Shown here: positions 1 to 64,000 of the stretch, in pieces
Layout: the number at the start of each line of letters is the position of its first letter
Numbering within the stretch: the stretch's first letter is position 1
DNA from: Streptomyces sp. DG1A-41
Lineage (GTDB): Bacteria; Actinomycetota; Actinomycetes; Streptomycetales; Streptomycetaceae
Assembly (NCBI RefSeq): GCF_037055355.1
Contig: NZ_CP146350.1
Location: forward strand, 6,781,001-6,845,000
Reading direction: 5' to 3'
DNA: 64,000 bases
Made by a program: the position numbers and the translations under genes
The notes under the pieces: model-generated
Told to the model about the DNA's origin: nothing
Databases searched by the model: none
What the model saw: the letters and a program-made list of their open reading frames with translations, nothing else

Positions 1-1
1 G

Positions 2-778
2 CTGACGCCCGAGGAGCGCGGCGGCGTCCCCCACCACCTCCTGGACATCTGGGACGTGACCGCCACGGCGTCCGTCGCCGAGTACCAGCGCCTGGCCCGT
101 GAGCGGATCGAGGCCCTGCTCGCCGCAGGCCGCTGGCCGATCCTGGTGGGCGGCTCCGGACTGTATGTGCGCGGGGCCGTCGACAACCTGGAGTTCCCCG
201 GTACCGACCCGGAGGTCCGCGCCCGCCTGGAGGAGGAACTCACGCTGCGTGGCTCCGGCGCGCTGCACGCCCGGCTCGCCGCCGCCGACCCCGAGGCCGC
301 GCGGGCGATCCTGCCCAGCAACGGCCGCCGGGTCGTCCGGGCCCTGGAGGTGATCGAGATCACCGGCAGGCCCTTCACCGCCAACCTTCCCGGCCACGAC
401 TCGGTGTACGACACGATCCAGATCGGCGTCGACGTGGCCCGGCCCGAGCTGGACGAGCGCATCGCGCGCAGGGTCGACCGGATGTGGGAGGCCGGCCTAG
501 TGGACGAGGTGCGCGCACTGGAGGCGCAGGGGTTGCGCGAGGGGCGTACCGCCTCGCGCGCGCTCGGCTACCAGCAGGTGCTCGCGGCGCTTGCCGGGGA
601 GTGCACCCTGGAGGACGCGCGGGCCGAGACCGTACGTGCCACCAAGCGCTTCGCGCGCCGTCAGGATTCATGGTTCAGGCGCGATCCCCGGGTGCACTGG
701 TTGAGTGGGGCTGCGGCCGATCTCACAGAACTTCCGCAGCTCGCGCTGTCTTTGGTCGAACGACCGGTTACAGCCTGA
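2..778 (+). CDS. miaA: tRNA dimethylallyltransferase MiaA (5' end outside window)
   Basis: The protein transfers a dimethylallyl group from DMAPP to N6 of A37 in tRNAs that read codons starting with U. The open frame runs in from the window edge, so the N-terminal P-loop is missing. What remains includes the family segments ILVGGSGLYVRG (the central GGTGLY-like motif), NGRRVVRALEV and the C-terminal ATKRFARRQDSWFRRDP block. About 258 codons are present, against roughly 310 in full-length homologues. The gene is followed by a small membrane protein and dapF on the same strand, the usual Streptomyces order. Identification is secure; only the start is unseen. Confidence 0.95.
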   Translation: MTPEERGGVPHHLLDIWDVTATASVAEYQRLARERIEALLAAGRWPILVGGSGLYVRGAVDNLEFPGTDPEVRARLEEELTLRGSGALHARLAAADPEAARAILPSNGRRVVRALEVIEITGRPFTANLPGHDSVYDTIQIGVDVARPELDERIARRVDRMWEAGLVDEVRALEAQGLREGRTASRALGYQQVLAALAGECTLEDARAETVRATKRFARRQDSWFRRDPRVHWLSGAAADLTELPQLALSLVERPVTA

Positions 779-886
779 TCACGTCATGGCATCGGGACGC
801 GCAGGCCGTCATCCGGGCCTGCGGCGGCGTGCCATCATCGAGCTTCGATCGACCGAGCTGAGTCCTAGTTGGGAGGGCGCGTGGCG

Positions 887-1399
887 ATGAAGGCCGGCCC
901 TCGCGACACCGCACAAGGCACCGATCACATCACCGCCGACCGGGATGAACCGGAGCGCCGGGACGGACCGGAGCAGGAGTCGGACCGTCTCAGCTCCGAC
1001 GGTCCCGACGAGATGCAGGGTGTGACGGACGACGGCCCCGAGCCCGAGGAGATGTTCGCGGGCGAGGTCGAGGTCGAGCTGCGTCCGCAGCGCCGGCTGC
1101 GCATCTGGCAGCTCGCGCCCATCGTGAGCCTGGCCGCGGTCGGCTCCCTGATGTTCGCGTTCCCGCTCGCCTTCGACTTCGGCGACAGCGGGGCCGTGAT
1201 CGCCATGCTCGGGCTGCTGATCTGCTCGTGCGCGGCCGGCTGGGGCATGATGGCCGCCCGTCGCGTGGGCTACACCTGGCCGGGCCTGCCGGCCCGGGGC
1301 TCCGGCCGCAGACCGGACTGGCGCGTCGTACTCGCGTACACCGTCATGGTGGCCGCGGTGGTCGTACTGGCCGTGTGGCGAGTAGCGCGGCTCCGCTAG
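887..1399 (+). CDS. Small conserved membrane protein, function unknown
   Basis: The protein is about 170 residues. The first 60 or so are hydrophilic and rich in Asp, Glu and Pro. They are followed by three hydrophobic segments: one after LRIWQLAP, a second around AVIAMLGLLICSCAAGWG and a third, VVLAYTVMVAAVVVLAV, near the C terminus, so it should sit in the cytoplasmic membrane with a long acidic cytosolic N-tail. A GGGAGG ribosome site at 871-876 lies 10 nt before ATG 887 and only 4 nt before GTG 881; ATG is preferred. I do not recognise a family with a known role. It lies between miaA and dapF and may simply be a positionally conserved actinobacterial protein. Confidence 0.75.
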   Translation: MKAGPRDTAQGTDHITADRDEPERRDGPEQESDRLSSDGPDEMQGVTDDGPEPEEMFAGEVEVELRPQRRLRIWQLAPIVSLAAVGSLMFAFPLAFDFGDSGAVIAMLGLLICSCAAGWGMMAARRVGYTWPGLPARGSGRRPDWRVVLAYTVMVAAVVVLAVWRVARLR

Positions 1400-1540
1400 A
1401 GCGCCGCATGCCGGAGCGCCCGGAAGGGGCGCGGTGAACTGCGTGACAGGCCACGACGCACCCGCACACCGCGACGCACCCGCACGCCCACGGCGAATCC
1501 GCACGGCCCTCCCCGCGGAGCAGACCGTACGATCGAGGGC

Positions 1541-2413
1541 ATGAGCACGCGGATCCCCTTCCTCAAGGGTCACGGCACCGAGAACGACTTCGTGATCGTC
1601 CCGGACCCCGAGAACGCCATCGACCTGCCCCCGGCCGCCGTCGCAGCCCTCTGCGACCGCCGTGCGGGCATCGGCGGTGACGGGCTGCTGCACGTGGTGC
1701 GATCCGCGGCGCATCCCGAGGCGAGGGGCATGGCGGCCGAGGCGGAGTGGTTCATGGACTACCGCAACGGCGATGGCTCGATCGCCGAGATGTGCGGCAA
1801 CGGCGTGCGCGTCTTCGCGCGCTACCTCCAGCGCGCCGGACATGTCACCGAAGGGGACCTCACGGTCGCCACACGCGGAGGCGTCAAGACGGTCCACATC
1901 GCCAAGGACGGTGACGTCACCGTGGGTATGGGCAAGGCTCTGTTCCCGGAGGGCGGCGTCACGGTCAGCGTCGGAGAGCGCAGCTGGCCCGCGCGGAACG
2001 TGAACATGGGCAACCCGCACGCGGTCGCCTTCGTGGACGACCTGTCCCACGCCGGTGATCTGATCTCCCCGCCGCCCTTCAGCCCGGCCGCCGCCTACCC
2101 GCACGGTGTGAATGTCGAGTTCGTGGTCGACCGCGGCCCCGGGCACGTCGCGCTGCGCGTGCACGAGCGCGGTGCCGGCGAGACCCGCTCGTGCGGCACG
2201 GGCGCGTGCGCGGTGGCCGTGGCCACCGCCCGCCGAGACGGCGCCGACCCGGCGGTCACCGGCACCCCGGCGACCTACACCGTGGATGTCCCCGGCGGCA
2301 CCCTGGTGATCACCGAGCGGCCCGACGGCGAGATCGAGATGACCGGCCCGGCGGTGATCGTGGCCGAGGGCGAGATCGACGCCGACTGGCTGGAGACCGC
2401 CACGCGCGCGTGA
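1541..2413 (+). CDS. dapF: Diaminopimelate epimerase DapF
   Basis: It interconverts LL- and meso-diaminopimelate in the lysine and peptidoglycan pathway. Both catalytic cysteines of the racemase fold are visible: Cys85 in the EMCGNGVRVFARY motif and Cys218 in ETRSCGTGACA. The 290-residue length is normal for the actinobacterial enzyme. The start is an ATG preceding the conserved MSTRIPFLKGHGTENDF N terminus. The last 11 codons and the stop are duplicated in tandem immediately downstream (see the repeat entry), but the first in-frame stop ends the protein at its normal place, so the enzyme should be unaffected. Confidence 0.97.
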   Translation: MSTRIPFLKGHGTENDFVIVPDPENAIDLPPAAVAALCDRRAGIGGDGLLHVVRSAAHPEARGMAAEAEWFMDYRNGDGSIAEMCGNGVRVFARYLQRAGHVTEGDLTVATRGGVKTVHIAKDGDVTVGMGKALFPEGGVTVSVGERSWPARNVNMGNPHAVAFVDDLSHAGDLISPPPFSPAAAYPHGVNVEFVVDRGPGHVALRVHERGAGETRSCGTGACAVAVATARRDGADPAVTGTPATYTVDVPGGTLVITERPDGEIEMTGPAVIVAEGEIDADWLETATRA

Positions 2414-2450
2414 ACAGCCGACTGGCTGGAGACCGCCATGCGCGCGTGAA
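2381..2450 (+). repeat. 36-bp tandem duplication of the dapF 3' end
   Basis: Positions 2381-2416 and 2417-2450 are near-identical. The unit runs from GCCGACTGGCTGGAGACC through GCGCGCGTGAA, with one C/T difference (position 2402 versus 2438). Copy 1 is the end of dapF with its TGA; copy 2 repeats the last codons and a second TGA after the gene. This looks like a recent slippage or unequal-crossover event. Confidence 0.95.
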
Positions 2451-2748
2451 TGAACAGGCGCTGATCGCCCTGAAATCGCCGCGCGCCGTCGGCCACTCGA
2501 CCCGAAACCGCCGTATGGAACCGGCCACTTGGCGGGATTGGAACCGTGATGGTCACGACGTACGGGGGCACAAACCTCACATTCGTCCCTCGAATGGGTG
2601 ATCAGTTTCACGCTCGGCGAGAGGCGGTCGGCCGGGCGTGGTGGGCTCGGTAGCATCAAGCACCGGCCCGGACGGGGGACGAAGCCACCCCCTGAGCCGT
2701 GTCCGCCATGGGGCACCCGTCCGCCGGTCCACGCAGCCGGAGGTGCCC
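2451..2748. other. dapF-rshA intergenic region
   Basis: About 300 bp without a credible gene. It should hold the rshA promoter; I see no well-matched -35/-10 pair. The only clear signal is the GGAGGT ribosome site at 2739-2744, five bases from the chosen rshA start. Confidence 0.6.
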
Positions 2749-4944
2749 ATGAGTGCGGAGGCCACGAATTCCGTGACCCCAGGCCCGATGCCGGGCGCGG
2801 TGTCAGGACCGGTGACGCCGACAGCCCCGCGCAGAAAGGCCCGCCCCCGGATCGACCTGCGACGCCTCGGCCGCGCCGCGCTGCTCGGCCCCGCCGCCCG
2901 AGGCCGGCTGCCCGACGCCATCAGCCACGTCGTCGACGCGCACCGCGCCCACCACCCCGACGCGGACCTCGAACCCCTGCGCCGCGCCTACGTCCTGGCC
3001 GAGTCCTCGCACCGCGGCCAGATGCGCAAGAGCGGCGAGCCGTACATCACGCACCCGCTCGCCGTGACTCTGATCCTCGCCGAACTCGGCGCCGAGACCA
3101 CGACGTTGACCGCGTCTCTGCTCCACGACACCGTGGAGGACACGGATGTGACGCTCGACCAGGTCGGCGAGCAGTTCGGCGAGGAGGTCCGCTTCCTCGT
3201 CGACGGCGTCACCAAACTGGAGAAGGTCGACTACGGCGCCGCCGCCGAGCCCGAGACCTTCCGCAAGATGCTCGTCGCCACCGGCAACGACGTCCGCGTC
3301 ATGTCGATCAAACTCGCCGACCGGCTCCACAACATGCGCACCCTCGGCGTCATGCGCCCCGAGAAGCAGGAGCGCATCGCCAAGGTGACACGTGACGTGC
3401 TGATCCCGCTCGCCGAACGGCTGGGCGTCCAGGCGCTCAAGACCGAACTGGAAGACCTCGTCTTCGCGATCCTGCGCCCCGAGGAGTACGAGCACACAAG
3501 GGAGTTGATCGTCCGCAACGCCGCCCGCGCGGACGACCCGCTCGCCGAGGTCGCCGACGAGGTGCGCACCGTGCTGCGCGAGGCGGACATCCCGGCCGAA
3601 GTCCTCATCCGGCCCCGCCACTTCGTCTCCGTGCACCGGGTCTCCCGCAAACGCGGCCGGCTCCAGGGCTCCGACTTCGGCCGCCTGCTGGTGCTGGTGA
3701 ACGAGGACGCCGACTGCTACGGCGTCCTGGGCGAACTCCACACCTGCATGACGCCGGTGGTCTCGGAGTTCAAGGACTTCATCGCCGTACCGAAGTTCAA
3801 CCTGTACCAGTCGCTGCACACGGCCGTCGCCCGCGAGGACGGCCAGGTCGTCGAAGTCCTCATCCGCACCCACCAGATGCACAAGGTCGCCGAGGCCGGA
3901 GTCGTCGCGCTCGGCAACCCGTACGCACCGGCCCCCGACGACCCGGCCGACGGCGAACGCGTCGACCCCACGCGTCCCGGCTGGCTCTCCCGGCTCCTCG
4001 ACTGGCAGGAGGCGGCACCCGACCCGGACCACTTCTGGTCGACCCTGCGCGAGGACCTCGCCCAGGACCGCGAGATCACCGTCTTCCGGCCCGCCGGCGG
4101 CACGCTCGGCCTGCCCGAGGGGGCGACCTGTGTGGACGCCGCGTACGCGCAGTACGGCGAGGACGCGCACGCGTGCATCGGCGCCCGTGTCAACGGCCGT
4201 CTGGCGACGCTGAGCACCGTCCTGAAGGACGGCGACACGGTCCAGCTCCTCATGGGCCAGGACCCGGTGTCCGAGCCTTCCCGGGAGTGGCTGGAGCACG
4301 CGCACACGCCCGCGGCCCGGATCGCCATCCAGCGGTGGCTGGCCGCTCATCCGGCGCAGGCCGAGGCCCAGCGGACCGAGGGCCGGGAGGACCGGCAGGC
4401 CGAGGAACGCGCGGCGCCTCCCCGGCCCGCGACCGCCGTCCCATCCGACCCGGACGGCCCAGCTCCCGAGCAGGCGGCCGCCCGCCTCTCCGGCGGCAAC
4501 GTCCTCACCGACCGGCCAGGCGCGACCGTCCGGCTCGCCGGCTGCTGCACACCCGTACGGCCCGACGAGATCACCGGCTTCGCCGTACGCGGGGGAGCGG
4601 TCACCGTGCACCGCGCCGAGTGCGCCGCGGTGGCCCGTATGAAGGACGGGGGGCGCGCCGAGGTCGGCGTGCGCTGGGGCGATGCCACCGAGTGCCGGGT
4701 CACGCTGGTCGCCGAATCGTTCGTCCGCCCCCATCTGCTCGCGGACCTCACGGAGGCCATGGCCCTGGAAGGCGCCGAGATCGTCTCCGCGACCGTCGAA
4801 CCCCCGACCCAGCAGCAGGTCCGTCACACGTACACCGTGGAGCTCCCGGACGCGGCCCACCTGCCCGCCCTCATGCGCGCAATGCGCAACGTGGCCGGGG
4901 TGTACGACGTCACCCGGGCACAACCGCAGATGCAGGGCGGCTGA
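2749..4944 (+). CDS. rshA: RelA/SpoT-family (p)ppGpp metabolism protein RshA
   Basis: A bifunctional-type long RSH protein of 731 residues. The N-terminal HD hydrolase domain is intact: His88, His102, His126-Asp127 in LLHDTVEDT and Asp191 in KLADRLHNMR. The synthetase half keeps DCYGVLGELH and KFNLYQSLHTAV, but the segment that in RelA reads as a lysine/arginine-rich RAVRV-like motif is here RGRLQGSDFGRLLVLVNED. The nucleotide-synthesis site therefore looks degenerate and hydrolysis may predominate (inference). A TGS domain (EITVFRPAGG onward) and a C-terminal ACT-like domain follow. GGAGGT lies five bases before ATG 2749; longer in-frame starts upstream have no ribosome site. Streptomyces also has a separate RelA; this locus corresponds to the second homologue named rshA in S. 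coelicolor. Confidence 0.9.
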   Translation: MSAEATNSVTPGPMPGAVSGPVTPTAPRRKARPRIDLRRLGRAALLGPAARGRLPDAISHVVDAHRAHHPDADLEPLRRAYVLAESSHRGQMRKSGEPYITHPLAVTLILAELGAETTTLTASLLHDTVEDTDVTLDQVGEQFGEEVRFLVDGVTKLEKVDYGAAAEPETFRKMLVATGNDVRVMSIKLADRLHNMRTLGVMRPEKQERIAKVTRDVLIPLAERLGVQALKTELEDLVFAILRPEEYEHTRELIVRNAARADDPLAEVADEVRTVLREADIPAEVLIRPRHFVSVHRVSRKRGRLQGSDFGRLLVLVNEDADCYGVLGELHTCMTPVVSEFKDFIAVPKFNLYQSLHTAVAREDGQVVEVLIRTHQMHKVAEAGVVALGNPYAPAPDDPADGERVDPTRPGWLSRLLDWQEAAPDPDHFWSTLREDLAQDREITVFRPAGGTLGLPEGATCVDAAYAQYGEDAHACIGARVNGRLATLSTVLKDGDTVQLLMGQDPVSEPSREWLEHAHTPAARIAIQRWLAAHPAQAEAQRTEGREDRQAEERAAPPRPATAVPSDPDGPAPEQAAARLSGGNVLTDRPGATVRLAGCCTPVRPDEITGFAVRGGAVTVHRAECAAVARMKDGGRAEVGVRWGDATECRVTLVAESFVRPHLLADLTEAMALEGAEIVSATVEPPTQQQVRHTYTVELPDAAHLPALMRAMRNVAGVYDVTRAQPQMQGG

Positions 4945-5065
4945 GCCGGTCCGGACGCCGGCCACCGGACAGGGGCGGCACCCGGCGCAGGCCCCGGTCC
5001 CCGGTTCGGGTGGGCCGGACGCGCGTCGTCCCCGTCACGCACGCGCGCGCTGATAGCCGTGAGGC

Positions 5066-6574
5066 ATGCGCCTCACCCCCCACCGCACCCGAACCCGTTC
5101 CTGTCGTCGGCGGACGTCCGCGGCGCTGCTCGCCTCGGCCGTCTCCGTCTGCCTCGTCGCCGCGAGCGCCCCGGCCGTCCCGCTCGGCGTCGGCGACCGC
5201 CTCTTCCCGTACCTGGGCAACCCCGGCTACGACGTCGCGGCGTACGACCTCTCCTTCACCTACCCCGGCAGCAACAGCGAGCCGCTGCGGGCCGTCACCA
5301 CCATCGACGCCTGGACCACCGCCGACCTGGACCGCGTCAACCTGGACTTCGCCCATGGCACGGTCCACTCGGTAGAGGTCGACGGCGAGCCCGCCACGTT
5401 CGGCACCGCCGGCGAGGACCTGGTGATCACGCCCGAGGACTCAGTCTCGGACGGCAACTGGATGCGGATCACCGTGCGGCACACCAGTGACCCGGTGCCC
5501 GCGAAGGGGCGCGAGGGCGGCTGGGTGCGCACTGCGGACGGCCTCGCCATGGCCAACCAGGCCGACGCCGCGCACTTGGTGTTCCCGTGCAACGACCACC
5601 CCTCCGACAAGGCGATGTTCACCATCCGGGTCACCGCACCCGACGGCCACACAGCCGTCGCCAACGGTCTGTCCGCCGGGGTGGACAGGTTTGGCGGGTC
5701 GACCACGTGGACGTACCGCACCCAGCACCCCATGGCCACCGAGCTCGCCCAGGTCTCCATCGGCCGCTCCACGGTGCTGCACCGCATCGGCCCGCACGGA
5801 CTGCCCGTACGGGACGTCGTCCCGACCAAGCACCGCAAGGCGCTCGAACCCTGGCTGGAGAAGACCCCGGAGCAGATCGCCTGGATGGAGAGCAAGGTCG
5901 GCCGCTACCCCTTCGAGACGTACGGCCTGCTCATGGCCGACGCCTCCACCGGCTTCGAACTGGAGACCCAGACGCTCTCCCTCTTCGAGCGGGAGCTGTT
6001 CACCGAGCCCGTCTACCCGGCGTGGTACGTCGACTCGATCATGATCCACGAGCTGGCCCACCAGTGGTTCGGCAACAGCGTCGGCCCCCGCACCTGGTCC
6101 GACCTGTGGCTCAACGAGGGGCACGCCACCTGGTACGAGGCGCTGTACGCCGAGGAGCAGGCCGACAAGCCGATGCGGGACCGAATGAAGGCCGCGTACG
6201 GTGCTTCCGACCGCTGGCGCGCGTCCGGCGGACCACCCGCCGCCCCCAAGGCTCCCGAGCCGGGCCGCAAGACCAGCATCTTCCGTCCCAACGTCTACGA
6301 CGGCGCCGCGCTCGTCCTGTACGCCCTGCGCCAGGAGATCGGCCGACCGGCCTTCGAACGTCTGGAACGCGCCTGGGTCGGCCGGTACCAGGACGACACC
6401 GCCACGACGGAGGACTTCGTCCGGCTGGCCGCCGAGATCTCCGGGCGCGACCTGGACGGCTTCTTCCAGGGCTGGCTGTACGGGGAGAAGACCCCGCCGA
6501 TGCCGGGGCACCCGGACTGGAAGCCGGCCGCGCCCGCGAAGGTGGGTGCGCCCGCTGAGGCGGTCGCTCGATAA
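5066..6574 (+). CDS. Secreted M1-family metallopeptidase (aminopeptidase N-like)
   Basis: A 502-residue zinc peptidase. The N terminus is a long twin-basic signal peptide (RTRTRSCRRRTSAALLASAV followed by an alanine-rich core), so the protein is exported. The gluzincin site is complete: His328-Glu329-x-x-His332 in MIHELAHQWFG, and the third ligand Glu351 in LNEGHATWYE, 19 residues later. The substrate-facing exopeptidase loop is not obvious from sequence alone, so endo- versus aminopeptidase activity is left open. No good ribosome site precedes the ATG (GAGG is only one base away), and an alternative start is possible. It stands alone between rshA and hflX. Confidence 0.88.
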   Translation: MRLTPHRTRTRSCRRRTSAALLASAVSVCLVAASAPAVPLGVGDRLFPYLGNPGYDVAAYDLSFTYPGSNSEPLRAVTTIDAWTTADLDRVNLDFAHGTVHSVEVDGEPATFGTAGEDLVITPEDSVSDGNWMRITVRHTSDPVPAKGREGGWVRTADGLAMANQADAAHLVFPCNDHPSDKAMFTIRVTAPDGHTAVANGLSAGVDRFGGSTTWTYRTQHPMATELAQVSIGRSTVLHRIGPHGLPVRDVVPTKHRKALEPWLEKTPEQIAWMESKVGRYPFETYGLLMADASTGFELETQTLSLFERELFTEPVYPAWYVDSIMIHELAHQWFGNSVGPRTWSDLWLNEGHATWYEALYAEEQADKPMRDRMKAAYGASDRWRASGGPPAAPKAPEPGRKTSIFRPNVYDGAALVLYALRQEIGRPAFERLERAWVGRYQDDTATTEDFVRLAAEISGRDLDGFFQGWLYGEKTPPMPGHPDWKPAAPAKVGAPAEAVAR

Positions 6575-6730
6575 CACGGTGACGAGACGCCCCGTGCCGT
6601 GCGACTATCTTCAGGTCGGCGCGGCACGGAGCGCCGGGAATCTCCCGGGGCGTTCGCGCGTTATGCCCGGTGACGGAAAGCTCGCAGCGCTCCGTCGCCG
6701 TAAACGGTTTCCCAGCTACGTAAGGATCCA

Positions 6731-8224
6731 ATGACCTCCTCTTCTTCCCCTTCCCAGGACACCAAGCGCTTCGCGCACAGCCACCCCGAGGGTCTTCGGG
6801 CCGATGCCCTGATGGAAGAGGACGTCGCCTGGAGCCACGAGATCGACGGAGAGTGGGACGGCGACCAGCTCGACCGCTCCGAGCGCGCGGCTCTGCGCCG
6901 TGTGGCGGGCCTCTCCACCGAGCTCGAGGACGTCACCGAGGTCGAGTACCGCCAGCTCCGCCTGGAGCGGGTCGTCCTCGTCGGCGTCTGGACCTCGGGA
7001 ACCGTGCAGGACGCGGAAAACTCCCTCGCGGAGCTCGCCGCCCTCGCGGAAACGGCCGGCGCGCTGGTGCTCGACGGTGTGATCCAGCGCCGCGACAAGC
7101 CCGACGCGGCCACCTACATCGGCTCCGGCAAGGCCCGGGAGCTGCGCGACATCGTCCTCGAGTCGGGCGCGGACACCGTCATCTGCGACGGTGAGCTCAG
7201 CCCGGGCCAGCTGATCCACCTCGAGGACGTCGTCAAGGTCAAGGTCATCGACCGGACCGCCCTGATCCTGGACATCTTCGCCCAGCACGCCAAGTCCCGA
7301 GAGGGCAAGGCGCAGGTTGCGCTCGCGCAGATGCAGTACATGCTGCCGAGGCTCCGGGGCTGGGGTCAGTCGCTGTCCCGGCAGATGGGCGGCGGCAAGG
7401 GCGGCGGCCTCGCCACCCGTGGTCCCGGTGAGACCAAGATCGAGACGGACCGGCGGCGGATCCGCGAGAAGATGGCGAAGATGCGCCGGGAGATCGCGGA
7501 CATGAAGACCGGCCGCGAGATCAAGCGCCAGGAGCGCAAGCGCCACAAGGTGCCCTCGGTCGCCATCGCGGGCTACACCAACGCCGGCAAGTCCTCGCTG
7601 CTCAACCGCCTCACGGGCGCGGGCGTGCTGGTGGAGAACGCCCTGTTCGCGACCCTCGACCCGACCGTGCGCCGGGCCGAGAGCCCGAGCGGCCGGCTGT
7701 ACACGCTGGCCGACACGGTCGGGTTTGTGCGCCATCTGCCCCACCACCTGGTCGAGGCGTTCCGCTCCACGATGGAGGAGGTCGGCGAGTCCGACCTGAT
7801 CCTGCACGTGGTGGACGGTTCGCACCCGAACCCGGAGGAGCAGCTGGCCGCCGTGCGCGAGGTGATCAGGGACGTCGGCGCCACCGACGTACCCGAGATC
7901 GTCGTGATCAACAAGGCCGACGCGGCCGACCCGCTGACGCTCCAGCGGCTGATGCGTGTCGAGAAGCGGTCCCTGGCCGTCTCGGCCCGCACCGGCCAGG
8001 GCATCGACGAGCTGCTCGCGCTCATCGACAACGAGCTGCCGCGCCCGTCGGTCGAGATCGAGGCGCTCGTGCCGTACACGCACGGCAAGCTGGTCGCCCG
8101 TGCCCACGACGAGGGCGAGGTCCTCTCCGAGGAGCACACCCCGGAGGGCACCCTGCTCAAGGTGCGGGTGCACGAGGAACTGGCGGCGGAGCTCACGCCG
8201 TATGTCCCTGCGCCGGCGCTCTGA
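6731..8224 (+). CDS. hflX: GTPase HflX
   Basis: A ribosome-associated OBG-HflX-family GTPase implicated in rescuing or splitting stalled ribosomes. The protein is 497 residues, with the extended N terminus usual in actinobacteria. It has the HflX N-terminal domain (GVIQRRDKPDAATYIGSGKARELRD), a coiled linker (MAKMRREIADMKTGREIKRQERKRHK) and the G domain: G1 GYTNAGKSS at 281-289, G3 DTVGFV and G4 NKAD at 394-397. AAGGA lies a few bases before ATG 6731. The gene is followed by a perfect hairpin terminator, so it ends its own transcript. Confidence 0.96.
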   Translation: MTSSSSPSQDTKRFAHSHPEGLRADALMEEDVAWSHEIDGEWDGDQLDRSERAALRRVAGLSTELEDVTEVEYRQLRLERVVLVGVWTSGTVQDAENSLAELAALAETAGALVLDGVIQRRDKPDAATYIGSGKARELRDIVLESGADTVICDGELSPGQLIHLEDVVKVKVIDRTALILDIFAQHAKSREGKAQVALAQMQYMLPRLRGWGQSLSRQMGGGKGGGLATRGPGETKIETDRRRIREKMAKMRREIADMKTGREIKRQERKRHKVPSVAIAGYTNAGKSSLLNRLTGAGVLVENALFATLDPTVRRAESPSGRLYTLADTVGFVRHLPHHLVEAFRSTMEEVGESDLILHVVDGSHPNPEEQLAAVREVIRDVGATDVPEIVVINKADAADPLTLQRLMRVEKRSLAVSARTGQGIDELLALIDNELPRPSVEIEALVPYTHGKLVARAHDEGEVLSEEHTPEGTLLKVRVHEELAAELTPYVPAPAL

Positions 8225-8269
8225 CCCTTCCGCGTAGGCGCGTCTTCGACCTGAGCGGTCTGAGCGCGA

Positions 8270-8306
8270 GAAGGCCCGCTCCCTGTCCCGCAGGGAGCGG
8301 GCCTTC
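8270..8306. terminator. Perfect 16-bp hairpin between hflX and the converging protease pseudogene
   Basis: Arms 8270-8285 and 8291-8306 are exact reverse complements with a 5-nt loop. It lies between convergent genes and can act on both strands; there is no U-tract, as is usual in Streptomyces. Confidence 0.9.
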
Positions 8307-8318
8307 AGCATGCCTCGG

Positions 8319-9506
8319 TCATCGACCGCCGTGGGTCCTGCTCATGTTCTGTTGGAGCGCCTCGGCATCGCGGCCCAGCTGGGGACCGGCCAGCCAGCTG
8401 TTGTCGGCCGGGCCGATCGAGGTGTTGGAGACCAGCACGGACTTGCCGTTCAGCCCCCGGAACCAGCCGCCGCCGGACGAACCGCCGGTCATGGTGCAGC
8501 CGATGCGGTACATCGTCGGCAGGCTCGGGCTGAGCGAGAACCGGCCCGGGACGTCGATGTACTTGAACATCTTCAGGCCGTTGTAGGGCGGCGCCGCCGG
8601 GTAGCCCCAGGCGCCCATCTTCTCGGCCGCGGACGGCGCGGAGAAGTCCACGTCCAGGGCGGCACCGACCGTCTCCTCCAGGGACTTGGCGCTTTGCTCG
8701 GGCTTCGCGTGCAGCACGGCGTAGTCGTACGCCGCCCCGTCACTGCCGGTCTCAAAGCCGCCCTGGATCCACTGGTTCGAGGTCGAGGCCCAGTCCGCCC
8801 ACCAGTTGCCGTACGGGCGACCTCCGTCGGGTTGGCGTTGCTCAGCTCCGCCTCGGACTTGCCGAGGTCGTTGTAAGCGGGGACGAACACGAGGTTGCGG
8901 TACCAGCCGCCGGCGTGCACGCAGTGGCCCGCCGTCCACACCAGGTTGGACTTGCCCGGGTGGTTGACGTCCTTGATCACCGTGCCGGAGCAGACGGCCG
9001 GGCCGTAAGGGGAGTCGAAGAAGACCTTGCCGACCGGAGCGGCGTTCCGGTGGTACGGCGTCTTCTCGGTCTGCGCCTGGACGGGCGCCGGAACCGGGTC
9101 GCTCACGCCCTGGACGGCCGACGCGTCCTTCGTCGTGACCGTCTTGTCGGCCTCCTTCGCGGACTGCATCCGCTCCGGCTTCCAGAGGCCCTAGATCACC
9201 GAGTTGACGAAGTCCTCGGCCTCACTGAGCCACTTGTCCTTGTCCCAGTCCTTCCAGCCGCCGTCCTTCCACCGGTCGACGTCGATCCCGTGTTTCCTTG
9301 AGCTTGCAGGCGAGGTCGGCCGGGATCTTGACCTTGCCCCCGTCGTCCGCGGCCTGCGAGGTGGTGGCGTCGGGCTTGTCGCTCGCCGAGTCCGCCGAAC
9401 CTGCACAGGCGGTCACGGTGAGCGCCAGGGCGGTGACGAGCCCGGTGGCGGCGAGAACGGTGCGCCGCCTGCGCCTCGGTGCCGCGGGCGTAGCTGCGGA
9501 ACGCAT
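8319..9506 (-). pseudogene. Dead secreted trypsin-like serine protease (paralogue of the next gene)
   Basis: Conceptual translation tracks the intact neighbour at 9732-10955 along its whole length, but three lesions break it. There is an extra A in the run at 9292-9294 (frame lost inside the segment corresponding to RLREHGIDID), an in-frame TAG at 9191-9193 where the neighbour has Glu before GLW, and one missing base near 8815-8818 (between PTEVA and PYGNWW). The start (minus-strand ATG at 9506) is followed by a twin-arginine-like RRRRR stretch and an Ala/Thr-rich lipoprotein-type signal ending in TVTAC. The His (WTAGHC), Asp (YDYAVLH) and Ser (TGGSSGGG) active-site blocks all remain readable, so decay is recent. 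The nonsense codon makes sequencing error an insufficient explanation. Confidence 0.88.
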
Positions 9507-9731
9507 GGTGCAATGACCCCGTTGGCGCGTGTGCTGCTGCGCGTGTGCATGCATACCGGGTGCCGGAGCCCCCGGCGCGATACCCCACGATGCCCGTGGA
9601 GTTGAGGGCGTACGGGGGTGGTGGAGTTCCGTGAGTCCACGGGCCATTGCGCCAGGTGGGCACGGGTACGGGCACAGGCGCGGGCAGGGGACGGGGGCAC
9701 CACCCCACCGCCGACGGTGTTCAGTCGGCCG

Positions 9732-10955
9732 TCACCGGCCCGCGAACTTCTCGCTGACCGAGTCGTACACGCCCTTGGCCACGTCACCCAGCCGCGGCCC
9801 GGCCAGCCAGCCCGACGTCACCGGGCCGATCGAGGTGTTGGACACCAGCGCGGGCTTGCCGTCCGAGCCCGTCGCGACCCAGCCGCCGCCGGACGAACCG
9901 CCGGTCATGGTGCAGCCGATGCGGTACATCGTCGGGTCCGACGCGGTGACCGACAGCCGGCCCGGCTGGTCCTGGCATTGGTACAGCTTCTGCCCGTCGT
10001 ACGGTGGCGCGGCCGGGTATCCGATGGCCGTCACGTTCTTCGCCTTCGGCACGGCGGGGGCCTTGAAGTCCACCGGCAGCGCCGAACCGACCGTCTCCTC
10101 CAGCGACCTGCCGCCACTACCCTTCTCCGGCGTCACATGGATGACCGCGAAATCGTAGGGAGCGCCGTCCCCGCCCGTCGAGCCGCCCTGCTCGATCCAC
10201 TGGTCCGAGGTCTGTGCCCAGTCCCCCCACCAGACGCCGTAGGGAGCGACGTCCTCCCTGGTGGCGTTCTCCAGTTCCGCGACCGGCTTGCCGTCGTCGT
10301 TGTACGACGGCACGAACGCGATGTTGCGGTACCAGCCGCCCTTCTTGCCCGCGTGCACGCAGTGGCCCGCCGTCCACACGAGGTTGGACTTGCCCGGGTG
10401 GGCCGGGTCCTTCACCACCGTCGCCGAGCAGACGGCCGAGCCCTTGGGAGAGTCGAAGAACACCTTCCCGGCCGTGGGCGCGTTGGCGTGGTACGACGGC
10501 GGCACGGCCTGCGCCTGGACCGGCTCGGGCGCGGGATCGGTCACGCCCTGGTCACCGGAGAGGTCGCTGTCGTCGATGCCCTCGTCGGGCTCCTCGGCCT
10601 CCCGCATGCGGTCCGGGTCCCAGAGTCCCTCGATGATCGGGTTGATGTATTCGTTGGCCTCGCGCAGCCAGTCGTCCCGGTCCCAGTTCTTCCAGGCGCC
10701 GTTCTTCCACTTGTCGATGTCGATCCCGTGCTCGCGGAGCCGGTCCCTGATGTCGTCCGGGATCCTCAGCTTGCCGTCGTCGGAGGCGCCGGCCGACGCG
10801 GAGGCCTCGCCGCCCGCCGCGGCGTCGCCCGACTCGCAGGCGGTGGCGGTCAGCGCGAACGCCGAGGCGAGGGCCACGGCGGCCAGCACGGGGGAGTTCC
10901 TGCGGCGTGCCCTCCCCTCTCGGCTGGCGGTGGACAACGGCCGTGTGGATCGCAT
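9732..10955 (-). CDS. Exported trypsin-like serine protease, probable lipoprotein
   Basis: A 407-residue protein with an N-terminal basic region, a hydrophobic core (LAAVALASAFALTATAC) and Cys40 in a weak lipobox, hence probably lipid-anchored outside the membrane. A charged, Trp-rich linker follows (KWKNGAWKNWDRDDW at about 82-96). The chymotrypsin-fold catalytic triad is visible as His198 (WTAGHC), Asp268 (PYDFAVIH) and Ser355 (TGGSSGGGW). A GGGGGAG ribosome site precedes ATG 10955. The upstream region is shared with the divergent aminotransferase gene. A dead paralogue lies directly downstream, so the pair arose by tandem duplication. The physiological substrate is unknown. Confidence 0.9.
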   Translation of the reverse strand: MRSTRPLSTASREGRARRRNSPVLAAVALASAFALTATACESGDAAAGGEASASAGASDDGKLRIPDDIRDRLREHGIDIDKWKNGAWKNWDRDDWLREANEYINPIIEGLWDPDRMREAEEPDEGIDDSDLSGDQGVTDPAPEPVQAQAVPPSYHANAPTAGKVFFDSPKGSAVCSATVVKDPAHPGKSNLVWTAGHCVHAGKKGGWYRNIAFVPSYNDDGKPVAELENATREDVAPYGVWWGDWAQTSDQWIEQGGSTGGDGAPYDFAVIHVTPEKGSGGRSLEETVGSALPVDFKAPAVPKAKNVTAIGYPAAPPYDGQKLYQCQDQPGRLSVTASDPTMYRIGCTMTGGSSGGGWVATGSDGKPALVSNTSIGPVTSGWLAGPRLGDVAKGVYDSVSEKFAGR

Positions 10956-11286
10956 GATGTGACTCCCCCTGATGTGGAACGAGCATGGACGAACCGGTGC
11001 TTCGGGCCTGGTTCCCGCCTACTCATGGGGAGTTCAGGCCGATCTCACGGCGTCCGGGAACGGCACCACACACTATGCGGTGGCTGTGGGGGCGGCCCGA
11101 CGGAACCGCAACAGTTCCGTCACGGAAAGGATCTTGAGGCAACCCGTAACCCGGTGAGCGGACCGCGGTTGGTAGCGGTGGGGGGTCTGCTGTCTGTGTG
11201 TGGTCCTCTGTGCCCGTGCCCAGTGGGAGGTCAGGGAAGTCGTGGCGGAATCCACCCATGGAGGATGTGCGTCCGAGGAGGCCACT
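10956..11286. other. Divergent intergenic region, protease / NIS-type operon
   Basis: About 330 bp that must carry promoters for both directions. The only striking structure is the 8-bp inverted repeat listed separately at 11099-11121. I looked for a DmdR/IdeR iron box (TTAGGTTAGGCTCACCTAA-like) and saw none. Confidence 0.6.
11099..11121. promoter_or_regulatory. Perfect 8-bp inverted repeat, candidate operator
   Basis: GACGGAAC at 11099-11106 and GTTCCGTC at 11114-11121, separated by 7 nt, lie in the middle of the divergent promoter region. The centre-to-centre geometry suits a dimeric regulator. No regulator gene is adjacent, so the binding protein is unknown. Confidence 0.45.
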
Positions 11287-12711
11287 GTGGGGCGTATGCC
11301 GGTGCGGGCCCTCCCCAGCGCCGCCGACGACACGGCACCGGGAGCGCGCGCCGCACATGAGGGGATTCTGCGCCGCCAGTCCGCGCGCGAGTCCGCTGCC
11401 CGCACGTACGCCCGTGCCCTGCCGATCGTGCCGGTGCGGGCCAGGGGACTGACCATCGAGGGCGCGGACGGCCGCCGCTACCTGGACTGCCTCTCGGGCG
11501 CCGGCGCGCTCGCCCTCGGGCACAACCACCCGGTCGTTCTGGAAGCCATCCGCAAGGTTATCGACTCCGGCGCGCCCCTGAACGTCCTCGACCTGGCCAC
11601 ACCCGTCAAGGACGCCTTCATCACCGAGCTGTTCCGCACCCTGCCCGCAGGGCTCGCCGACCGCGCCCGCGTGCGGTTCTGCGGACCGGCCGGCAGCGAC
11701 GCCGTGGAGACCGCCTGCGAACTGGTGCGCGCTGCGACCGGCCGGACCGGCCTCATCGCGTTCACCGGCGCCTCCCACGGAAGGACGGCCGGAGCACTCG
11801 ACGCGTCCGCCGACGCCCACGACGCACGGGTCGCCCGCCTGTACCCGCAGGACTACCACTGTCCCTTCGGCCTCGGGGGCGAACGCGGGGCCGACCTCGC
11901 CGCCCGCTGGACCGAGTCCGTCCTGGACGACCCCGGGCCGGGCTTTCCGCTCCCCGCCGGGATGATCGTCGAGCCCGTCCAGGGGGAGGACGGGGTGATT
12001 CCCGCACCGGACGCCTGGCTGCGGCGCATGAGGCAGCTCACGGCCGACCGGTCCATCCCCTTGATCGCCGACGAGATCCAGACCGGCGTCGGGCGGACCG
12101 GAGCCTTCTGGGCCGTGGAGCACAGCGGAGTGACCCCAGACGTGATGGTCCTCTCCAAGGCCATCGGAGGCAGTCTGCCACTGGCGGTCGTGGTGTACCG
12201 CGACGACCTCGACGTCCCGGAACCCGGCGCCCCCGCCGGCACTTTCCGCGGCAACCAACTCGCCATGGCCGCCGGCACGGCGACCCTCACCCACGTCCGG
12301 GAAAACCACCTCACCGAACGCGCGGCGACTCTTGGGGCGCGCATGCTGGGTCAACTCCAGGGGCTGGTCGGGGAATTTCCGTGCGTCGGCGACGTGCGGG
12401 GGCGGGGGCTGATGATCGGGGTGGAGTTCGTGGATCCGGAGGGCGAGACCGGGAGAGCCGGGCGGGCGGCTGAGGCAGCGGGGGCACCTCTCGCCGCCGC
12501 CCCCGAACTGGCGGCCGCTGTCCAGCGGGAGTGCCTGCGGCGCGGCCTCATCGTCGGACTCGGCGGCCGTCACGCCAGCGTCGTCCGGCTGCTGCCGCCC
12601 CTGACGATCACCGACGAACAGGCGGCCGCCGTGCAGGACCGCCTGGCCGACGCGGTCCGGGCGGCAGCTCGGTGCGATGGGGGCATGGCGGCGGCGCCGT
12701 ACCCGTCGTGA
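11287..12711 (+). CDS. Class III PLP aminotransferase (diaminobutyrate aminotransferase-like)
   Basis: A fold-type I aminotransferase of about 474 residues. Visible signatures are DGRRYLDCLSGAGALALGHNHP, the phosphate-binding GPAGSDAVETA, IADEIQTGVGRTG, and Lys291 in VLSKAIGGSLPLAVV as the PLP Schiff-base lysine. It resembles the diaminobutyrate-2-oxoglutarate aminotransferases of siderophore clusters (RhbA type), which make 2,4-diaminobutyrate from aspartate semialdehyde. GTG 11287 is preferred because GAGGAGG at 11275-11281 sits five bases upstream. It is the first gene of a three-gene unit with an IucA/IucC synthetase and an acyltransferase. No decarboxylase for converting the product to diaminopropane is present here. 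Substrate assignment is inference. Confidence 0.88.
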   Translation: MGRMPVRALPSAADDTAPGARAAHEGILRRQSARESAARTYARALPIVPVRARGLTIEGADGRRYLDCLSGAGALALGHNHPVVLEAIRKVIDSGAPLNVLDLATPVKDAFITELFRTLPAGLADRARVRFCGPAGSDAVETACELVRAATGRTGLIAFTGASHGRTAGALDASADAHDARVARLYPQDYHCPFGLGGERGADLAARWTESVLDDPGPGFPLPAGMIVEPVQGEDGVIPAPDAWLRRMRQLTADRSIPLIADEIQTGVGRTGAFWAVEHSGVTPDVMVLSKAIGGSLPLAVVVYRDDLDVPEPGAPAGTFRGNQLAMAAGTATLTHVRENHLTERAATLGARMLGQLQGLVGEFPCVGDVRGRGLMIGVEFVDPEGETGRAGRAAEAAGAPLAAAPELAAAVQRECLRRGLIVGLGGRHASVVRLLPPLTITDEQAAAVQDRLADAVRAAARCDGGMAAAPYPS

Positions 12712-12787
12712 GCCTCAACGCCGTGAGAACTCATGCCATGGGCCTTCACCCAGCGACGTCCCGGAACCACCCAACGAGGTGCCTGTC

Positions 12788-14824
12788 TTGAAAGCCATCC
12801 CTGAGCGCGACGACCACGCCATGACATTGGGACGAGGCTCTTCCCCTGACCTCCGGGCCTCGGAGGTGTCGGCGAACTCAGCGGTCACGGCGAACCCGGC
12901 GGTCCCGTGTCAGAGGTCTGGGGCGGCGCAGTACGCCGAGGCGCAGGGCGGCGAGGTGAGGGACGGTGATGTGAAGGCTGGTGGATTCACCACCGACCTC
13001 CTTGAGCATCCCGACCCGCATGCCGTCGCCCAGGCAGCAGCCGTGGAGGCGCTGCTCCGGTGCTGGGTGCGAGAGACCAGCCGACCCGCCCCTACCGACG
13101 GCCTCCTCCGCATCCCCCTTCCCGCCAGCGGCACGGCCCTGCTCGCCCCCGTCCGCTACTGGTCCCCGACGGGCTGGCACCGCTTCGGTCTCCCGCGTCT
13201 GGCCGACGCTCCCGACCACGCCCCACCGGCAGACGCCGTCACGGTCGCCGCACTGCTCTCCAGGGAGACGCCCGCAGACGGACAGGGTTACGCCCACGGT
13301 AACGCCCACGCCCACGGCGACAGTAACGGCGGTATCGCACTTGTCGCGGGCGTTGCCGATTCCCTCCGCCGCGTCACCTCCTTCCTCAGCGACCGCCGTG
13401 AACACCCGGTCGACAGCCCCGACCTCTTCCTGGAGTCGGAACAGTCACTCGTCCTCGGACACCCCCTGCACCCGACCCCGAAGAGCCGAGAAGGCCTCTC
13501 CGAGGCTGAAGCACGCCTGTACTCGCCCGAGTTGCACGGATTCTTCCCCCTCCACTGGATCGCTGTCGCCCCCTCCGTCCTCGCCACCGACTCCGCCTGG
13601 ACCGAACGCGGCCGCCCTGTCACCGCGGCCCGACTCACCGCACGCCTGGCCGGGACCGACCTGCCGCTGCCGGACGGGTACGCCCTACTGCCCGTGCACC
13701 CCTGGCAGGCCCGCGAGATCCGGCACCGCCCGGAGACCGCTGCCCTGCTCGACAGGGGACTGCTCCGCGACCTCGGCACCCACGGCACTCCCTGGCAACC
13801 CACCTCCTCCGTACGAACGGTCTACCAAACCGGTGCTCCCGCGATGCTCAAGCTGTCGCTGGGCCTGCGCATCACCAACTCCCGTCGCGAGAACCTCCGT
13901 AAGGAACTGCACCGCGGTGTCGAGGTCCACCGCCTGCTCCGCAGCGGACTCGCGCAGCAATGGCGGGCCGTGCATCCGTGCTTCGACATCGTTCGCGACC
14001 CGGCCTGGATCGCTGTCGATGCTTCCGATGGCTCCGACTGTTCCGGTGGCGTCCCCTTGCCCGGACTGGATGTGGTGATCCGCCACAACCCGTTCAGCCC
14101 CTCGGACGATGTCTCCTGCGTCGCCGGACTCGTCTCGCCGCGCCCCTCCTCACCCGCCCGGCCGGGAACCGCTCCCGACCGCCCGGAGATCCACGGCCGG
14201 GTCCTTCGGTCCCGGCTGGCCGAGGTCGTCACGCGTCTCGCCCGCCGGACCGGCAGGCCCCGCGGAGCCGTCGCCGCCGAGTGGTTCCTGCGCTACCTCG
14301 AACACGTCGTGCGCCCCGTCCTGTGGCTGGACGGCGAGGCCGGCATCGCCCTGGAGGCTCACCAGCAGAACACCCTGCTCCTGCTGGACAGCGACGGATG
14401 GCCAAGTGGCGGCCGCTACCGCGACAACCAGGGCTACTACTTCCGCGAGTCCCGGCGCGCGGACCTCGACGCCCGGCTGCCCGGCATCGGAGAGCGGAGC
14501 GACACGTTCGTCTGCGACGAGGTCACCGACGAGCGCTTCGCTTACTACCTGGCGGTCAACAACGTCCTCGGCCTCATCGGCGCGTTCGGCTCCCAGGGGC
14601 TGGCCGACGAGCGGCTGCTGCTCGCCGCCTTCCGCCGTTTCCTCGGAAACGTCGCCTCCGGCCCGGCCCGGCTGCGCACCTCGCTGCCGGCCTGGCTGCT
14701 CGACTCACCCGTCCTGCGCTGCAAGGCCAACCTGCTGACCCGACTCCACGGCCTCGACGAACTCGTCGGCCCGGTCGACACCCAGTCCGTCTACGTCACC
14801 ATCGCCAATCCCCTGCACTGCTGA
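12788..14824 (+). CDS. IucA/IucC-family NIS siderophore synthetase
   Basis: An ATP-dependent ligase that condenses a carboxylate (classically citrate) with an amine or hydroxylamine. Conserved blocks are LPVHPWQAREI, the nucleotide-binding SSVRTVYQTGAPAMLKLSL with ITNSRRENLRKEL, and the C-terminal EAHQQNTLLLLD with YRDNQGYYFRES. A His/Gly-rich insertion (GYAHGNAHAHGDSNGG) interrupts the N-terminal half and looks like a low-complexity loop. The start is taken at TTG 12788, seven bases after GAGGT; GTG 12779 and ATG 12821 are alternatives. It follows the aminotransferase gene by 76 bp and precedes the acyltransferase gene by 82 bp. It is the core enzyme of the locus; the product is not predictable from sequence. 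Confidence 0.92.
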   Translation: MKAIPERDDHAMTLGRGSSPDLRASEVSANSAVTANPAVPCQRSGAAQYAEAQGGEVRDGDVKAGGFTTDLLEHPDPHAVAQAAAVEALLRCWVRETSRPAPTDGLLRIPLPASGTALLAPVRYWSPTGWHRFGLPRLADAPDHAPPADAVTVAALLSRETPADGQGYAHGNAHAHGDSNGGIALVAGVADSLRRVTSFLSDRREHPVDSPDLFLESEQSLVLGHPLHPTPKSREGLSEAEARLYSPELHGFFPLHWIAVAPSVLATDSAWTERGRPVTAARLTARLAGTDLPLPDGYALLPVHPWQAREIRHRPETAALLDRGLLRDLGTHGTPWQPTSSVRTVYQTGAPAMLKLSLGLRITNSRRENLRKELHRGVEVHRLLRSGLAQQWRAVHPCFDIVRDPAWIAVDASDGSDCSGGVPLPGLDVVIRHNPFSPSDDVSCVAGLVSPRPSSPARPGTAPDRPEIHGRVLRSRLAEVVTRLARRTGRPRGAVAAEWFLRYLEHVVRPVLWLDGEAGIALEAHQQNTLLLLDSDGWPSGGRYRDNQGYYFRESRRADLDARLPGIGERSDTFVCDEVTDERFAYYLAVNNVLGLIGAFGSQGLADERLLLAAFRRFLGNVASGPARLRTSLPAWLLDSPVLRCKANLLTRLHGLDELVGPVDTQSVYVTIANPLHC

Positions 14825-14906
14825 TCACCCTGACCGTCCCTGACGACAACCGACCTCCTTCATCCCTGAGGACACGCCTCACCCACTTTCCTGAGAGGAG
14901 CGCTTG

Positions 14907-15830
14907 GTGCCTCCCGCCGACTCGACCGCCCACACCGGTACCGCTGGCCCTGCCACGGCCGACGTCCATGCCGGGGAGGGCTCCAACGCCCGCTTCGATG
15001 CCGGTCCCGGCGTCGCGTCCAGCGCGGGAGCCGACGCGGATTCCGGTGCGGATCCCTGTGCGGATTCCTGTGCCCGCCACGGCGAAGACACCATGGACCT
15101 ACGGCTCCCGGACGAACTCCTCGCCCTCATCGCGGACGAGGCGTCCGACATCCACGGAGCACGGCGGCCGGACCAGCGCACGGCCCAGCCTTCCGACTCC
15201 ACCGCCGCCACCCGTGAGGCCCCCGTCCCCTCGGCCCTCTCCGTCCTCGTGGTCGAGGACGATCTCCTCGACCGCGTCGCCGACTGGGGCCCGACCGACA
15301 CACCCGCGGGCTTCTTTCACCTCGTCCCCGTGCGCGTCGAACGTGATCTTCCGCTCATCAGCCGCTGGATGAACGACCCCGCCGCTGGGGCGTTCTGGGA
15401 GCTGTCCGGGCCACAGCACGTGACCGAGGACCACGTGCTGGCCCAGCTAGTCGGCGACGGACGCAGCGTGCCGTGCATCGGCGTGCTGGACGGAACGCCG
15501 ATGAGCTACTGGGAGATCTACCGGGCGGACCTGGATCCACTGGCCCGCTACTACCCGGCCCGGCCTCACGACACGGGGCTCCACCTTCTTGTCGGCGCTG
15601 TCGCCGACCGAGGGCGTGGCCTCGGCGGTCTGCTGCTCCGAGCCGTCGCCGACCTCGTACTCGCGCAGCGGCCCTCCTGCGCACGCGTCATCGCGGAACC
15701 CGACATTCGCAACACCCCCTCCATCGCCGCCTTCTTGACCGCCGGCTTCCGGTTCTCCGCCGAGGTCGACCTGCCCGACAAGCGAGCCGCCCTCATGGTC
15801 CGAGACCGGTCCCTCCGGCATCTTCTGTAG
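14907..15830 (+). CDS. GNAT acyltransferase of the siderophore type (RhbD/IucB-like)
   Basis: The C-terminal 180 residues are a GNAT domain of the IucB/RhbD/MbtK kind. It opens with FHLVPVRVERDLPLISRWMN and contains the acyl-CoA loop DRGRGLGGLLLRAVADLV and EPDIRNTPSIAAFLTAGFRF. The first 110 residues are low-complexity (Asp, Ala, Gly, Ser, with GADPCADSCARHGED) and unlike the domain, so the mature start could be further in. GAGGAG lies six bases before GTG 14907. In known pathways the enzyme acetylates or acylates the (hydroxyl)amine that the synthetase then couples to citrate. No N-hydroxylase gene is adjacent, so acylation of a plain amine or use of a distant hydroxylase must be considered. 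Confidence 0.88.
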   Translation: MPPADSTAHTGTAGPATADVHAGEGSNARFDAGPGVASSAGADADSGADPCADSCARHGEDTMDLRLPDELLALIADEASDIHGARRPDQRTAQPSDSTAATREAPVPSALSVLVVEDDLLDRVADWGPTDTPAGFFHLVPVRVERDLPLISRWMNDPAAGAFWELSGPQHVTEDHVLAQLVGDGRSVPCIGVLDGTPMSYWEIYRADLDPLARYYPARPHDTGLHLLVGAVADRGRGLGGLLLRAVADLVLAQRPSCARVIAEPDIRNTPSIAAFLTAGFRFSAEVDLPDKRAALMVRDRSLRHLL

Positions 15831-16180
15831 CACTGTGTCATCACTCCATCACTCATTGAACGCGGCGCGTGGCGTCGCGGTTCCCGCTCATGCCGCAGAG
15901 ATTTCTCGAGTCGCTCGCCGCCCCGCCCGCGTGGCCACGACGGACGGCCGGGACCCGCTCCATCCTCCTGGCCACGGTTCGCACCGCCCCGCCCGACCAC
16001 TCTGCTCCGCCCATGGCTCCCCCTGCCCCGCCCTCCCGAACCGGTCACATCCCGCCGGAGCCCCCGCCACCCGTCCGCCCGTCCACCCACCCTGACCGAG
16101 GAGCCCAAGGTCTTGATCCCGTCCCCCGTCCCTGCCTTGATCACCCGTTTGTCAGTGCTGGGTCGTAGGGTGGTCGCGCT
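15831..16180. other. Intergenic region before the DinG-type helicase
   Basis: 350 bp of Pro/Arg-coding-like, low-complexity GC-rich sequence with no conserved reading frame, ribosome site or strong hairpin. I see no SOS box here. Confidence 0.6.
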
Positions 16181-18157
16181 ATGACGAAGCCCTCACTCCC
16201 CGAACTCCTGCATGCTGCCGTCACTGCCGTCGGCGGTACGGAGCGCCCCGGTCAGGTGACCATGGCCGAAGCCGTCGCAGAGGCGATCGACAACGGCTCC
16301 CACCTGCTGATCCAGGCCGGCACCGGCACCGGCAAGTCGCTGGGCTACCTGGTGCCCGCGCTCGCGCACGGGGAGCGTGTGGTCGTCGCCACCGCCACCC
16401 TGGCCCTTCAGCGCCAGCTGGTGGAGCGCGACCTGCCGAGAACGGTCGAGTCGCTGCACCCCCTGCTGCGCCGGCGCCCGGAGTTCGCGATGCTCAAGGG
16501 CCGGTCGAACTACCTGTGCCTGCACCGCCTGCACGAGGGTGTGCCGCAGGACGAGGAGGAGGGTCTCTTCGACCAGTTCGAGGCGGCCGCGCCCACCAGC
16601 AAGCTGGGGCAGGACCTGCTGCGGGTGCGCGACTGGGCCGACGAGACCGAGACCGGCGACCGCGACGACCTCACACCCGGCATCTCGGACCGGGCTTGGG
16701 CTCAGGTGTCGGTGTCGTCGAGGGAGTGCCTGGGCGCCTCGAAGTGCGCCTATGGCGCGGAGTGCTTCGCCGAGATGGCCCGCGAGCGCGCCAAGCTCTC
16801 CGAGGTCGTCGTCACCAACCACGCACTGCTCGCGATCGACGCCATCGAGGGTGCCCCGGTCCTTCCGCAGCACGAGGTGTTGATCGTCGACGAGGCCCAT
16901 GAGCTGGTCTCGCGGGTCACCGGAGTCGCCACTGGCGAGCTCACGCCCGGCCAGGTCAACCGTGCGGTGCGCCGGACCGCCAAACTCGTCAACGAGAAGG
17001 CGGCGGACCAGCTCCAGACCGCCGCCGAGGGTTTCGAACGTCTGATGGAGCTCGCCCTGCCGGGCCGCCTGGAGGAGATCCCCGAGGACCTCGGCTACGC
17101 CCTCATGGCACTGCGCGACGCGTGCCGCACCGTGATCTCCGCCATCGGCACGACCCGTGACAAGTCCGTCCAGGACGAGGACGCGGTCCGCAAGCAGGCT
17201 CTGGCCTCCGTGGAGAACGTGCACGACGTGGCGGAGCGGATCACGAACGGTTCCGAATGGGACGTGGTCTGGTACGAGCGCCACGACCGCTTCGGTGCCT
17301 CCCTGCGCGTTGCCCCTATGTCCGTCTCGGGTCTGCTGCGGGAGAAGCTCTTCGCGGACCGCTCCGTGGTCCTGACATCCGCGACGCTGAAGCTGGGCGG
17401 CGACTTCAACGGCGTCGGCGCTTCCCTCGGGCTCGCCCCCGAGGGCACCGAGGGCGATGACCTCCCGCAGTGGAAGGGCATCGACGTCGGCTCGCCCTTC
17501 GACTACCGCAAGCAGGGCATCCTGTACGTCGCGAAGCACCTGGCGCGCCCCGCGCGGGACGGCGACCGCGGGGACATGCTCGACGAGCTCACGGAGCTCA
17601 TCCAGGCGGCGGGCGGCCGCACCCTGGGCCTGTTCTCCTCCATGCGGGGCGCCCAGGTGGCCGCCGAGGAACTGCGTTCCCGGATCCCCGAGTTCCCGAT
17701 CCTCCTCCAAGGGGAGGAGACGCTCGGCGAGCTCATCAAGAACTTCGCGGCCGACCCGAAGACCTGCCTGTTCGGCACCCTGTCGCTGTGGCAGGGCGTG
17801 GACGTCCCCGGACCCAGCTGTCAGCTGGTCGTCATGGACAAAGTCCCGTTCCCGCGCCCGGACGACCCCCTGATGAGCGCCCGCCAGAAGGCCGTGGAGG
17901 ACGCTGGCGGCAATGGCTTCATGGCGGTCGCCGCCACCCACGCCGCGCTCCTCATGGCCCAGGGCGCCGGCCGTCTCGTACGGGCGTCGGGCGACCGCGG
18001 TGTGGTCGCCGTGCTGGACCAGCGGCTGGCGACGGCCCGGTACGGGGGCTACCTGAAGGCGTCACTGCCCGACTTCTGGTACACGACGGACCGTAACCAG
18101 GTGCGGAAGTCGCTGGCGGCGATCGACGCGCTGGCGAAGCAGGCGGAAGCCGAGTGA
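16181..18157 (+). CDS. ATP-dependent DNA helicase, DinG/XPD family
   Basis: A superfamily 2 helicase of 658 residues. Walker A is GTGTGKS at 47-53 with Lys52, and Walker B is DEAH at 237-240. The motifs TATLALQRQL, TSATLKLGG and WQGVDVPGPSCQLVVMDKVPF are present, as is the arginine motif QGAGRLVRASGDRG. Between motifs Ia and II lie cysteines (YLCLHRL, ECLGASKCAYGAECF) in the spacing expected for the 4Fe-4S cluster of XPD-like helicases. It probably unwinds DNA during repair. An AGGGTGG ribosome site precedes ATG 16181. It stands next to, and converges on, lexA, but no LexA box was seen upstream. Confidence 0.93.
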   Translation: MTKPSLPELLHAAVTAVGGTERPGQVTMAEAVAEAIDNGSHLLIQAGTGTGKSLGYLVPALAHGERVVVATATLALQRQLVERDLPRTVESLHPLLRRRPEFAMLKGRSNYLCLHRLHEGVPQDEEEGLFDQFEAAAPTSKLGQDLLRVRDWADETETGDRDDLTPGISDRAWAQVSVSSRECLGASKCAYGAECFAEMARERAKLSEVVVTNHALLAIDAIEGAPVLPQHEVLIVDEAHELVSRVTGVATGELTPGQVNRAVRRTAKLVNEKAADQLQTAAEGFERLMELALPGRLEEIPEDLGYALMALRDACRTVISAIGTTRDKSVQDEDAVRKQALASVENVHDVAERITNGSEWDVVWYERHDRFGASLRVAPMSVSGLLREKLFADRSVVLTSATLKLGGDFNGVGASLGLAPEGTEGDDLPQWKGIDVGSPFDYRKQGILYVAKHLARPARDGDRGDMLDELTELIQAAGGRTLGLFSSMRGAQVAAEELRSRIPEFPILLQGEETLGELIKNFAADPKTCLFGTLSLWQGVDVPGPSCQLVVMDKVPFPRPDDPLMSARQKAVEDAGGNGFMAVAATHAALLMAQGAGRLVRASGDRGVVAVLDQRLATARYGGYLKASLPDFWYTTDRNQVRKSLAAIDALAKQAEAE

Positions 18158-18212
18158 GCCATCGGGGTCGGCCTGCTGGGGCGGAGCCGCGGGCCAACCC
18201 CCACTGCGCATA

Positions 18213-18247
18213 CCGGGCCCCGACACCGCGTACGTACCGGGGCCCGG
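18213..18247. terminator. GC-rich inverted repeat between convergent helicase and lexA genes
   Basis: CCGGGCCCC at 18213-18221 pairs with GGGGCCCGG at 18239-18247, with a 17-nt loop holding a TACGTA palindrome. Two more CCGGGGCCC-like words follow, so the exact structure is uncertain; a shared terminator is the simplest reading. Confidence 0.45.
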
Positions 18248-18335
18248 ACAGCGCAGGGCCCCGGAACCGGCGCAGGGGTCCCGGGGCCCGGTCAGAGGGC
18301 GGGCCCGCTGGGCCCACCCGACGCGGTGCGCGGTG

Positions 18336-19115
18336 TCAGACGCGGCGCAGTACGGCCACCACCTTGCCGAGGATGGTCGCGTCGTCGCCGGGGATCGGCT
18401 CGTAGGCCGCGTTGTGCGGCAGGAGCCAGACGTGGCCGTCTTCGCGCTTGAAGCGCTTGACGGTGGCTTCTCCGTCGAGCATCGCGGCCACGATGTCGCC
18501 GTTCTCGGCGACCGGCTGACGGCGGACCGTGACCCAGTCGCCGTCGCAGATGGCGGCCTCGATCATCGAGTCCCCCACGACCTTCAGGACGAACAGCTCA
18601 CCGTCACCGACGAGCTGGCGGGGGAGGGGGAAGACGTCCTCGACGGACTCCTCGGCGAGGATCGGGCCACCGGCGGCGATGCGGCCGACCAGCGGGACGT
18701 ACGACGCGGCTGGCTTGCCCGCGGTGTCTGTGGGCTGCACGGATGCGGCCTGGTCGGAGCCGCGCACCTCGTACGCGCGCGGCCGGTGCGGGTCGCGGCG
18801 CAGGAAGCCCTTGCGCTCCAGTGCCATCAGCTGGTGTGCGACGGAAGACGTGCTGGACAGGCCGACGGCCTGGCCGATCTCGCGCATCGACGGCGGGTAG
18901 CCGCGCCGCTGCACCGAGTCCCTGATGACCTCGATCACGCGACGCTGGCGGTCGGTGAGTCCGGAACTGTCCGCCCGGATGCCAGGAGGTCGTCCCGGCA
19001 GGGAGCGCTTGTGCCCCTCCGGATTCGTGGCTTCGTTCATCGCGTGCACCGGCTCCAGTCGGCCCTGGGAGCGGTCCTGGGCAGTGATGGCGGCACTGTC
19101 TGCGGTGGTGGTCAC
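18336..19115 (-). CDS. lexA: SOS repressor LexA
   Basis: A 259-residue repressor of the DNA-damage regulon. The N-terminal winged helix ([34 protein letters not shown], 53-86) binds DNA. The self-cleavage bond is Ala148-Gly149 in GRIAAGGPI, and the serine-lysine dyad is Ser183 (VGDSMIEA) and Lys220 (ATVKRF). The actinobacterial N-terminal extension of about 50 residues is present. GTG 19115 is chosen because GAGAGGGG lies just upstream and the sequence [15 protein letters not shown] matches the known Streptomyces N terminus. The promoter overlaps an SOS box, consistent with autorepression. Confidence 0.96.
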
Positions 19116-19148
19116 GTCGGCCCCTCTCGATGGTCTCCCTGCTGGACA

Positions 19149-19190
19149 ACGGTAGTTGCTTTCGAAAGGTTGCGCCAAACACACGTTCGA
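19149..19190 (-). promoter_or_regulatory. lexA promoter with overlapping SOS (LexA) box
   Basis: On the minus strand TCGAACGTGTGTTTGG (plus 19175-19190) fits the actinobacterial LexA consensus TCGAAC-N4-GTTCGA: the left half is exact, the right half GTTTGG. It overlaps a TTGGCG -35 element (plus 19173-19178) that is 18 nt from a TACCGT -10 (plus 19149-19154). Binding would block polymerase directly. Confidence 0.85.
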
Positions 19191-19578
19191 GTGAAAAATC
19201 GCGAATCGGCTGACGCGATCATTTGTCCGGGTGTATTGGCTACCGCTCCACCTGGCGGGCAAAAGCGCCCATTGCTGTACTCTTCACCGCCGGGGTGATC
19301 GCCTCGGGGGTGCTCCAGTCTGCCATCCGGCATTCCCGCGCCCCGGGACCAGCCCTCATCTGTGCGGGAGTCCCACGTCCCCTCCTCGCGGGGCCCACGG
19401 TATCTCCGCATGTGCCGCAGCGATACGGCTGTGCGCGCATGGATGCGGCTGGCGGGGTCGGCCGGGCGTGTCCAGCGGTGCGGCTGTGGGTGTACGAGGC
19501 CGGCGCGACCGGTCGGTCATGTGTCACCTGCGTCTACTCGCGCGACACGCGCGTACTGCCTGGATGTATGAGCCAATC
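19191..19578. other. lexA-nrdR divergent intergenic region, unexplained part
   Basis: About 390 bp between the lexA SOS box and the NrdR boxes, less GC-rich than the surrounding genes. No reading frame here looks coding on either strand. No clear hairpin or promoter could be assigned. Confidence 0.5.
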
Positions 19579-19625
19579 CCCACATCTAGTGGTTGGATTG
19601 CAGCAGTAGCCCACAAGTTGTGGTC
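19579..19625 (+). promoter_or_regulatory. Two NrdR boxes upstream of nrdR-nrdJ
   Basis: CCCACATCTAGTGGTT at 19579-19594 and CCCACAAGTTGTGGTC at 19610-19625 are both palindromic and fit the ACACnnTATnTAGTGT-type NrdR box. Their start-to-start spacing is 31 bp, three helical turns, the standard tandem arrangement for NrdR repression. A weak TTGGCG/TATGCT promoter pair follows at 19635-19661 (15-nt spacer). Confidence 0.88.
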
Positions 19626-19731
19626 CCCCGGGTCTTGGCGCCCATGGTCATCGCCTATGCTTGGGGCTGCTTCGTGAGGCGCAAGAGACCCAGCGAGGCT
19701 TTTGAGTCTGCTGTGAGGAGGGTTGGAGTTC

Positions 19732-20292
19732 ATGCACTGCCCCTTCTGCAGGCACCCCGACAGCCGTGTCGTCGACAGCCGTACGACCGACGACGGCACG
19801 TCGATCCGCAGGCGCCGCCAGTGCCCTGACTGCTCCCGTCGTTTCACGACCGTGGAGACGTGCTCGCTCATGGTGGTCAAGCGGTCCGGAGTCACCGAAC
19901 CCTTCAGCCGCACCAAGATCATCAATGGTGTGCGCAAGGCGTGTCAGGGGCGGCCCGTCACCGAGGACGCGCTCGCCCAGCTCGGCCAGCGGGTCGAGGA
20001 GGCGGTGCGGGCCACCGGAAGCGCCGAGCTGACCACCCACGACGTGGGGCTGGCCATACTCGGCCCGTTGCAGGAGCTCGATCTCGTCGCGTATCTGCGA
20101 TTCGCCTCCGTCTACCGGGCGTTCGATTCGCTCGAGGACTTCGAGGCGGCCATCGCGGAGCTCAGGGAAGAGACGGGGCGCCCCGAAGCGGACGACGGAG
20201 ACCGCGAGGACGCGGGGGCGGGGAGCCAGGAAGACGACCGCGGGCCCGGAGGGACGACGCATGTCCCCGAGCCCGCAGGCGCCGCCGACTGA
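19732..20292 (+). CDS. nrdR: Transcriptional repressor NrdR
   Basis: An ATP/dATP-sensing repressor of ribonucleotide reductase genes. The N-terminal zinc ribbon is [16 protein letters not shown] with CPDCSRRF as the second Cys pair. The ATP-cone follows ([29 protein letters not shown]). The C-terminal 35 residues are an acidic/Gly-rich tail absent from many homologues. GAGGAGGGT ends eight bases before ATG 19732. It is the first gene of the nrdR-nrdJ unit and should repress its own promoter through the two boxes upstream. Confidence 0.97.
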
Positions 20293-20457
20293 CCGGCGGG
20301 CCGGACCCGGGCGGCAGCTCCGGGCCCCGGCCGGGCGGCGGCGATGTGAAGACCTGTTGCGGGCGATGTGAGTGGGTGCCCGCGACACCAGACAGAACAC
20401 CGTGCCACGGGAACAACGGGGCACTTCAGGGCGTTTTCGCCCGTACAGGGAGGCGGC

Positions 20458-23334
20458 ATGACAGAGACGGCGAGTGGTCCGGCACGGAGTTCCCGCGCCA
20501 AGAGCACCAAGGCGAGCAAGGGCCTGCGTATCGAGCGCATCCACACCACTCCTGGGGTCCACCCGTACGACGAGGTGGCCTGGGAGCGCCGTGACGTCGT
20601 CATGACCAACTGGCGCGACGGCTCGGTCAACTTCGAGCAGCGCGGCGTCGAGTTCCCCGACTTCTGGTCGGTGAACGCGGTCAACATCGTCACCAGCAAG
20701 TACTTCCGCGGTGCCGTCGGCACCCCGCAGCGCGAGACCAGCCTCAAGCAGCTGATCGACCGCATCGTGAAGACGTACCGGAAGGCCGGAGAGGACCACA
20801 AGTACTTCGCCTCGCCCGCCGACGCCGAGATCTTCGAGCACGAGCTGGCCTACGCCCTCCTGCACCAGGTCTTCAGCTTCAACAGCCCTGTCTGGTTCAA
20901 CGTCGGCACCAAGCAGCCCCAGCAGGTCTCCGCCTGCTTCATCCTGTCCGTCGACGACTCCATGGAGTCGATCCTCGACTGGTACAAGGAAGAGGGCATG
21001 ATCTTCAAGGGCGGCTCCGGTGCCGGTCTGAACCTCTCCAGGATCCGTTCCTCCAAGGAACTGCTGTCCTCCGGCGGCAACGCCTCCGGTCCGGTCTCCT
21101 TCATGCGCGGCGCCGACGCCTCCGCAGGAACGATCAAGTCCGGTGGCGCCACCCGCCGCGCCGCCAAGATGGTCGTCCTCGATGTGGACCACCCGGACAT
21201 CGAGGACTTCATCGAGACCAAGGTCAAGGAAGAGGAGAAGATCCGCGTCCTGCGCGACGCGGGCTTCGACATGGACCTGGGCGGCGACGACATCGCGTCC
21301 GTCCAGTACCAGAACGCCAACAACTCGGTCCGCGTGAACGACGAGTTCATGACGGCCGTCGAGCAGGGCGGCAAGTTCGGTCTGCGGGGCCGGATGACCG
21401 GCGAGGTCATCGAGGAGGTCGACGCCAAAGCGCTCTTCCGCAAGATCGCCGAGGCCGCCTGGGCCTGCGCCGACCCCGGCATCCAGTACGACGACACCAT
21501 CAACAACTGGCACACCTGCCCCGAGTCCGGCCGGATCACCGCGTCGAACCCGTGCAGCGAGTACATGCACCTGGACAACACGTCCTGCAACCTGGCCTCG
21601 CTGAACCTGATGAAGTTCCTGAAGGACGATGGCAAGGGCAACCAGTCCTTCGAGGCCGAGCGCTTCCAGAAGGTCGTCGAGCTGGTCATCACCGCGATGG
21701 ACATCTCGATCTGCTTCGCCGACTTCCCGACCCAGAAGATCGGTGAGAACACGCGCGCGTTCCGCCAGCTCGGCATCGGCTACGCCAACCTCGGCGCCCT
21801 GCTGATGGCCACCGGCCACGCCTATGACTCCGACGGCGGCCGCTCCCTCGCCGGCGCCATCACCTCCCTGATGACCGGAACGGCGTACCGCCGCTCCGCC
21901 GAACTCGCCGCGGTCGTGGGCCCGTACGACGGCTACGCCCGCAACGCGGACGCCCACAAGCGCGTCATGCAGCAGCACTCGGACGCCAATGACAAGGCCG
22001 TCCGCATGGACGACCTGGACACCCCGGTGTGGGCCGCCGCCAGCGAGGCCTGGGGAGATGTGCTGCGCGTCGGTGAGAAGAACGGTTTCCGTAACTCCCA
22101 GGCGTCCGTGCTCGCCCCGACCGGCACCATCGGCCTCGCGATGTCCTGCGACACCACCGGTGTCGAGCCCGACCTGGCGCTGGTCAAGTTCAAGAAGCTG
22201 GTCGGCGGCGGCTCGATGCAGATCGTCAACGGTACCGTTCCGCAGGCCCTGCGCCGCCTGGGCTACATGGAAGAGCAGATCGAGGCGATCGTCGCCCACA
22301 TCGCCGAGCACGGCAACGTGATCGACGCCCCGGGCCTCAAGCCCGAGCACTACGAGGTGTTCGACTGCGCCATGGGCGAGCGGGCCATCTCCCCGATGGG
22401 CCACGTCCGCATGATGGCCGCGATCCAGCCGTGGATCTCCGGCGCCATCTCCAAGACGGTCAACATGCCGGAGACGGCGACCGTCGAGGAGGTCGAGGAG
22501 ATCTACTTCGAGGCCTGGAAGCTGGGCGTCAAGGCGCTCGCGATCTACCGCGACAACTGCAAGGTCGGCCAGCCGCTCTCCACCAAGAAGTGGGAGGAGA
22601 AGGCCGAGGAGCCCGCCGCCGTCGAGCCCCAGGTCGAGAAGGTCGTCGAGTACCGCCCGGTCCGCAGGCGCCTCCCCAAGGGCCGTCCCGGCATCACGAC
22701 GTCCTTCACGGTCGGTGGCGCCGAGGGCTACATGACCGCCAACTCCTACCCGGACGACGGTCTCGGCGAGGTCTTCCTGAAGATGTCCAAGCAGGGCTCG
22801 ACCCTCGCGGGCATGATGGACGCCTTCTCCATCGCGGTCTCCGTCGGCCTCCAGTACGGCGTCCCGCTGGAGACGTACGTCTCGAAGTTCACGAACATGC
22901 GCTTCGAGCCGGCCGGTATGACGGACGACCCGGACGTGCGGATGGCGCAGTCGATCGTCGACTACATCTTCCGCCGCCTGGCGCTGGACTTCCTGCCGTT
23001 CGAGACGCGCTCCGCGCTCGGCATCCACTCCGCAGAGGAGCGCCAGCGTCACCTGGAGACCGGTTCGTACGAGCCGAACGAGGACGATGTCGACGTCGAG
23101 GGCCTGGCCCAGTCGGCGCCGCGCGCCCAGGAGCTGAAGGCCGTCTCCGCGCCGAAGAACGAAGAGGCGGCCACGCCCGCCCCGCAGCAGGCCCACACCA
23201 GCGCCGAACTGGTGGAGATGCAGCTGGGCATCCAGGCCGACGCCCCGCTGTGCTTCTCCTGCGGGACGAAGATGCAGCGCGCCGGTTCCTGCTACATCTG
23301 CGAGGGCTGCGGCTCGACCAGTGGTTGCAGCTGA
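20458..23334 (+). CDS. nrdJ: Vitamin B12-dependent (class II) ribonucleotide reductase NrdJ
   Basis: It reduces ribonucleotides to deoxyribonucleotides with adenosylcobalamin as radical source and works with or without oxygen. The protein is 958 residues. The active-site block NPCSEYMHLDNTSCNLASLNL starts at Asn364 with Cys366. The TGTIG(L) substrate loop follows, and a C-terminal four-cysteine zinc finger with terminal redox cysteines is present (CFSCGTKMQRAGSCYICEGCG, then SGCS). AGGGAGG lies five bases before ATG 20458. It is co-transcribed with nrdR and followed by a strong hairpin. Confidence 0.97.
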   Translation: MTETASGPARSSRAKSTKASKGLRIERIHTTPGVHPYDEVAWERRDVVMTNWRDGSVNFEQRGVEFPDFWSVNAVNIVTSKYFRGAVGTPQRETSLKQLIDRIVKTYRKAGEDHKYFASPADAEIFEHELAYALLHQVFSFNSPVWFNVGTKQPQQVSACFILSVDDSMESILDWYKEEGMIFKGGSGAGLNLSRIRSSKELLSSGGNASGPVSFMRGADASAGTIKSGGATRRAAKMVVLDVDHPDIEDFIETKVKEEEKIRVLRDAGFDMDLGGDDIASVQYQNANNSVRVNDEFMTAVEQGGKFGLRGRMTGEVIEEVDAKALFRKIAEAAWACADPGIQYDDTINNWHTCPESGRITASNPCSEYMHLDNTSCNLASLNLMKFLKDDGKGNQSFEAERFQKVVELVITAMDISICFADFPTQKIGENTRAFRQLGIGYANLGALLMATGHAYDSDGGRSLAGAITSLMTGTAYRRSAELAAVVGPYDGYARNADAHKRVMQQHSDANDKAVRMDDLDTPVWAAASEAWGDVLRVGEKNGFRNSQASVLAPTGTIGLAMSCDTTGVEPDLALVKFKKLVGGGSMQIVNGTVPQALRRLGYMEEQIEAIVAHIAEHGNVIDAPGLKPEHYEVFDCAMGERAISPMGHVRMMAAIQPWISGAISKTVNMPETATVEEVEEIYFEAWKLGVKALAIYRDNCKVGQPLSTKKWEEKAEEPAAVEPQVEKVVEYRPVRRRLPKGRPGITTSFTVGGAEGYMTANSYPDDGLGEVFLKMSKQGSTLAGMMDAFSIAVSVGLQYGVPLETYVSKFTNMRFEPAGMTDDPDVRMAQSIVDYIFRRLALDFLPFETRSALGIHSAEERQRHLETGSYEPNEDDVDVEGLAQSAPRAQELKAVSAPKNEEAATPAPQQAHTSAELVEMQLGIQADAPLCFSCGTKMQRAGSCYICEGCGSTSGCS

Positions 23335-23357
23335 CGCCTAGCGCCTGAGTAGATGAC

Positions 23358-23390
23358 AGAGGGGCACCGCCTTCGGGCCGGTGCCCCTCT
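23358..23390. terminator. 12-bp hairpin after nrdJ
   Basis: AGAGGGGCACCG at 23358-23369 pairs exactly with CGGTGCCCCTCT at 23379-23390, with a 9-nt loop, ahead of a short T-rich stretch. It lies between convergent genes. Confidence 0.88.
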
Positions 23391-23395
23391 TGTCG

Positions 23396-24175
23396 TCACA
23401 GGCCGCGGGAGCCGGGGAGCCTGTCCAGCAGGCCGTCCAGCCCTGAACGGACGGTGTCCTGGTCGCCGGTGTCCAACCCGTGCGTGACCTCGTACCACGG
23501 GCCCAGGCGGTGCCAGACACGGGAGCGTTCGCGCAGCGCCGGCGGTGCCGCGCAGGCGGCGGCGCAGGCCTCGGCGAACGCCGGTGAGGTGCCGTTGAGC
23601 GCCCACGCCAGGTCGATGGCGGGGTCCCCGATGTGCGCGTCGCCGAAGTCGATGACACCGGTGAGCACACCAGCCTGGGCCAGCAGATGCTCGGGTCCGA
23701 GGTCCCCGTGGACGAGGGCCTCGGCGGGCAGCGTGCTGACGGCCTTCAGCAGGTCGGAGGCGGGGGCGCGCCGGTCCGGCGGCAGGAGGGGCAGCACGCG
23801 AGCCCGGAAGTCGTCCGCCAGGGCGACGCGTTCACGGAGCACTTCGCGCGCGGGCGGCACACCGCGTCGCACGGCCTCTTCGGTGTCTGCCCTGTGCAAG
23901 GCCCGCAGGAACAACCCCAAGACGCGTCCCTGGGAGGCGTCCGGCTCTGCCAGGGGTTCACCCGGGACCAAAGCGTGCCGCACGATGAGCGGATCGCCTG
24001 CCACGATATGGGGCACCGGCACAGCGAGCGGCAGGTGCGGTACGAGCCATGGCAGCAGGCGGGTCTCCGTCCGGAGTTGCCGCTCCACGTCCGGACGGCG
24101 GGGACGGCGTTCGACCCAGTGGCCGTCGACCAGCCGGGCCTCGCAGTCCCAGCCGTCCGGGAACACCGAGCTCAC
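23396..24175 (-). CDS. Aminoglycoside phosphotransferase-family kinase
   Basis: A 259-residue small-molecule kinase of the APH fold. The catalytic loop is ALVHGDLGPEHLL, with Asp in the HGD triplet, and the metal-binding motif is VIDFGDAHIGDPAIDLAW. The usual Asn of HGDLxxxN is His here, a variant I have seen in streptomycete members. The N-terminal lobe (DGWDCEARLVDGHWVERRP and RLLPWLVPHL) fits the family. The substrate is unknown; the fold covers antibiotics, homoserine, choline and others, so resistance should not be assumed. It converges on nrdJ and is transcribed with the downstream side facing the terminator. Confidence 0.85.
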   Translation of the reverse strand: MSSVFPDGWDCEARLVDGHWVERRPRRPDVERQLRTETRLLPWLVPHLPLAVPVPHIVAGDPLIVRHALVPGEPLAEPDASQGRVLGLFLRALHRADTEEAVRRGVPPAREVLRERVALADDFRARVLPLLPPDRRAPASDLLKAVSTLPAEALVHGDLGPEHLLAQAGVLTGVIDFGDAHIGDPAIDLAWALNGTSPAFAEACAAACAAPPALRERSRVWHRLGPWYEVTHGLDTGDQDTVRSGLDGLLDRLPGSRGL

Positions 24176-24208
24176 CCCTGCCCCGCGGTCTCGCTCCTCC
24201 GGGGGAAC

Positions 24209-24820
24209 TCACGGCCGGTGTGCGGCACCCATCGTCCTGGCGAAGTCCACGGGGTCGCCCTCGAAACCACGGAGACCGGGGCGGAAGTCCCAGGGACCGG
24301 AACCGTCCCGGACGAACTCCGCGACTGTCGCCGCCGTGGCCCCCAGGGCACCCCCGAAGTCGTTCTCGGCCAGGACCGTGTACCCCTCGCGGATACGCAG
24401 CCCCGGGTTCACCACACTGACGAAAGTGCGCTCCGCCGGGCGCTGCTGGATGACGACACCGACCACCACGCGCGCGTAGCGGCCGTCGAGCCGGTCGAGT
24501 TCCAGCGTCATGACCTCGTCGTAGCCGAAGCCCTGGCCGTCCTTGCTGTCCCGGTTGAGATAGATGGTGCCGTCGGGGGAGCGGCTGTCGAAGTGCACCA
24601 CGTAGGCGGGATCTCCGTACGGATCGTCCGTCAGATAGGTCGCTGCGACCAGGTCCAGGTCGGTGGACGGCTGCCCCGCCGGACTGGGATCCCATCGCAC
24701 CGCGATCTCGATCTTGCGAAGCCCCTTGTTGAGCCCGTCCACCAGCGTCCCCTTCCCCGTACCGACTCGCCCGTCCGCCTCAACTGCCGGGCACTCACGA
24801 CTGTTTGTCCATCCTGCCAC
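24209..24820 (-). CDS. TerD-domain (tellurium/stress) protein
   Basis: The protein carries the TerD/CABP fold: KGLRKIEIAVRWDPSP, DLDLVAATY, SPDGTIYLNRDSKDGQGFGYDEVMTLELDRL and the acidic calcium-binding-type clusters. Such proteins bind calcium and occur in tellurite, phage and general stress systems. The start is uncertain: GTG 24820 has no ribosome site, while an internal GTG after TGKGTL has AAGGGG nearby. It lies 33 bp upstream of the phosphotransferase gene on the same strand, so the two may be co-transcribed. No other ter genes are present in the window. Confidence 0.8.
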   Translation of the reverse strand: MAGWTNSRECPAVEADGRVGTGKGTLVDGLNKGLRKIEIAVRWDPSPAGQPSTDLDLVAATYLTDDPYGDPAYVVHFDSRSPDGTIYLNRDSKDGQGFGYDEVMTLELDRLDGRYARVVVGVVIQQRPAERTFVSVVNPGLRIREGYTVLAENDFGGALGATAATVAEFVRDGSGPWDFRPGLRGFEGDPVDFARTMGAAHRP

Positions 24821-24897
24821 GCGTGCGGGTGCGCGCGCCGGAGAGCGGTCCAGCCGAGAGTGACCGGCGCCACGCTCCGTGGCCTTACCATGGCGCG

Positions 24898-25503
24898 GTG
24901 CTGGTCAAGTGGATTCGCTGCACCGTGGTGGACCGCCGCGGTTTCGAGCGGGGGCAGCGGAAGTGGGCGGGGCTTCTGGGGGAGCCGGGGTTTCGGGGAC
25001 AGGGGGGTGGCTGGAGCCGGGGGCGGCCGGACGTGGCGCACATCTTCGCGTTCTGGGAGAGCCGAGCCTTCTACGACTCCTTCATGGCGCGGTCTCACGA
25101 CCGGCTCGCGTCGGCCCAGTCGGGCACGTTCAAAAACGCCCAGGTCAGGCTCTTCGACTACCGCTTCGATGTGAAGACCGGTTTCGAACCGCGCTTCACG
25201 GACGCCGACCTGCTGCGTGTGGCGCTCTGCCGTGTCCACGAGGAGCGGGTCGAGCACTTCGTGCTGATGCAGGAGAAGGTCTGGAACCCGGCGATGGCCG
25301 GCTCGCCCGGCATGGTGCGCGGCCTGTTCGGCGAGGCGCCCGGGAACGAATTCGTCGTGCTGTCGATGTGGCGGTCGGCCGCCGAGCACGGCAAGTACCG
25401 CGCCGAACGCGTGGAACGGCTCGCCCTGAGGGCTCAGACGGAGGCGGACGTGGCGGCGCTCACCGGGGATGTCGTGGACATGGAACCGAGCTGGACGGTC
25501 TGA
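24898..25503 (+). CDS. YdbC/DUF4937-like small protein
   Basis: About 201 residues beginning VLVKWIRCTVVDRRGFERGQRKWAGLLG. It contains two similar halves (VAHIFAFWESRAFYDSFM, and FVVLSMWRSAAEHGKYRAERVERL), which suggests a duplicated ferredoxin-like or alpha-beta barrel dimer domain as in the YdbC/DUF4937 group. GTG 24898 is chosen because the conserved part begins there, although no strong ribosome site is visible. It is divergent from the TerD gene, with overlapping 5' regions. The function is unknown. Confidence 0.7.
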   Translation: MLVKWIRCTVVDRRGFERGQRKWAGLLGEPGFRGQGGGWSRGRPDVAHIFAFWESRAFYDSFMARSHDRLASAQSGTFKNAQVRLFDYRFDVKTGFEPRFTDADLLRVALCRVHEERVEHFVLMQEKVWNPAMAGSPGMVRGLFGEAPGNEFVVLSMWRSAAEHGKYRAERVERLALRAQTEADVAALTGDVVDMEPSWTV

Positions 25504-25654
25504 CTCCGGGTGGGGTCGGACGGGCCCGAATCGAATGAGTCTGATCGAACATGTGCACCTCCTGTGGGATCTGTGGTGCAGGATGTGTGTGACCTCCGCT
25601 GTTTAGGCGCGGTACGAGTGCTCGACGGACCCTCACCCGATCTAGGGTTTCGGC

Positions 25655-26314
25655 ATGGCACGACCACGGCGCATCGTCCTTGTCCGGCACGGAGAGTCAA
25701 CGGGCAATGTTGATGACTCCGTGTACGAGCGTGAACCCGACCACGCCCTGGCGCTGACCGAGCGGGGCCGGCGGCAGGCGGAGGCGACGGGCGAGCAGTT
25801 GCGCGAGTTGTTCGGCGACGAGCGCGTCAGCGTGTACGTCTCCCCGTACCGCCGCACGCACGAGACACTGCGTGCCTTCCGCCTCGACCCCGGGCTCATA
25901 CGGGTGCGCGAGGAACCCCGGCTGCGTGAGCAGGACTGGGGCAACTGGCAAGACCGCGACGAGGTTCGCCTCCAGAAGACCTACCGTGACGCGTACGGCC
26001 ACTTCTTCTACCGTTTCGCCCAGGGCGAGTCCGGCGCCGACGTCTACGACCGGGTCGGTGGCTTCCTGGAGAGCCTGTTCCGCAGCTTCGAGGACCCCGA
26101 CCATCCGCCGAACGTCCTGATCGTCACCCATGGTCTGGCCATGCGGCTGTTCTGCATGCGGTGGTTCCACTGGACGGTCGCGGAGTTCGAGTCGCTGTCG
26201 AACCCGGGGAACGGAGAGGTGCGGATGCTCGTTCTGGGAGACGACGGCAAGTACACCCTTGACCGGCCGTTCGAGCGCTGGCGAGATCCCGAGCCCTACG
26301 GGATCACCGGATAG
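25655..26314 (+). CDS. Histidine phosphatase (phosphoglycerate mutase-like)
   Basis: A 219-residue branch-1 histidine phosphatase. The catalytic His12 is in VLVRHGESTGNVDDSVY. The other conserved positions are the Arg of YVSPYRRTHET and the C-terminal VTHGLAMRLFCMRWFHW. Such enzymes dephosphorylate sugars or other small metabolites; specificity cannot be read from sequence. It is followed 12 bp later by an ADP-ribosylglycohydrolase gene, so the two probably form an operon. Confidence 0.88.
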   Translation: MARPRRIVLVRHGESTGNVDDSVYEREPDHALALTERGRRQAEATGEQLRELFGDERVSVYVSPYRRTHETLRAFRLDPGLIRVREEPRLREQDWGNWQDRDEVRLQKTYRDAYGHFFYRFAQGESGADVYDRVGGFLESLFRSFEDPDHPPNVLIVTHGLAMRLFCMRWFHWTVAEFESLSNPGNGEVRMLVLGDDGKYTLDRPFERWRDPEPYGITG

Positions 26315-26326
26315 AGTGGCAGGGCG

Positions 26327-27232
26327 ATGACCGCTGATTCCTCCCCTGACGGGCGCCTGGAGCGCGCCCTGGCCAGCCTGCGCGGACTGTCCGTCGGGGA
26401 TGCCCTGGGCTCCCAGTACTTCCTGCCGGTGAACTACCCGCTGCTGAAGCGCCGCGAAGTGCCGTCCGGGCTGTGGCAGTGGACCGACGACACGGAGATG
26501 GCCGCCTCTGTCGTCGCCGTCCTGGTCGCTCACCACCGCATCGACCAGGACGTCCTGGCCCGCTCCTTCGCCGAGCACCACGATGTCGACCGGGGCTACG
26601 GTCCCGCGGTCAGCCGCCTGCTGCGGCTCGTCCGGGAGGGCGGTGACTGGCGGGAGCTCGCCGCCGCGATCTTCAACGGACAGGGGTCCTGGGGCAACGG
26701 CGCCGCGATGCGGATCGCCCCGCTGGGCGCCTGGTACGCGGACGACCCGGAGCAGGCGACCCACCAGGCTGAGATCTCGGCCTACATCACTCACCAGCAT
26801 CGCGAGGCCGTCGTCGGCGCCATGGCCGTCTCCGCGGCCGCCGCGTTCGCCGCCGCCCCCGGCGGTCCGCCCGGTGCCGAGGCCCTCCTCGACGGGGTCA
26901 TCGACCTGGTGCCGAAGAGCGCGGTGGGCGCGGGGCTGCGCCGGGCCCGGGACATGCTCGACTACGGCGACCCGGCCACGGTCGCGGCGGTACTGGGGTG
27001 CGGACGGCGGACGACCGCCCACGACACCGTGCCCTTCGCCCTCTGGTCAGCCGCGCGAAGCCTCGGTGACTACCAGCAGGCGTTCTGGACGACCGCCCAG
27101 GCCGGTGGGGACGTCGACACCACCTGCGCCATCGTGGGCGGTGTGATCGGCTCGGGGAAGGCGGGGGCGCCGCCCGCCGAGTGGGTGGAGCGGACGGAGC
27201 CGCTGCCGGGCTGGGCGCCCGCGTCGGTCTAG
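26327..27232 (+). CDS. ADP-ribosylglycohydrolase-family protein
   Basis: A 301-residue DraG/ARH fold hydrolase. The dinuclear magnesium site is visible in GDALGSQYF, WTDDTEMAASV near the N terminus and GGDVDTTCAIVGGVIG near the C terminus. The enzyme removes ADP-ribose from proteins or small molecules. The 12-bp gap to the histidine phosphatase suggests co-transcription. The substrate is unknown. Confidence 0.88.
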   Translation: MTADSSPDGRLERALASLRGLSVGDALGSQYFLPVNYPLLKRREVPSGLWQWTDDTEMAASVVAVLVAHHRIDQDVLARSFAEHHDVDRGYGPAVSRLLRLVREGGDWRELAAAIFNGQGSWGNGAAMRIAPLGAWYADDPEQATHQAEISAYITHQHREAVVGAMAVSAAAAFAAAPGGPPGAEALLDGVIDLVPKSAVGAGLRRARDMLDYGDPATVAAVLGCGRRTTAHDTVPFALWSAARSLGDYQQAFWTTAQAGGDVDTTCAIVGGVIGSGKAGAPPAEWVERTEPLPGWAPASV

Positions 27233-27236
27233 CGGT

Positions 27237-27328
27237 CAGAACCCTCCTGCACTGGGCTGCGACCAGAACCTTCCTGTGTCGTGCCAGCAACCAGAACTCT
27301 CCGTGCACCTTGGGAACTCTCCGTGACC
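27237..27328 (+). repeat. Degenerate CAGAAC-YTCC short repeats
   Basis: The word CAGAAC followed by a CTCC/TTCC core occurs at 27237, 27264 and 27292, with a fourth partial copy (GGGAACTCTCCGTG) at 27312. Spacing is 27, 28 and 20 bp. It starts five bases after the ADP-ribosylglycohydrolase stop. The role is unknown. Confidence 0.6.
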
Positions 27329-27557
27329 GCATGCTCGTTGTCCTGGCATCCGCCGTGCGAGCCATGAGGCAGCACGCGCCGGAGATACGTGCAGGGAGCG
27401 CGAAGGGGGTGGTTATGGAGGTCCTGCTCGCTGTTCTGATCCACTGGTGGGACGCATTCACACGCCGCGTGGGACATCCGCGGCCGGTCGCGAGTCGGCC
27501 AGACAGTCGCCGGCAGGCCTGCTTCGAGCCCGCCTGCGTCCCGCCGAAGCCGCCTCG
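27329..27557. other. Non-coding stretch between the short repeats and the MFS remnant
   Basis: About 230 bp with no conserved coding signal in any frame. It adjoins a decayed gene pair and is probably part of the same degenerate region. Confidence 0.5.
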
Positions 27558-27925
27558 TCCGGACGCGGCGTCCGCTTCGTGCTGGGAGACACCGGAGACG
27601 GCGGCGGGCGCCAGCGTCACGAAGTTCAGCCCCATACCGAAGCCGAACAACAGCATCGGACCGAGAACCCCGCCGACGTACGAACTGTCCGAGCTGATGA
27701 GCGCCTGCCAGGCGAGTCCGATCGCCGCGAGCGCCGAGCCCAGGAGCATGAACGGCTTCGGGCCCAGCACCGACAGGAACCGCTGCGAGAGACCCGCGCC
27801 GAGCGCGATCACGACCGTCACGGGCAGGAAGGCGAGCCCGCATCGATCGGGCTGAAGCCGAGCACGTTCTGCGCGAGAGCACGATGTAGAAGAACTCCTC
27901 GGCGCCGCGCTGGATCAACTCAGCA
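27558..27925 (-). pseudogene. Fragment of an MFS drug-efflux transporter (DHA2/EmrB-like)
   Basis: The minus strand reads, with two single-base losses within about 60 nt, as EEFFYIVL, then NVLGFSPIDAG, then LAFLPVTVVIALGAGLSQRFL and on through PMLLFGFGMGLNFVTLAPAAVSGVSQHEADAASG. This is one internal stretch (roughly two to four helices) of a 14-TM multidrug transporter. Everything before it and everything after AASG is missing. The remnant of a TetR regulator lies back to back with it, the standard partner arrangement, with almost nothing left between them. Confidence 0.82.
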
Positions 27926-27933
27926 CAGTCGGA

Positions 27934-28440
27934 TGAAACGGCCTGACGATGGAAGGCGTCGCCGCCGGCGCCCAGACCGGAAAGGCGGCGGTCTACCGGC
28001 TGTGGCCGTCCAAGGACCTCGTCGCCGGCGCCCTGCGCGCCGGACTGCCGCACCTCGACGCGGTACTGGACGAGGGAAGCGTGCGCGAGGACCTCTTGGC
28101 GCTGTGCCGGAGAGCCGCCCGTGACGCGATGTTCTCCCGTCCGGGTTTCGCGCTTCGCTCGGTGATTCACGAATGCGATACGACGCAGGCCGAGCGCTTG
28201 CATGGCGTGATCTTCGCCGGGGTCGTGAAGCCCGCCATCGAGATGCTGCGGGAAGTCATCGAGCGCAGGATCAAGCAAGGGGAGGTGCGTTCCGGCGCTG
28301 CGAACCGATGCGTCTTCGATGCCATCCCGGCGATGACGATGTACCGCTCCAAGATGTGCGGCTGCGAATGACGGGCTCAGGAAATCGAGGAGACGATCGA
28401 CCAGTTGATGGTTCCGCTGCCGCGGTCGAGCGACGCCTGA
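27934..28440 (+). pseudogene. Truncated TetR-family regulator with an internal stop
   Basis: The frame begins inside the helix-turn-helix (NGLTMEGVAAGAQTGKAAVYRLWPSKDLV), so the first DNA-binding helices are gone. The ligand domain then reads normally to MYRSKMCGCE. There a TGA at 28369-28371 replaces what is usually a Trp codon. The same frame continues as RAQEIEETIDQLMVPLPRSSDA to a second TGA at 28438-28440, a typical TetR C terminus. The loss of both 5' ends of this gene and the MFS gene points to one deletion across the shared promoter. Confidence 0.85.
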
Positions 28441-28522
28441 CAGGGACCGGCGAGGCCCGTCGGACCGCCGGGGCCGACCGGGGTGTCGCGGGCGGTTCCG
28501 GGCGGCGTAACCTAGGGTCGCC

Positions 28523-29224
28523 ATGCCGTACGAACCGCCTACTCACACCGTCGAGCGCTCCCTTCGAGCCACGACCGGAGCGAAGATCGTTGCAGGTGTC
28601 GACGAGGTGGGGCGCGGCGCGTGGGCCGGTCCCGTCACCGTCTGCGCGGCGATCACCGGACTGCGCCGGCCGCCCGAGGGTCTCACCGACTCGAAGCTGC
28701 TCACCATCAAGCGACGTACCGAACTTGCCGAGGAGCTGCGGAAGTGGGTGACGTCGTACGCCCTGGGACACGCCTCCCCTGAGGAGATAGACGACCTGGG
28801 GATGACGGCCGCGCTGCGGCTCGCCGCGGGGCGTGCTCTGGACGCCTTGCCGGTCCGACCCGACGCGGTCATCCTCGACGGGAAGCACGACTATCTCGGT
28901 GCACCGTGGCGGGTCCGTACGGTGATCAAGGGCGACCAGTCGTGCGTGGCGGTCGCGGCGGCCTCGGTGATCGCCAAGGTCCAGCGCGACAAAATGATGG
29001 CCGAACTGGGTATCTACCATGCAGACTTCGGTTTTGCGGACAACGCCGGGTATCCCTCACCCGTGCACAAGGCCGCACTGGCGGAGCGGGGTCCGACCCC
29101 CTACCACCGGTTGTCGTGGGCGTATCTTGATGCGCTGCCCCAGTGGCGGCACCTCAAGAAGGCCCGCAGCTGGACGGACGGAAGCGTTCCGGAAATCGAG
29201 GGTCAGCTCGGCTTCGATTTCTGA
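28523..29224 (+). CDS. rnhB: Ribonuclease HII
   Basis: It cleaves RNA in RNA-DNA hybrids and at single ribonucleotides in DNA. The 233-residue protein shows the acidic active-site residues Asp27-Glu28 in [14 protein letters not shown] and Asp119 in ILDGKHDYL, and the motif [22 protein letters not shown] (written here from IKGDQSCV onward). The C-terminal [16 protein letters not shown] is typical. ATG 28523 begins [14 protein letters not shown], the usual actinobacterial N terminus. Confidence 0.96.
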
Positions 29225-29275
29225 GGGTTTCGTTCGCACGCATGCGCCACCCGCCGAAGCGGGCCGTACCAACGT

Positions 29276-29289
29276 TTGATAAATATCAA
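29276..29289. promoter_or_regulatory. AT-rich palindrome immediately before the next start codon
   Basis: TTGATA-AA-TATCAA (6-bp arms, 2-nt centre) ends three bases before ATG 29293. In this GC-rich background it is conspicuous. It contains TAAATA at 29280-29285, a possible -10 element placed for a leaderless mRNA, and it replaces a ribosome site, of which none is seen. Confidence 0.5.
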
Positions 29290-29292
29290 CCC

Positions 29293-29922
29293 ATGCCTCT
29301 CATTCCCGAGGAGCCTCAGATTCACGAGAGTGCCCAGGGTCCCCGCGCTACTCCGGCCAGCGGCCGCACCGCGCCGACCCCTCGCCCCGTACCCGGCCCC
29401 CGTCCCGCGGCTCCGTCGCGTCCCGGTCGTCCCGGTCCCCTCCGGCCCGCGCCGCCCGTGCAGCGCACGCCGCGTGAGGTGGCCGCCAAGCCCGGTCCGT
29501 CGGGTCCCGCGGCCGGTGACGCCGCACCGGCCGCCCCGCAGATCCAGCTGATCCCGGCTTCCGCAGAAGGCGCGCTCGACGCCGCCGAGGAGGCCGTGGA
29601 CCTGCTCCTGGACTCCGGGCGCGCCCCCGGTGACGTCCTGGTGATCACGACCGGCGAACAGCACCCGTGGGCCGCCCACGAGCTGTCCTTCGGAGAGACC
29701 GCCTACTGGGCCCAGCACGACGCCGGTGACGACGTCTTCTACACGGACGCCACCGTCGCCGGCCGGGTCGCGTCTCGTCCGGTGGTCGTGGTCGCCGTCA
29801 ACGGCGGTGCCGAGGCCGCAGCCGCGAGTGCCCTGTCCCTGGCCCACTCCCGGGCCACCGCCCTGCTGATCGTCTGCGGTGATCCGCAGCGGATCAACTC
29901 GGTGCTGGGCACGAGCGTCTGA
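29293..29922 (+). CDS. Conserved actinobacterial protein, function unknown
   Basis: 209 residues. The first 80 or so are Pro/Arg/Ala-rich and probably disordered. The rest is a folded alpha-beta domain (IQLIPASAEGALDAAEEAVDLLL, DVLVITTGEQHPWAAHELSFG, VVVVAVNGGAEAAAASALSLAHSRAT, LIVCGDPQRINSVLG). The tail, with strand-then-CGDPQ, recalls the C-terminal segment of UvrD-like helicases, but no nucleotide-binding motif is present. The start ATG 29293 has no ribosome site and lies next to an AT-rich palindrome. I cannot assign a function. Confidence 0.75.
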   Translation: MPLIPEEPQIHESAQGPRATPASGRTAPTPRPVPGPRPAAPSRPGRPGPLRPAPPVQRTPREVAAKPGPSGPAAGDAAPAAPQIQLIPASAEGALDAAEEAVDLLLDSGRAPGDVLVITTGEQHPWAAHELSFGETAYWAQHDAGDDVFYTDATVAGRVASRPVVVVAVNGGAEAAAASALSLAHSRATALLIVCGDPQRINSVLGTSV

Positions 29923-29982
29923 GTCGGTGCTGTGGCGTCCGGTCGGGCGCCGGGGCTGACGTCAGGCGCCGTGAGCTGACTT

Positions 29983-30003
29983 GAGTCGCCGCTTCGGCGG
30001 CTC
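29983..30003. terminator. Candidate hairpin after the unknown gene
   Basis: GAGTCGCCG at 29983-29991 and CGGCGGCTC at 29995-30003 form a 9-bp stem with one G-U pair and a 3-nt loop. The rest of 29923-30195 holds nothing I can identify. Confidence 0.45.
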
Positions 30004-30195
30004 CGCACGACGGGTGGTTCGGCGTGCCCGGAAGGCTGCACGCCGTCGTTGCGTGCGGTCCTGTCCGGGCGGCCTCAGCGCTGTTCGGGGTGTTCGTTCC
30101 GACTGTCGGTCAACGGAACCGTGGTGTGCCGTGCGACGGTGTTCCGCCCCGAGTCCGTGCGGAACGGTCTGTCCAGGGACGGTCCGCCCAGGGCC

Positions 30196-30810
30196 TCAGC
30201 GTGCCGCCGCAGCGCGGCGGAGAACCTCGGAGGCGGCGCCACCGGTGCGCGGCAGCGGCGGCGGTGCCTCCGACGTGTCGAACGGCTCCGGTGCCGAGGC
30301 CGAGTGAGGGCGGCGTCCGCCGCGGCCCTCGCCGAGCACCTGCCAGCCGTCACGGGTCAGCGTGATGTACGCCCCGCAGCGCAGCCCGTGCAGAGTGCAG
30401 GCGTCGCGCAGCCCCCACATCCACGCGCCGTCCTCCTCCGTCCAACGCGCGTCTCCCTCGCGGCAGTAGAGCAGTACGGCGGTGCGCACCGGTGTGCGGC
30501 GCCGCAGATCGTGCGGGATGATCCGGCGCAGCTGCGCCAGCAGCACGTTGCGGAACATCCAGCCGTCGGCCGGGGCCGGTCGGCGGCCGAACGAGGCACT
30601 CGCCCGCAGCCGCTCGTCCGGGTCGAGCACGGCGATGACGGCGGTCGCCGGCTGCGGGTGGTGCCGGGCGTGCAGTCCGCTGACGACTTCACGGGGGTTG
30701 CGGAGCAGCGGGATCCCGGCGGCGGCCCATTCCGCGGGTTCGAGCAAGCGGTTGGCGGAAGCGACGGACGTCGACGCCGCTGCCGAGGCCGGAGCGAATC
30801 CGAAGGTCAC
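30196..30810 (-). CDS. Conserved hypothetical protein upstream of recQ
   Basis: About 204 residues. The core contains PAEWAAAGIPLLRNPREVVSGLHARHH, VIAVLDPDERLRASASFGRR, FRNVLLAQLRRIIPHDLRRRTPVRTAVLLYCREGD and WGLRDACTLHGLRCGAYITLTRDGW. These resemble the RadC/JAB-like core seen in some streptomycete proteins (DPDxR and a Leu-rich strand), but no JAMM metal motif is evident. The C-terminal 40 residues are Pro/Arg-rich. GTG 30810 is chosen because GGGAGG lies five bases upstream. The function is unknown. Confidence 0.72.
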   Translation of the reverse strand: MTFGFAPASAAASTSVASANRLLEPAEWAAAGIPLLRNPREVVSGLHARHHPQPATAVIAVLDPDERLRASASFGRRPAPADGWMFRNVLLAQLRRIIPHDLRRRTPVRTAVLLYCREGDARWTEEDGAWMWGLRDACTLHGLRCGAYITLTRDGWQVLGEGRGGRRPHSASAPEPFDTSEAPPPLPRTGGAASEVLRRAAAAR

Positions 30811-31167
30811 GGTCCTCCCTTCGGCTACGCGCCCACACTGCGGGCGGGGTCGGATTCTGGGAGCGCGCACCGCAGCGAAGCCCTACCGGATCGGCGGTCG
30901 TGCCGTGCGGGAGCGGACCTCAATTGTTCCTGTCGAACTTGAATGCGGCAACGAGCAAATGGCGCAGCCGACCGTTATCAGATGTTGCGCGGCTAATATC
31001 CCCACCCTGTGCGTCGCCGGGCCACCCATGGGGCGTTCGAGCCCGACACGTTCGTACGTCACGGAGGTGCGCCGCGTCCAGAGGTGTGCGCGACCGGGCA
31101 GGTGGCGGCGCCCGGTCAGCGGCCGGTTCCCGGCCAGGATCTGGCGGCCATGGCTCTCGACGCGCGG

Positions 31168-33342
31168 TCAGCCTTGCATGGCCAGCACCAGCGGCAACAC
31201 CCCCTGCGCGCCGGAGCGTCGGAGCATCCGGGCCGCGACCGCGAGGGTCCAGCCGGTCTCCGTGTAGTCGTCCACGAGGAGGACCGGGCCCTGGGCCTCG
31301 GCGAGGGCGGACGCGAGGGCGGGCGGCACGGTCAGTGCCCCGTCGAGCGCCTTCAGCCGCTGGGCGCTGTTGCTCCGGGGCCCCGGGTACACATCGCCCG
31401 TGTACTCGACGGCGCCCAGCAGCGGCAGCCGGCCGACCTCCGCGATCCGCGCTCCCAGGGAGTGGATCAAGCGGGGCCGTGTGCGCGAGGCGACGGTGAC
31501 GACGCCCACCGGGCGGGGCTGAGGGTCCGACGCACCCGGGGCCCAGCCGCCGGGTCCCCTGGCCCAGTCGGCCAGCACCCCCACCACGGCCTTCGCCACG
31601 TCGTCCGGCACGGGTCCGTCGGGGGCCTGGGCTGCCAGCATGGGCCGCAGCCGGTTGCCCCAGCCGATGTCCGACAGGCGCCCCAACGCACGTCCCGGCG
31701 TGGCCTGTTCGCCGACCGGGATACGTCCCTTGAGGTCCACTCCGATCGTCGGCAGCCCGGTCGGCCACATCCGGCGGGGCTCCACCTCGACACCCGCACG
31801 CCCCAGGTCCACACGCGCCGCGTCGAGTGCCTCCTCGGACATGTCCGCGGTGAAGCGCGGGCCCGCGCAGTTGTCGCAGCGACCGCATGGCTTGGCGGCC
31901 TCGTCGTCGAGCTGGCGCTGCAAGAACTCCATCCGGCAGTCCGTCGTCGACGCGTACTCGCGCATCGCCTGCTGCTCGGCCTTGCGCTGACGCGCCACCC
32001 ACGCGTACCGCTCGGCGTCGTACGTCCACGGCTGCCCCGTCGCGCTCCACCCTCCCTTGACCCGCTTGACCGCCCCGTCCACGTCGAGGACCTTGAGCAT
32101 GGACTCCAGGCGGGAGCGGCGCAGCTCGACCAGGGGCTCCAGAGCGGGCAGCGACAGGGGCTTCTCCGCGTGCGAGAGGATGTCGAGCGTGCGGCGCACC
32201 AGGTCTTCCGAGGGGAAGGCGAGCGACGCGAAGTACTCCCAGATCGCCTCGTCCTCCTTCCCGGGGAGCAGGAGTACCTCGGCGTGCTCCACACCGCGTC
32301 CCGCACGGCCCACCTGCTGGTAGTAGGCGATGGGGGAGGAGGGCGAACCGAGGTGCACCACGAAGCCCAGATCGGGCTTGTCGAAGCCCATACCGAGCGC
32401 CGAGGTGGCGACCAGCGCCTTCACCTTGTTGGCGAGCAGATCCTCCTCGGCCTGCTGACGGTCGGCGTTCTCCGTCTTGCCCGTGTACGAGGCGACCGTG
32501 TGCCCGCGCTGCCGGAGGAAGGCGGTGACCTCCTCGGCGGCGGCCACGGTGAGCGTGTAGATGATCCCGGAACCCGGCAGTTCGTCGAGATGCTCGGCGA
32601 GCCAGGCCATCCGGTGTGCGGCGTCCGACAGCCGGAGCACGCTCAGACTCAGGCTGTCCCGGTCCAGCGGGCCCCGCAGTACGAGGGCGTCCGAGCTGCC
32701 GCCGGTGCCGAGCTGTTCCGCGACGTCGGCCGTCACGCGCGCGTTGGCGGTGGCGGTGGTCGCGAGCACCGGAACGCCGGGCGGGAGGTCGGCGAGCATC
32801 GTGCGCAGTCGGCGGTAGTCCGGCCGGAAGTCGTGGCCCCAGTCGGAGATGCAGTGGGCCTCGTCCACCACCAGCAGTCCGGTGGCGGCCGCGAGCCGGG
32901 GCAGCACCTGGTCCCGGAAGTCCGGGTTGTTGAGCCGCTCGGGACTCACCAGCAGGACGTCGACCTGACCGGCGGCGATCTCGTCCTGAACGGCCTCCCA
33001 CTCCTCGGTGTTGGAGGAGTTGATGGTCCGGGCGTGGATGCCGGCCCGGGCCGCTGCCTCGACCTGGTTCCGCATGAGCGCGAGCAGCGGGGAGACGATC
33101 ACGGTCGGACCGCTGCCCTGCGCCCGCAACAGCGAGGTCGCCACGAAGTAGACCGCGGACTTGCCCCAGCCCGTGCGCTGGACGACCAGGGCACGGCGTC
33201 TGTCGGCGACCAGCGCCTCGATCGCCCGCCACTGGTCCTCGCGCAGCCGGGCCGTTCCCGAGACGTCCCCGACGAGACGGGCGAGAACCGCGTCGGCCGT
33301 CGCCCGGAGATCAGCGTTGCTGGTGTGCTCCATGCGCTCCAT
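31168..33342 (-). CDS. recQ: ATP-dependent DNA helicase RecQ with C-terminal phosphoribosyltransferase-like region
   Basis: The helicase core shows Walker A RTGWGKSA, the RecQ-type [20 protein letters not shown] motif, TTATANARV and [10 protein letters not shown] Cys-rich zinc cluster ([13 protein letters not shown]) follows, as in RecQ-Ct. The last 150 residues are not RecQ: they end in [37 protein letters not shown]. That is a phosphoribosyltransferase PRPP-loop signature (VLLVDD-x-x-x-TG), as in ComF-like proteins. This fusion is common in actinobacteria as far as I know. The start is ambiguous among ATG 33342, ATG 33333 and GTG 33357; none has a good ribosome site. Confidence 0.93.
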
Positions 33343-33475
33343 ACAACAGGACGGCACTGACAGCGCGAGCGGTGCACGAAATCATCAGACACCTCGCTGT
33401 TTCGAGTGACGTGTCCCTGATCGGAGTTATCCACAGGGTCAAGCGGAGCTTCGGATTCCGCGAGATCGTCTTCGC

Positions 33476-35446
33476 ATGACGAACCACAGCGAAGCGACTG
33501 GATCCTCCGAAAACAGCGACATCACCGGGCCCGACGCGCACGGCGAGCACAAGGAAGGCGGACAGGAGAAGCGTGGGAGCGACAGGACCGGCCCGCACGT
33601 CCCCGGCCCCGCGTACGACGACCACGGCGGCGAGCACCAGGTCACCCTGCGCACCCCGGCCGAACTGGCCGACGCACTGCCGTATCTGCTCGGTTACCAC
33701 CCGGAGGACAGCATCGTCCTGGCCGCCCTGCACGACAGGGACGGACGCGGGCGGTTCGGCGGCCGGGCCAGGCTCGGCATCCCCGCCAACGCGGACGACT
33801 GGCCGTCGGCGGCCCGGCAACTGGCCCACGGCCTGGTGACGGGCAGCGAGCGCCGAGGGGCCCGCCCTGATTCGATGGTCGCCTTCCTCTGCCAGGAACC
33901 GGAGAAGGGCGAGTCCGGTCGGCAGGTCATGGAGCGGCTGAGGCCGCTGGCCCAGAAGCTGCGTGTGGAGTGCGGTTCCCTGGACGTCACGGTGGTCGAG
34001 GCGCTGTGCATCTCCGACGGTCGTTACTGGTCGTTCTGTTGTGACAACGCCGCGTGCTGCCCGCCCGAGGGAGTCCCCATGGGCCTGCCCGGCACGTCGG
34101 TGCTCGCCGCCGCTGCCACTTACGCGGGGATCCAGGTACGCGGCACGCTCCGGGAGCTGCGGGCCCGGCTGCTCCCCTGGGAGAACGCTGCCGCTCTCGA
34201 GCAGGAGACCGCCCTGGACACCGCCAGTCTGGCGCTGGTCCCGAGGATTCTGGACGACGCCGGCCGCGCCGAGGTGGCCGACGAGACACTGGAACTGGCC
34301 GGGCGCATCCTGGACCGCTTCGCCGGGGCCCGGCCCGTCTCCGGCATGCTCCTGGCGGATCTCCGCGACGACGAACTTCTCGGGCACGACGAGGCAGCCC
34401 GGTTGATCCTCGGCCTCCAGGACCGCGCGACCCGTGACCGAGCGGCCGAGTGGATGGAGGGAGACGAGGCCGGACACGCCCTTCGCCTCTGGCGGTCACT
34501 GGCCCGCCGATGCGTCGGACCCTACGGCGAGCACGCCGCTGCGCCGCTCACTCTCGCCGGCTGGGTCGCATGGTCCACCGGCGACGAACTGGAGGCGCGG
34601 GAGGCCCTCGCCATGGCCCTGAGCGCGGATCCCGACTATCTCTTCGCCCGTCTCCTGCACCAGGCCTGCAACGAAGGCCTCGACCCGGAGTCGATCCGCA
34701 GCTGCCTGCGAGCGGAGCGCGAAGACCGTGGGCGCCCGGGAGACGCCGGCTCGGCGGCTCCGGTCGACGGTTTGGATGCCCGGGTGGGCGCTTCCATGCC
34801 CCGGAGGGACGAGTGTGCCAAGCGGGCGGACGACTCCTTGGCCCCGGCGGACGGCTGCGTGGAGCAGGTTGGCGGTTCCCTGGCTGGGGCGGACGTCTGC
34901 GTTGAGTCGGTGGACGGTTCCCTGGCTGAGGCGGACGTCTGCGCTGAGCGGGCGGATAGCTCCCGGGCCAGGGCGGACAGCTCGCGGGCCAGGGAGGACG
35001 ACTCCGCCGGGTGCGTCGACAGCTCCGTCGCGCAGAAGGACAGCCCCCCGACTCGGTCGGACGCCGACGAGGTCGCCATGGTCGAGGCAGCCGTGCCCGA
35101 GTTCGAGCAAGAGCCCGCACCTACGTCCACGGCGACGCCCTCACGCCGTCGACGCCGTACCCGTTCCGCCGGTGCTGTCGGCACGGCCACGGGCGGTACC
35201 CGCGCGGGAGACCGTGTCCGGGGCACGCGGGTGCCCCGTCGGCGTACTCCGGCAGGCACTACGCGCCCTACCAGTGCCGCAGAAGCCGGCACGCGGACCG
35301 GGCGAGAAACCGCGGGAACCGCGCGGTCCGGCAGCGTACGCGCGGGCGGCACGCGTGCGCGTACGTCGAAGAAGACGGCAGTGCCGTGCCAGGGCGCGGG
35401 CCAGGAAGGCGCACAGCGCGGCCAAGGCACGGAGGGGGAGGAGTGA
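33476..35446 (+). CDS. DUF4192-domain protein with heptad-repeat and basic tail
   Basis: 656 residues. Residues about 55-430 are a DUF4192 domain (VTLRTPAELADALPYLLGYHPEDSIVLAALHDRDG, FCCDNAACCPPEGVP, and ALSADPDYLFARLLHQA near its end). DUF4192 proteins are actinobacterial and uncharacterised. Residues 451-520 are ten consecutive seven-residue repeats (listed separately). The last 110 residues are rich in Arg, Thr and Gly and end in ARTSKKTAVPC-Q, a strongly basic tail likely to bind nucleic acid or polyphosphate (inference). It starts 133 bp from recQ on the opposite strand. Confidence 0.85.
   Translation: MTNHSEATGSSENSDITGPDAHGEHKEGGQEKRGSDRTGPHVPGPAYDDHGGEHQVTLRTPAELADALPYLLGYHPEDSIVLAALHDRDGRGRFGGRARLGIPANADDWPSAARQLAHGLVTGSERRGARPDSMVAFLCQEPEKGESGRQVMERLRPLAQKLRVECGSLDVTVVEALCISDGRYWSFCCDNAACCPPEGVPMGLPGTSVLAAAATYAGIQVRGTLRELRARLLPWENAAALEQETALDTASLALVPRILDDAGRAEVADETLELAGRILDRFAGARPVSGMLLADLRDDELLGHDEAARLILGLQDRATRDRAAEWMEGDEAGHALRLWRSLARRCVGPYGEHAAAPLTLAGWVAWSTGDELEAREALAMALSADPDYLFARLLHQACNEGLDPESIRSCLRAEREDRGRPGDAGSAAPVDGLDARVGASMPRRDECAKRADDSLAPADGCVEQVGGSLAGADVCVESVDGSLAEADVCAERADSSRARADSSRAREDDSAGCVDSSVAQKDSPPTRSDADEVAMVEAAVPEFEQEPAPTSTATPSRRRRRTRSAGAVGTATGGTRAGDRVRGTRVPRRRTPAGTTRPTSAAEAGTRTGRETAGTARSGSVRAGGTRARTSKKTAVPCQGAGQEGAQRGQGTEGEE
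34826..35035 (+). repeat. Ten 21-bp (7-residue) repeats inside the DUF4192 gene
   Basis: Successive heptads read ADDSLAP, ADGCVEQ, VGGSLAG, ADVCVES, VDGSLAE, ADVCAER, ADSSRAR, ADSSRAR, EDDSAGC, VDSSVAQ. The period-two pattern gives a 42-bp higher-order unit. The register (Asp at position 2, Ser/Cys at position 4) is invariant in most copies. Confidence 0.92.
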
Positions 35447-35633
35447 GTGCCCTCCCGGTGGCCTCGACGCGCCCCGGGGACGCGGGCGTGACCCTGAGGA
35501 GGTTCATGCCGTTCACCTGAGTGGCGGAACGCCTGGACGGGGCGTGACGCCGCACTGCCCCTGCCCCGTCGGAGCCCTCCGGCACCGGCGCCGAACTCGA
35601 TCGAGGCGCACAGAGCGCAGAGGAAGCCTCTCC

Positions 35634-37988
35634 ATGCATCAGCCGACTCCGCCCTCCTCCGCCACCGACGACCCCCACGCCCCGGGTGGAACCCCGCCGC
35701 CCCGGAGGTCGGGCCCTGGCCTGTCCGGGGCCGGGGCTCCGCGGTCGGGGGCCCAGGACGTCGCTCCGCGGCCGACGGCACGTGTCGTCGACGGATTCGG
35801 GCCCAGGTTCCCCGGGGGTGCCTCACCCGCCTCGCTGCCCACCGGACCGGATTCGTGTCCGCCCTCGACACCGGACGGGGGCCGTTCGTCCCCCAATGGG
35901 GCGGGCCAGAGCCGTCACCCTGGTTCCGGGTCCGGGTACGGCTTGCCCTCGCCGCCCTTGGCTCAGAGCCGGGGCCCGTCCTCCACGGGGCAGCCCGCCG
36001 GGCTTCCCCGAGGCGCCACGATCCCCGGTCTGCGCTGGTCTGCCGACCTGCCGCCCGCCCACACCTTGATGATCTGCGTCGCTCTTCCCGGTCTGGCCAT
36101 CTCGACGGAGGGAGGGCAGATGACCGGCCGGGGGCTGGAGGGGTTCTACCGAGCCGGCCGACGCGTGCTCTCCCGGTGCGAGATCCGCGTGGCCGGGCGG
36201 GAACCGCTCGCCGTCCAGGCCCGTATGGCTGCCGCCGACCGCGCCAGGTTCGTGGGCACGCTTCGCACGTCGCCACAGGCAGGCCCGGACCCGGACGTGG
36301 TCGTGGAACGCAACCGTCTCGCGGACGGCACGGAGCGGATCACCCTGCACAGCGCGGCTCCCCGCCCGCTGCGTCTGCCCGTCGAGGTGTCCCTGGGCAC
36401 GGACCTGGCCGACCTCGGGTCGATCGCCTCGGGCCGCGCCGGACCCGAGCTCCCCGCCAGTGTCCACGACTCCGGCCTGCGCTGGTCCTGCGCCACCGGA
36501 AACGCGTCCGTCACGGCCGCACCGCCTCCCTCGGACGCCCTGGCCTCGGCCGGACTGCTGCGGTGGGAGCTCGACCTGCCACCGGGCGGCAGCAGAAGCG
36601 TGGAGCTGCGGGTGCGGCCGGACGGCGCCGGTCCCCTCCGAGCCGTGGGCCGCGCGGCGACCAGCCCTCTGGCCGCGGCGCGAGCGGAAGGAGACGACCC
36701 CGGAGTCCCCGCACTCCTGAGCACGAGCATCGAGGATCTCCAGGCCCTCCTGCTGCGTGATTCCGCGCACCCCGCCGACACCCACCTCGCGGCCGGGGCA
36801 CCCTGGCGCTGCGGTCTGGCCCCGGCCGACGCGCTCGTGGCCGCCCGGATGGCCCTGCCGCTCGGTACGGGCCTGGCAGCGGGGACACTGCGGATCCTCG
36901 CCCGTACCCAACTCTGCGGCCCGGGACCGCAGTCCGGGACGATCCCCGGCCCGAGACGGGACGCAGGCCCGCACCTTCCGCCGCAGTGCACCGGTACGGA
37001 GGCCACGCTGCTGTTCCCCGCACTGCTCGCCGAGGCCCGCCGCTGGGGCCTCGGCGAGCAGGAGACGGAGGAACTACTGCCTGCCGCCGAGCGCTGTCTG
37101 ACCTGGCTGCGAACGACCGTGGGCGACGACCCGTACCTGCGCGACCCGCACCCCGGCGGTCCCGTCCGATGCGAGACACAGGCCCACGCTCACCGCGCGG
37201 CACTCCTGGGCGCCGACCTGCTCGACGCCTGCGGCCGCACGGGTGGTGCGGCACTCCGGCAGTGGGCGCAGGCCTTGAGAACCGCCTTCCGCAAGGACTT
37301 CTGGGTCGACGACCGCGGGGGCGGCCGGCCCGCGGCAGCCCGTGCCCCGGACGGCAGGCCCGTGCCTCATCTGGGCGCGGCCGCCGTCCACCTCCTCGAC
37401 ACCGGACTGCTGGGCGAGGGCGTCTTGGCGCCCGGTCTGCTCGACAAGGTTCAGACCGAGAACCTCGCCCGGCTTTTCGGCAGCCCCGTCATGGACTCCG
37501 GTTGGGGCCTGCGTGGACTGGGTGCGAAGGAACCGGGATTCAATCCGTTCGGCCACCGCGCCGGGGCCGTACGGGTCCAGGAGACCGCACTCGCCGTCGC
37601 GGGTCTGGCCGCCGCCGGCTACGAGAAGGAGGCGACCTCGCTGCTGCGCGGCGTACTCGCGGCCGCCGAGACCTTCGCCCACCGGCTGCCCGACATGTAC
37701 GCGGGGGAACAGCGCACGGAGGGGAGCGCTCCCCTCCCGCACCCGGCGGCCTGCCGCCCGGCGGCCACATCGGCGGCCGCCGGAGTGCTGCTGTTGACCA
37801 CGCTCGCCGGCATCCGCCCCGACGCCCCGGCCGGGACGGTCACCCTGCGCCCCATGCGCAGCTCGCCCCTGGGCGAGATCGGCTTCACCGGACTGCGGAT
37901 CGCGGGCGCCCCGTTCTCCGTGCGGGTCAGCCGGCTCGGCCTCGCCATGGTCGAGGAGGCGGCCGACGGACTTCAACTGGGGGTGTGA
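35634..37988 (+). CDS. Glycogen debranching enzyme-like protein (amylo-alpha-1,6-glucosidase family)
   Basis: 784 residues. The first 125 are low-complexity (Pro, Gly, Ser). A GDE N-terminal beta domain follows (FYRAGRRVLSRCEIRVAGREPL, VVVERNRLADGTERITL), then an alpha/alpha-barrel (AGAPWRCGLAPADALVAARMALPLGTGLAAGTL, TEATLLFPALLAEARRWGL, FGSPVMDSGWGLRGLG, FNPFGHRAGAVRVQETALAVAGLAAAG). The catalytic acids of characterised family members cannot be assigned confidently by eye. AGAGGAAG lies seven bases before ATG 35634. It may act on glycogen or trehalose-derived glucan; this is family-based inference only. Confidence 0.8.
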   Translation: MHQPTPPSSATDDPHAPGGTPPPRRSGPGLSGAGAPRSGAQDVAPRPTARVVDGFGPRFPGGASPASLPTGPDSCPPSTPDGGRSSPNGAGQSRHPGSGSGYGLPSPPLAQSRGPSSTGQPAGLPRGATIPGLRWSADLPPAHTLMICVALPGLAISTEGGQMTGRGLEGFYRAGRRVLSRCEIRVAGREPLAVQARMAAADRARFVGTLRTSPQAGPDPDVVVERNRLADGTERITLHSAAPRPLRLPVEVSLGTDLADLGSIASGRAGPELPASVHDSGLRWSCATGNASVTAAPPPSDALASAGLLRWELDLPPGGSRSVELRVRPDGAGPLRAVGRAATSPLAAARAEGDDPGVPALLSTSIEDLQALLLRDSAHPADTHLAAGAPWRCGLAPADALVAARMALPLGTGLAAGTLRILARTQLCGPGPQSGTIPGPRRDAGPHLPPQCTGTEATLLFPALLAEARRWGLGEQETEELLPAAERCLTWLRTTVGDDPYLRDPHPGGPVRCETQAHAHRAALLGADLLDACGRTGGAALRQWAQALRTAFRKDFWVDDRGGGRPAAARAPDGRPVPHLGAAAVHLLDTGLLGEGVLAPGLLDKVQTENLARLFGSPVMDSGWGLRGLGAKEPGFNPFGHRAGAVRVQETALAVAGLAAAGYEKEATSLLRGVLAAAETFAHRLPDMYAGEQRTEGSAPLPHPAACRPAATSAAAGVLLLTTLAGIRPDAPAGTVTLRPMRSSPLGEIGFTGLRIAGAPFSVRVSRLGLAMVEEAADGLQLGV

Positions 37989-38090
37989 CCTGGTACGACA
38001 TTCAACCGTCAGCCAAGCGGGCTGGCCAGTGGTGTCCATATCCGACCGAAGTGGATCAGTCGCCGATGCGACCGCCGAAGGGAGTGTTTA

Positions 38091-38105
38091 TCGTCAGGCA
38101 GACGA
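38091..38105. promoter_or_regulatory. Inverted repeat just upstream of the Nudix regulator gene
   Basis: TCGTC-AGGCA-GACGA, with additional partial symmetry in the flanks (GTTTA on the left, CTATG on the right), ends 13 bases before the ATG. Its position would fit autoregulation by the encoded Nudix/winged-helix protein, if that protein is a regulator. Confidence 0.5.
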
Positions 38106-38118
38106 CTATGATCGCCGC

Positions 38119-38876
38119 ATGCCCTACGACCCGTCAGCGTTTCCGCCCTTCGCCGTCACTGTGGACCTGGTCGTGCTGACCGTGCGCCGCCATGCCCTGT
38201 GCGCGCTGGCGGTACGCAGGGGCGAACCGCCGTTCCAGGGGCGTTGGGCGCTCCCCGGCGGCTTCGTACGAGCCGACGAGGATCTGGCACAGGCCGCGGC
38301 ACGCGAGCTGGCCGAGGAGACCGGACTGCGCGTCCACGACCCGTCCGCCCCCGCGCAGGACCACGGGGCGCACCTGGAGCAGCTCGCCACCTACGGCGAC
38401 CCCAAGCGGGACCCCAGGATGCGGGTCGTCAGTGTCGCCCACCTAGCCCTCGCTCCCGACCTGCCTGCGCCCGGGCCGGCGGCGACGCCAGCAACGCGCG
38501 CTGGGCCCCGGTGGAGGAACTGCTGCACCAGGGCGGTTACGGGCGGGACGCCGAGCCGGTCGCGCCGCTCGCGTTCGACCATGCGCAGATCCTGTCGGAC
38601 GGAGTGGAGCGTGCTCGCTCCAAGATCGAGTACTCGTCGCTGGCCACTGCCTTCTGCCCGCCCGAGTTCACCGTCGGAGAGCTGCGCCGTGTCTACGAGG
38701 CGGTGTGGGGCGTGGCACTCGACCCGCGCAACTTCCACCGCAAGGTCACGGGCACACCGGGCTTCCTCGTCCCCACCGGTGGGACGACCACCCGCCAGGG
38801 CGGCCGCCCGGCTCAGCTCTTCCGCGCCGGCGGTGCGACTCTGCTCAACCCTCCGATGCTGCGCCCCGAGGTCTGA
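38119..38876 (+). pseudogene. Nudix hydrolase / NrtR-like regulator with a single-base frameshift
   Basis: The first frame encodes a Nudix domain with the full box (GGFVRADEDLAQAAARELAEETGL) up to LALAPDLPAP near 38470. The protein then continues in another frame as AGGDASNARWAPVEELLHQGGYG. It goes on to a winged-helix C-terminal domain (PPEFTVGELRRVYEAVWGVALDPRNFHRKV and GFLVPTGGTTTRQGGRPAQLF), the architecture of NrtR-type NAD-metabolism regulators. One base is missing in the CCCGGG run at about 38470-38475. Everything else is well preserved, so either a very recent mutation or a sequencing error explains it. If intact, the product would be about 252 residues. Confidence 0.8.
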
Positions 38877-38982
38877 CGAGTCCGGAACGCCACGCGCCCG
38901 GCCCGGAGAAGGGTGATCGTCGTGCCCGAAGCAGGCCTCGTGGTGCCCGGAAAACCGGACATAGCGCGCTATCTTGCTGCGG

Positions 38983-41268
38983 GTGATCCAGGCCTTCGGA
39001 CTGACCAGCAACCCCCGCAAAGAGCTTCCGCCCGCAGCCGACGACGTCTCCTTCGAGGCGCGAGCGGGGTGCGTCACCGCGCTGCTCGGAGCACCGGGCG
39101 CCGGCAAGACGACAGTCCTCAGGCTCATGCTGGAACTCCAACAGGGCCGGGGCATCACCTACTTCCGGGGCCGCCCCCTGCACCGCATCGCCCACCCCTC
39201 GCGCGAGGTCGGTGTGCTGCTGGGCGACGTGCCGGGGCACCCGGCCCGCACGGTCCGCGGTCATCTGCGCATGCTGTGTGCCGCCACAGGGGTTTCGGTC
39301 CGGCGAGCCGACGAAGTGCTCGATGCGGTCGGGCTGGTGAGCCTGCGCGACGAACGCCTCGGCACCCTCTCGCGCGGCATGGACCGCCGCCTGGGTCTGG
39401 CCTGCGCCCTCCTGGCCGACCCTCACACGCTCGTCCTCGACGATCCCGCCGACGGGCTGTCCGCCCGCGAGAGTCACTGGCTGCACGGCATGCTGCGCGC
39501 ACACGCCACCCAGGGCGGCACGGTCCTGTTCACCACGGCCGACCCCAAGGAGGCCGCGCGCACCGCCGACCGCGTCGTCACGCTGGAACAGGGCAGACTC
39601 GTGGCCGACCAGGAGGCCGCGGAGTTCTCGCGCACCCGCCTGCGTCCCCGGGTCGCCGTACGCAGCCCGCACGCGGCCCGTCTGGCGGCTCTCCTGGCCA
39701 AGCAGGCCCGCATCGCCCAGCGCTCCGTCGAAGTCGTACGAGAAGGCGGCAACCGCCTCTCCGTGTACGGCAGTACCTGCGCGGAGGTCGGTGAGACGGC
39801 GTTCCGCCACGGCATCCTCGTGCACCAACTCGCCGACGAAATCGGCGACATGGGGCCCGGGGCGGGAGTAGCGCAGACAGGTGAGCCGCAGGGTGGCCGT
39901 GACCCGGGCCCGGGCAAGGCAGGGCAGACGGCGGGCGAGTCGCACGGGGCCGGCACGGCGGGAACGTCTGCCGACATGCTCGAACACGTCGACGTGGAGC
40001 CGGAGTGCGCGGATGCCAGGCCAGGGCACGTCACCGATGCGCACCGGGCGACCGTCGCGCCCCAGGCCGCCAACGGTGGTCCGCAACCCACCCTCGACGC
40101 GTCGAAGCCGGCCCCGGTCACCGCCGATCCCGTGGCCGCTACCGTCGAGCCGCGACCTGCGGCTGAGTCAAGCCCCGCCGTTGACGCGTCGAAGCTGCCC
40201 CCGGTCACCGCCGATCCCGTGGCCGCTACCGTCGAGCCGCGACCCCCGGCTGAGCCACGACCCACCGTCGATGCACCAAAGCCGGTCGCCGACGAGCCCT
40301 TGCCCCCCGCCGGGCACGCGCAGCCCGCCGTCGAGCCGCACGAGCGCTCGGACGCCCCCTCGGCCGGCCACCCGTCCGACACCGAGGCCCGTCCTCAGGA
40401 GAGGACGACACCTCGCGCGTTCCACCGCGCCGATGCCCGCACGGCACGCACGCTCGACGCACTGCCCCCTCTGCCGCCTCCCATCGCCGTCCGCCCCGCC
40501 CCCAGCCCCCTGCGTCCACTCCGTTACGAGATCCGCCGTGCCGCCGGGATCGGCACCGGGTTCCTCACCGGGGCCGCCGTGCTCGTCGTGTCCGCCGTGA
40601 CCGCCGTCGTGCTCGCCCGTATCGGGCACACCCCGCAGCCACGCCTGCTGGCCGCGTGGCCACAGGAGCTGCCCCTGCCGCCCGCAGCGCTCGGCGCGGG
40701 GCTGCTCGGCGCGCTGGCCTTCGGCGACGAGTTTCGCCACCCCGCCCTGGCCGCGGACCGCGGCACCGTGCCCCGCCGGCTGGGGCTGCTGGTCGCCAAA
40801 CTGCTCGTCGCCACGGCCACCGCGCTGATGCTGGCCGTCCTCACCGTCGGCTGCGACGCCGAGGTGCTCTATCTCATCTACGGACGGGAGCTCGCCCAGG
40901 TTCCCGCCGACTGGCTTTCGCTGAGTGCGAGTTGGATCGGGCTGATGGTCGGCTGCGCCTGGGCGGGCGTTCTGGCCGCAGGCGTCTTCCGGTCCACCAC
41001 GGCCGGGCTCGCCGCCGTGGCCGCCGTGCCGCTCCTCGTCGTACCCGCGGTGCACGAGGTCCTGGAGGGGCCGTCCGTGCGGACCGCGGCGGGACTTCCC
41101 ATGCGGCTGCGCGAGGCTCTGCTGCCGCGATGGCCCTTCGGGGGAGAGCGCTACCTGGAAGCCGCGCTGAGTGCGATCTCCCAACCGGTCGGCGGCGCAC
41201 TGACGTTGTCGCTGACCGCACTGCTCTTCGCGTATCTGCTGACCGCACTGCGGAGCCGGTTCCGGTGA
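38983..41268 (+). CDS. ABC exporter, fused ATPase and membrane domain with repeat linker
   Basis: About 761 residues. An N-terminal ABC ATPase has Walker A GAPGAGKTT with Lys42, signature TLSRGMDRRLGL and Walker B LVLDDPADGL. The usual catalytic Glu after the Walker B Asp is Asp here, which may slow hydrolysis. A long hydrophilic linker follows, rich in Pro, Ala and Asp. It includes two 29-residue tandem repeats (DASKPAPVTADPVAATVEPR...). The C terminus has about six hydrophobic helices (GTGFLTGAAVLVVSAVTAVVLA, LVAKLLVATATALMLAVL, TAGLAAVAAVPLLVVPAV and others). The start is uncertain (GTG 38983 or TTG 38974). Directly downstream is whiH. The substrate is unknown. Confidence 0.82.
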   Translation: MIQAFGLTSNPRKELPPAADDVSFEARAGCVTALLGAPGAGKTTVLRLMLELQQGRGITYFRGRPLHRIAHPSREVGVLLGDVPGHPARTVRGHLRMLCAATGVSVRRADEVLDAVGLVSLRDERLGTLSRGMDRRLGLACALLADPHTLVLDDPADGLSARESHWLHGMLRAHATQGGTVLFTTADPKEAARTADRVVTLEQGRLVADQEAAEFSRTRLRPRVAVRSPHAARLAALLAKQARIAQRSVEVVREGGNRLSVYGSTCAEVGETAFRHGILVHQLADEIGDMGPGAGVAQTGEPQGGRDPGPGKAGQTAGESHGAGTAGTSADMLEHVDVEPECADARPGHVTDAHRATVAPQAANGGPQPTLDASKPAPVTADPVAATVEPRPAAESSPAVDASKLPPVTADPVAATVEPRPPAEPRPTVDAPKPVADEPLPPAGHAQPAVEPHERSDAPSAGHPSDTEARPQERTTPRAFHRADARTARTLDALPPLPPPIAVRPAPSPLRPLRYEIRRAAGIGTGFLTGAAVLVVSAVTAVVLARIGHTPQPRLLAAWPQELPLPPAALGAGLLGALAFGDEFRHPALAADRGTVPRRLGLLVAKLLVATATALMLAVLTVGCDAEVLYLIYGRELAQVPADWLSLSASWIGLMVGCAWAGVLAAGVFRSTTAGLAAVAAVPLLVVPAVHEVLEGPSVRTAAGLPMRLREALLPRWPFGGERYLEAALSAISQPVGGALTLSLTALLFAYLLTALRSRFR
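40096..40269 (+). repeat. Two 87-bp tandem repeats in the ABC exporter linker
   Basis: Copies at 40096-40182 and 40183-40269 each encode 29 residues beginning DASK and containing VTADPVAATVEPRP. A third, partial copy (DAPKPVADEP) follows. The DNA is nearly identical across the TADPVAATVEP part, pointing to recent duplication. Confidence 0.9.
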
Positions 41269-41329
41269 CGACTGTCCGTAACCCTGAGTCCGGCCGTGCG
41301 CACAACTCCCCGCAGAACGCCCATTTCTT

Positions 41330-41337
41330 TCCGATAA
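41330..41337 (+). promoter_or_regulatory. Candidate sigma-WhiG -10 element of whiH
   Basis: TCCGATAA at 41330-41337 matches the -10 consensus GCCGATAA of the sporulation sigma factor WhiG at seven of eight positions. It lies about 93 bp before the start. A clear TAAA -35 at the right distance is not seen. whiH of S. coelicolor is known to depend on WhiG, which supports the reading. Confidence 0.5.
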
Positions 41338-41429
41338 GGCGTCAATTGCGATGGGGTGAGCGATCACCCTTTCGTGTGCTTTTCACCAAAGACCTCAAGG
41401 GAGTTGGAGACGGCGCCGACAAAGGATGC

Positions 41430-42317
41430 GTGAGTACCCTTGCGCACACCATGATGACCGCCGCCCGCTCCGCTGACTCCGGCCTCGCGAGCCCGGGCGA
41501 ACTCGATCGCTACCCCTACGCAGAGGCGCCCGCCGTCGACCGCGTCGGTGCACCTGCCTGGGGCGGCGGGGACCCCGAGCTGGGCCGGGTGGGCCGACGC
41601 GCCGCGGGCAGCCGCGGACGCGGGCTGCACGGCCAACTCGTCCAGCAGCTGGGTCAGATGATCGTCTCCGGCGACCTGGGCGCCGACCGTCCGCTCGTGC
41701 CCGAGGAGATCGGCCAGCGGTTCGAGGTCTCCCGCACCGTCGTCCGCGAGTCGCTCCGCGTCCTGGAGGCCAAGGGCCTGGTGAGCGCCCGCCCGAACGT
41801 CGGCACGCGCGTGCGCCCCGTCAGTGACTGGAACCTCCTCGACCCGGACATCATCGAGTGGCGGGCCTTCGGGCCGCAGCGCGACGACCAGCGCCGCGAG
41901 CTGAGCGAGCTGCGCTGGACGATCGAGCCGCTCGCCGCCCGCCTGGCCGCCGGGCACGGGCGCGAGGACGTCCAGCAGCGCCTGACGGACATGGTCGAGA
42001 TCATGGGGCACGCGATGGCCCAGGGTGATGCGCTCACCTTCTCCCGTGCCGACTCCGAGTTCCACTCGCTGCTCATCCAGGTCGCAGGCAACCGCATGCT
42101 GGAGCACCTCTCCGGGATCGTGTCCGCGGCCCTCCAGGTCTCGGGCGGTCCGGTCGCGGGCTGTGACCGGCCGAACGAGACCTCGCTGGCGCATCACGGC
42201 CGCATCTGTGACGCCCTCGCCGCCGGCGACGGAGCCGCGGCCGAGGCGGCCATGCGGCAACTCCTCACGGTCCACCCCGAGGTGGAACGCGTAGTGCCCG
42301 CTCCGCGCGAGCACTGA
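41430..42317 (+). CDS. whiH: Sporulation regulator WhiH (GntR/FadR family)
   Basis: A 295-residue FadR-subfamily regulator. The N-terminal 60 residues are an extension. The winged helix follows (HGQLVQQLGQMIVSGDLGADRPLVPEEIGQRFEVSRTVVRESLRVLEAKGLV), then an all-helical FCD ligand domain (ELSELRWTIEPLAARLAAGH, ADSEFHSLLIQVAGNRML, HHGRICDALAAGDGAAAEAAMRQLL) with His residues in the metal-binding positions. Its place next to hrdB and its size match whiH, which controls sporulation septation in S. coelicolor. AAAGGA precedes GTG 41430 closely; ATG 41451 is an alternative. A WhiG-like -10 lies upstream. Confidence 0.88.
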   Translation: MSTLAHTMMTAARSADSGLASPGELDRYPYAEAPAVDRVGAPAWGGGDPELGRVGRRAAGSRGRGLHGQLVQQLGQMIVSGDLGADRPLVPEEIGQRFEVSRTVVRESLRVLEAKGLVSARPNVGTRVRPVSDWNLLDPDIIEWRAFGPQRDDQRRELSELRWTIEPLAARLAAGHGREDVQQRLTDMVEIMGHAMAQGDALTFSRADSEFHSLLIQVAGNRMLEHLSGIVSAALQVSGGPVAGCDRPNETSLAHHGRICDALAAGDGAAAEAAMRQLLTVHPEVERVVPAPREH

Positions 42318-42390
42318 CCGCGTTCCGCGGGCGGCGCGGCCGGGTGCGCCACCCCCCTCCTGTGGCAGCGCCCGTTCGGTGAACCGCCTC

Positions 42391-42435
42391 CCGTCGGACC
42401 CCGCGGGATCCTCGCGATCCCGCGGGGTCCGACGG
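42391..42435. terminator. 20-bp perfect hairpin after whiH
   Basis: Arms 42391-42410 and 42416-42435 are exact reverse complements with a 5-nt loop. It separates whiH from hrdB. Confidence 0.92.
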
Positions 42436-42744
42436 CGCGAAGGGGCCGCAGATCCGCTGGAGCGGCCGGCTGACAGCCAGATGCGACCTGCTTTGCCCCT
42501 GTCTGATCGATTTTGTTCGCTTACGGGGTGTGACTCGGGCCACGCGAATTGGGCGTAACGCTCGCGGGAAGAACGCGATGACCTAAGAGGTGACAGCCGC
42601 GGAGGGAATACGGACGCCGTTCACGGCGCTGTGCATCTTCCCGGCCCCCGCCCGCGCCGTCGGCCCACCCCCAAGCCGGCGGTCGGCTCCTGTCCACTGT
42701 GGACGGGGCCGGAAGCCGTTTTCCAACGTTCCGAGAGGTTGTTC
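42436..42744 (+). promoter_or_regulatory. hrdB upstream region
   Basis: About 310 bp with the hrdB promoters. A GGGAAT at 42604-42609 resembles the -35 element of sigma-R (thiol-oxidative stress) promoters. The expected GTT 18 nt further is GCT here, so the match is partial. hrdB of S. coelicolor is known to have a sigma-R-dependent promoter. A GAGAGG ribosome site is at 42733-42738. Confidence 0.4.
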
Positions 42745-44277
42745 GTGTCGGCCAGCACATCCCGTACGCTCCCGCCGGAGATCGCCGAGTCCGTCTCTGT
42801 CATGGCTCTCATTGAGCGGGGAAAGGCTGAGGGGCAGATCGCCGGCGATGACGTGCGTCGGGCCTTCGAAGCTGACCAGATTCCGGCCACTCAGTGGAAG
42901 AACGTACTGCGCAGCCTCAACCAGATCCTCGAGGAAGAGGGTGTGACGCTGATGGTCAGTGCCGCAGAGCCCAAGCGCACCCGAAAGAGCGTCGCAGCGA
43001 AGAGTCCCGCCAAGCGCACCACCACCAAGACGGTTGCGGCCAAGGCGGTGACCACCAGGAAGGCCACCGCCACGCCGGCGGCTCCTGCCGCCGAGCCCGC
43101 CGTCGAGGAAGAGGCACCTGCCAAGAAGGCAGCCGCCAAGAAGACGACCGCCAAGAAGGCAGCCGCGAAGAAGGCGCCTGCCAAGAAGGCAGCCGCGAAG
43201 AAGACCAGCGCCAAGAAGGACGACGTCGAGCTTCTCGAAGAGGAGGTGCTCGAGGAGGCCGCTCCCGGCAAGGCCGGCGAGGAGCCCGAGGGCACGGAGA
43301 ACGCCGGATTCGTGCTGTCCGACGACGACGAGGACGACGCGCCCGCCCAGCAGGTCGCCGCCGCCGGTGCCACCGCCGACCCGGTCAAGGACTACCTCAA
43401 GCAGATCGGCAAGGTCCCGCTGCTCAACGCCGAGCAGGAGGTCGAGCTCGCCAAGCGCATCGAGGCCGGTCTGTTCGCCGAGGACAAGCTGGCCAACGCC
43501 GACAAGCTGGCGCCGAAGCTCAAGCGTGAGCTGGAGATCATCGCCGAGGACGGCCGCCGCGCCAAGAACCACCTCCTGGAGGCCAACCTCCGTCTGGTGG
43601 TCTCCCTGGCCAAGCGCTACACCGGCCGCGGCATGCTCTTCCTGGATCTCATCCAGGAGGGCAACCTCGGTCTGATCCGCGCGGTCGAAAAGTTCGACTA
43701 CACCAAGGGCTACAAATTCTCCACGTACGCCACCTGGTGGATCCGTCAGGCGATCACCCGCGCCATGGCCGACCAGGCCCGCACCATCCGTATCCCGGTG
43801 CACATGGTCGAGGTCATCAACAAGCTCGCGCGCGTGCAGCGCCAGATGCTCCAGGACCTGGGCCGCGAGCCCACCCCGGAGGAGCTGGCCAAGGAGCTCG
43901 ACATGACCCCGGAGAAGGTCATCGAGGTCCAGAAGTACGGCCGTGAGCCCATCTCGCTGCACACCCCGCTGGGCGAGGACGGCGACAGCGAGTTCGGTGA
44001 CCTCATCGAGGACTCGGAGGCGGTCGTCCCGGCCGACGCGGTCAGCTTCACGCTCCTCCAGGAGCAGCTGCACTCCGTGCTCGACACCCTGTCCGAGCGC
44101 GAGGCGGGTGTCGTCTCGATGCGCTTCGGTCTCACCGATGGTCAGCCGAAGACCCTCGACGAGATCGGCAAGGTGTACGGCGTCACGCGCGAGCGGATCC
44201 GCCAGATCGAGTCCAAGACCATGTCGAAGCTGCGCCACCCGTCCCGTTCGCAGGTGCTGCGCGACTACCTCGACTAG
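42745..44277 (+). CDS. hrdB: Principal RNA polymerase sigma factor HrdB
   Basis: The essential group 1 sigma-70 factor. The start GTG 42745 gives the well-known N terminus [20 protein letters not shown] and has GAGAGG six bases upstream; the product is 510 residues. Region 1.1 is followed by a Lys/Ala-rich stretch of [11 protein letters not shown] repeats (about 120-160) and an acidic patch. Region 1.2 starts at Asp212 ([16 protein letters not shown]). Region 2 ([31 protein letters not shown]), region 3 and region 4 with the helix-turn-helix [20 protein letters not shown] are all complete. Confidence 0.98.
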
Positions 44278-44299
44278 TCGTCGCGGTCGTACGACGCGG

Positions 44300-44331
44300 A
44301 AGGTCCGGTTTTCCTCGGGGGACCGGGCCTT
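44300..44331 (+). terminator. Hairpin after hrdB
   Basis: AAGGTCCGG at 44300-44308 pairs with CCGGGCCTT at 44323-44331 (one G-U pair), with a 14-nt loop, followed by CTTC. Confidence 0.7.
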
Positions 44332-44413
44332 CTTCACGCTCTCCGCGGGTGCGGGCCGCCACCGGGTGGATCACTCTGGGTGTCTCGCCGACACCACGGA
44401 GTGAGGAGCGTGT

Positions 44414-45249
44414 ATGCGTCGTCGCTTTGCCCGAGCCCTGGCCCGACCGCTGGTTGTGGCAGCCGCGGTATCCGCCCTATCAGTGGGCTCAAATGCCCCT
44501 GTGGCCGCCGACAGGGTGGTCATAGGGGGATTTCCCGTCGACGTGTCGGAGAGCCCGTGGACGGTGGCCCTGTCCAGTCGTGACCGGTTCGGGGGTACGC
44601 GCGCGGGGCAGTTCTGCGGCGGAGTGGCGGTCGGCCGCAGCACCGTGCTCACGGCGGCCCACTGCGTGGACGAGGAGGTCCTCGGCGGGCCACCGGAGCG
44701 CGTACGCGATCTCAGGGTCATAGCGGGGCGCACGGACCTGCTCTCGGACCGCGGTGGCCAGGAGATCGCCGTGCGAGACACCTGGATGAACCCGGCCTAC
44801 GACGGTGCCAGCAACGTCGGGGACTTCGCCGTACTCACCCTGGCCGAGCCTCTGCCCGTCGGCTCGGTCATCGGCATGGCGGCCGCCGGCGACCCCGCGT
44901 ACGCCGTGGGCGAAGCCGCGACGGTGTACGGATGGGGCGATATCTCGGGCGCCGGGGAGTACTCGAACAGTCTGCGGGCGGCACGCGTGCGTGTGCTCCC
45001 CGATGTTCTCTGTGACGAGGCGTATCCGGGAGGTGCGGGTGGCGTCTACGACGCCAGGAGCATGCTGTGCGCCGGAGAGGCGAAGGGAGGCCGGGACGCC
45101 TGCCAGGGCGACAGCGGGGGGCCGCTGGTGGCCCAGGGGCGGTTGATCGGGCTCGTGTCCTGGGGGATCGGCTGTGGGCGGCCGGCAGCCCGGGGGTGTA
45201 TGTGCGTGTCTCCGACATCATGCGCACGCTCGACTGGACTCCGGTGTGA
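44414..45249 (+). pseudogene. Secreted trypsin-like serine protease with a C-terminal frameshift
   Basis: A signal peptide (RRRFARALARPLVVAAAVSALSVGSNAPVAA) leads into an S1A protease. It has VIGGFPVDVSESPW as the activation end, His in TVLTAAHCVD, Asp in VGDFAVLTLA and Ser in ACQGDSGGPLV, so the catalytic triad is complete. After SWGIGCGRP the frame is lost by one missing base in GGCCGGCAGCC near 45182-45185. The other frame then reads SPGVYVRVSDIMRTLDWTPV to TGA 45247-45249, the normal family ending. In the uncorrected frame a foreign tail runs to 45316. GAGGAG precedes ATG 44414. Sequencing error is a real alternative to gene loss. Confidence 0.82.
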
Positions 45250-45336
45250 AGATCATGCCCAAGCTCGGCCGGTACGGTGTGAAGAAACCGCGCGGGGTGC
45301 GTCCGGCGGAGCCTGAGCGGATTGGCGGGGACGAGG

Positions 45337-45373
45337 ACGGGCGGCTGCCTCGATAGTGGAGGCAGCCGCCCGT
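45337..45373. terminator. 15-bp hairpin between convergent genes
   Basis: ACGGGCGGCTGCCTC at 45337-45351 and GAGGCAGCCGCCCGT at 45359-45373 are exact complements with a 7-nt loop, between the protease gene and the small zinc-type protein gene. Confidence 0.9.
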
Positions 45374-45416
45374 TCACCGGCCTGTGCCGTGCTGGCTCGT
45401 CGTCGGACGCGAGGTG

Positions 45417-45647
45417 TCAGCGCTCTTCTTCGGAGGCAGTCGCGGGAGCGGACGTCAGCCGCTCCGTCTCGTCCTGTATCTCAGCGGCGATCTTCTTGAG
45501 TTCCGGCTCGAACTTGCGCCCGTGGTGGGCGCAGAAGAGCAGCTCTCCGCCGCTGAGCAGAACGACGCGCAGGTACGCCTGGGCGCCGCAGCGGTCGCAG
45601 CGATCAGCGGCCGTCAACTGGCTCGCAGGGGTCAGAACAGTAGTCAC
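45417..45647 (-). CDS. Small conserved zinc-ribbon-like protein (DUF7455 type)
   Basis: 76 residues, with two Cys/His pairs in ADRCDRCGAQAYLRV and LLFCAHHGRKFEPEL, spaced as for one zinc site. The C terminus is a charged helix (KKIAAEIQDETERL). Such proteins are very widely conserved in actinobacteria beside hrdB and parE; the function is unknown. A GAAGAGG ribosome site lies just before GTG 45647. Confidence 0.85.
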   Translation of the reverse strand: MTTVLTPASQLTAADRCDRCGAQAYLRVVLLSGGELLFCAHHGRKFEPELKKIAAEIQDETERLTSAPATASEEER

Positions 45648-46089
45648 GTCGCCTCTTCTCTAGCTCGACGAGCTGTCGTACCAGGGTCAACATCCAACCA
45701 GCCCCAAAACGTTCCCGCTCGTGGCTTTTCCTCGAAAAAATCTTTGCGAGGCGGCTGTCTGCTGCCGGTTGGCGGCGAATGTGCCGTATTGCGTGTCTAT
45801 GTGTCTTACGGGGCTTCGCGTTGTATCGGTGGTCGGTCCTCCCGGCTGGGTTGCCGGTTGTTCATGAGGACGTGCCCGGAGCCTAAATGGTTCATGCCTG
45901 GAAGGGAACGTGATGTGTGCTTCACTCCAACGAGGGATCGAACAAACATGCGAGTCTGGACTAGGGTGAGTTTCCGACGAGGGTGGCGTTACAACGGCTC
46001 TACCAGGCCTCGGTACCCTCTCACCGGTGACTGAAGCCGCGCCCTTACCCATGAGGGCCCCATCTGAAATTCAGCGAGGAGCGAACCGC
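45648..46089. other. Divergent intergenic region upstream of parE
   Basis: About 440 bp, less GC-rich than its surroundings. It includes the SOS-box-like site at 45938-45953 (separate entry) and, just before the gene, GAGGAGCG at 46076-46083. No convincing reading frame. Confidence 0.6.
45938..45953 (+). promoter_or_regulatory. Partial LexA box upstream of parE
   Basis: TCGAACAAACATGCGA: the left half is the exact TCGAAC half-site and the right half matches GTTCGA at four of six bases. It is about 140 bp upstream of the start. Confidence 0.4.
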
Positions 46090-48213
46090 GTGACCGCCGA
46101 GACGTCCGTGCCGTCCACAGCTCTGCTGGCAGGAGCAGACCGGGACGGGTCCAACTACACCGCGCGGCACCTGCTCGTCCTCGAGGGGCTCGAGGCCGTG
46201 CGGAAGCGCCCCGGTATGTATATCGGGTCCACTGACAGCCGTGGCCTGATGCACTGCCTCTGGGAGATCATCGACAACTCCGTCGACGAGGCCCTCGGCG
46301 GTTACTGCGATCACATCGAGGTCATCCTCCATGACGACGGCTCGGTCGAGGTCCGGGACAACGGCCGGGGTATCCCGGTCGACGTCGAGCCCAAGACCGG
46401 CCTGTCCGGTGTCGAGGTCGTCATGACCAAGCTGCACGCCGGCGGCAAGTTCGGCGGCGGCTCGTACGCCGCCTCCGGCGGTCTGCACGGCGTCGGCGCC
46501 TCCGTGGTGAACGCCCTGTCCGCCCGTCTGGACATCGAGGTCGACCGCGGTGGACACACCCACGCCATCAGCTTCCGGCGCGGTGTCCCCGGCGCCTTCG
46601 CCGGGAACGGTCCGGACGCCAAGTTCGAGGCCGAAAGCGGCCTGCGCAAGGCCAAGAAGATCCCGAAGACCCGCACCGGCACGCGCGTGCGGTACTGGGC
46701 CGACCGCCAGATCTTCCTCAAGGACGCCAAGCTCTCCCTGGAGAACCTGCACCAGCGCGCCCGCCAGACCGCGTTCCTGGTGCCCGGCCTGACCATCGTC
46801 GTGCGCGACGAGTACGGGCTCGGCGAGGGCGGCAGCAAGGGCGAGGAGTCCTTCCGCTTCGACGGCGGAATCAGTGAGTTCTGCGAGTACCTGGCGAACG
46901 ACAAGCCGATCTGCGACGTCCTCCGCTTCTCCGGACAGGGCATCTTCAAGGAGACGGTCCCCGTCCTGGACGACCACGGCCAGATGACGCCCACCGAGGT
47001 CACCCGCGAACTCGGCGTCGACGTCGCGCTGCGCTGGGGGACCGGCTACGACACGACGCTCAGGTCGTTCGTCAACATCATCGCCACCCCCAAGGGCGGT
47101 ACACACGTCGCCGGCTTCGAACAGGCTGTCGCCAAGACGATGAACGAGGTGCTGCGCGCCAAGAAGCTCCTGCGCGTAGCCGAGGACGACATCGTCAAGG
47201 ACGACGCCCTGGAAGGCCTGACCGCGGTCGTCACCGTGCGTCTCGCCGAGCCGCAGTTCGAAGGCCAGACCAAGGAGGTCCTCGGGACCTCGGCGGCCCG
47301 CCGCATCGTGAACAACGTGGTCACCAAGGAACTCAAGGCGTTCCTGACGTCCACGAAGCGGGACGCCGCCCAGCAGGCCCGTGTCGTGATGGAGAAGGCC
47401 GTCGCAGCGGCCCGTACACGCATCGCCGCCCGGCAGCACAAGGACGCACAGCGCCGCAAGACGGCCCTGGAGTCCTCCTCGCTGCCGGCGAAGCTCGCCG
47501 ACTGCCGCAGCGACGACGTCGACCGCAGCGAGCTGTTCATCGTCGAGGGCGACTCCGCGCTCGGTACGGCGAAGCTCGCCCGGAACTCCGAGTTCCAGGC
47601 GCTGCTGCCGATCCGGGGCAAGATCCTCAACGTCCAGAAGTCGTCCGTGACGGACATGCTGAAGAACGCCGAGTGCGGCGCGATCATCCAGGTCATAGGA
47701 GCCGGATCGGGCCGGACCTTCGACATCGACACGGCGCGCTACGGCAAGATCATCATGATGACCGACGCCGACGTCGACGGCTCGCACATCCGCACGCTGC
47801 TCCTGACCCTGTTCCACCGCTACATGCGGCCCATGGTCGAGGCCGGCCGGGTCTTCGCGGCGGTGCCGCCGCTGCACCGCGTCGAGATCGTCCAGCCGAA
47901 GAAGGGCCAGGACAAGTACGTCTACACGTACTCGGACCGGGAACTGCGCGACACTCTTATGGAGCTCCAGAGCAAAGGCATCCGCTACAAGGATTCGATC
48001 CAGCGCTACAAGGGTCTCGGCGAGATGGACGCCGACCAACTGGCCGAGACGACCATGGACCCGCGCCACCGCACTCTGCGCCGGATCAACCTCTCTGACC
48101 TCGAGGCCGCCGAGCAGGTCTTCGATCTGCTGATGGGCAACGACGTCGCGCCGCGCAAGGAATTCATCTCCAACTCGGCGGCGACGCTGGATCGGTCGCG
48201 GATCGACGCGTAG
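46090..48213 (+). CDS. parE: DNA topoisomerase IV subunit B (ParE / GyrB2)
   Basis: The ATPase subunit of the second type IIA topoisomerase, 707 residues. The GHKL ATPase is at the N terminus (LWEIIDNSVDEALGGYCD, RDNGRGIPVD, GGKFGGGSYAASGGLHGVGASVVNALS). The TOPRIM domain has EGDSA at 486-490 and the magnesium-binding DADVDGSHIRTLL from Asp559. The C-terminal RYKGLGEMDADQLAETTMDP is typical. GAGGAG ends eight bases before GTG 46090. Its partner, a ParC-like subunit, lies at the far end of the window on the opposite strand, as I recall for S. coelicolor. Confidence 0.96.
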   Translation: MTAETSVPSTALLAGADRDGSNYTARHLLVLEGLEAVRKRPGMYIGSTDSRGLMHCLWEIIDNSVDEALGGYCDHIEVILHDDGSVEVRDNGRGIPVDVEPKTGLSGVEVVMTKLHAGGKFGGGSYAASGGLHGVGASVVNALSARLDIEVDRGGHTHAISFRRGVPGAFAGNGPDAKFEAESGLRKAKKIPKTRTGTRVRYWADRQIFLKDAKLSLENLHQRARQTAFLVPGLTIVVRDEYGLGEGGSKGEESFRFDGGISEFCEYLANDKPICDVLRFSGQGIFKETVPVLDDHGQMTPTEVTRELGVDVALRWGTGYDTTLRSFVNIIATPKGGTHVAGFEQAVAKTMNEVLRAKKLLRVAEDDIVKDDALEGLTAVVTVRLAEPQFEGQTKEVLGTSAARRIVNNVVTKELKAFLTSTKRDAAQQARVVMEKAVAAARTRIAARQHKDAQRRKTALESSSLPAKLADCRSDDVDRSELFIVEGDSALGTAKLARNSEFQALLPIRGKILNVQKSSVTDMLKNAECGAIIQVIGAGSGRTFDIDTARYGKIIMMTDADVDGSHIRTLLLTLFHRYMRPMVEAGRVFAAVPPLHRVEIVQPKKGQDKYVYTYSDRELRDTLMELQSKGIRYKDSIQRYKGLGEMDADQLAETTMDPRHRTLRRINLSDLEAAEQVFDLLMGNDVAPRKEFISNSAATLDRSRIDA

Positions 48214-48230
48214 TCGCTGCGCTGGGCTTT

Positions 48231-48283
48231 GGCAGGACAGGGCAGGGCAGGGCAGGGCAGGGCAGGGCAGGGCAGGGCAGGGC
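48231..48283 (+). repeat. GGCAG pentanucleotide tandem repeat, G-quadruplex-prone
   Basis: Eight exact GGCAG copies at 48241-48280 are preceded by two imperfect ones and followed by GGCTGGGG. The run gives at least eight GGG tracts separated by CA, the (G3N2)n pattern of a stable quadruplex. It begins 17 bp after the parE stop. Confidence 0.95.
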
Positions 48284-48383
48284 TGGGGCGCTGGTGATCT
48301 ATTCCGGGTCGGGTGCTGGTTGGGTCCTGGGATACGGTCTGACCGGCTTTGGTGACGTGGCCCGAACGCGGCCCAGGCCGTCG

Positions 48384-48429
48384 CGGCCGAGCTGTTTCTC
48401 CACCCCTGGGTGGAGAAACAGCTCGGCCG
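48384..48429. terminator. 21-bp perfect hairpin downstream of parE
   Basis: Arms 48384-48404 and 48409-48429 are exact complements with a 4-nt loop. It contains a TTTCTCC/GGAGAAA core that is AT-richer than the flanks. The remaining sequence of 48284-48544 holds no gene. Confidence 0.9.
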
Positions 48430-48544
48430 GGGATCCACCCGTGATCCACCCGCACTCCGATCCCATGACCTGGCGACTTCCGTAGCGTCGAAGGCGTCGG
48501 TGGCACCGCTGCCGGCATCCCCTTTCCCGCTCACGGAGGTTGTG

Positions 48545-49069
48545 ATGTCCGGGCTCGTCGACGCGCTGGTGATCGTGGCCGTTGCGGTGCTGGTGATCGC
48601 CCGGCAGTTCCGCGCAACCCCCATCGACGGCGAGCGCCGCTGGTGGCTCCTGCCCGCGATCCTGGCCGTCGTCGCGCTGCGCGAGCCCGGCATACTCGAC
48701 GCCCATCACCACACGGTCTCGGTGGTGCTGCTCGGCGCCGAACTGCTCGTCGGTCTGGCCACCGGGGCCGGCTGGGCCTGGACCACCCGCATATGGGCGG
48801 AGCCTGACGGCACCGTGTGGAGCAGGAGCAGCACGGCGAGCGTCGCCGTCTGGGTCGTCGGAATCGGGCTGCGCGTCGGGCTCTACGCGCTCGGTGCCGC
48901 GGTGGGCGTTCACCAGGACAGGACCGCCGTGCTGCTGAGGATGGCCGGCACCCTGCTCGTCCGGACCGGAACCCCGGCCTGGCGCGGTCAGTTGCTGCGT
49001 CCTGCCGTGAACTCGCGCGGGGCGTACGGTGACAGCATGATGCGGCCTGCGGGGAAGGAGCACGTGTGA
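48545..49069 (+). CDS. DUF1453-like membrane protein
   Basis: 174 residues. There are four or five hydrophobic segments (VDALVIVAVAVLVIARQF, WWLLPAILAVVALREPGIL, VSVVLLGAELLVGLATGAGWAW, VAVWVVGIGLRVGLYALGAAVGV). The pattern fits the DUF1453 group of small integral membrane proteins. GGAGGT lies four bases before ATG 48545. Its stop overlaps the GTG start of the histidine kinase gene (GTGA), so the three genes are translationally coupled. It may be an accessory or sensing partner of the kinase, an inference from the coupling. Confidence 0.82.
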   Translation: MSGLVDALVIVAVAVLVIARQFRATPIDGERRWWLLPAILAVVALREPGILDAHHHTVSVVLLGAELLVGLATGAGWAWTTRIWAEPDGTVWSRSSTASVAVWVVGIGLRVGLYALGAAVGVHQDRTAVLLRMAGTLLVRTGTPAWRGQLLRPAVNSRGAYGDSMMRPAGKEHV

Positions 49070-50217
49070 AGGAGAACGCCTGGACACGCTGGCCTTCCCG
49101 GGAGGCACTCAGCCACGAGGGACTCTCCCGTTCCCGGTGCCTGATGGTCTGGACGGTGAGGGCCTTGGTCCTCGGCGTACTGATCTGGCGTGTCTTCGCC
49201 GAGAGCGAGGCGCGTGGCTGGAAGATGGCGGCCGGAGCCGGAGGGGTGCTTCTGGCGGCACTGCTCGCCTGGCTGTTTTTCCGGACCACGCTCCAGCACC
49301 GGCTGTGGCCGTCGCTGGCGTCGCTCGCGCTGCTTCAGGGTGTCGCCGTCGCCGCCCAGATGTCAGGCTTCAAGGTCGCGGCCCTTGTCATGTGGTGCGG
49401 ATGCGCCGTCTCGGCACTGGAGCGGCTCCCACCGGCAGTCGCCCTCAGCGCAGCAGGCGTGGCACTCGGTTCGTTCGGGGCCGTCAACCACGACGAAGTG
49501 CTGACGTCCGTGGTCACCGGCGTCGGCCTCGCCCTGGCCGGATACACGCTGCGCCTGGACGCCGAGGCCCGCGGCAGCGCCCAGCGGCTGCTCGCCCAGG
49601 AGCGGGCCGCGCGTGCGGCCGAGGCGGAGACGGCGGCGCTCGCGGAGCGGGCCCGCATAGCGCGGGAGATTCACGACGTGCTGGCGCACAGCCTGTCCGC
49701 CCAGCTCGTGCACCTGGAGGCGGCCCGGCTGCTGATCGAGCGTGGCGGGGAACGGGAGCAGATTCTCGAACGAGTGGTGGCGGCGCGGGAGATGGCGCGT
49801 GGCGGGCTCTCCGAGACGCGGCAGGCGCTCTCCGCCCTGCGCGGGGATCTGACCCCGCTGGAGGAGTTCCTGAACCAGTTGGTGGGTACGGCCGACGGCG
49901 CGGAGGTCACCATCACGGGTGAACGCAGGGCGATGCCGGCCGAGGCTTCGCAGGCTGTGCGCCGAGCGGCCCAGGAGGCTCTGACGAATGCCCGCAAGCA
50001 CGCTCCGGGCGCCAAAGTGCGCCTGCGGCTCGACTACAACCCGCACGGAGTGACCCTGGATGTGCGGGACTCGGGCGGCTCGCCGGGCGAGCTGACCGGG
50101 ACGGGAGCCGGGTACGGTCTGCTGGGCATGCGGGAGCGAGCCGAATTGCTGGGCGGTTCGCTCGAGGCCGGGCCGGGCGAGGAGGGGTTCGTGGTGACGT
50201 TGAAGGTGCCGGTATGA
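49066..50217 (+). CDS. Sensor histidine kinase, NarL-partner (HisKA_3) type
   Basis: 383 residues. Four or five N-terminal membrane segments (VWTVRALVLGVLIW, AAGAGGVLLAALLAWLFF, LWPSLASLALLQGVAVAAQ and others) form the sensor part, with no large extracellular domain. A coiled segment leads to the phospho-acceptor His203 in ARIAREIHDVLAHSLSAQ. The HATPase domain has QEALTNARKHAPGA and GAGYGLLGMRERAELLGGS. It is translationally coupled on both sides (GTGA at its start, ATGA at its end). The signal is unknown. Confidence 0.92.
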   Translation: MKENAWTRWPSREALSHEGLSRSRCLMVWTVRALVLGVLIWRVFAESEARGWKMAAGAGGVLLAALLAWLFFRTTLQHRLWPSLASLALLQGVAVAAQMSGFKVAALVMWCGCAVSALERLPPAVALSAAGVALGSFGAVNHDEVLTSVVTGVGLALAGYTLRLDAEARGSAQRLLAQERAARAAEAETAALAERARIAREIHDVLAHSLSAQLVHLEAARLLIERGGEREQILERVVAAREMARGGLSETRQALSALRGDLTPLEEFLNQLVGTADGAEVTITGERRAMPAEASQAVRRAAQEALTNARKHAPGAKVRLRLDYNPHGVTLDVRDSGGSPGELTGTGAGYGLLGMRERAELLGGSLEAGPGEEGFVVTLKVPV

Positions 50218-50897
50218 CGGAGGGGACCGAGCGGAAGCCCGCTCGGGTGGTGGTCGCGGACGACCAGACCGTGGTGCGGGAAGGCATCGTGATGCTGCTC
50301 GGTCTGCTGCCCGGGATCGAGGTCGTCGGCGCGGCGGGGGACGGGGAGGAGGCGATGCGGCTCGTCGCCGAAGTCGCCCCGGACGTGGTGCTGATGGACC
50401 TGCGCATGCCTCGCTGTGACGGGGTGGAGGCGACCCGCAGGATCCGCGCGGAGTACCCCGGGACGCAGGTCGTGGTGCTCACGACGTACGCCGATGACGA
50501 GTCGCTCTTCCCTGCACTGGCTGCGGGAGCGCGCGGCTACCTCACGAAGGACGCCGGCGGGGAGGACATCGTGCGGGCCGTGCACAGCGTGCTGTCGGGG
50601 GACGCGGGGCTCTCGCCCAGCGTTCAGAGGCGGCTGCTGGAGCGTCTGGCGGAGGCCGAGGTGAGACCGGCCTCGCCCCCTGAGGCGCCGGACGGGCTCA
50701 CCGTGCGGGAGACGGAGGTGCTGCTGCTCATCGCCGAGGGGCTCAGCAACCAGGAGATCGGCCGCAGGCTGCATGTCTCCACCGCCACCGTGAAGACCCA
50801 CATCAACAACCTCTTCACCAAGACGGGGCTCAAGGACCGTGCACAGGCGGTGCGTTACGCGTACGGAAAGGGGCTGGTGCGGCCACCAGCGGGTTGA
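50214..50897 (+). CDS. NarL/FixJ-family response regulator
   Basis: 227 residues. The receiver domain has ADDQTVVREG, the phospho-acceptor Asp62 in VVLMDLRMP and the TTYADDE and LTKDAGG switch residues. The C-terminal LuxR helix-turn-helix is LTVRETEVLLLIAEGLSNQEIGRRLHVSTATVKTHINNLFTKTGLKDR. It overlaps the kinase gene by four bases (ATGA) and is the cognate regulator of that kinase. Confidence 0.95.
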   Translation: MTEGTERKPARVVVADDQTVVREGIVMLLGLLPGIEVVGAAGDGEEAMRLVAEVAPDVVLMDLRMPRCDGVEATRRIRAEYPGTQVVVLTTYADDESLFPALAAGARGYLTKDAGGEDIVRAVHSVLSGDAGLSPSVQRRLLERLAEAEVRPASPPEAPDGLTVRETEVLLLIAEGLSNQEIGRRLHVSTATVKTHINNLFTKTGLKDRAQAVRYAYGKGLVRPPAG

Positions 50898-50966
50898 GTC
50901 ACCTGATGGGGTGAAGAGCGAGGGGAAGAGGAGTCGGGGATCTCCCCGTTCTGTCCATCCTTGGGC

Positions 50967-51520
50967 ATGCAGCCAAGCAAGGGCCGTCCCCGTAGCGATG
51001 GGGCTGGTCAGGAAAGTCCGGTCGAGCGAATCGACGGTGCCGGCCTGGGCCCGGCCGAGGAGGCCGGACACCTCAGGTACGACGATCCCTGGTACGACGT
51101 CCTCGCTTCCGGCTGGGGCGAGTCAGCTGGTGCCGGGGGCCGGCGCTGGCCGTGGTTCCGTCTCCTCGCAGGGAGGGCGGGATCGCGGCGGCCGATGTGT
51201 ATCTCGAGGTGCAGCGCAGCGCTGCCTTCCAGGAGGTGCGGCGGCGGTTCCGGAGGTTCGTGGTGCCGGCCTTCGTAGCGTTCTTCGCCTGGTATGTGGG
51301 CTACGTCGTGGCTGCCACGACCGCGCCGGAGTTGATGGCGCGGCCCGTGGCGGGGGCGGTGAACGTGGCGCTGGTGGCGGGGCTCGGGCAGTTCCTGACC
51401 ACATTCCTGTTCACCTGGGCGTATGCGCGGCACGCGCGGTTGCGCAGGGACCGGGCGGCGCTCGAACTGCGCTGGGACACACAGGAGCTGACGCGCGGTG
51501 TGAACGGAGGTGTCTCGTGA
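50967..51520 (+). pseudogene. DUF485 membrane protein with a single-base frameshift near the N terminus
   Basis: The N-terminal part (ATG 50967: MQPSKGRPRSDG to AGHLRYDDPWYDVLASGWGESAGAG) is followed in another frame by PALAVVPSPRREGGIAAADVYLEVQRSAAFQEVRRRFRRF. The DUF485 domain comes next, with two membrane helices (VVPAFVAFFAWYVGYVVAA and VALVAGLGQFLTTFLFTWAYA). Restoring one G in the GGGGG run at 51135-51139 joins them. Without repair, a shorter protein from GTG 51152 could still give the DUF485 part. DUF485 proteins accompany acetate-type sodium-solute symporters; the next gene is one and overlaps the stop by GTGA. The likely cause is sequencing error. Confidence 0.78.
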
Positions 51521-53109
51521 CGGGTGAACACCAGACGCTGGCGCTGCTGCTGTTCGGCGGGTTCGTCGCGGTCACGCTGGCGATCACGACCTGGGTGAGC
51601 CGCAACCGGCGCGGTTCGGCGGAGGAGTTCTACGCGGGTGGGCGGCTCTTCTCTCCCATGGAGAATGGTTTTGCCATCGCGGGTGACTACATGTCGGCCG
51701 CTTCCTTCCTGGGCGTCACCGGGCTCATCGCGCTGTTCGGCTACGACGGGCTGCTGTATGTCGTCGGATTCCTCGTGGCCTGGCTGGTGGTGCTGTTCCT
51801 CGTGGCTGAACTGGTCCGCAACTGCGGCCGGTTCACGCTGGCCGATGTTGTGGCGGCGCGGATGAGGGAGCGGCCGGTACGGATCGCGGCGGGAACCTCC
51901 TCGGTCACCGTGTCCGTTCTGTATCTGGTGGCGCAGATGGTCGGCGCGGGCAGCCTGGTGGCGCTGCTGCTCGGGGGCACGAGTGAGGCGGCGCGGGCCT
52001 GGACCGTCATCGGGGTCGGCGGGCTCATGGTGATCTATGTGTCGTTGGGAGGGATGCGGGCGACGACGTGGATCCAGATCGTCAAGGCCGTCCTGCTGCT
52101 CGGCGGCACGATCGCGCTGACGGCGCTCGTCCTGGTGCGCTTCCACGGCGACCTGGACCGGCTGCTGCTCACGGCGGCCGAGCGCAGCGGTCACGGGGAG
52201 GCGTTTCTGGCGCCCGGGCTGAAGTACGGCGGGGACTGGACCGCCCGCTTCGACTTCATCAGTCTGGGGCTGGCCCTGGTACTGGGCACGGCCGGGCTGC
52301 CGCACATCCTGTCCCGGTTCTACACCGTGCCCACCGCGCGCGCCGCACGCCGGTCGGTGGTTTGGGCCGTCGGGCTCATCGGCGGTTTCTACCTGATGAC
52401 GATCGTGCTGGGATTCGGCGCGGCCGCCATCGTGGGGCCGGACGCGGTACGCGGGTCGAACGCGGCCGGGAACACGGCCGTTCCGCTGCTGGCGCTCGAT
52501 CTGGGCGGTGGCGCGGGATCCACGGGCGGAACGGTTCTCTTCGCGATCGTCGCCGCTGTCGCCTTCGCCACGATCCTCGCCGTGGTCGCTGGGATCACAC
52601 TCGCGTCCTCGGCGTCGGTGGCCCACGATCTGTACGCGTCCCTGCGGCGCCCGGGCGGCAAGCTCCGCAGCGAGGTGGCCGTGGCCCGTGTCGCCGCCGT
52701 CGGTGTCGGCGTGGTGGCGATCGCCCTCGGCCTGCTGGCGCGGGACCTCAACGTCGCGTTCCTGGTGGGCCTCGCCTTCGCCGTCGCCGCGTCGGCGAAC
52801 CTTCCGGTGCTGCTCTACTCCCTGTTCTGGCGCGGCTTCACCACACGCGGTGCCGTATGGGCCGTCTATGGCGGTCTGGTCCCGGCCCTGGTGCTCGTGG
52901 TGCTGTCCCCGGTGGTCTCCGGAAGCGCCGACTCGCTGTTCCCGAACGTCGACTTCCAGTACTTCCCGTTGCAGAACCCAGGCCTGGTCTCGATCCCGCT
53001 GGGCTTCCTCGCGGGCTGGCTGGGCACGGTCACCTCGGCAGAGGTCCCGGACGAGGCCAAGCACGCGGAGACCGAGGTGCGGTCGCTGACCGGGGCGGGA
53101 GCGGCGTAG
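51517..53109 (+). CDS. Sodium:solute symporter (acetate/monocarboxylate permease ActP-like)
   Basis: 530 residues with about 13 hydrophobic helices. The SSS signature region includes RRGSAEEFYAGGRLFSPMENGFAIAGDYMSAASFLGVTGLIALFGYDGL. Later blocks are LGLALVLGTAGLPHILSRFYTVPTARAARRS, and FATILAVVAGITLASSASVAHDLYASL as the sodium-site helix. The pairing with DUF485 is that of the acetate permease operon (yjcH-actP) in E. coli, so acetate, pyruvate or a related acid is the likely substrate. GGAGGT lies just before GTG 51517, whose GTGA overlaps the stop of the preceding gene. Confidence 0.92.
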   Translation: MTGEHQTLALLLFGGFVAVTLAITTWVSRNRRGSAEEFYAGGRLFSPMENGFAIAGDYMSAASFLGVTGLIALFGYDGLLYVVGFLVAWLVVLFLVAELVRNCGRFTLADVVAARMRERPVRIAAGTSSVTVSVLYLVAQMVGAGSLVALLLGGTSEAARAWTVIGVGGLMVIYVSLGGMRATTWIQIVKAVLLLGGTIALTALVLVRFHGDLDRLLLTAAERSGHGEAFLAPGLKYGGDWTARFDFISLGLALVLGTAGLPHILSRFYTVPTARAARRSVVWAVGLIGGFYLMTIVLGFGAAAIVGPDAVRGSNAAGNTAVPLLALDLGGGAGSTGGTVLFAIVAAVAFATILAVVAGITLASSASVAHDLYASLRRPGGKLRSEVAVARVAAVGVGVVAIALGLLARDLNVAFLVGLAFAVAASANLPVLLYSLFWRGFTTRGAVWAVYGGLVPALVLVVLSPVVSGSADSLFPNVDFQYFPLQNPGLVSIPLGFLAGWLGTVTSAEVPDEAKHAETEVRSLTGAGAA

Positions 53110-53134
53110 CGGCGGTGCCTTCAGCGGCGTACGG

Positions 53135-53420
53135 CTACGGGGCCCCCGCGTAACGGTGTTCGGGCCGACCCGTGTCGCCGTACTTGGGGGAGAGGCACAG
53201 GCATCCGGACTGTTCCAGGCGGCGCGGGTAGCGCTGGGCGGTCGAGCGGCTCAGTCCGGTCTCGACGGCGACCTCGTTGGCGGTGAGCGGGTGGTCGGCG
53301 CGGTGCAGTGCGCGGCTGATCAGTTCCGTGGTCGGCTCCGAGTGGCCGCTCGGCAGCCCCGGGGACGCGCGGACCGGGGTGGTGCGCAGGGCGCTGAAGA
53401 TCCGGTCGACCTGTTCACCC
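53135..53420 (-). pseudogene. C-terminal fragment of a CitB-type response regulator, cut by the IS element
   Basis: The minus strand encodes EQVDRIFSALRT, EPTTELISRALHRADHPLTANEVAVETGLSRSTAQRYPRRLEQSG and KYGDTGRPEHRYAGAP. This aligns with the C-terminal helix-turn-helix half of the intact regulator at 54391-55071. The receiver half is missing: the sequence stops at the left end of the IS element. A chimeric frame continues into the IS (up to a start at 53533) but is unlikely to be functional. The same-family regulator beyond the IS has its own complete receiver, so this was a second, related regulator. Confidence 0.85.
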
Positions 53421-53441
53421 CTAGATGAATGAGTCCGATGT
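53421..53441 (+). repeat. Left terminal inverted repeat of the IS
   Basis: A 21-nt repeat beginning CTAGATGAATGAGTCC. It matches the complement of the right end except at position 9. Confidence 0.93.
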
Positions 53442-53486
53442 GTGTGCTGGTCGCGACCATGGCGAAGGGCGCCCGTTGGCTCGTGT

Positions 53487-54371
53487 GTGACTACCAGCCT
53501 GGACGCCCTTCTGGCGGCACTGTACGTGTTCATCGACGACCATGTAGCCCCTCGTCGCCGGATCGGGCGACCCCCGAAACTGACGGACGCCGAACTGCTG
53601 TGCTTGGCTGTCGCCCAGGTCCTGCTCGGCTTCCCCTCGGCCCGGCACTGGATCCGCTTCGCCCACGCCCGACTGGGACACCTCTTTCGCTACCTGCCCC
53701 AGCAGTCCGCCTACAACAAGCGCCTCAACGCCGCCGGACCGCTGATCAGCCGTGTGATCGAAGCTCATGCCAGGCAGGTGCCGACCTGGAACGACGACCT
53801 GCGGCTGATCGACTCCACTCCGCTGCCCTGCGCCGCCTCCCGCGAGACCGTCAAACGCTCCGACCTGGTCGGCCACGCCGGATACGGCTACTGCCGCAGC
53901 CACTCCCGCTTCTTCTGGGGCTTCCGGCTCTACCTCCTCACCACGGCCGAGGGCATGCCCGTCACCTGGTGCCTGGCCCACCCGAAACTGGGCGAGCGGG
54001 AGGTGATGACCGCGCTGCTGGAACGCGACCACCGCCTCATCCACAGCGGTCAGGTGATCCTTGCGGACAAGGGTTTCGCCGGGCGGGAGTTCGAGGCGTT
54101 CCTCACCGAGCGCCTGGGCGTCCACCTGGTGCGGCCGGACCGTAAGGACGAGCCGGTCCGGCACGGCTGCCTGGCCCGCGTCCGCCAGTGGATCGAGGCC
54201 GTCTTCGACACCCTCAAAGGCCAGCTCAGCCTGGAACAACACGGAGGCAGAACCACAGCCGGAGTCTTCGCCCGCACCGCACAACGACTACTCGCCATGG
54301 CGGCCGGCATCTGGCACAACTGGACCACCGGCGCCAAGGTCAAACGATCTCTCATCGCCTACGACCACTGA
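53487..54371 (+). CDS. IS982-family transposase
   Basis: 294 residues. The N-terminal TTSLDALLAALYVFIDDHV and GRPPKLTDAELLCLAVAQVLLG match IS982-type transposases. The DDE catalytic core is visible in DDLRLIDSTPLPC (first Asp), GQVILADKGFAGREFE (second Asp) and RVRQWIEAVFDTLKGQLSLEQ (Glu). The frame is intact, so the element may still be mobile. GTG 53487 is chosen to begin at the conserved N terminus. Confidence 0.9.
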   Translation: MTTSLDALLAALYVFIDDHVAPRRRIGRPPKLTDAELLCLAVAQVLLGFPSARHWIRFAHARLGHLFRYLPQQSAYNKRLNAAGPLISRVIEAHARQVPTWNDDLRLIDSTPLPCAASRETVKRSDLVGHAGYGYCRSHSRFFWGFRLYLLTTAEGMPVTWCLAHPKLGEREVMTALLERDHRLIHSGQVILADKGFAGREFEAFLTERLGVHLVRPDRKDEPVRHGCLARVRQWIEAVFDTLKGQLSLEQHGGRTTAGVFARTAQRLLAMAAGIWHNWTTGAKVKRSLIAYDH

Positions 54372-54373
54372 GA

Positions 54374-54394
54374 ACATCGGACTCACTCATCTAG
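54374..54394 (-). repeat. Right terminal inverted repeat of the IS
   Basis: The complement reads CTAGATGAGTGAGTCC onward. Its terminal CTA provides the TAG stop codon of the adjacent response regulator gene. Confidence 0.93.
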
Positions 54395-55071
54395 GCGCGG
54401 GTCGCCCACACGTAACGGTGTTCCGGGCGGCCCGCGTCGCCGTACTTGAGGGTCAGCCTGGCCCGTCCCGTGCGCTCCAGGAGCTTGAGATAGCGCTGGG
54501 CGGTCTGGCGGCTCACCCCGGTCCGCTCGGCGATCTCCTGGGCGGACAGAGGCCCGTCCGCGTTCATCAGGGACTGACGGACCAGCTCCGCGGTGGTGGG
54601 GGAGTGGCCCTTGGGCAGGTCCGGTTCTGAGGGGGCCGACAGCGCCCCGAAGATGCGGTCCACCTCGGCCTGCTCCGCCTCCCCGCCGCCGTCGAGGGTG
54701 CGACGCAGCTCCGCGTACGCCTCCAGCTTGGCGCGCAGGCCCGCGAAGGCGAACGGCTTGACCAGGTACTGCAACGCGCCGTGCCGCATCGCCGCCTGCA
54801 CGGTGGTCACGTCCCGGGCCGCCGTCACCATGATCACGTCGGTCTGGTGGCCGCGCCGGCGCATCTCCTGGACGACCGCGAGCCCCGTATCGTCGGGCAG
54901 GTAGTGGTCCATGAGCACCAGATCCAGCCGGGGCAGCGTCTCCAGCCGGCTCAGCGCGTCCGCGGCGCAGTGGGCCTCGCCGGCGACATGGAAGCCCGGC
55001 ACCTTCTCGACGTAGGCGGCGTTGACCCGCGCGACCCTGGTGTCGTCGTCCACGACCAGGACCTCGATCAT
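54391..55071 (-). CDS. CitB/DcuR-type response regulator; stop codon supplied by the IS
   Basis: 226 residues. The receiver domain has VVDDDTRVARV, Asp55 in LVLMDHYLPDDTG and LVKPFAFAGL. The C-terminal helix-turn-helix (SAQEIAERTGVSRQTAQRYLKLLERTG) is of the CitB type. The gene overlaps the upstream kinase gene by one base (TGATG), so they are translationally coupled. The TAG stop lies in the IS right repeat, so the native last residues after HRYVWATRA are lost or altered. The fold should be unaffected. Confidence 0.9.
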   Translation of the reverse strand: MIEVLVVDDDTRVARVNAAYVEKVPGFHVAGEAHCAADALSRLETLPRLDLVLMDHYLPDDTGLAVVQEMRRRGHQTDVIMVTAARDVTTVQAAMRHGALQYLVKPFAFAGLRAKLEAYAELRRTLDGGGEAEQAEVDRIFGALSAPSEPDLPKGHSPTTAELVRQSLMNADGPLSAQEIAERTGVSRQTAQRYLKLLERTGRARLTLKYGDAGRPEHRYVWATRA

Positions 55072-56741
55072 CACGACTCCTCCTTGGCGGTCTGCGGGGC
55101 TGACGGCACGGTCAGGGCCGGTTCCGGGCCCGGTTCGGCCAGCGCCTCGGGCAGGACGACAGTGAACTCCGCACCCCCGCCGTGCGCCTCGCCGACGGTC
55201 GCGCTGCCCCCTTGCCGCTCGGCGAGCCTGCGCACCAGGGAGAGTCCGATGCCCCGCTCGCGGTGCGCGGGCGGCTTCTTCGTGGACCATCCCTCGGTGA
55301 AGATCAACTCGCGGTGCTCCGGCGGGATTCCCGGGCCCGTGTCGCGCACCCGGAGGATCGCCGTACGACCCTCGGCGCGCAGTTCGACCTCCACGCGCGC
55401 GTGCGGCTTGCCCGCGACGGCGTCGAGGGCGTTGTCCACCAGGTTGCCGACGACGGTGACGAGCCCCTGGGGATCGATCAGCCGGTCGGGCAGCCGGGTC
55501 CGGTCCGACACCCACAGCGCGACGCCCCGTTCGGCCGCGACGGTCGCCTTGCCGACCAGCAGGGCGGCGAGCAGCGGGTCCTCGATCCGCTCGGTGACCT
55601 GTTCCGCGGTGGCCCGGTGGTCACCGACCACTTCGCCGACGAACTCGACGGCGTCGTCGTACATCTCCAGTTCGAGCAGCCCCAGGAGCGTGTGCATACG
55701 GTTGGCGTGCTCGTGGTCCTGGGCGCGCAGGGCGTCGATCAGCCCACGGGTGGAGTCGAGTTCGCGGCCCAGTTGCTCCAGCTCGGTGCGGTCGCGCAGG
55801 GTCGCCACGGCGCCGCCGTCGTCGGTGGGCATACGGTTGGCGACCAGCACCCGCTGGCCCCGCACGGTGAGCAGGTCCGTGCCGGTCACGCGCCCGGCCA
55901 GCACGTCGGCCGTGCGGCCCGCGCCGAGCGCCTCGTCGGGGGAGAGGCCCACCACCGCGTCCCCGATGCCCAGCAGGCGCTGCGCCTCGTCGTTGACCAG
56001 GCGGATGCGGCCGGTGCGGTCCAGGGCGACGACGCCCTCCCGGATGCCGTGCAGCATCGCCTCGCGTTCCGACAGGAGCGACGCGATGTCAGAGAAGGCC
56101 AGGTCCCTGGTCTGCCGCTGGACCCGCCGGGAGATGAGCCACGCGGCCAGCGCGCCGACGGCCAGGGCACCACCGGCATACGCGAGCAGTCCCGGGATCG
56201 CGTGGATCAGCCGGGCCCGGACGCTGTCGTAGGCGATGCCGACCGAGACGGCGCCGACGACCATGCCGTCGCTGTCACGCAGCGGCACCTTGCCGCGGGC
56301 GGAACGGCCCAGGGTGCCGCTGTCGATCTCCATGACCTCCTTGCCGGCCAGAGCCTGGCCGGGGTCGGTCGAGACGATGCCGCCGATCTGCTTCGGGTCG
56401 GTATGCGACCAGCGCACGCCCCGCCAGTCCATCACCACGATGTACTCGGCCTTGGTGGCCTTCCGGATCCGCTCCGCCTCCCGCTGCACCGGACCGTTCG
56501 GTGAGGGAGGCGTGTCCCTCACCTCGTTCGCGAGACCCGGTTGCTGCGCGGTGGTCTGCGCGATGGCGAGCGCGCGGCGCATCGCCTGGTCGTCCAGCTG
56601 GTTGCTCAGGGGCGCGAGGAACAGCCCGGTCGCGAGGACCGCGACTCCCGCGGCGATCGCCACCTGCATCAGCAGCACCTGCGAGAACACCCGCCGGGGC
56701 AGGCCGAGGCGCAGGCGGCGTGCGGGGGGAGTGGGACTCAT
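55071..56741 (-). CDS. CitA/DcuS-type sensor histidine kinase
   Basis: About 556 residues. The first transmembrane helix (VLLMQVAIAAGVAVLATGLFL) is followed by a periplasmic-type PDC/Cache sensor domain (EYIVVMDWRGVRWSHTDPKQIGG, VPLRDSDGMVVGAVSVGIAYDSV) that in this family binds di- or tricarboxylates. A second helix (LLAYAGGALAVGALAAWLI), a PAS domain (REGVVALDRTGRIRLVNDEAQRLLG), the acceptor His345 in RAQDHEHANRMHTLLG and an HATPase domain come next (VTVVGNLVDNALDAV, GPGIPPEHRELIFTEGWSTK). It likely senses citrate or a related acid. The nearby citrate synthases and symporter are possible targets, by proximity only. Confidence 0.92.
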   Translation of the reverse strand: MSPTPPARRLRLGLPRRVFSQVLLMQVAIAAGVAVLATGLFLAPLSNQLDDQAMRRALAIAQTTAQQPGLANEVRDTPPSPNGPVQREAERIRKATKAEYIVVMDWRGVRWSHTDPKQIGGIVSTDPGQALAGKEVMEIDSGTLGRSARGKVPLRDSDGMVVGAVSVGIAYDSVRARLIHAIPGLLAYAGGALAVGALAAWLISRRVQRQTRDLAFSDIASLLSEREAMLHGIREGVVALDRTGRIRLVNDEAQRLLGIGDAVVGLSPDEALGAGRTADVLAGRVTGTDLLTVRGQRVLVANRMPTDDGGAVATLRDRTELEQLGRELDSTRGLIDALRAQDHEHANRMHTLLGLLELEMYDDAVEFVGEVVGDHRATAEQVTERIEDPLLAALLVGKATVAAERGVALWVSDRTRLPDRLIDPQGLVTVVGNLVDNALDAVAGKPHARVEVELRAEGRTAILRVRDTGPGIPPEHRELIFTEGWSTKKPPAHRERGIGLSLVRRLAERQGGSATVGEAHGGGAEFTVVLPEALAEPGPEPALTVPSAPQTAKEES

Positions 56742-56844
56742 ACCCAAGAAGGTACGTGGGGCTGTCTACCCGCCGTAATGGGTGTGGCCTGGATCTCTTG
56801 ACCAATGCTTGAGGAGACGGTCCGGACCGCGGCCGGCGGACCGC

Positions 56845-57789
56845 TCAGCTCGCGAGCGCCGTCGTCACCCTCACCTCGCGCACGGCCACCACGTCCATCC
56901 GCGCGGGCGAACCGAGGACTGCCGCTCCACAGCTCTCCTGCCGGGGCGGCAGGGCCGCGCCCTGGACCACCTCGACCTGCCAGCGGCGGCCGTCGGCGTG
57001 GGCGACGGTCACCTCCCAGCGCGGGGCCGCGCCGGCCGTCCGTACGACGCTCAGCGCCTCCGCTGCGTATTCACCGGTCCTGGTGCGCACGGCGAGCTCG
57101 GCCGCCTGACCGGGGCGTTCCCAGGCCGAGCTGCCCCGGCACCCCGCCACGACGATCCGTCCCTCCCGCGCGCCGTGCAGGACCTCCTTGAGGGTGTGCG
57201 CCTCGGCCCGGCCGTACGCGTATCCGTACGGCAGCACGAGGACCGTCGGGGCGAAGCGGTGACCACCCAGATGAGTGACCTCCCAGACGCCCTCGACCCC
57301 GGACGTGGCGAGTTCGGCCGCGAGAGGCCGGCCGAGGAGGGCGCAGCAGCGGTCGCGCTTGCCGTTGGTGCAGACGAGGGCGAGCGGATCACCGTCGTGG
57401 GGCCGTCCGCCGAGCACCGCGTCGAAGGAGCGGTGATCGCCCCGGCCGAGTGCGGCGAAGTCGAGATCGAGGAGCTGCCCGGGGTCCGAGGTCGTGGCGC
57501 CGTGCAGCCACACGTTTCCCGGAACGGTGTGGGCCGCGTACACCCGGCGTGTGGCGGGCATCCTGCGGTCCGCGTGCCGTCCGGGACGGCGGATCAGCAC
57601 GATTCGTACGCCCGTGTCCTTCGCGGCCGACTCCAGGGCACGGCCCAGCGCGGGGTCCAGGTGGCTCGAAGTGAGCGCCTTGGCACCCCACGGGCCGGGC
57701 TGTTCCAGCAGCAGCCAGGTCGTCGCGGTGGCCGCGGTTCCCGAAACGGGCTCGTCGGAGTCCCGGGAGACGCTTGAGCACGTACTCAC
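56845..57789 (-). CDS. Sucrase/ferredoxin-like (Apd1-type) Fe-S protein under an iron box
   Basis: 314 residues. The Suc_Fer-like family motifs are present: VCTNGKRDRCCALLGRPLAAEL (thioredoxin-like Cys cluster) and HLGGHRFAPTVLVLPYGYAYGR (His and Gly-rich motif). In characterised relatives such Cys and His residues hold a [2Fe-2S] cluster. Members occur beside siderophore genes in actinobacteria, where a ferric-siderophore-reducing role has been proposed. GTG 57789 is taken as the start, with the iron box directly upstream (57790-57808), so iron-dependent repression is expected. It lies 53 bp downstream of the HTH-citrate synthase gene on the same strand. Confidence 0.85.
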   Translation of the reverse strand: MSTCSSVSRDSDEPVSGTAATATTWLLLEQPGPWGAKALTSSHLDPALGRALESAAKDTGVRIVLIRRPGRHADRRMPATRRVYAAHTVPGNVWLHGATTSDPGQLLDLDFAALGRGDHRSFDAVLGGRPHDGDPLALVCTNGKRDRCCALLGRPLAAELATSGVEGVWEVTHLGGHRFAPTVLVLPYGYAYGRAEAHTLKEVLHGAREGRIVVAGCRGSSAWERPGQAAELAVRTRTGEYAAEALSVVRTAGAAPRWEVTVAHADGRRWQVEVVQGAALPPRQESCGAAVLGSPARMDVVAVREVRVTTALAS

Positions 57790-57808
57790 AGAGGTGAGCC
57801 TAACCTGA
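57790..57808 (-). promoter_or_regulatory. Iron box (DmdR/IdeR operator)
   Basis: On the minus strand TCAGGTTAGGCTCACCTCT matches the streptomycete iron-box consensus TTAGGTTAGGCTCACCTAA at 16 of 19 positions, with the core AGGTTAGGCTCACCT exact. It touches the start codon of the Suc_Fer-like gene, so repressor binding would also cover the transcription start or the ribosome site. Confidence 0.88.
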
Positions 57809-57842
57809 GTTGGCTCGCGGTGACTCTCGGCCCCGCCCTGCG

Positions 57843-59102
57843 CTAATCCGGTCGTGGCTGAGGCGGCTTCGGACCCGCGTAGAGCCCGCTCGGGCGCATG
57901 CGCAGCGGGCGCTCGCCGTACTCCTCCAGGGCATGGGCGATCCAGCCCGCCGTACGGGCCACCGCGAAGATCGTCTCGCCCGCGGTCGGGGGCATGCCGC
58001 AGGACGTGGTGAGCACGGCGAGCGCCAGGTCGACGTTGGCGTGCAGCGGCGCGTGGCGGGCGGTGGTCTCGACGATGTCCCGGGCCGCGAGGAGTGCGGG
58101 TTCCGCGCGCGGGATCTGCTCCAGCAGGGCGAACAGGGCGCGCGCGCGTGGGTCCTCGCCCGGGTAGAGCCGGTGGCCGAGTCCCGGGATACGGCGGCCG
58201 GCGCGCAGTTCGTCCGCGATCACGGGCGCGGCGTCGCCCTGGTCGAGCACATCGACGAGCAGCCGGTGGGCGAGCCCGCTGGCCGCGCCGTGCAGCGGGC
58301 CCTCGATCACGCCGAGCCCGGCGGAGACCGCCGCGTAGGCGTGGGCACGGGCCGACGCGGCGACGCGCACCGCGAGCGTGGAGGCGGCCAGGTCGTGGTC
58401 GACGAGGAGCACGAGGGCGGTGTCCAGGGCACGCAGGGACGCCTCGTCGGGGTCCTTGCGCGGCGACAGCCGGGTCCACAGGCGGTGGGCCAGGGGCCCG
58501 GTGTCGCGGCGGTCGTGCCCCGCGGGCGGCAGAGCGGCGACGAGCGTGGGAATGAGGGTGCGCGCCGTGCCGAGCACGGCGTCCTCGGACAGGTCGAAGC
58601 GCAGCGGGTCGGCGGTCGCGGCGGCGATCGTCGCCACGCGCAGCCGGTCGGTGGGCGCGGCGTGCTCGGGCAGCGCGTCGACGGCGCGGCGGGCGACGGC
58701 GACCGAGGCGGCAGGCGCGGTGAACGTGCTGCCCGGCCGAATCCGGCCCGTCCACAGCCACTCGGCGACCTCCTCGTACGTGTGCCGCGTGGCCAGATCG
58801 ACCGCGTCGACACCGCGGTAGTAGTAGCGGTCGCTCTCGATGAGCGTGATGCGGGTCCGTACGGACAACTCGCCGCCGGAGGGGGAATTCCCCGCGCTCT
58901 CCCGCCTGTTGCGCCGGGCGAGTGCTTCGACCTCCCTGGCGTCGAAGGTGCTGCCCCGGCCGCCGGACACCCGTCGGCTGCTGAGCTGACCGCGGCTCAC
59001 GTACGCGTACACGGTCTCCGGCTTCACGCCGAGCAGCTCGGCGGCCTCCTTGGTGCTCAGCCGCCGTTCCGTGTCGAGAGAGGCGGGCTCTTGATCGTGC
59101 AT
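57843..59102 (-). CDS. Citrate synthase-like enzyme with N-terminal helix-turn-helix
   Basis: About 419 residues. Residues 10-60 are an excisionase/MerR-like winged helix (LSTKEAAELLGVKPETVYAYVSRGQLSSRRVSGGRGSTFDAREVEAL), the type normally used for DNA binding. The rest is a citrate synthase fold (YRGVDAVDLATRHTYEEVAEWLW, LVDHDLAASTLAVRVAAS, GPLHGAASGLAHRLL, IPGLGHRLYPGEDPRA, HANVDLALAVLTTSCGMP). The His of the GLGHRLY motif and the GPLHGA His, which act in catalysis, are present. It is divergent from a second citrate synthase gene across a palindrome. It could be an enzyme, a metabolite-sensing regulator or both. Confidence 0.88.
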   Translation of the reverse strand: MHDQEPASLDTERRLSTKEAAELLGVKPETVYAYVSRGQLSSRRVSGGRGSTFDAREVEALARRNRRESAGNSPSGGELSVRTRITLIESDRYYYRGVDAVDLATRHTYEEVAEWLWTGRIRPGSTFTAPAASVAVARRAVDALPEHAAPTDRLRVATIAAATADPLRFDLSEDAVLGTARTLIPTLVAALPPAGHDRRDTGPLAHRLWTRLSPRKDPDEASLRALDTALVLLVDHDLAASTLAVRVAASARAHAYAAVSAGLGVIEGPLHGAASGLAHRLLVDVLDQGDAAPVIADELRAGRRIPGLGHRLYPGEDPRARALFALLEQIPRAEPALLAARDIVETTARHAPLHANVDLALAVLTTSCGMPPTAGETIFAVARTAGWIAHALEEYGERPLRMRPSGLYAGPKPPQPRPD

Positions 59103-59141
59103 GGGGGTCACCGTATCCGCCTAGCGGACCATTGAATGATG

Positions 59142-59158
59142 TATTGATTCAATCAATA
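59142..59158. promoter_or_regulatory. AT-rich palindrome between the divergent citrate synthase genes
   Basis: TATTGATT-C-AATCAATA is a perfect palindrome of 8-bp arms, 40 bp from one start and 54 bp from the other. The flanks repeat similar words (CCATTGAATG at 59129, AGTCAACCATGG at 59171). It is the only AT-rich block in the area and a strong candidate operator. Confidence 0.65.
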
Positions 59159-59212
59159 TTGACACAAGTCAAGTCAACCATGGACAGTCGAATCAAGTCC
59201 AGGGAGGAAGAC

Positions 59213-60373
59213 ATGTCCGTCAACAGGTCCGCAGCCGCTCTCATCGACGCACCACGGGGACTCGCCGGTGTCGTCGTCACCGACACCCGGGTAGGTGACG
59301 TCCGTGGCGTCGAGGGCTTCTACCACTACCGGCAGTACTCCGCCGTCGACCTCGCGCGAACCCGCGCCTTCGAGGACGTCTGGCACCTGCTCGTACACGG
59401 CGAACTGCCGGACGCCGGGCAGAGCGCGGCGTTCGCGGCGCAGACCGCGGCGCTGCGGCGGCTGCCCGACGAGGTACGAGCGGCCCTGCCGGCCATCGCG
59501 GCGGCCGGCGGGCGCTCCGGCCCGCTCGCCGGGATGCGCACGGCACTGTCGCTGCTGGGCGCGGCCAAGGGCTTCCGGCCCGTGTACGACATCGATGCCG
59601 ACCGGCGTGGGCAGGACACCCTCGAGGCGGCAGCGGCCGTACCCACGCTGCTCACCGCGCTGCACCGGCTGGGGAAGGGGCTCGAGCCCGTGGAGCCGCG
59701 CGAGGACCTGTCGTACGCGGCCAATTACCTGTACATGTTGACCGGTTCGGTGCCGACCGAGCAGCACGCACGGGCGATCGAGCAATACCTGATCTCAACC
59801 ATTGATCACGGATTCAATGCGTCAACGTTCACGGCCCGGGTCGTCGCGTCGACGGGTGCGGACGTGGCGGCCTGCCTCGCCGGTGCGGTGGCGGCGCTGT
59901 CGGGGCCGTTGCACGGGGGTGCGCCCAGCCGTGCGCTGGACACCCTGGACGCGATCGGCACCCTGGACCGTATCGACTCCTGGGTGCGGCAGCGGGTGCT
60001 CGCCGGGGAGCGCATCATGGGCTTCGGGCACGCGATCTACCGCACGGAGGACCCGCGGTCGCGGATGCTGCGCGAGGTCGCCCAGGGGTTCGGCGGCCCG
60101 CGGGTGGACTTCGCCGTGGAGGTCGAGCGGCATGTCGAGGCGATCCTGGCGGAGCTGAAGCCCGGCCGTGAACTCCACACCAACGTGGAGTATTACGCGG
60201 GCGTGGTCATGGAACTCTGCGGCCTGCCCCGCGAGATGTTCACACCGACGTTCGCCGCCGCGCGCGTGGTGGGCTGGAGCGCCAACATCCTGGAACAGGC
60301 GGAGGACACGAAGATCATCAGGCCGGTGGCGCGCTATGTGGGGCCGGAGGCGCCGGCGCCCGTGCCTGCCTGA
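59213..60373 (+). CDS. Citrate synthase (CitA-like)
   Basis: 386 residues. It condenses acetyl-CoA with oxaloacetate, or possibly propionyl-CoA as a 2-methylcitrate synthase. The catalytic region is complete: ISTIDHGFNASTFTARVVAST, SGPLHGGAPSRALDTL (His of the oxaloacetate site), IMGFGHAIYRTEDPRSRMLR (His), HTNVEYYAGVVMELCGLP and GWSANILEQAEDTKIIRPVARYVG. AGGGAGG lies five bases before ATG 59213. Within the gene at about 59790-59825 there is an unusually AT-rich patch (CAACCATTGATCACGG) that resembles the intergenic operator words. Confidence 0.93.
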   Translation: MSVNRSAAALIDAPRGLAGVVVTDTRVGDVRGVEGFYHYRQYSAVDLARTRAFEDVWHLLVHGELPDAGQSAAFAAQTAALRRLPDEVRAALPAIAAAGGRSGPLAGMRTALSLLGAAKGFRPVYDIDADRRGQDTLEAAAAVPTLLTALHRLGKGLEPVEPREDLSYAANYLYMLTGSVPTEQHARAIEQYLISTIDHGFNASTFTARVVASTGADVAACLAGAVAALSGPLHGGAPSRALDTLDAIGTLDRIDSWVRQRVLAGERIMGFGHAIYRTEDPRSRMLREVAQGFGGPRVDFAVEVERHVEAILAELKPGRELHTNVEYYAGVVMELCGLPREMFTPTFAAARVVGWSANILEQAEDTKIIRPVARYVGPEAPAPVPA

Positions 60374-60443
60374 CGGACGGTGTCGCCGGAGCACGAAGGG
60401 CGCGGCACCCGAGACGCGAACGGCCCGGCGTCAAAGCGTGAAC

Positions 60444-60469
60444 GGCCCGGCACCAAGAGGGGCCGGGCC
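60444..60469. terminator. Candidate hairpin after the citrate synthase gene
   Basis: GGCCCGGC at 60444-60451 and GCCGGGCC at 60462-60469 form an 8-bp stem with a 10-nt loop. Direct repeats of AACGGCCCGG surround it. Confidence 0.55.
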
Positions 60470-60551
60470 CGAGCCGCAGCGTCGGCTCGACGGATGCCTG
60501 ACCCGCCGGCGCGACGGGCACTGCCCTTCGCGTGACGGGCATCCGACGAGA

Positions 60552-60791
60552 TCAGGCGTCAGGAATGTCCGCCTTGGCGTCGATGAGCGTCCTGCGTGTG
60601 ACCACCACGATGCGCTCGTAGTCGGCCCGGGACGCGTCGCCGGGGAGATTTCCGTCGAGTTCTTCGGTGACGTCGGTGCCGATCACAGCGAACCTGCCGT
60701 CGGACAGCTCGAAGATATCGGGGCAATTGGCACCAGTCGCACTTCCCCGCGCGCTGGGAGGGGTGCCAATCCGACGGATGATGTGGCTCAC
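60552..60791 (-). CDS. Small conserved streptomycete protein
   Basis: 79 residues, starting VSHIIRRIGTPPSARGSATGANCPDIFELSDGR and ending in YERIVVVTRRTLIDAKADIPDA. This family is common in Streptomyces next to small regulators of the WhiJ kind, but no such regulator is adjacent here. A single Cys in GANCPDIFEL is conserved in what I recall. The start is GTG 60791, with a weak ribosome site. The function is unknown. Confidence 0.7.
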   Translation of the reverse strand: MSHIIRRIGTPPSARGSATGANCPDIFELSDGRFAVIGTDVTEELDGNLPGDASRADYERIVVVTRRTLIDAKADIPDA

Positions 60792-61054
60792 TGTTCTGGC
60801 GTTCCTTTTGATCTCGAGGCTTGGTGCGCACTGTAGCCTGCGGTGCGATGCGGCCCTGTAGGACCGCGGCCTCGACAACCGGGCGGCGTGGAGCGGCGGT
60901 TCGGCGGTGGTCGACCCGGTTCGCGGGATGCGCAGTAGTCAACCTTGTTGGCACCTGGGGAAACGCGCTGGTTTACGGGTTCGTTACCGCCCAGCCGTGT
61001 GATGCGTTCAGGAGAGTGATTCGGAGGGTACGGCGCTTACGGCCGAGTCCGCCA

Positions 61055-61612
61055 CTACTCGCCCGGCGGTTCCCCGACCACCCACCACTCGTCGGTGTCC
61101 GCGTCCTCCAGCTGCGCGAGAAGATCGTCGACCATGTGTCCCAGCCTGGCCTCCTCGGAGGAGTCGACGAGAGTCGCCCGATGCGGGCGGGAGGCGTACC
61201 AGTACTCCCTGAAGACGGGGTTCTGAAGCATGCTCCGGGCGAAGCCGAAGAACTCCTCCCGGCTCATGTTGCCCATGCGGTAGTAGCACAGGGCGTTCGT
61301 GTAGAGGGCGTTGGCGAAGAGGAACTGGCGGAGTTTCCTGGGCGAGACGGTCCCGTCGTAAGCGTCCAGCACCTCTGCCAGCTCCGGGTCGTCCATCGCC
61401 TTGCTCAGCAACTCCCAGTGCAGGCGCTGCTGGTGGGCGAAGCCGGTCCGGCGCTGTGACTGCGCGGCCTCCTCCAGGTGCTCGATCCGTGCACGCAACG
61501 CGTGGAACGCGGGCCACCGCGCGGCCATGGCGACGGCGGCGCCCGCCGCGAGGACGATCCCTGCCGAGGCGGTGGCGCCCAGCCCTCGAAAGCTCAAATT
61601 CCGTGTGTCCAT
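61055..61612 (-). CDS. DUF6082-like protein with one membrane helix
   Basis: 185 residues. There is one N-terminal hydrophobic segment (ATASAGIVLAAGAAVAMAARWPAF), then a coiled helix (LRARIEHLEEAAQSQRRTGFAHQQRLHWELL). An acidic helical domain follows (AMDDPELAEVLDAYDG, LFANALYTNALCYYRMGNMSREEFFGFARSML, FREYWYASRPHRATLVDSSEEARLGHMVDDLL). The pattern is that of the DUF6082 family. It is probably an anchored cytosolic protein; its role is unknown. ATG 61612 has no strong ribosome site. Confidence 0.75.
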   Translation of the reverse strand: MDTRNLSFRGLGATASAGIVLAAGAAVAMAARWPAFHALRARIEHLEEAAQSQRRTGFAHQQRLHWELLSKAMDDPELAEVLDAYDGTVSPRKLRQFLFANALYTNALCYYRMGNMSREEFFGFARSMLQNPVFREYWYASRPHRATLVDSSEEARLGHMVDDLLAQLEDADTDEWWVVGEPPGE

Positions 61613-61933
61613 GTCAACCCCCGATTCAGGCGGCCGTTCGCCGGTCGTCGGTACGCGGGTCGACTGGAGGGGACCGGCGAGCGGTGGGCGGCGCTTGCCG
61701 TCTCCCAGAGTGCCGAGCGGCTCTGATCGGCGGGGAGGCGGAGAGGAGGCGCACGGAGGGAAGCGAGGGTCGCACAAACCGGCGCCATGACCAACGTCTG
61801 CCCCGCCAGTGCTGCTAACAATCGTTCACTTCGTCGCGATTCCCACGGCTCGTATCCTGGGGCGGCATCCCATCCTCGTACGTGTGCCGGGAACGCGAGC
61901 CGGTGCACGCGTCGGCGTGAGAGAGGTCGCACG
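61613..61933. other. Divergent intergenic region, DUF6082 / COG0523 genes
   Basis: About 320 bp. A GAGAGGT ribosome site at 61921-61927 serves the COG0523 gene. I looked for a Zur box or an iron box, since the next protein handles metal, and saw no good match. Confidence 0.55.
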
Positions 61934-62992
61934 GTGAGTTTGCCGAGCCCGAGACAGCAGCAGATCCCGGTCGTCGTCCTGGCCGGATTCCTCGGCTCGG
62001 GGAAGACCACACTCCTCAACCACCTCCTCCACCGCAGCGGCGGCAGCCGCATCGGAGCCATCGTCAACGACTTCGGGGCCATCGAGATCGACGCGATGGC
62101 CGTGGCGGGAGCGCTCGGCGATTCGACGGTCTCGCTCGGCAACGGGTGTCTGTGCTGTGCCGTCGACGCGAGTGAGCTGGACCAGTACCTGGAACGGCTC
62201 GCGGAACCCTCCCTCGGCATCGACGTCATCGTCATCGAGGCGAGCGGGCTGGCCGAGCCGCAGGAACTCGTGCGGATGGTGCTCGCCAGCGAGCACCCGG
62301 GAATCGTGTACGGCGGGCTCGTCGAGGTCGTCGACGCCGCCGAGTTCGACGACACCCGGTCCAGGCACCCCGAGATCGACCGGCATCTCGCGCTGGCCGA
62401 TCTCGTCGTGGTCAACAAGTTCGACCGGGCGGCGGACGGCGAACGCGTCCTCGGACTGGTCCGGTCCCTCGTCGACCGCGCCGCCGTCGTCCCGGCCTCC
62501 TACGGCCGGATCGATCCCGAGTTCCTCTTCGACTGCAGGCCGAGCGAGGAGCGCATCGGTCAGCTGTCCTTCGACGACCTGCACGATCACGGCGCGGACG
62601 ACCACGCCGGGCACCTGCACATCGACTACGACAGCCTGTCGTTCGTCTCGCGGGAGCCCCTCGACCCGCGCCGGCTGATGGAGTTCCTCGACAGCCGGCC
62701 CGAGGGGCTGTACCGGATCAAGGGCTACGTCGACTTCGGGCCGTACGACGTCCGCAACCGCTACGCCGTCCATGCCGTCGGGCGGTTCCTGCGCTTCTAC
62801 CCGGAGCCCTGGCCTGCCGGCGGCGAACGCCTGACCCAGCTGGTCCTCATCGGCTCCAACATCGACGCCTCCGCCCTCGACAAGGAACTCGGCGCGTGCC
62901 GGAGCGACGCCTCCCACGCCGACGAGCGCGGCATGTGGGGCGTCCTCCGGTACGTACGCAATCCGGAGGAGGACCCGGCAGAGCCTGCCTGA
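61934..62992 (+). CDS. COG0523/G3E-family metal-chaperone GTPase (CobW-like)
   Basis: 352 residues. The G domain has GFLGSGKTTLLNHLL at 18-32 and the metal-binding CxCC motif Cys72-Leu-Cys74-Cys75 in GNGCLCCAVD. EASGLAEPQELVRM, VVNKFDR (the G4 motif) and a C-terminal CobW_C domain (YRIKGYVDFG) follow. A His/Asp-rich loop (DLHDHGADDHAGHLHIDYD) separates the two domains and can bind zinc or a similar metal. Such proteins deliver Zn, Co or Fe to client enzymes. The client here cannot be told from context. GAGAGGT lies six bases before GTG 61934. Confidence 0.92.
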   Translation: MSLPSPRQQQIPVVVLAGFLGSGKTTLLNHLLHRSGGSRIGAIVNDFGAIEIDAMAVAGALGDSTVSLGNGCLCCAVDASELDQYLERLAEPSLGIDVIVIEASGLAEPQELVRMVLASEHPGIVYGGLVEVVDAAEFDDTRSRHPEIDRHLALADLVVVNKFDRAADGERVLGLVRSLVDRAAVVPASYGRIDPEFLFDCRPSEERIGQLSFDDLHDHGADDHAGHLHIDYDSLSFVSREPLDPRRLMEFLDSRPEGLYRIKGYVDFGPYDVRNRYAVHAVGRFLRFYPEPWPAGGERLTQLVLIGSNIDASALDKELGACRSDASHADERGMWGVLRYVRNPEEDPAEPA

Positions 62993-63010
62993 GCCCTCCG
63001 CCTGAGGGCC

Positions 63011-64000
63011 CTAGACCGGCCCCGCCACCACCGCCACCGTCTTCGCCAGGGACACACCCGAGCCGTCACGCCGCGGGTCCATTTCCGGGAGGTCGGCCGG
63101 GGTGCCGTTCTTCTGTGCCGCGAGGGCCGGGGCCGGGCCCGCCCAGGCCAGGGACAGACAGTCCTCGCCCTTCAGGAACCGCTGGCAGCGGACGCCGCCG
63201 GTGGCGCGGCCCTTGCGCGGGTACTGGTCGAACGGGGTCATCTTGGCCGTCGTCTGCACGGAGTCGTCCAGCGTGCCCCGCGAGCCGGCGACGGTGAAGA
63301 CCACGGCGTCCGCGGCCGGGTCCACCGCCGTGAACGAGATGACCTTCGCGCCGTCGGAGAGCTTGATGCCGGCCACGCCGCCGGCCGGGCGGCCCTGCGG
63401 GCGGACCTGGGACGCCTGGAAGCGCAGCAACTGGGCGTCGTCGGTGATGAAGACCAGATCCTCCTCGCCGGTGCGCAGCTCGACCGCGCCGACGATCCGG
63501 TCACCCTCCTTGAGGGTGATCACCTCCAGCTCCCCCTTGTTGGACGGATAGTCCGGCACGACCCGCTTGACCACGCCCTGTTCCGTGCCGAGCGCCAGAC
63601 CCGGCGACGACTCGTCGAGCGTCGTCAGGCAGGCCACCGTCTCGTCGTCCTCCAGGGAGACGAACTCCGCCAGCGGGGCGCCTCCCGCGAGGTTCGGCGT
63701 CGGCATCGACTCCGGGAGCTGGGGCAGGTCGATCACGTTCAGCCGCAGCAGCCGGCCCGCCGAGGTGACCGCGCCCACCTCGCCGCGGGCGGTGGCCGGC
63801 ACCGCCGAGACGATCACGTCGTGCTTCACACGCTTGGCGCCGGCGTCCTCCGCGAACGGCTCGCCGTTCGCCGTCCGGGCCAGCAGACCCGTCGAGGACA
63901 GCAGCACCCGGCACGGGTCGTCGGCCACCTGGAGCGGCACGGCGGCGACCGGGGCACCACCCGACTCCAGCAGGACCGTACGCCGGTCGGTGCCGAACTT
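63011..64000 (-). CDS. DNA topoisomerase IV subunit A-like, C-terminal part (5' end outside window)
   Basis: The visible 329 codons are the C-terminal beta-pinwheel of the ParC/GyrA family. Repeated strands with the GyrA-box-like pattern appear (LLLESG-type start, RVLLSSTGLLARTANGEPF, VGAVTSAGRLLRLNVIDLPQLP, LALGTEQGVVKRVVPDYP, LVFITDDAQLLRFQASQVRPQGRPAGGVAGIKLSDGAKV, GTLDDSVQTTAKMTPFDQYPRKGRATGGVRCQRFL). RPQGRPAGGVAGI is the diagnostic pinwheel motif. The active-site Tyr domain lies beyond the window. By position this should be parC, the partner of parE at 46-48 kb, but the missing part prevents a firm choice between ParC and a second GyrA. Confidence 0.85.
   Translation of the reverse strand, partial: KFGTDRRTVLLESGGAPVAAVPLQVADDPCRVLLSSTGLLARTANGEPFAEDAGAKRVKHDVIVSAVPATARGEVGAVTSAGRLLRLNVIDLPQLPESMPTPNLAGGAPLAEFVSLEDDETVACLTTLDESSPGLALGTEQGVVKRVVPDYPSNKGELEVITLKEGDRIVGAVELRTGEEDLVFITDDAQLLRFQASQVRPQGRPAGGVAGIKLSDGAKVISFTAVDPAADAVVFTVAGSRGTLDDSVQTTAKMTPFDQYPRKGRATGGVRCQRFLKGEDCLSLAWAGPAPALAAQKNGTPADLPEMDPRRDGSGVSLAKTVAVVAGPV

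Follow-up and report, generated by a model that had tools for sequence, protein, structure and literature searches.

A probable stripped-down remnant of an iron-scavenging gene set is kept at one chromosomal position in nearly all Streptomycetaceae checked

Almost every member of the Streptomycetaceae examined retains, at a fixed place on the chromosome, what is probably the pared-down relic of an older set of genes for iron scavenging. In the window, the whole 64 kb stretch of Streptomyces sp. DG1A-41 DNA that was analysed, the remnant was a one-direction trio at 11242–15830, composed of a class III aminotransferase (AT), an IucA/IucC synthetase (NIS-A) and an RhbD-like GNAT. The trio is probably an early-reduced siderophore operon that selection has preserved because it yields a developmentally produced citrate amide without hydroxamate groups. 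Its ancestor would have been an iron-regulated six-gene citrate-hydroxamate operon of the rhizobactin/schizokinen type, with AT, a decarboxylase (DC), NIS-A, GNAT, a hydroxylase (OX) and a second synthetase (NIS-B), located in the hflX / helicase-lexA slot of Streptomycetaceae. New here is what looks, from sequence comparison, like the origin of the trio from a complete rhizobactin-type set in the same slot.

The AT gene (11242..12711, forward strand; SCO5799 counterpart) was assigned to the RhbA-like, diaminobutyrate-type class III aminotransferases by profiles (Pfam aminotransferase class III, 273 bits; TIGR00709 of the dat family, 423.3 bits against a cut-off of 401.6) and by 50% identity to S. 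meliloti RhbA. The earlier note had placed the trio at 11287..15830; the genes were present, but the ribosome-binding site and the alignment indicated that AT probably begins at GTG 11242, behind GGAGG. An ectoine-type locus was rejected, as AT fitted the dat family, whereas its EctB scores of 300 and 292 bits fell short of the 552 required. NIS-A (12677..14824, forward strand; SCO5800 counterpart) contained an IucA_IucC domain (225.5 bits) and an FhuF domain (122.3 bits), was placed on the RhbC/IucA side by profiles and the NIS tree, and had the aerobactin synthase IucA as its best solved relative. GNAT (14904..15830, forward strand; SCO5801 counterpart), of the RhbD/MbtK type, matched Acetyltransf_8 with 159.6 bits over a conserved domain at 15294–15827 and had conserved columns in common with RhbD. 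The starts of NIS-A (12677 to about 12983) and GNAT (14904 as called, with conservation from 15294) were uncertain because the N-terminal parts were poorly conserved.

The slot was anchored upstream by an HflX GTPase gene (6731..8224, forward strand; TIGR03156, 432.7 bits) and bordered by a trypsin-like protease gene (9732..10889, reverse strand), whose Pfam match lay under its cut-off. Downstream, the intergenic desert described in the earlier note was really a 350-base gap, followed by a DinG/YoaA-like helicase gene (16181..18157, forward strand; profile matches) and the conserved neighbour lexA (18336..19115, reverse strand; LexA_DNA_bind 102.5 bits, Peptidase_S24 121.5 bits).

The description of a minimal set without decarboxylase or hydroxylase was confirmed, as was the lack of a transporter among the genes searched. 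The three genes matched their profiles, and tblastn of the 64 kb window gave zero matches with three rhizobactin-type decarboxylase queries and with two SidA/IucD-type hydroxylase queries. An RhbF-side second NIS synthetase was absent at the window locus, with just weak cross-matches onto NIS-A, and Pfam found no transporter domain on the coding strand of sixteen genes lying between 2812 and 27232. The claim that no iron box precedes the trio was also borne out: no box was found near the locus allowing up to 3 mismatches to the consensus, and the best match upstream of the trio, 11/18, equalled the shuffles at most. Zinc control was considered for the trio and was weakened by the absence of a Zur-type box in the window, again allowing up to 3 mismatches to the consensus.

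NIS-A matches were found in 121/121 sampled Streptomycetaceae at E <= 1e-60 and in 186/199 Streptomyces at a best E <= 1e-150, with 13/199 lacking one by that cut-off; DesD of desferrioxamine was found in fewer Streptomyces (155/199). In a census of 127 loci (merge gap 900 bases; gene calls by codon usage), the slot between hflX and the helicase-lexA block was anchored on both sides in 116 loci and on one side in 6, and GNAT was present alongside NIS-A in every slot locus read. The full six-gene set occupied the same slot in 6/127 loci, belonging to Embleya, Yinghuangia and two further genera (L107, L109, L110, L121, L125 and L207), and a hydroxylase was present in 31/127. In Streptomyces and the genera next to it, 93 loci were reduced, having lost hydroxylase and decarboxylase; the RhbF-side NIS-B was kept in 45 of them and AT was not seen in 13. 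At a threshold of at least 14 of 18 positions, an iron box was present in 6/6 full operons, with scores of 14–16, as against 0/93 reduced loci. Named records repeated this contrast between Embleya and Yinghuangia (L235–L239) and Streptomyces, although several were the same genomes as in the census. The loci of the AT-DC-A-GN-OX type had neither an iron box nor the upstream regex motif described below (0/11), so iron-box loss was not strictly tied to OX loss. An off-slot locus (L311; B-A-GN, no DC or OX seen) carried an iron box of 17.

Complete aerobactin-like sets around the homologues, which the earlier note had set against its own reading, thus exist in other genera. They explain the origin of the trio without making the Streptomyces locus complete. 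The gene set, the AT type and the missing iron box of the earlier interpretation stood, while the descent from a complete rhizobactin-type operon had not been foreseen.

In the NIS tree, the window synthetase grouped with RhbC, and RhbF and DesD were on the opposite side. On the tree of the neighbouring helicase (116 rows), the changes needed were 2 for OX, 3 for DC, 11 for NIS-B and 9 for AT. The comparison supports an early loss of OX and DC, in the ancestor that Streptomyces shares with the genera around it, a second loss of OX elsewhere, and repeated later losses of NIS-B and AT.

These losses could also be read as those of a functionless locus that is decaying one gene at a time. The 13 reduced loci without AT, a catalytic lysine missing in 3/96 aligned AT copies, the 11 changes of NIS-B and the 13 Streptomyces below the NIS-A cut-off agree with decay, as does selection weaker than on the adjacent helicase (omega 0.057). 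However, the median omega values of 0.234 for AT, 0.25 for NIS-A and 0.184 for GNAT indicated purifying selection, and the values over 20 pairs stayed low for NIS-A (0.105–0.432) and GNAT (0.101–0.349), the two AT-less pairs included. Furthermore, 121 NIS-A columns were near-invariant (at least 97% in both groups), including His, Lys and Arg positions in the shared motifs, and the upstream motif was conserved. Decay is thus very improbable. An active-site switch was looked for in the columns separating loci with and without hydroxylase. GNAT had one such column, NIS-A had nine and AT had five; they had no clear link to substrate binding, and therefore gave no clear sign of altered chemistry.

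An ECF-type, sigma-BldN-like promoter motif, CGTAAC-N16-GGTTGG, was located at 11145..11172 on the forward strand, with a footprint in relatives. The strand-specific form CGT(AAC/GAT)-N16-(C/G)GTTGG was found in 60/93 reduced loci, about two thirds, and in just 5/13 of the A-GN and A-GN-B loci. It was present in 58/98 upstream regions, as against 0/98 on the opposite strand and a mean of 0.0 in shuffles. The trio motif fitted the BldN consensus CGTAAC-N16-CGTTGA, as given in PMC2375139, at 10/12 positions with the exact 16-base spacer. Across the loci, the motif deviated from this consensus at the ends of the –10 element (GGTTGG or CGTTGG instead of CGTTGA). In the 9 Mb source genome, CGTAAC-N16-SGTTG occurred at 5 sites; one preceded the trio and another, matching the BldN consensus at 12/12 positions, preceded a BldM-like response regulator gene. 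Close to both the consensus and this bldM-like promoter, the motif upstream of the trio may be a BldN-type promoter. In a PWM scan, the motif also scored in four other loci, two full ones from the Embleya genus and two with a hydroxylase, so it may predate the loss. The counts given here rest on the regex, because the PWM was trained on regex matches of the same data and 8/127 upstream regions exceeded its threshold on the reverse strand.

It is somewhat unlikely that a different ECF sigma factor transcribes the same reduced operon and that its product serves stress or another metal, not development. The differing –10 ends point in this direction. The chaplins are said, after work by Bibb in 2012, to be BldN targets. 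The source genome has seven matches to the chaplin domain, some of them in one gene or in adjacent genes, and no above-chance site to the BldN consensus was found upstream of them; these regions do not fit, so that BldN is a candidate sigma factor for the trio and no more. Copper-related transcript changes are tabulated for SCO5799 and SCO5800 in PMC6414726. Against this alternative stand the exact spacer, the bldM-like match, the lack of a Zur-type box in the window and the published arrays, in which SCO5799 (log2 +0.4/+1.3/+1.8 at 24/48/72 h versus early mycelium) and SCO5801 (+0.8/+1.8/+1.3) were raised in the aerial and spore stages and desA (+1.1/–3.7/–3.2) was lowered (PMC3610822); these arrays favour the developmental reading. 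Speaking against that reading, the trio fell in parallel with the desferrioxamine and coelichelin genes in one strain (PMC7324645).

Completion in trans, with DesA, DesB, DesD or other clusters replacing the lost genes, is unlikely; the locus would then still yield a siderophore of the hydroxamate kind, which might be a hybrid of citrate and des building blocks. Every lost gene has a des counterpart, the source genome has a des-type operon (L084), and DesD was found in the 155/199 Streptomyces given above versus 0/6 full-operon genomes. In genus g150, DesD was present in 4/10 sampled genomes, and both NIS-B-lacking loci were among these 4. A Lys/Orn-oxygenase family match was present in 199/199 genomes, with a broad model that also matched 12/14 control genomes; on this count, the borrowed hydroxylase raised in the earlier note is a possibility. 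However, 15/75 Streptomyces census genomes in the DesD search, counted as those outside the 155 matches, keep the locus without a DesD match; they include G018, which has the trio, and G012, G044, G094 and G187, which have A-GN loci. The trio genomes G596, G597 and G607 also had no DesD, although its absence does not exclude other hydroxylases. The missing iron box and the expression opposite to desA also argue against completion in trans.

The preferred reading remains a developmental citrate amide: the Streptomyces trio has no iron switch and frequently has a promoter of a type associated with aerial growth, and therefore may make a developmental compound. Sigma-BldN, or an ECF sigma factor like it, would drive transcription in aerial hyphae. 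L-2,4-diaminobutyrate would be supplied by AT or by another DABA aminotransferase such as EctB; each of the 16 genomes without AT or without its catalytic lysine had another DABA-type aminotransferase match. The diaminobutyrate basis proposed earlier agrees with the DABA-type AT, but is weakened by the loci that lack AT or its lysine. GNAT would acylate one diaminobutyrate amine, and NIS-A would convert citrate to citryl-adenylate and couple it to the other amine. The predicted product is a citrate amide of an N-acyl-diamino acid, of the carboxylate type and without hydroxamate; it would have one amide where NIS-B is gone and two where it is kept. During development it may bind metal or play a similar role, and not act as a secreted iron-starvation siderophore, in line with the earlier suggestion, supported here, that the product need not be an iron siderophore.

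A fuller history has a nearly even chance: the iron operon may have become a core developmental locus before Streptomyces and its neighbours diverged, with OX, DC and the iron box dropped and a sigma-BldN-type promoter taking over, so that the enzymes make the citrate amide in aerial hyphae and spores and nearly all of the family keeps it more faithfully than desferrioxamine. If so, the citrate amide would be a spore metal store, a metallophore or a morphogenetic signal. The comparison makes the locus a case in which a shift of a siderophore pathway from iron control towards developmental control can be tested, and gives an order of gene losses. It also points to a candidate metabolite, perhaps made by most Streptomyces, at a stage outside the reach of iron-limitation siderophore screens.

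Judged by annotation and the order of the genes in published records, SCO5799–5801 of S. coelicolor and vnz_27055–27160 of S. venezuelae appear to be the same locus. The unassigned siderophore cluster in S. coelicolor that the earlier note mentioned was confirmed (PMC7324645 and PMC3224560); this cluster and its S. venezuelae counterpart are listed without a product in PMC7324645, PMC8788739 and PMC12466573, and no functional study of either was found in the literature searched. Desferrioxamine desABCD shares the logic of decarboxylase, hydroxylase, GNAT and NIS; however, DesD falls with RhbF in the NIS tree and is less widespread in Streptomyces than the trio synthetase. RhbA, RhbC and RhbD of the S. 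meliloti rhizobactin 1021 operon rhbABCDEF (L103) matched the trio in the same order, the NIS showing 38% identity across 82% of the query length and AT being 50% identical to RhbA. In contrast to that operon, the trio had no RhbB decarboxylase, RhbE-type hydroxylase or RhbF synthetase, no iron box was seen, and no matching regulator or transporter was present among its neighbouring genes searched. The full operons of Embleya, Yinghuangia and two further genera share the slot and related AT, NIS-A and GNAT genes with the trio, whereas they keep DC, OX, NIS-B and the iron box.

The data support a trio of defined gene content, chromosomal slot and relationships, which arose by gene losses in a traceable order, has no iron box, carries a conserved promoter-like motif and is under purifying selection. 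Domain searches bore out the three genes claimed in the earlier note, a class III aminotransferase (AT), an IucA/IucC synthetase (A) and a GNAT (GN), at 11242–15830 on the plus strand. The AT, probably starting at GTG 11242, belonged to the diaminobutyrate (dat) family. In the synthetase both the IucA_IucC and the FhuF domain were complete, and its best solved relative was IucA; MbtK was closest to the GNAT among solved structures. The start codons of the synthetase and GNAT are uncertain; in the Streptomyces locus their long, poorly conserved N-terminal parts (12677–12983 and 14904–15294, respectively) were either genuine extensions or mis-set starts, and the GNAT of L063 (173 residues), a locus from another family, had no such part. 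In keeping with what the earlier note claimed for the locus, no decarboxylase (DC) or hydroxylase (OX) of the rhizobactin kind matched within the window, nor was a second NIS synthetase of that kind (B) found there. The neighbouring genes encoded HflX, a trypsin-like protease, a helicase, LexA, NrdR and NrdJ, and an nrdJ RNA (RF03034, 84 bits) at 20352–20435 preceded the gene for class II ribonucleotide reductase, which lies downstream of the locus. Of the four IucA/IucC family matches in the genome, one was in the trio, one was DesD and the other two lay near 7.43 Mb; that region (L083, 7.425–7.445 Mb) held a second, divergent IucA/IucC-type pair adjoining cobalamin genes (CbiD, tetrapyrrole methylases).

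The listing of this locus in S. coelicolor, as given in the earlier note, proved correct, since the accessible text of two papers names SCO5799–SCO5801, its counterpart, a putative siderophore cluster (PMC7324645, PMC3224560). Accessible text on S. venezuelae lists an unassigned siderophore cluster (PMC8788739) and a siderophore cluster vnz_27055–27160 (PMC12466573), a range that includes lexA, vnz_27115 (PMC9380542). An NI-siderophore cluster, which may be the trio locus, is given as one of seven clusters shared by every one of the 49 complete genomes in a single Mash cluster in the accessible part of a pangenome study (PMC11734326). The literature searched, with most subscription papers beyond its reach, yielded neither a functional study of the locus nor a statement on its origin or promoter.

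Of the 199 Streptomyces sampled, 198 had a match to the trio synthetase at E ≤ 1e-3, and the match table gave a best value of E ≤ 1e-150 in 186, with 13 missing that level. At E ≤ 1e-60 it was found in all 121 genomes of the Streptomycetaceae sample (17/17 genera), the match of G598 (L124) being located off-slot, and in 73 of 394 genomes of the class sample. The census comprised 127 loci (125 hand-picked Streptomycetaceae stretches from the match lists, the window and L063), all selected through a match to A, and therefore gave no measure of loss of A. The types were AT-A-GN, as in the window (40), AT-A-GN-B (40), AT-DC-A-GN-OX (11), A-GN-OX-B (9), A-GN (8), the full AT-DC-A-GN-OX-B (6), A-GN-B (5), A-GN-OX (2), A alone (2), and DC-A-GN-OX-B, AT-DC-OX-A-GN, A-B and DC-A-GN-OX (one each); GNAT was present in 124 of 127. 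With hflX or the protease on one side and the helicase or lexA on the other as anchors, 116 loci were anchored on both sides and six on one, with neither in L111, L118, L124, L126 and L177. A contig scan placed the full type in the slot of Embleya hyalina, E. scabrispora, Yinghuangia soli, Y. seranimata and Streptomyces sp. SID3343, and A-GN-OX-B in three Kitasatospora records; several of these records were genomes of the first set, so the scan supplied names and not an independent test. Embleya, Yinghuangia and their kin had further off-slot A genes, alone or with B (L111, L124, L126, L266, L267, L269, L273). Off-slot rhizobactin-type clusters without a GNAT match were also seen (L064, L065, L069–L073, L077, L081, L082), most adjoining glutamine-synthetase-like and Orn/DAP-type decarboxylase genes (domains from L071 only).

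A quick-method tree of 72 NIS proteins separated RhbC on one side from DesD and RhbF on the other. The RhbC side contained the synthetases of the window and of the other trios present, and the additional synthetase found in loci with four genes fell on the opposite side, near that of L063. Mapped onto a FastTree phylogeny of the adjoining helicase (116 rows), OX required 2 changes, DC 3, B 11 and AT 9. OX was absent throughout a clade of 86 rows (support 100), and L117, outside this clade, accounted for its second change. These counts indicate that OX was lost once in the ancestor of Streptomyces and its neighbours and a second time elsewhere, that DC was also lost early, and that B and AT were lost later and often.

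The iron-box scans used what we take to be the consensus (18 fixed positions). With it, boxes of at least 14 preceded all six full loci, the single AT-DC-OX-A-GN locus and 2/9 A-GN-OX-B, and none of the remaining 111 census loci; the five named full-type holders all had boxes of 14–16. A threshold of at least 13 added 1/40 AT-A-GN (L133), 2/5 A-GN-B, three more of the nine A-GN-OX-B and 1/2 A-GN-OX. Contrary to a simple account, none of the 11 AT-DC-A-GN-OX loci had a box, and the off-slot B-A-GN locus L311, where no DC or OX was seen, had one of 17. The sole match in the window (57790–57808; three mismatches, 0 expected) directly preceded a 441-residue ORF at 57810 without Pfam match, followed by a citrate synthase gene (59132–60373); citrate is the substrate of synthetases like that of the trio.

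The reduced loci, without OX and DC, appeared to be maintained. Median omega over 20 close pairs was 0.25 for A, 0.184 for GNAT and 0.057 for the helicase, and was 0.234 for AT (18 pairs) and 0.188 for B (8 pairs). Reduced and OX-bearing loci together kept 121 near-invariant columns in A and 26 in GNAT. Among the 96 loci aligned for AT, three (L087, L131, L139) had Q, G or R in place of the catalytic lysine, two short AT rows having been excluded beforehand. EctB, a DABA-type aminotransferase encoded elsewhere, was present in all three of these genomes and exceeded the cut-off in 10 of 13 AT-less genomes; the other three AT-less genomes had an off-slot match of 337–366 bits to the EctB model. 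EctB also occurred in AT-bearing genomes, and the pattern thus permits the DABA idea without proving it. The trio product would be a non-hydroxamate compound with citrate in amide linkage to an acylated diamino acid.

At E ≤ 1e-100 a DesD match was obtained for 155 of the 199 Streptomyces, and the locus was kept without a DesD match in 15 of the 75 Streptomyces census genomes covered by that search. None of the six full-operon genomes had a DesD-like protein, their matches being the slot B or other NIS proteins (33–39% identity). On one reading, desferrioxamine may have taken over iron supply and thereby freed the older operon for other use. In S. coelicolor solid cultures, SCO5799 and SCO5801 were up in aerial and spore stages, and desA and the listed coelichelin genes were down (PMC3610822, Table 4); the trio was down along with other siderophore clusters in an SCO3201 over-expressing strain (PMC7324645), both according to the accessible text.

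Of 98 loci, 58 had the motif CGT(AAC/GAT)-N16-(C/G)GTTGG upstream and in the same orientation as the operon, and none had it on the opposite strand (shuffled mean 0.0, 20 rounds). In the enlarged set it was found in 61 of 127 loci: 27/40 AT-A-GN, 28/40 AT-A-GN-B, 3/8 A-GN, 2/5 A-GN-B, 1/9 A-GN-OX-B and 0/25 others. Loci above the threshold of a position weight matrix included two of the full type (L110, L207) and two of type A-GN-OX-B, and a number of sub-threshold loci had slightly altered versions, for example GGTTGTA combined with an N15 spacer, or CGTTGC-N16-CGTTGATA. The published BldN motif, in the accessible text, is CGTAAC-N16-CGTTGA (PMC2375139). The relaxed pattern had 21 matches in the window's own genome against 12 in the reversed control, and alone is therefore weak evidence. 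Five of these matches had CGTAAC, one being the trio and another, identical to the BldN consensus at 12/12 positions, lying upstream of the gene for a response regulator, presumably BldM, that has a receiver and a LuxR domain. Bibb 2012 is said to deal with the BldN regulon. In the same genome, the regions upstream of chaplin genes had no BldN-consensus match above chance. The motif suggests a BldN-like sigma factor for the trio, and the transcript levels suggest expression in aerial and spore stages.

Membership in the rhizobactin operon type was rejected because three of the genes that define it, as well as the iron box, were looked for and not found. What the trio resembles is the first half of the rhizobactin pathway.
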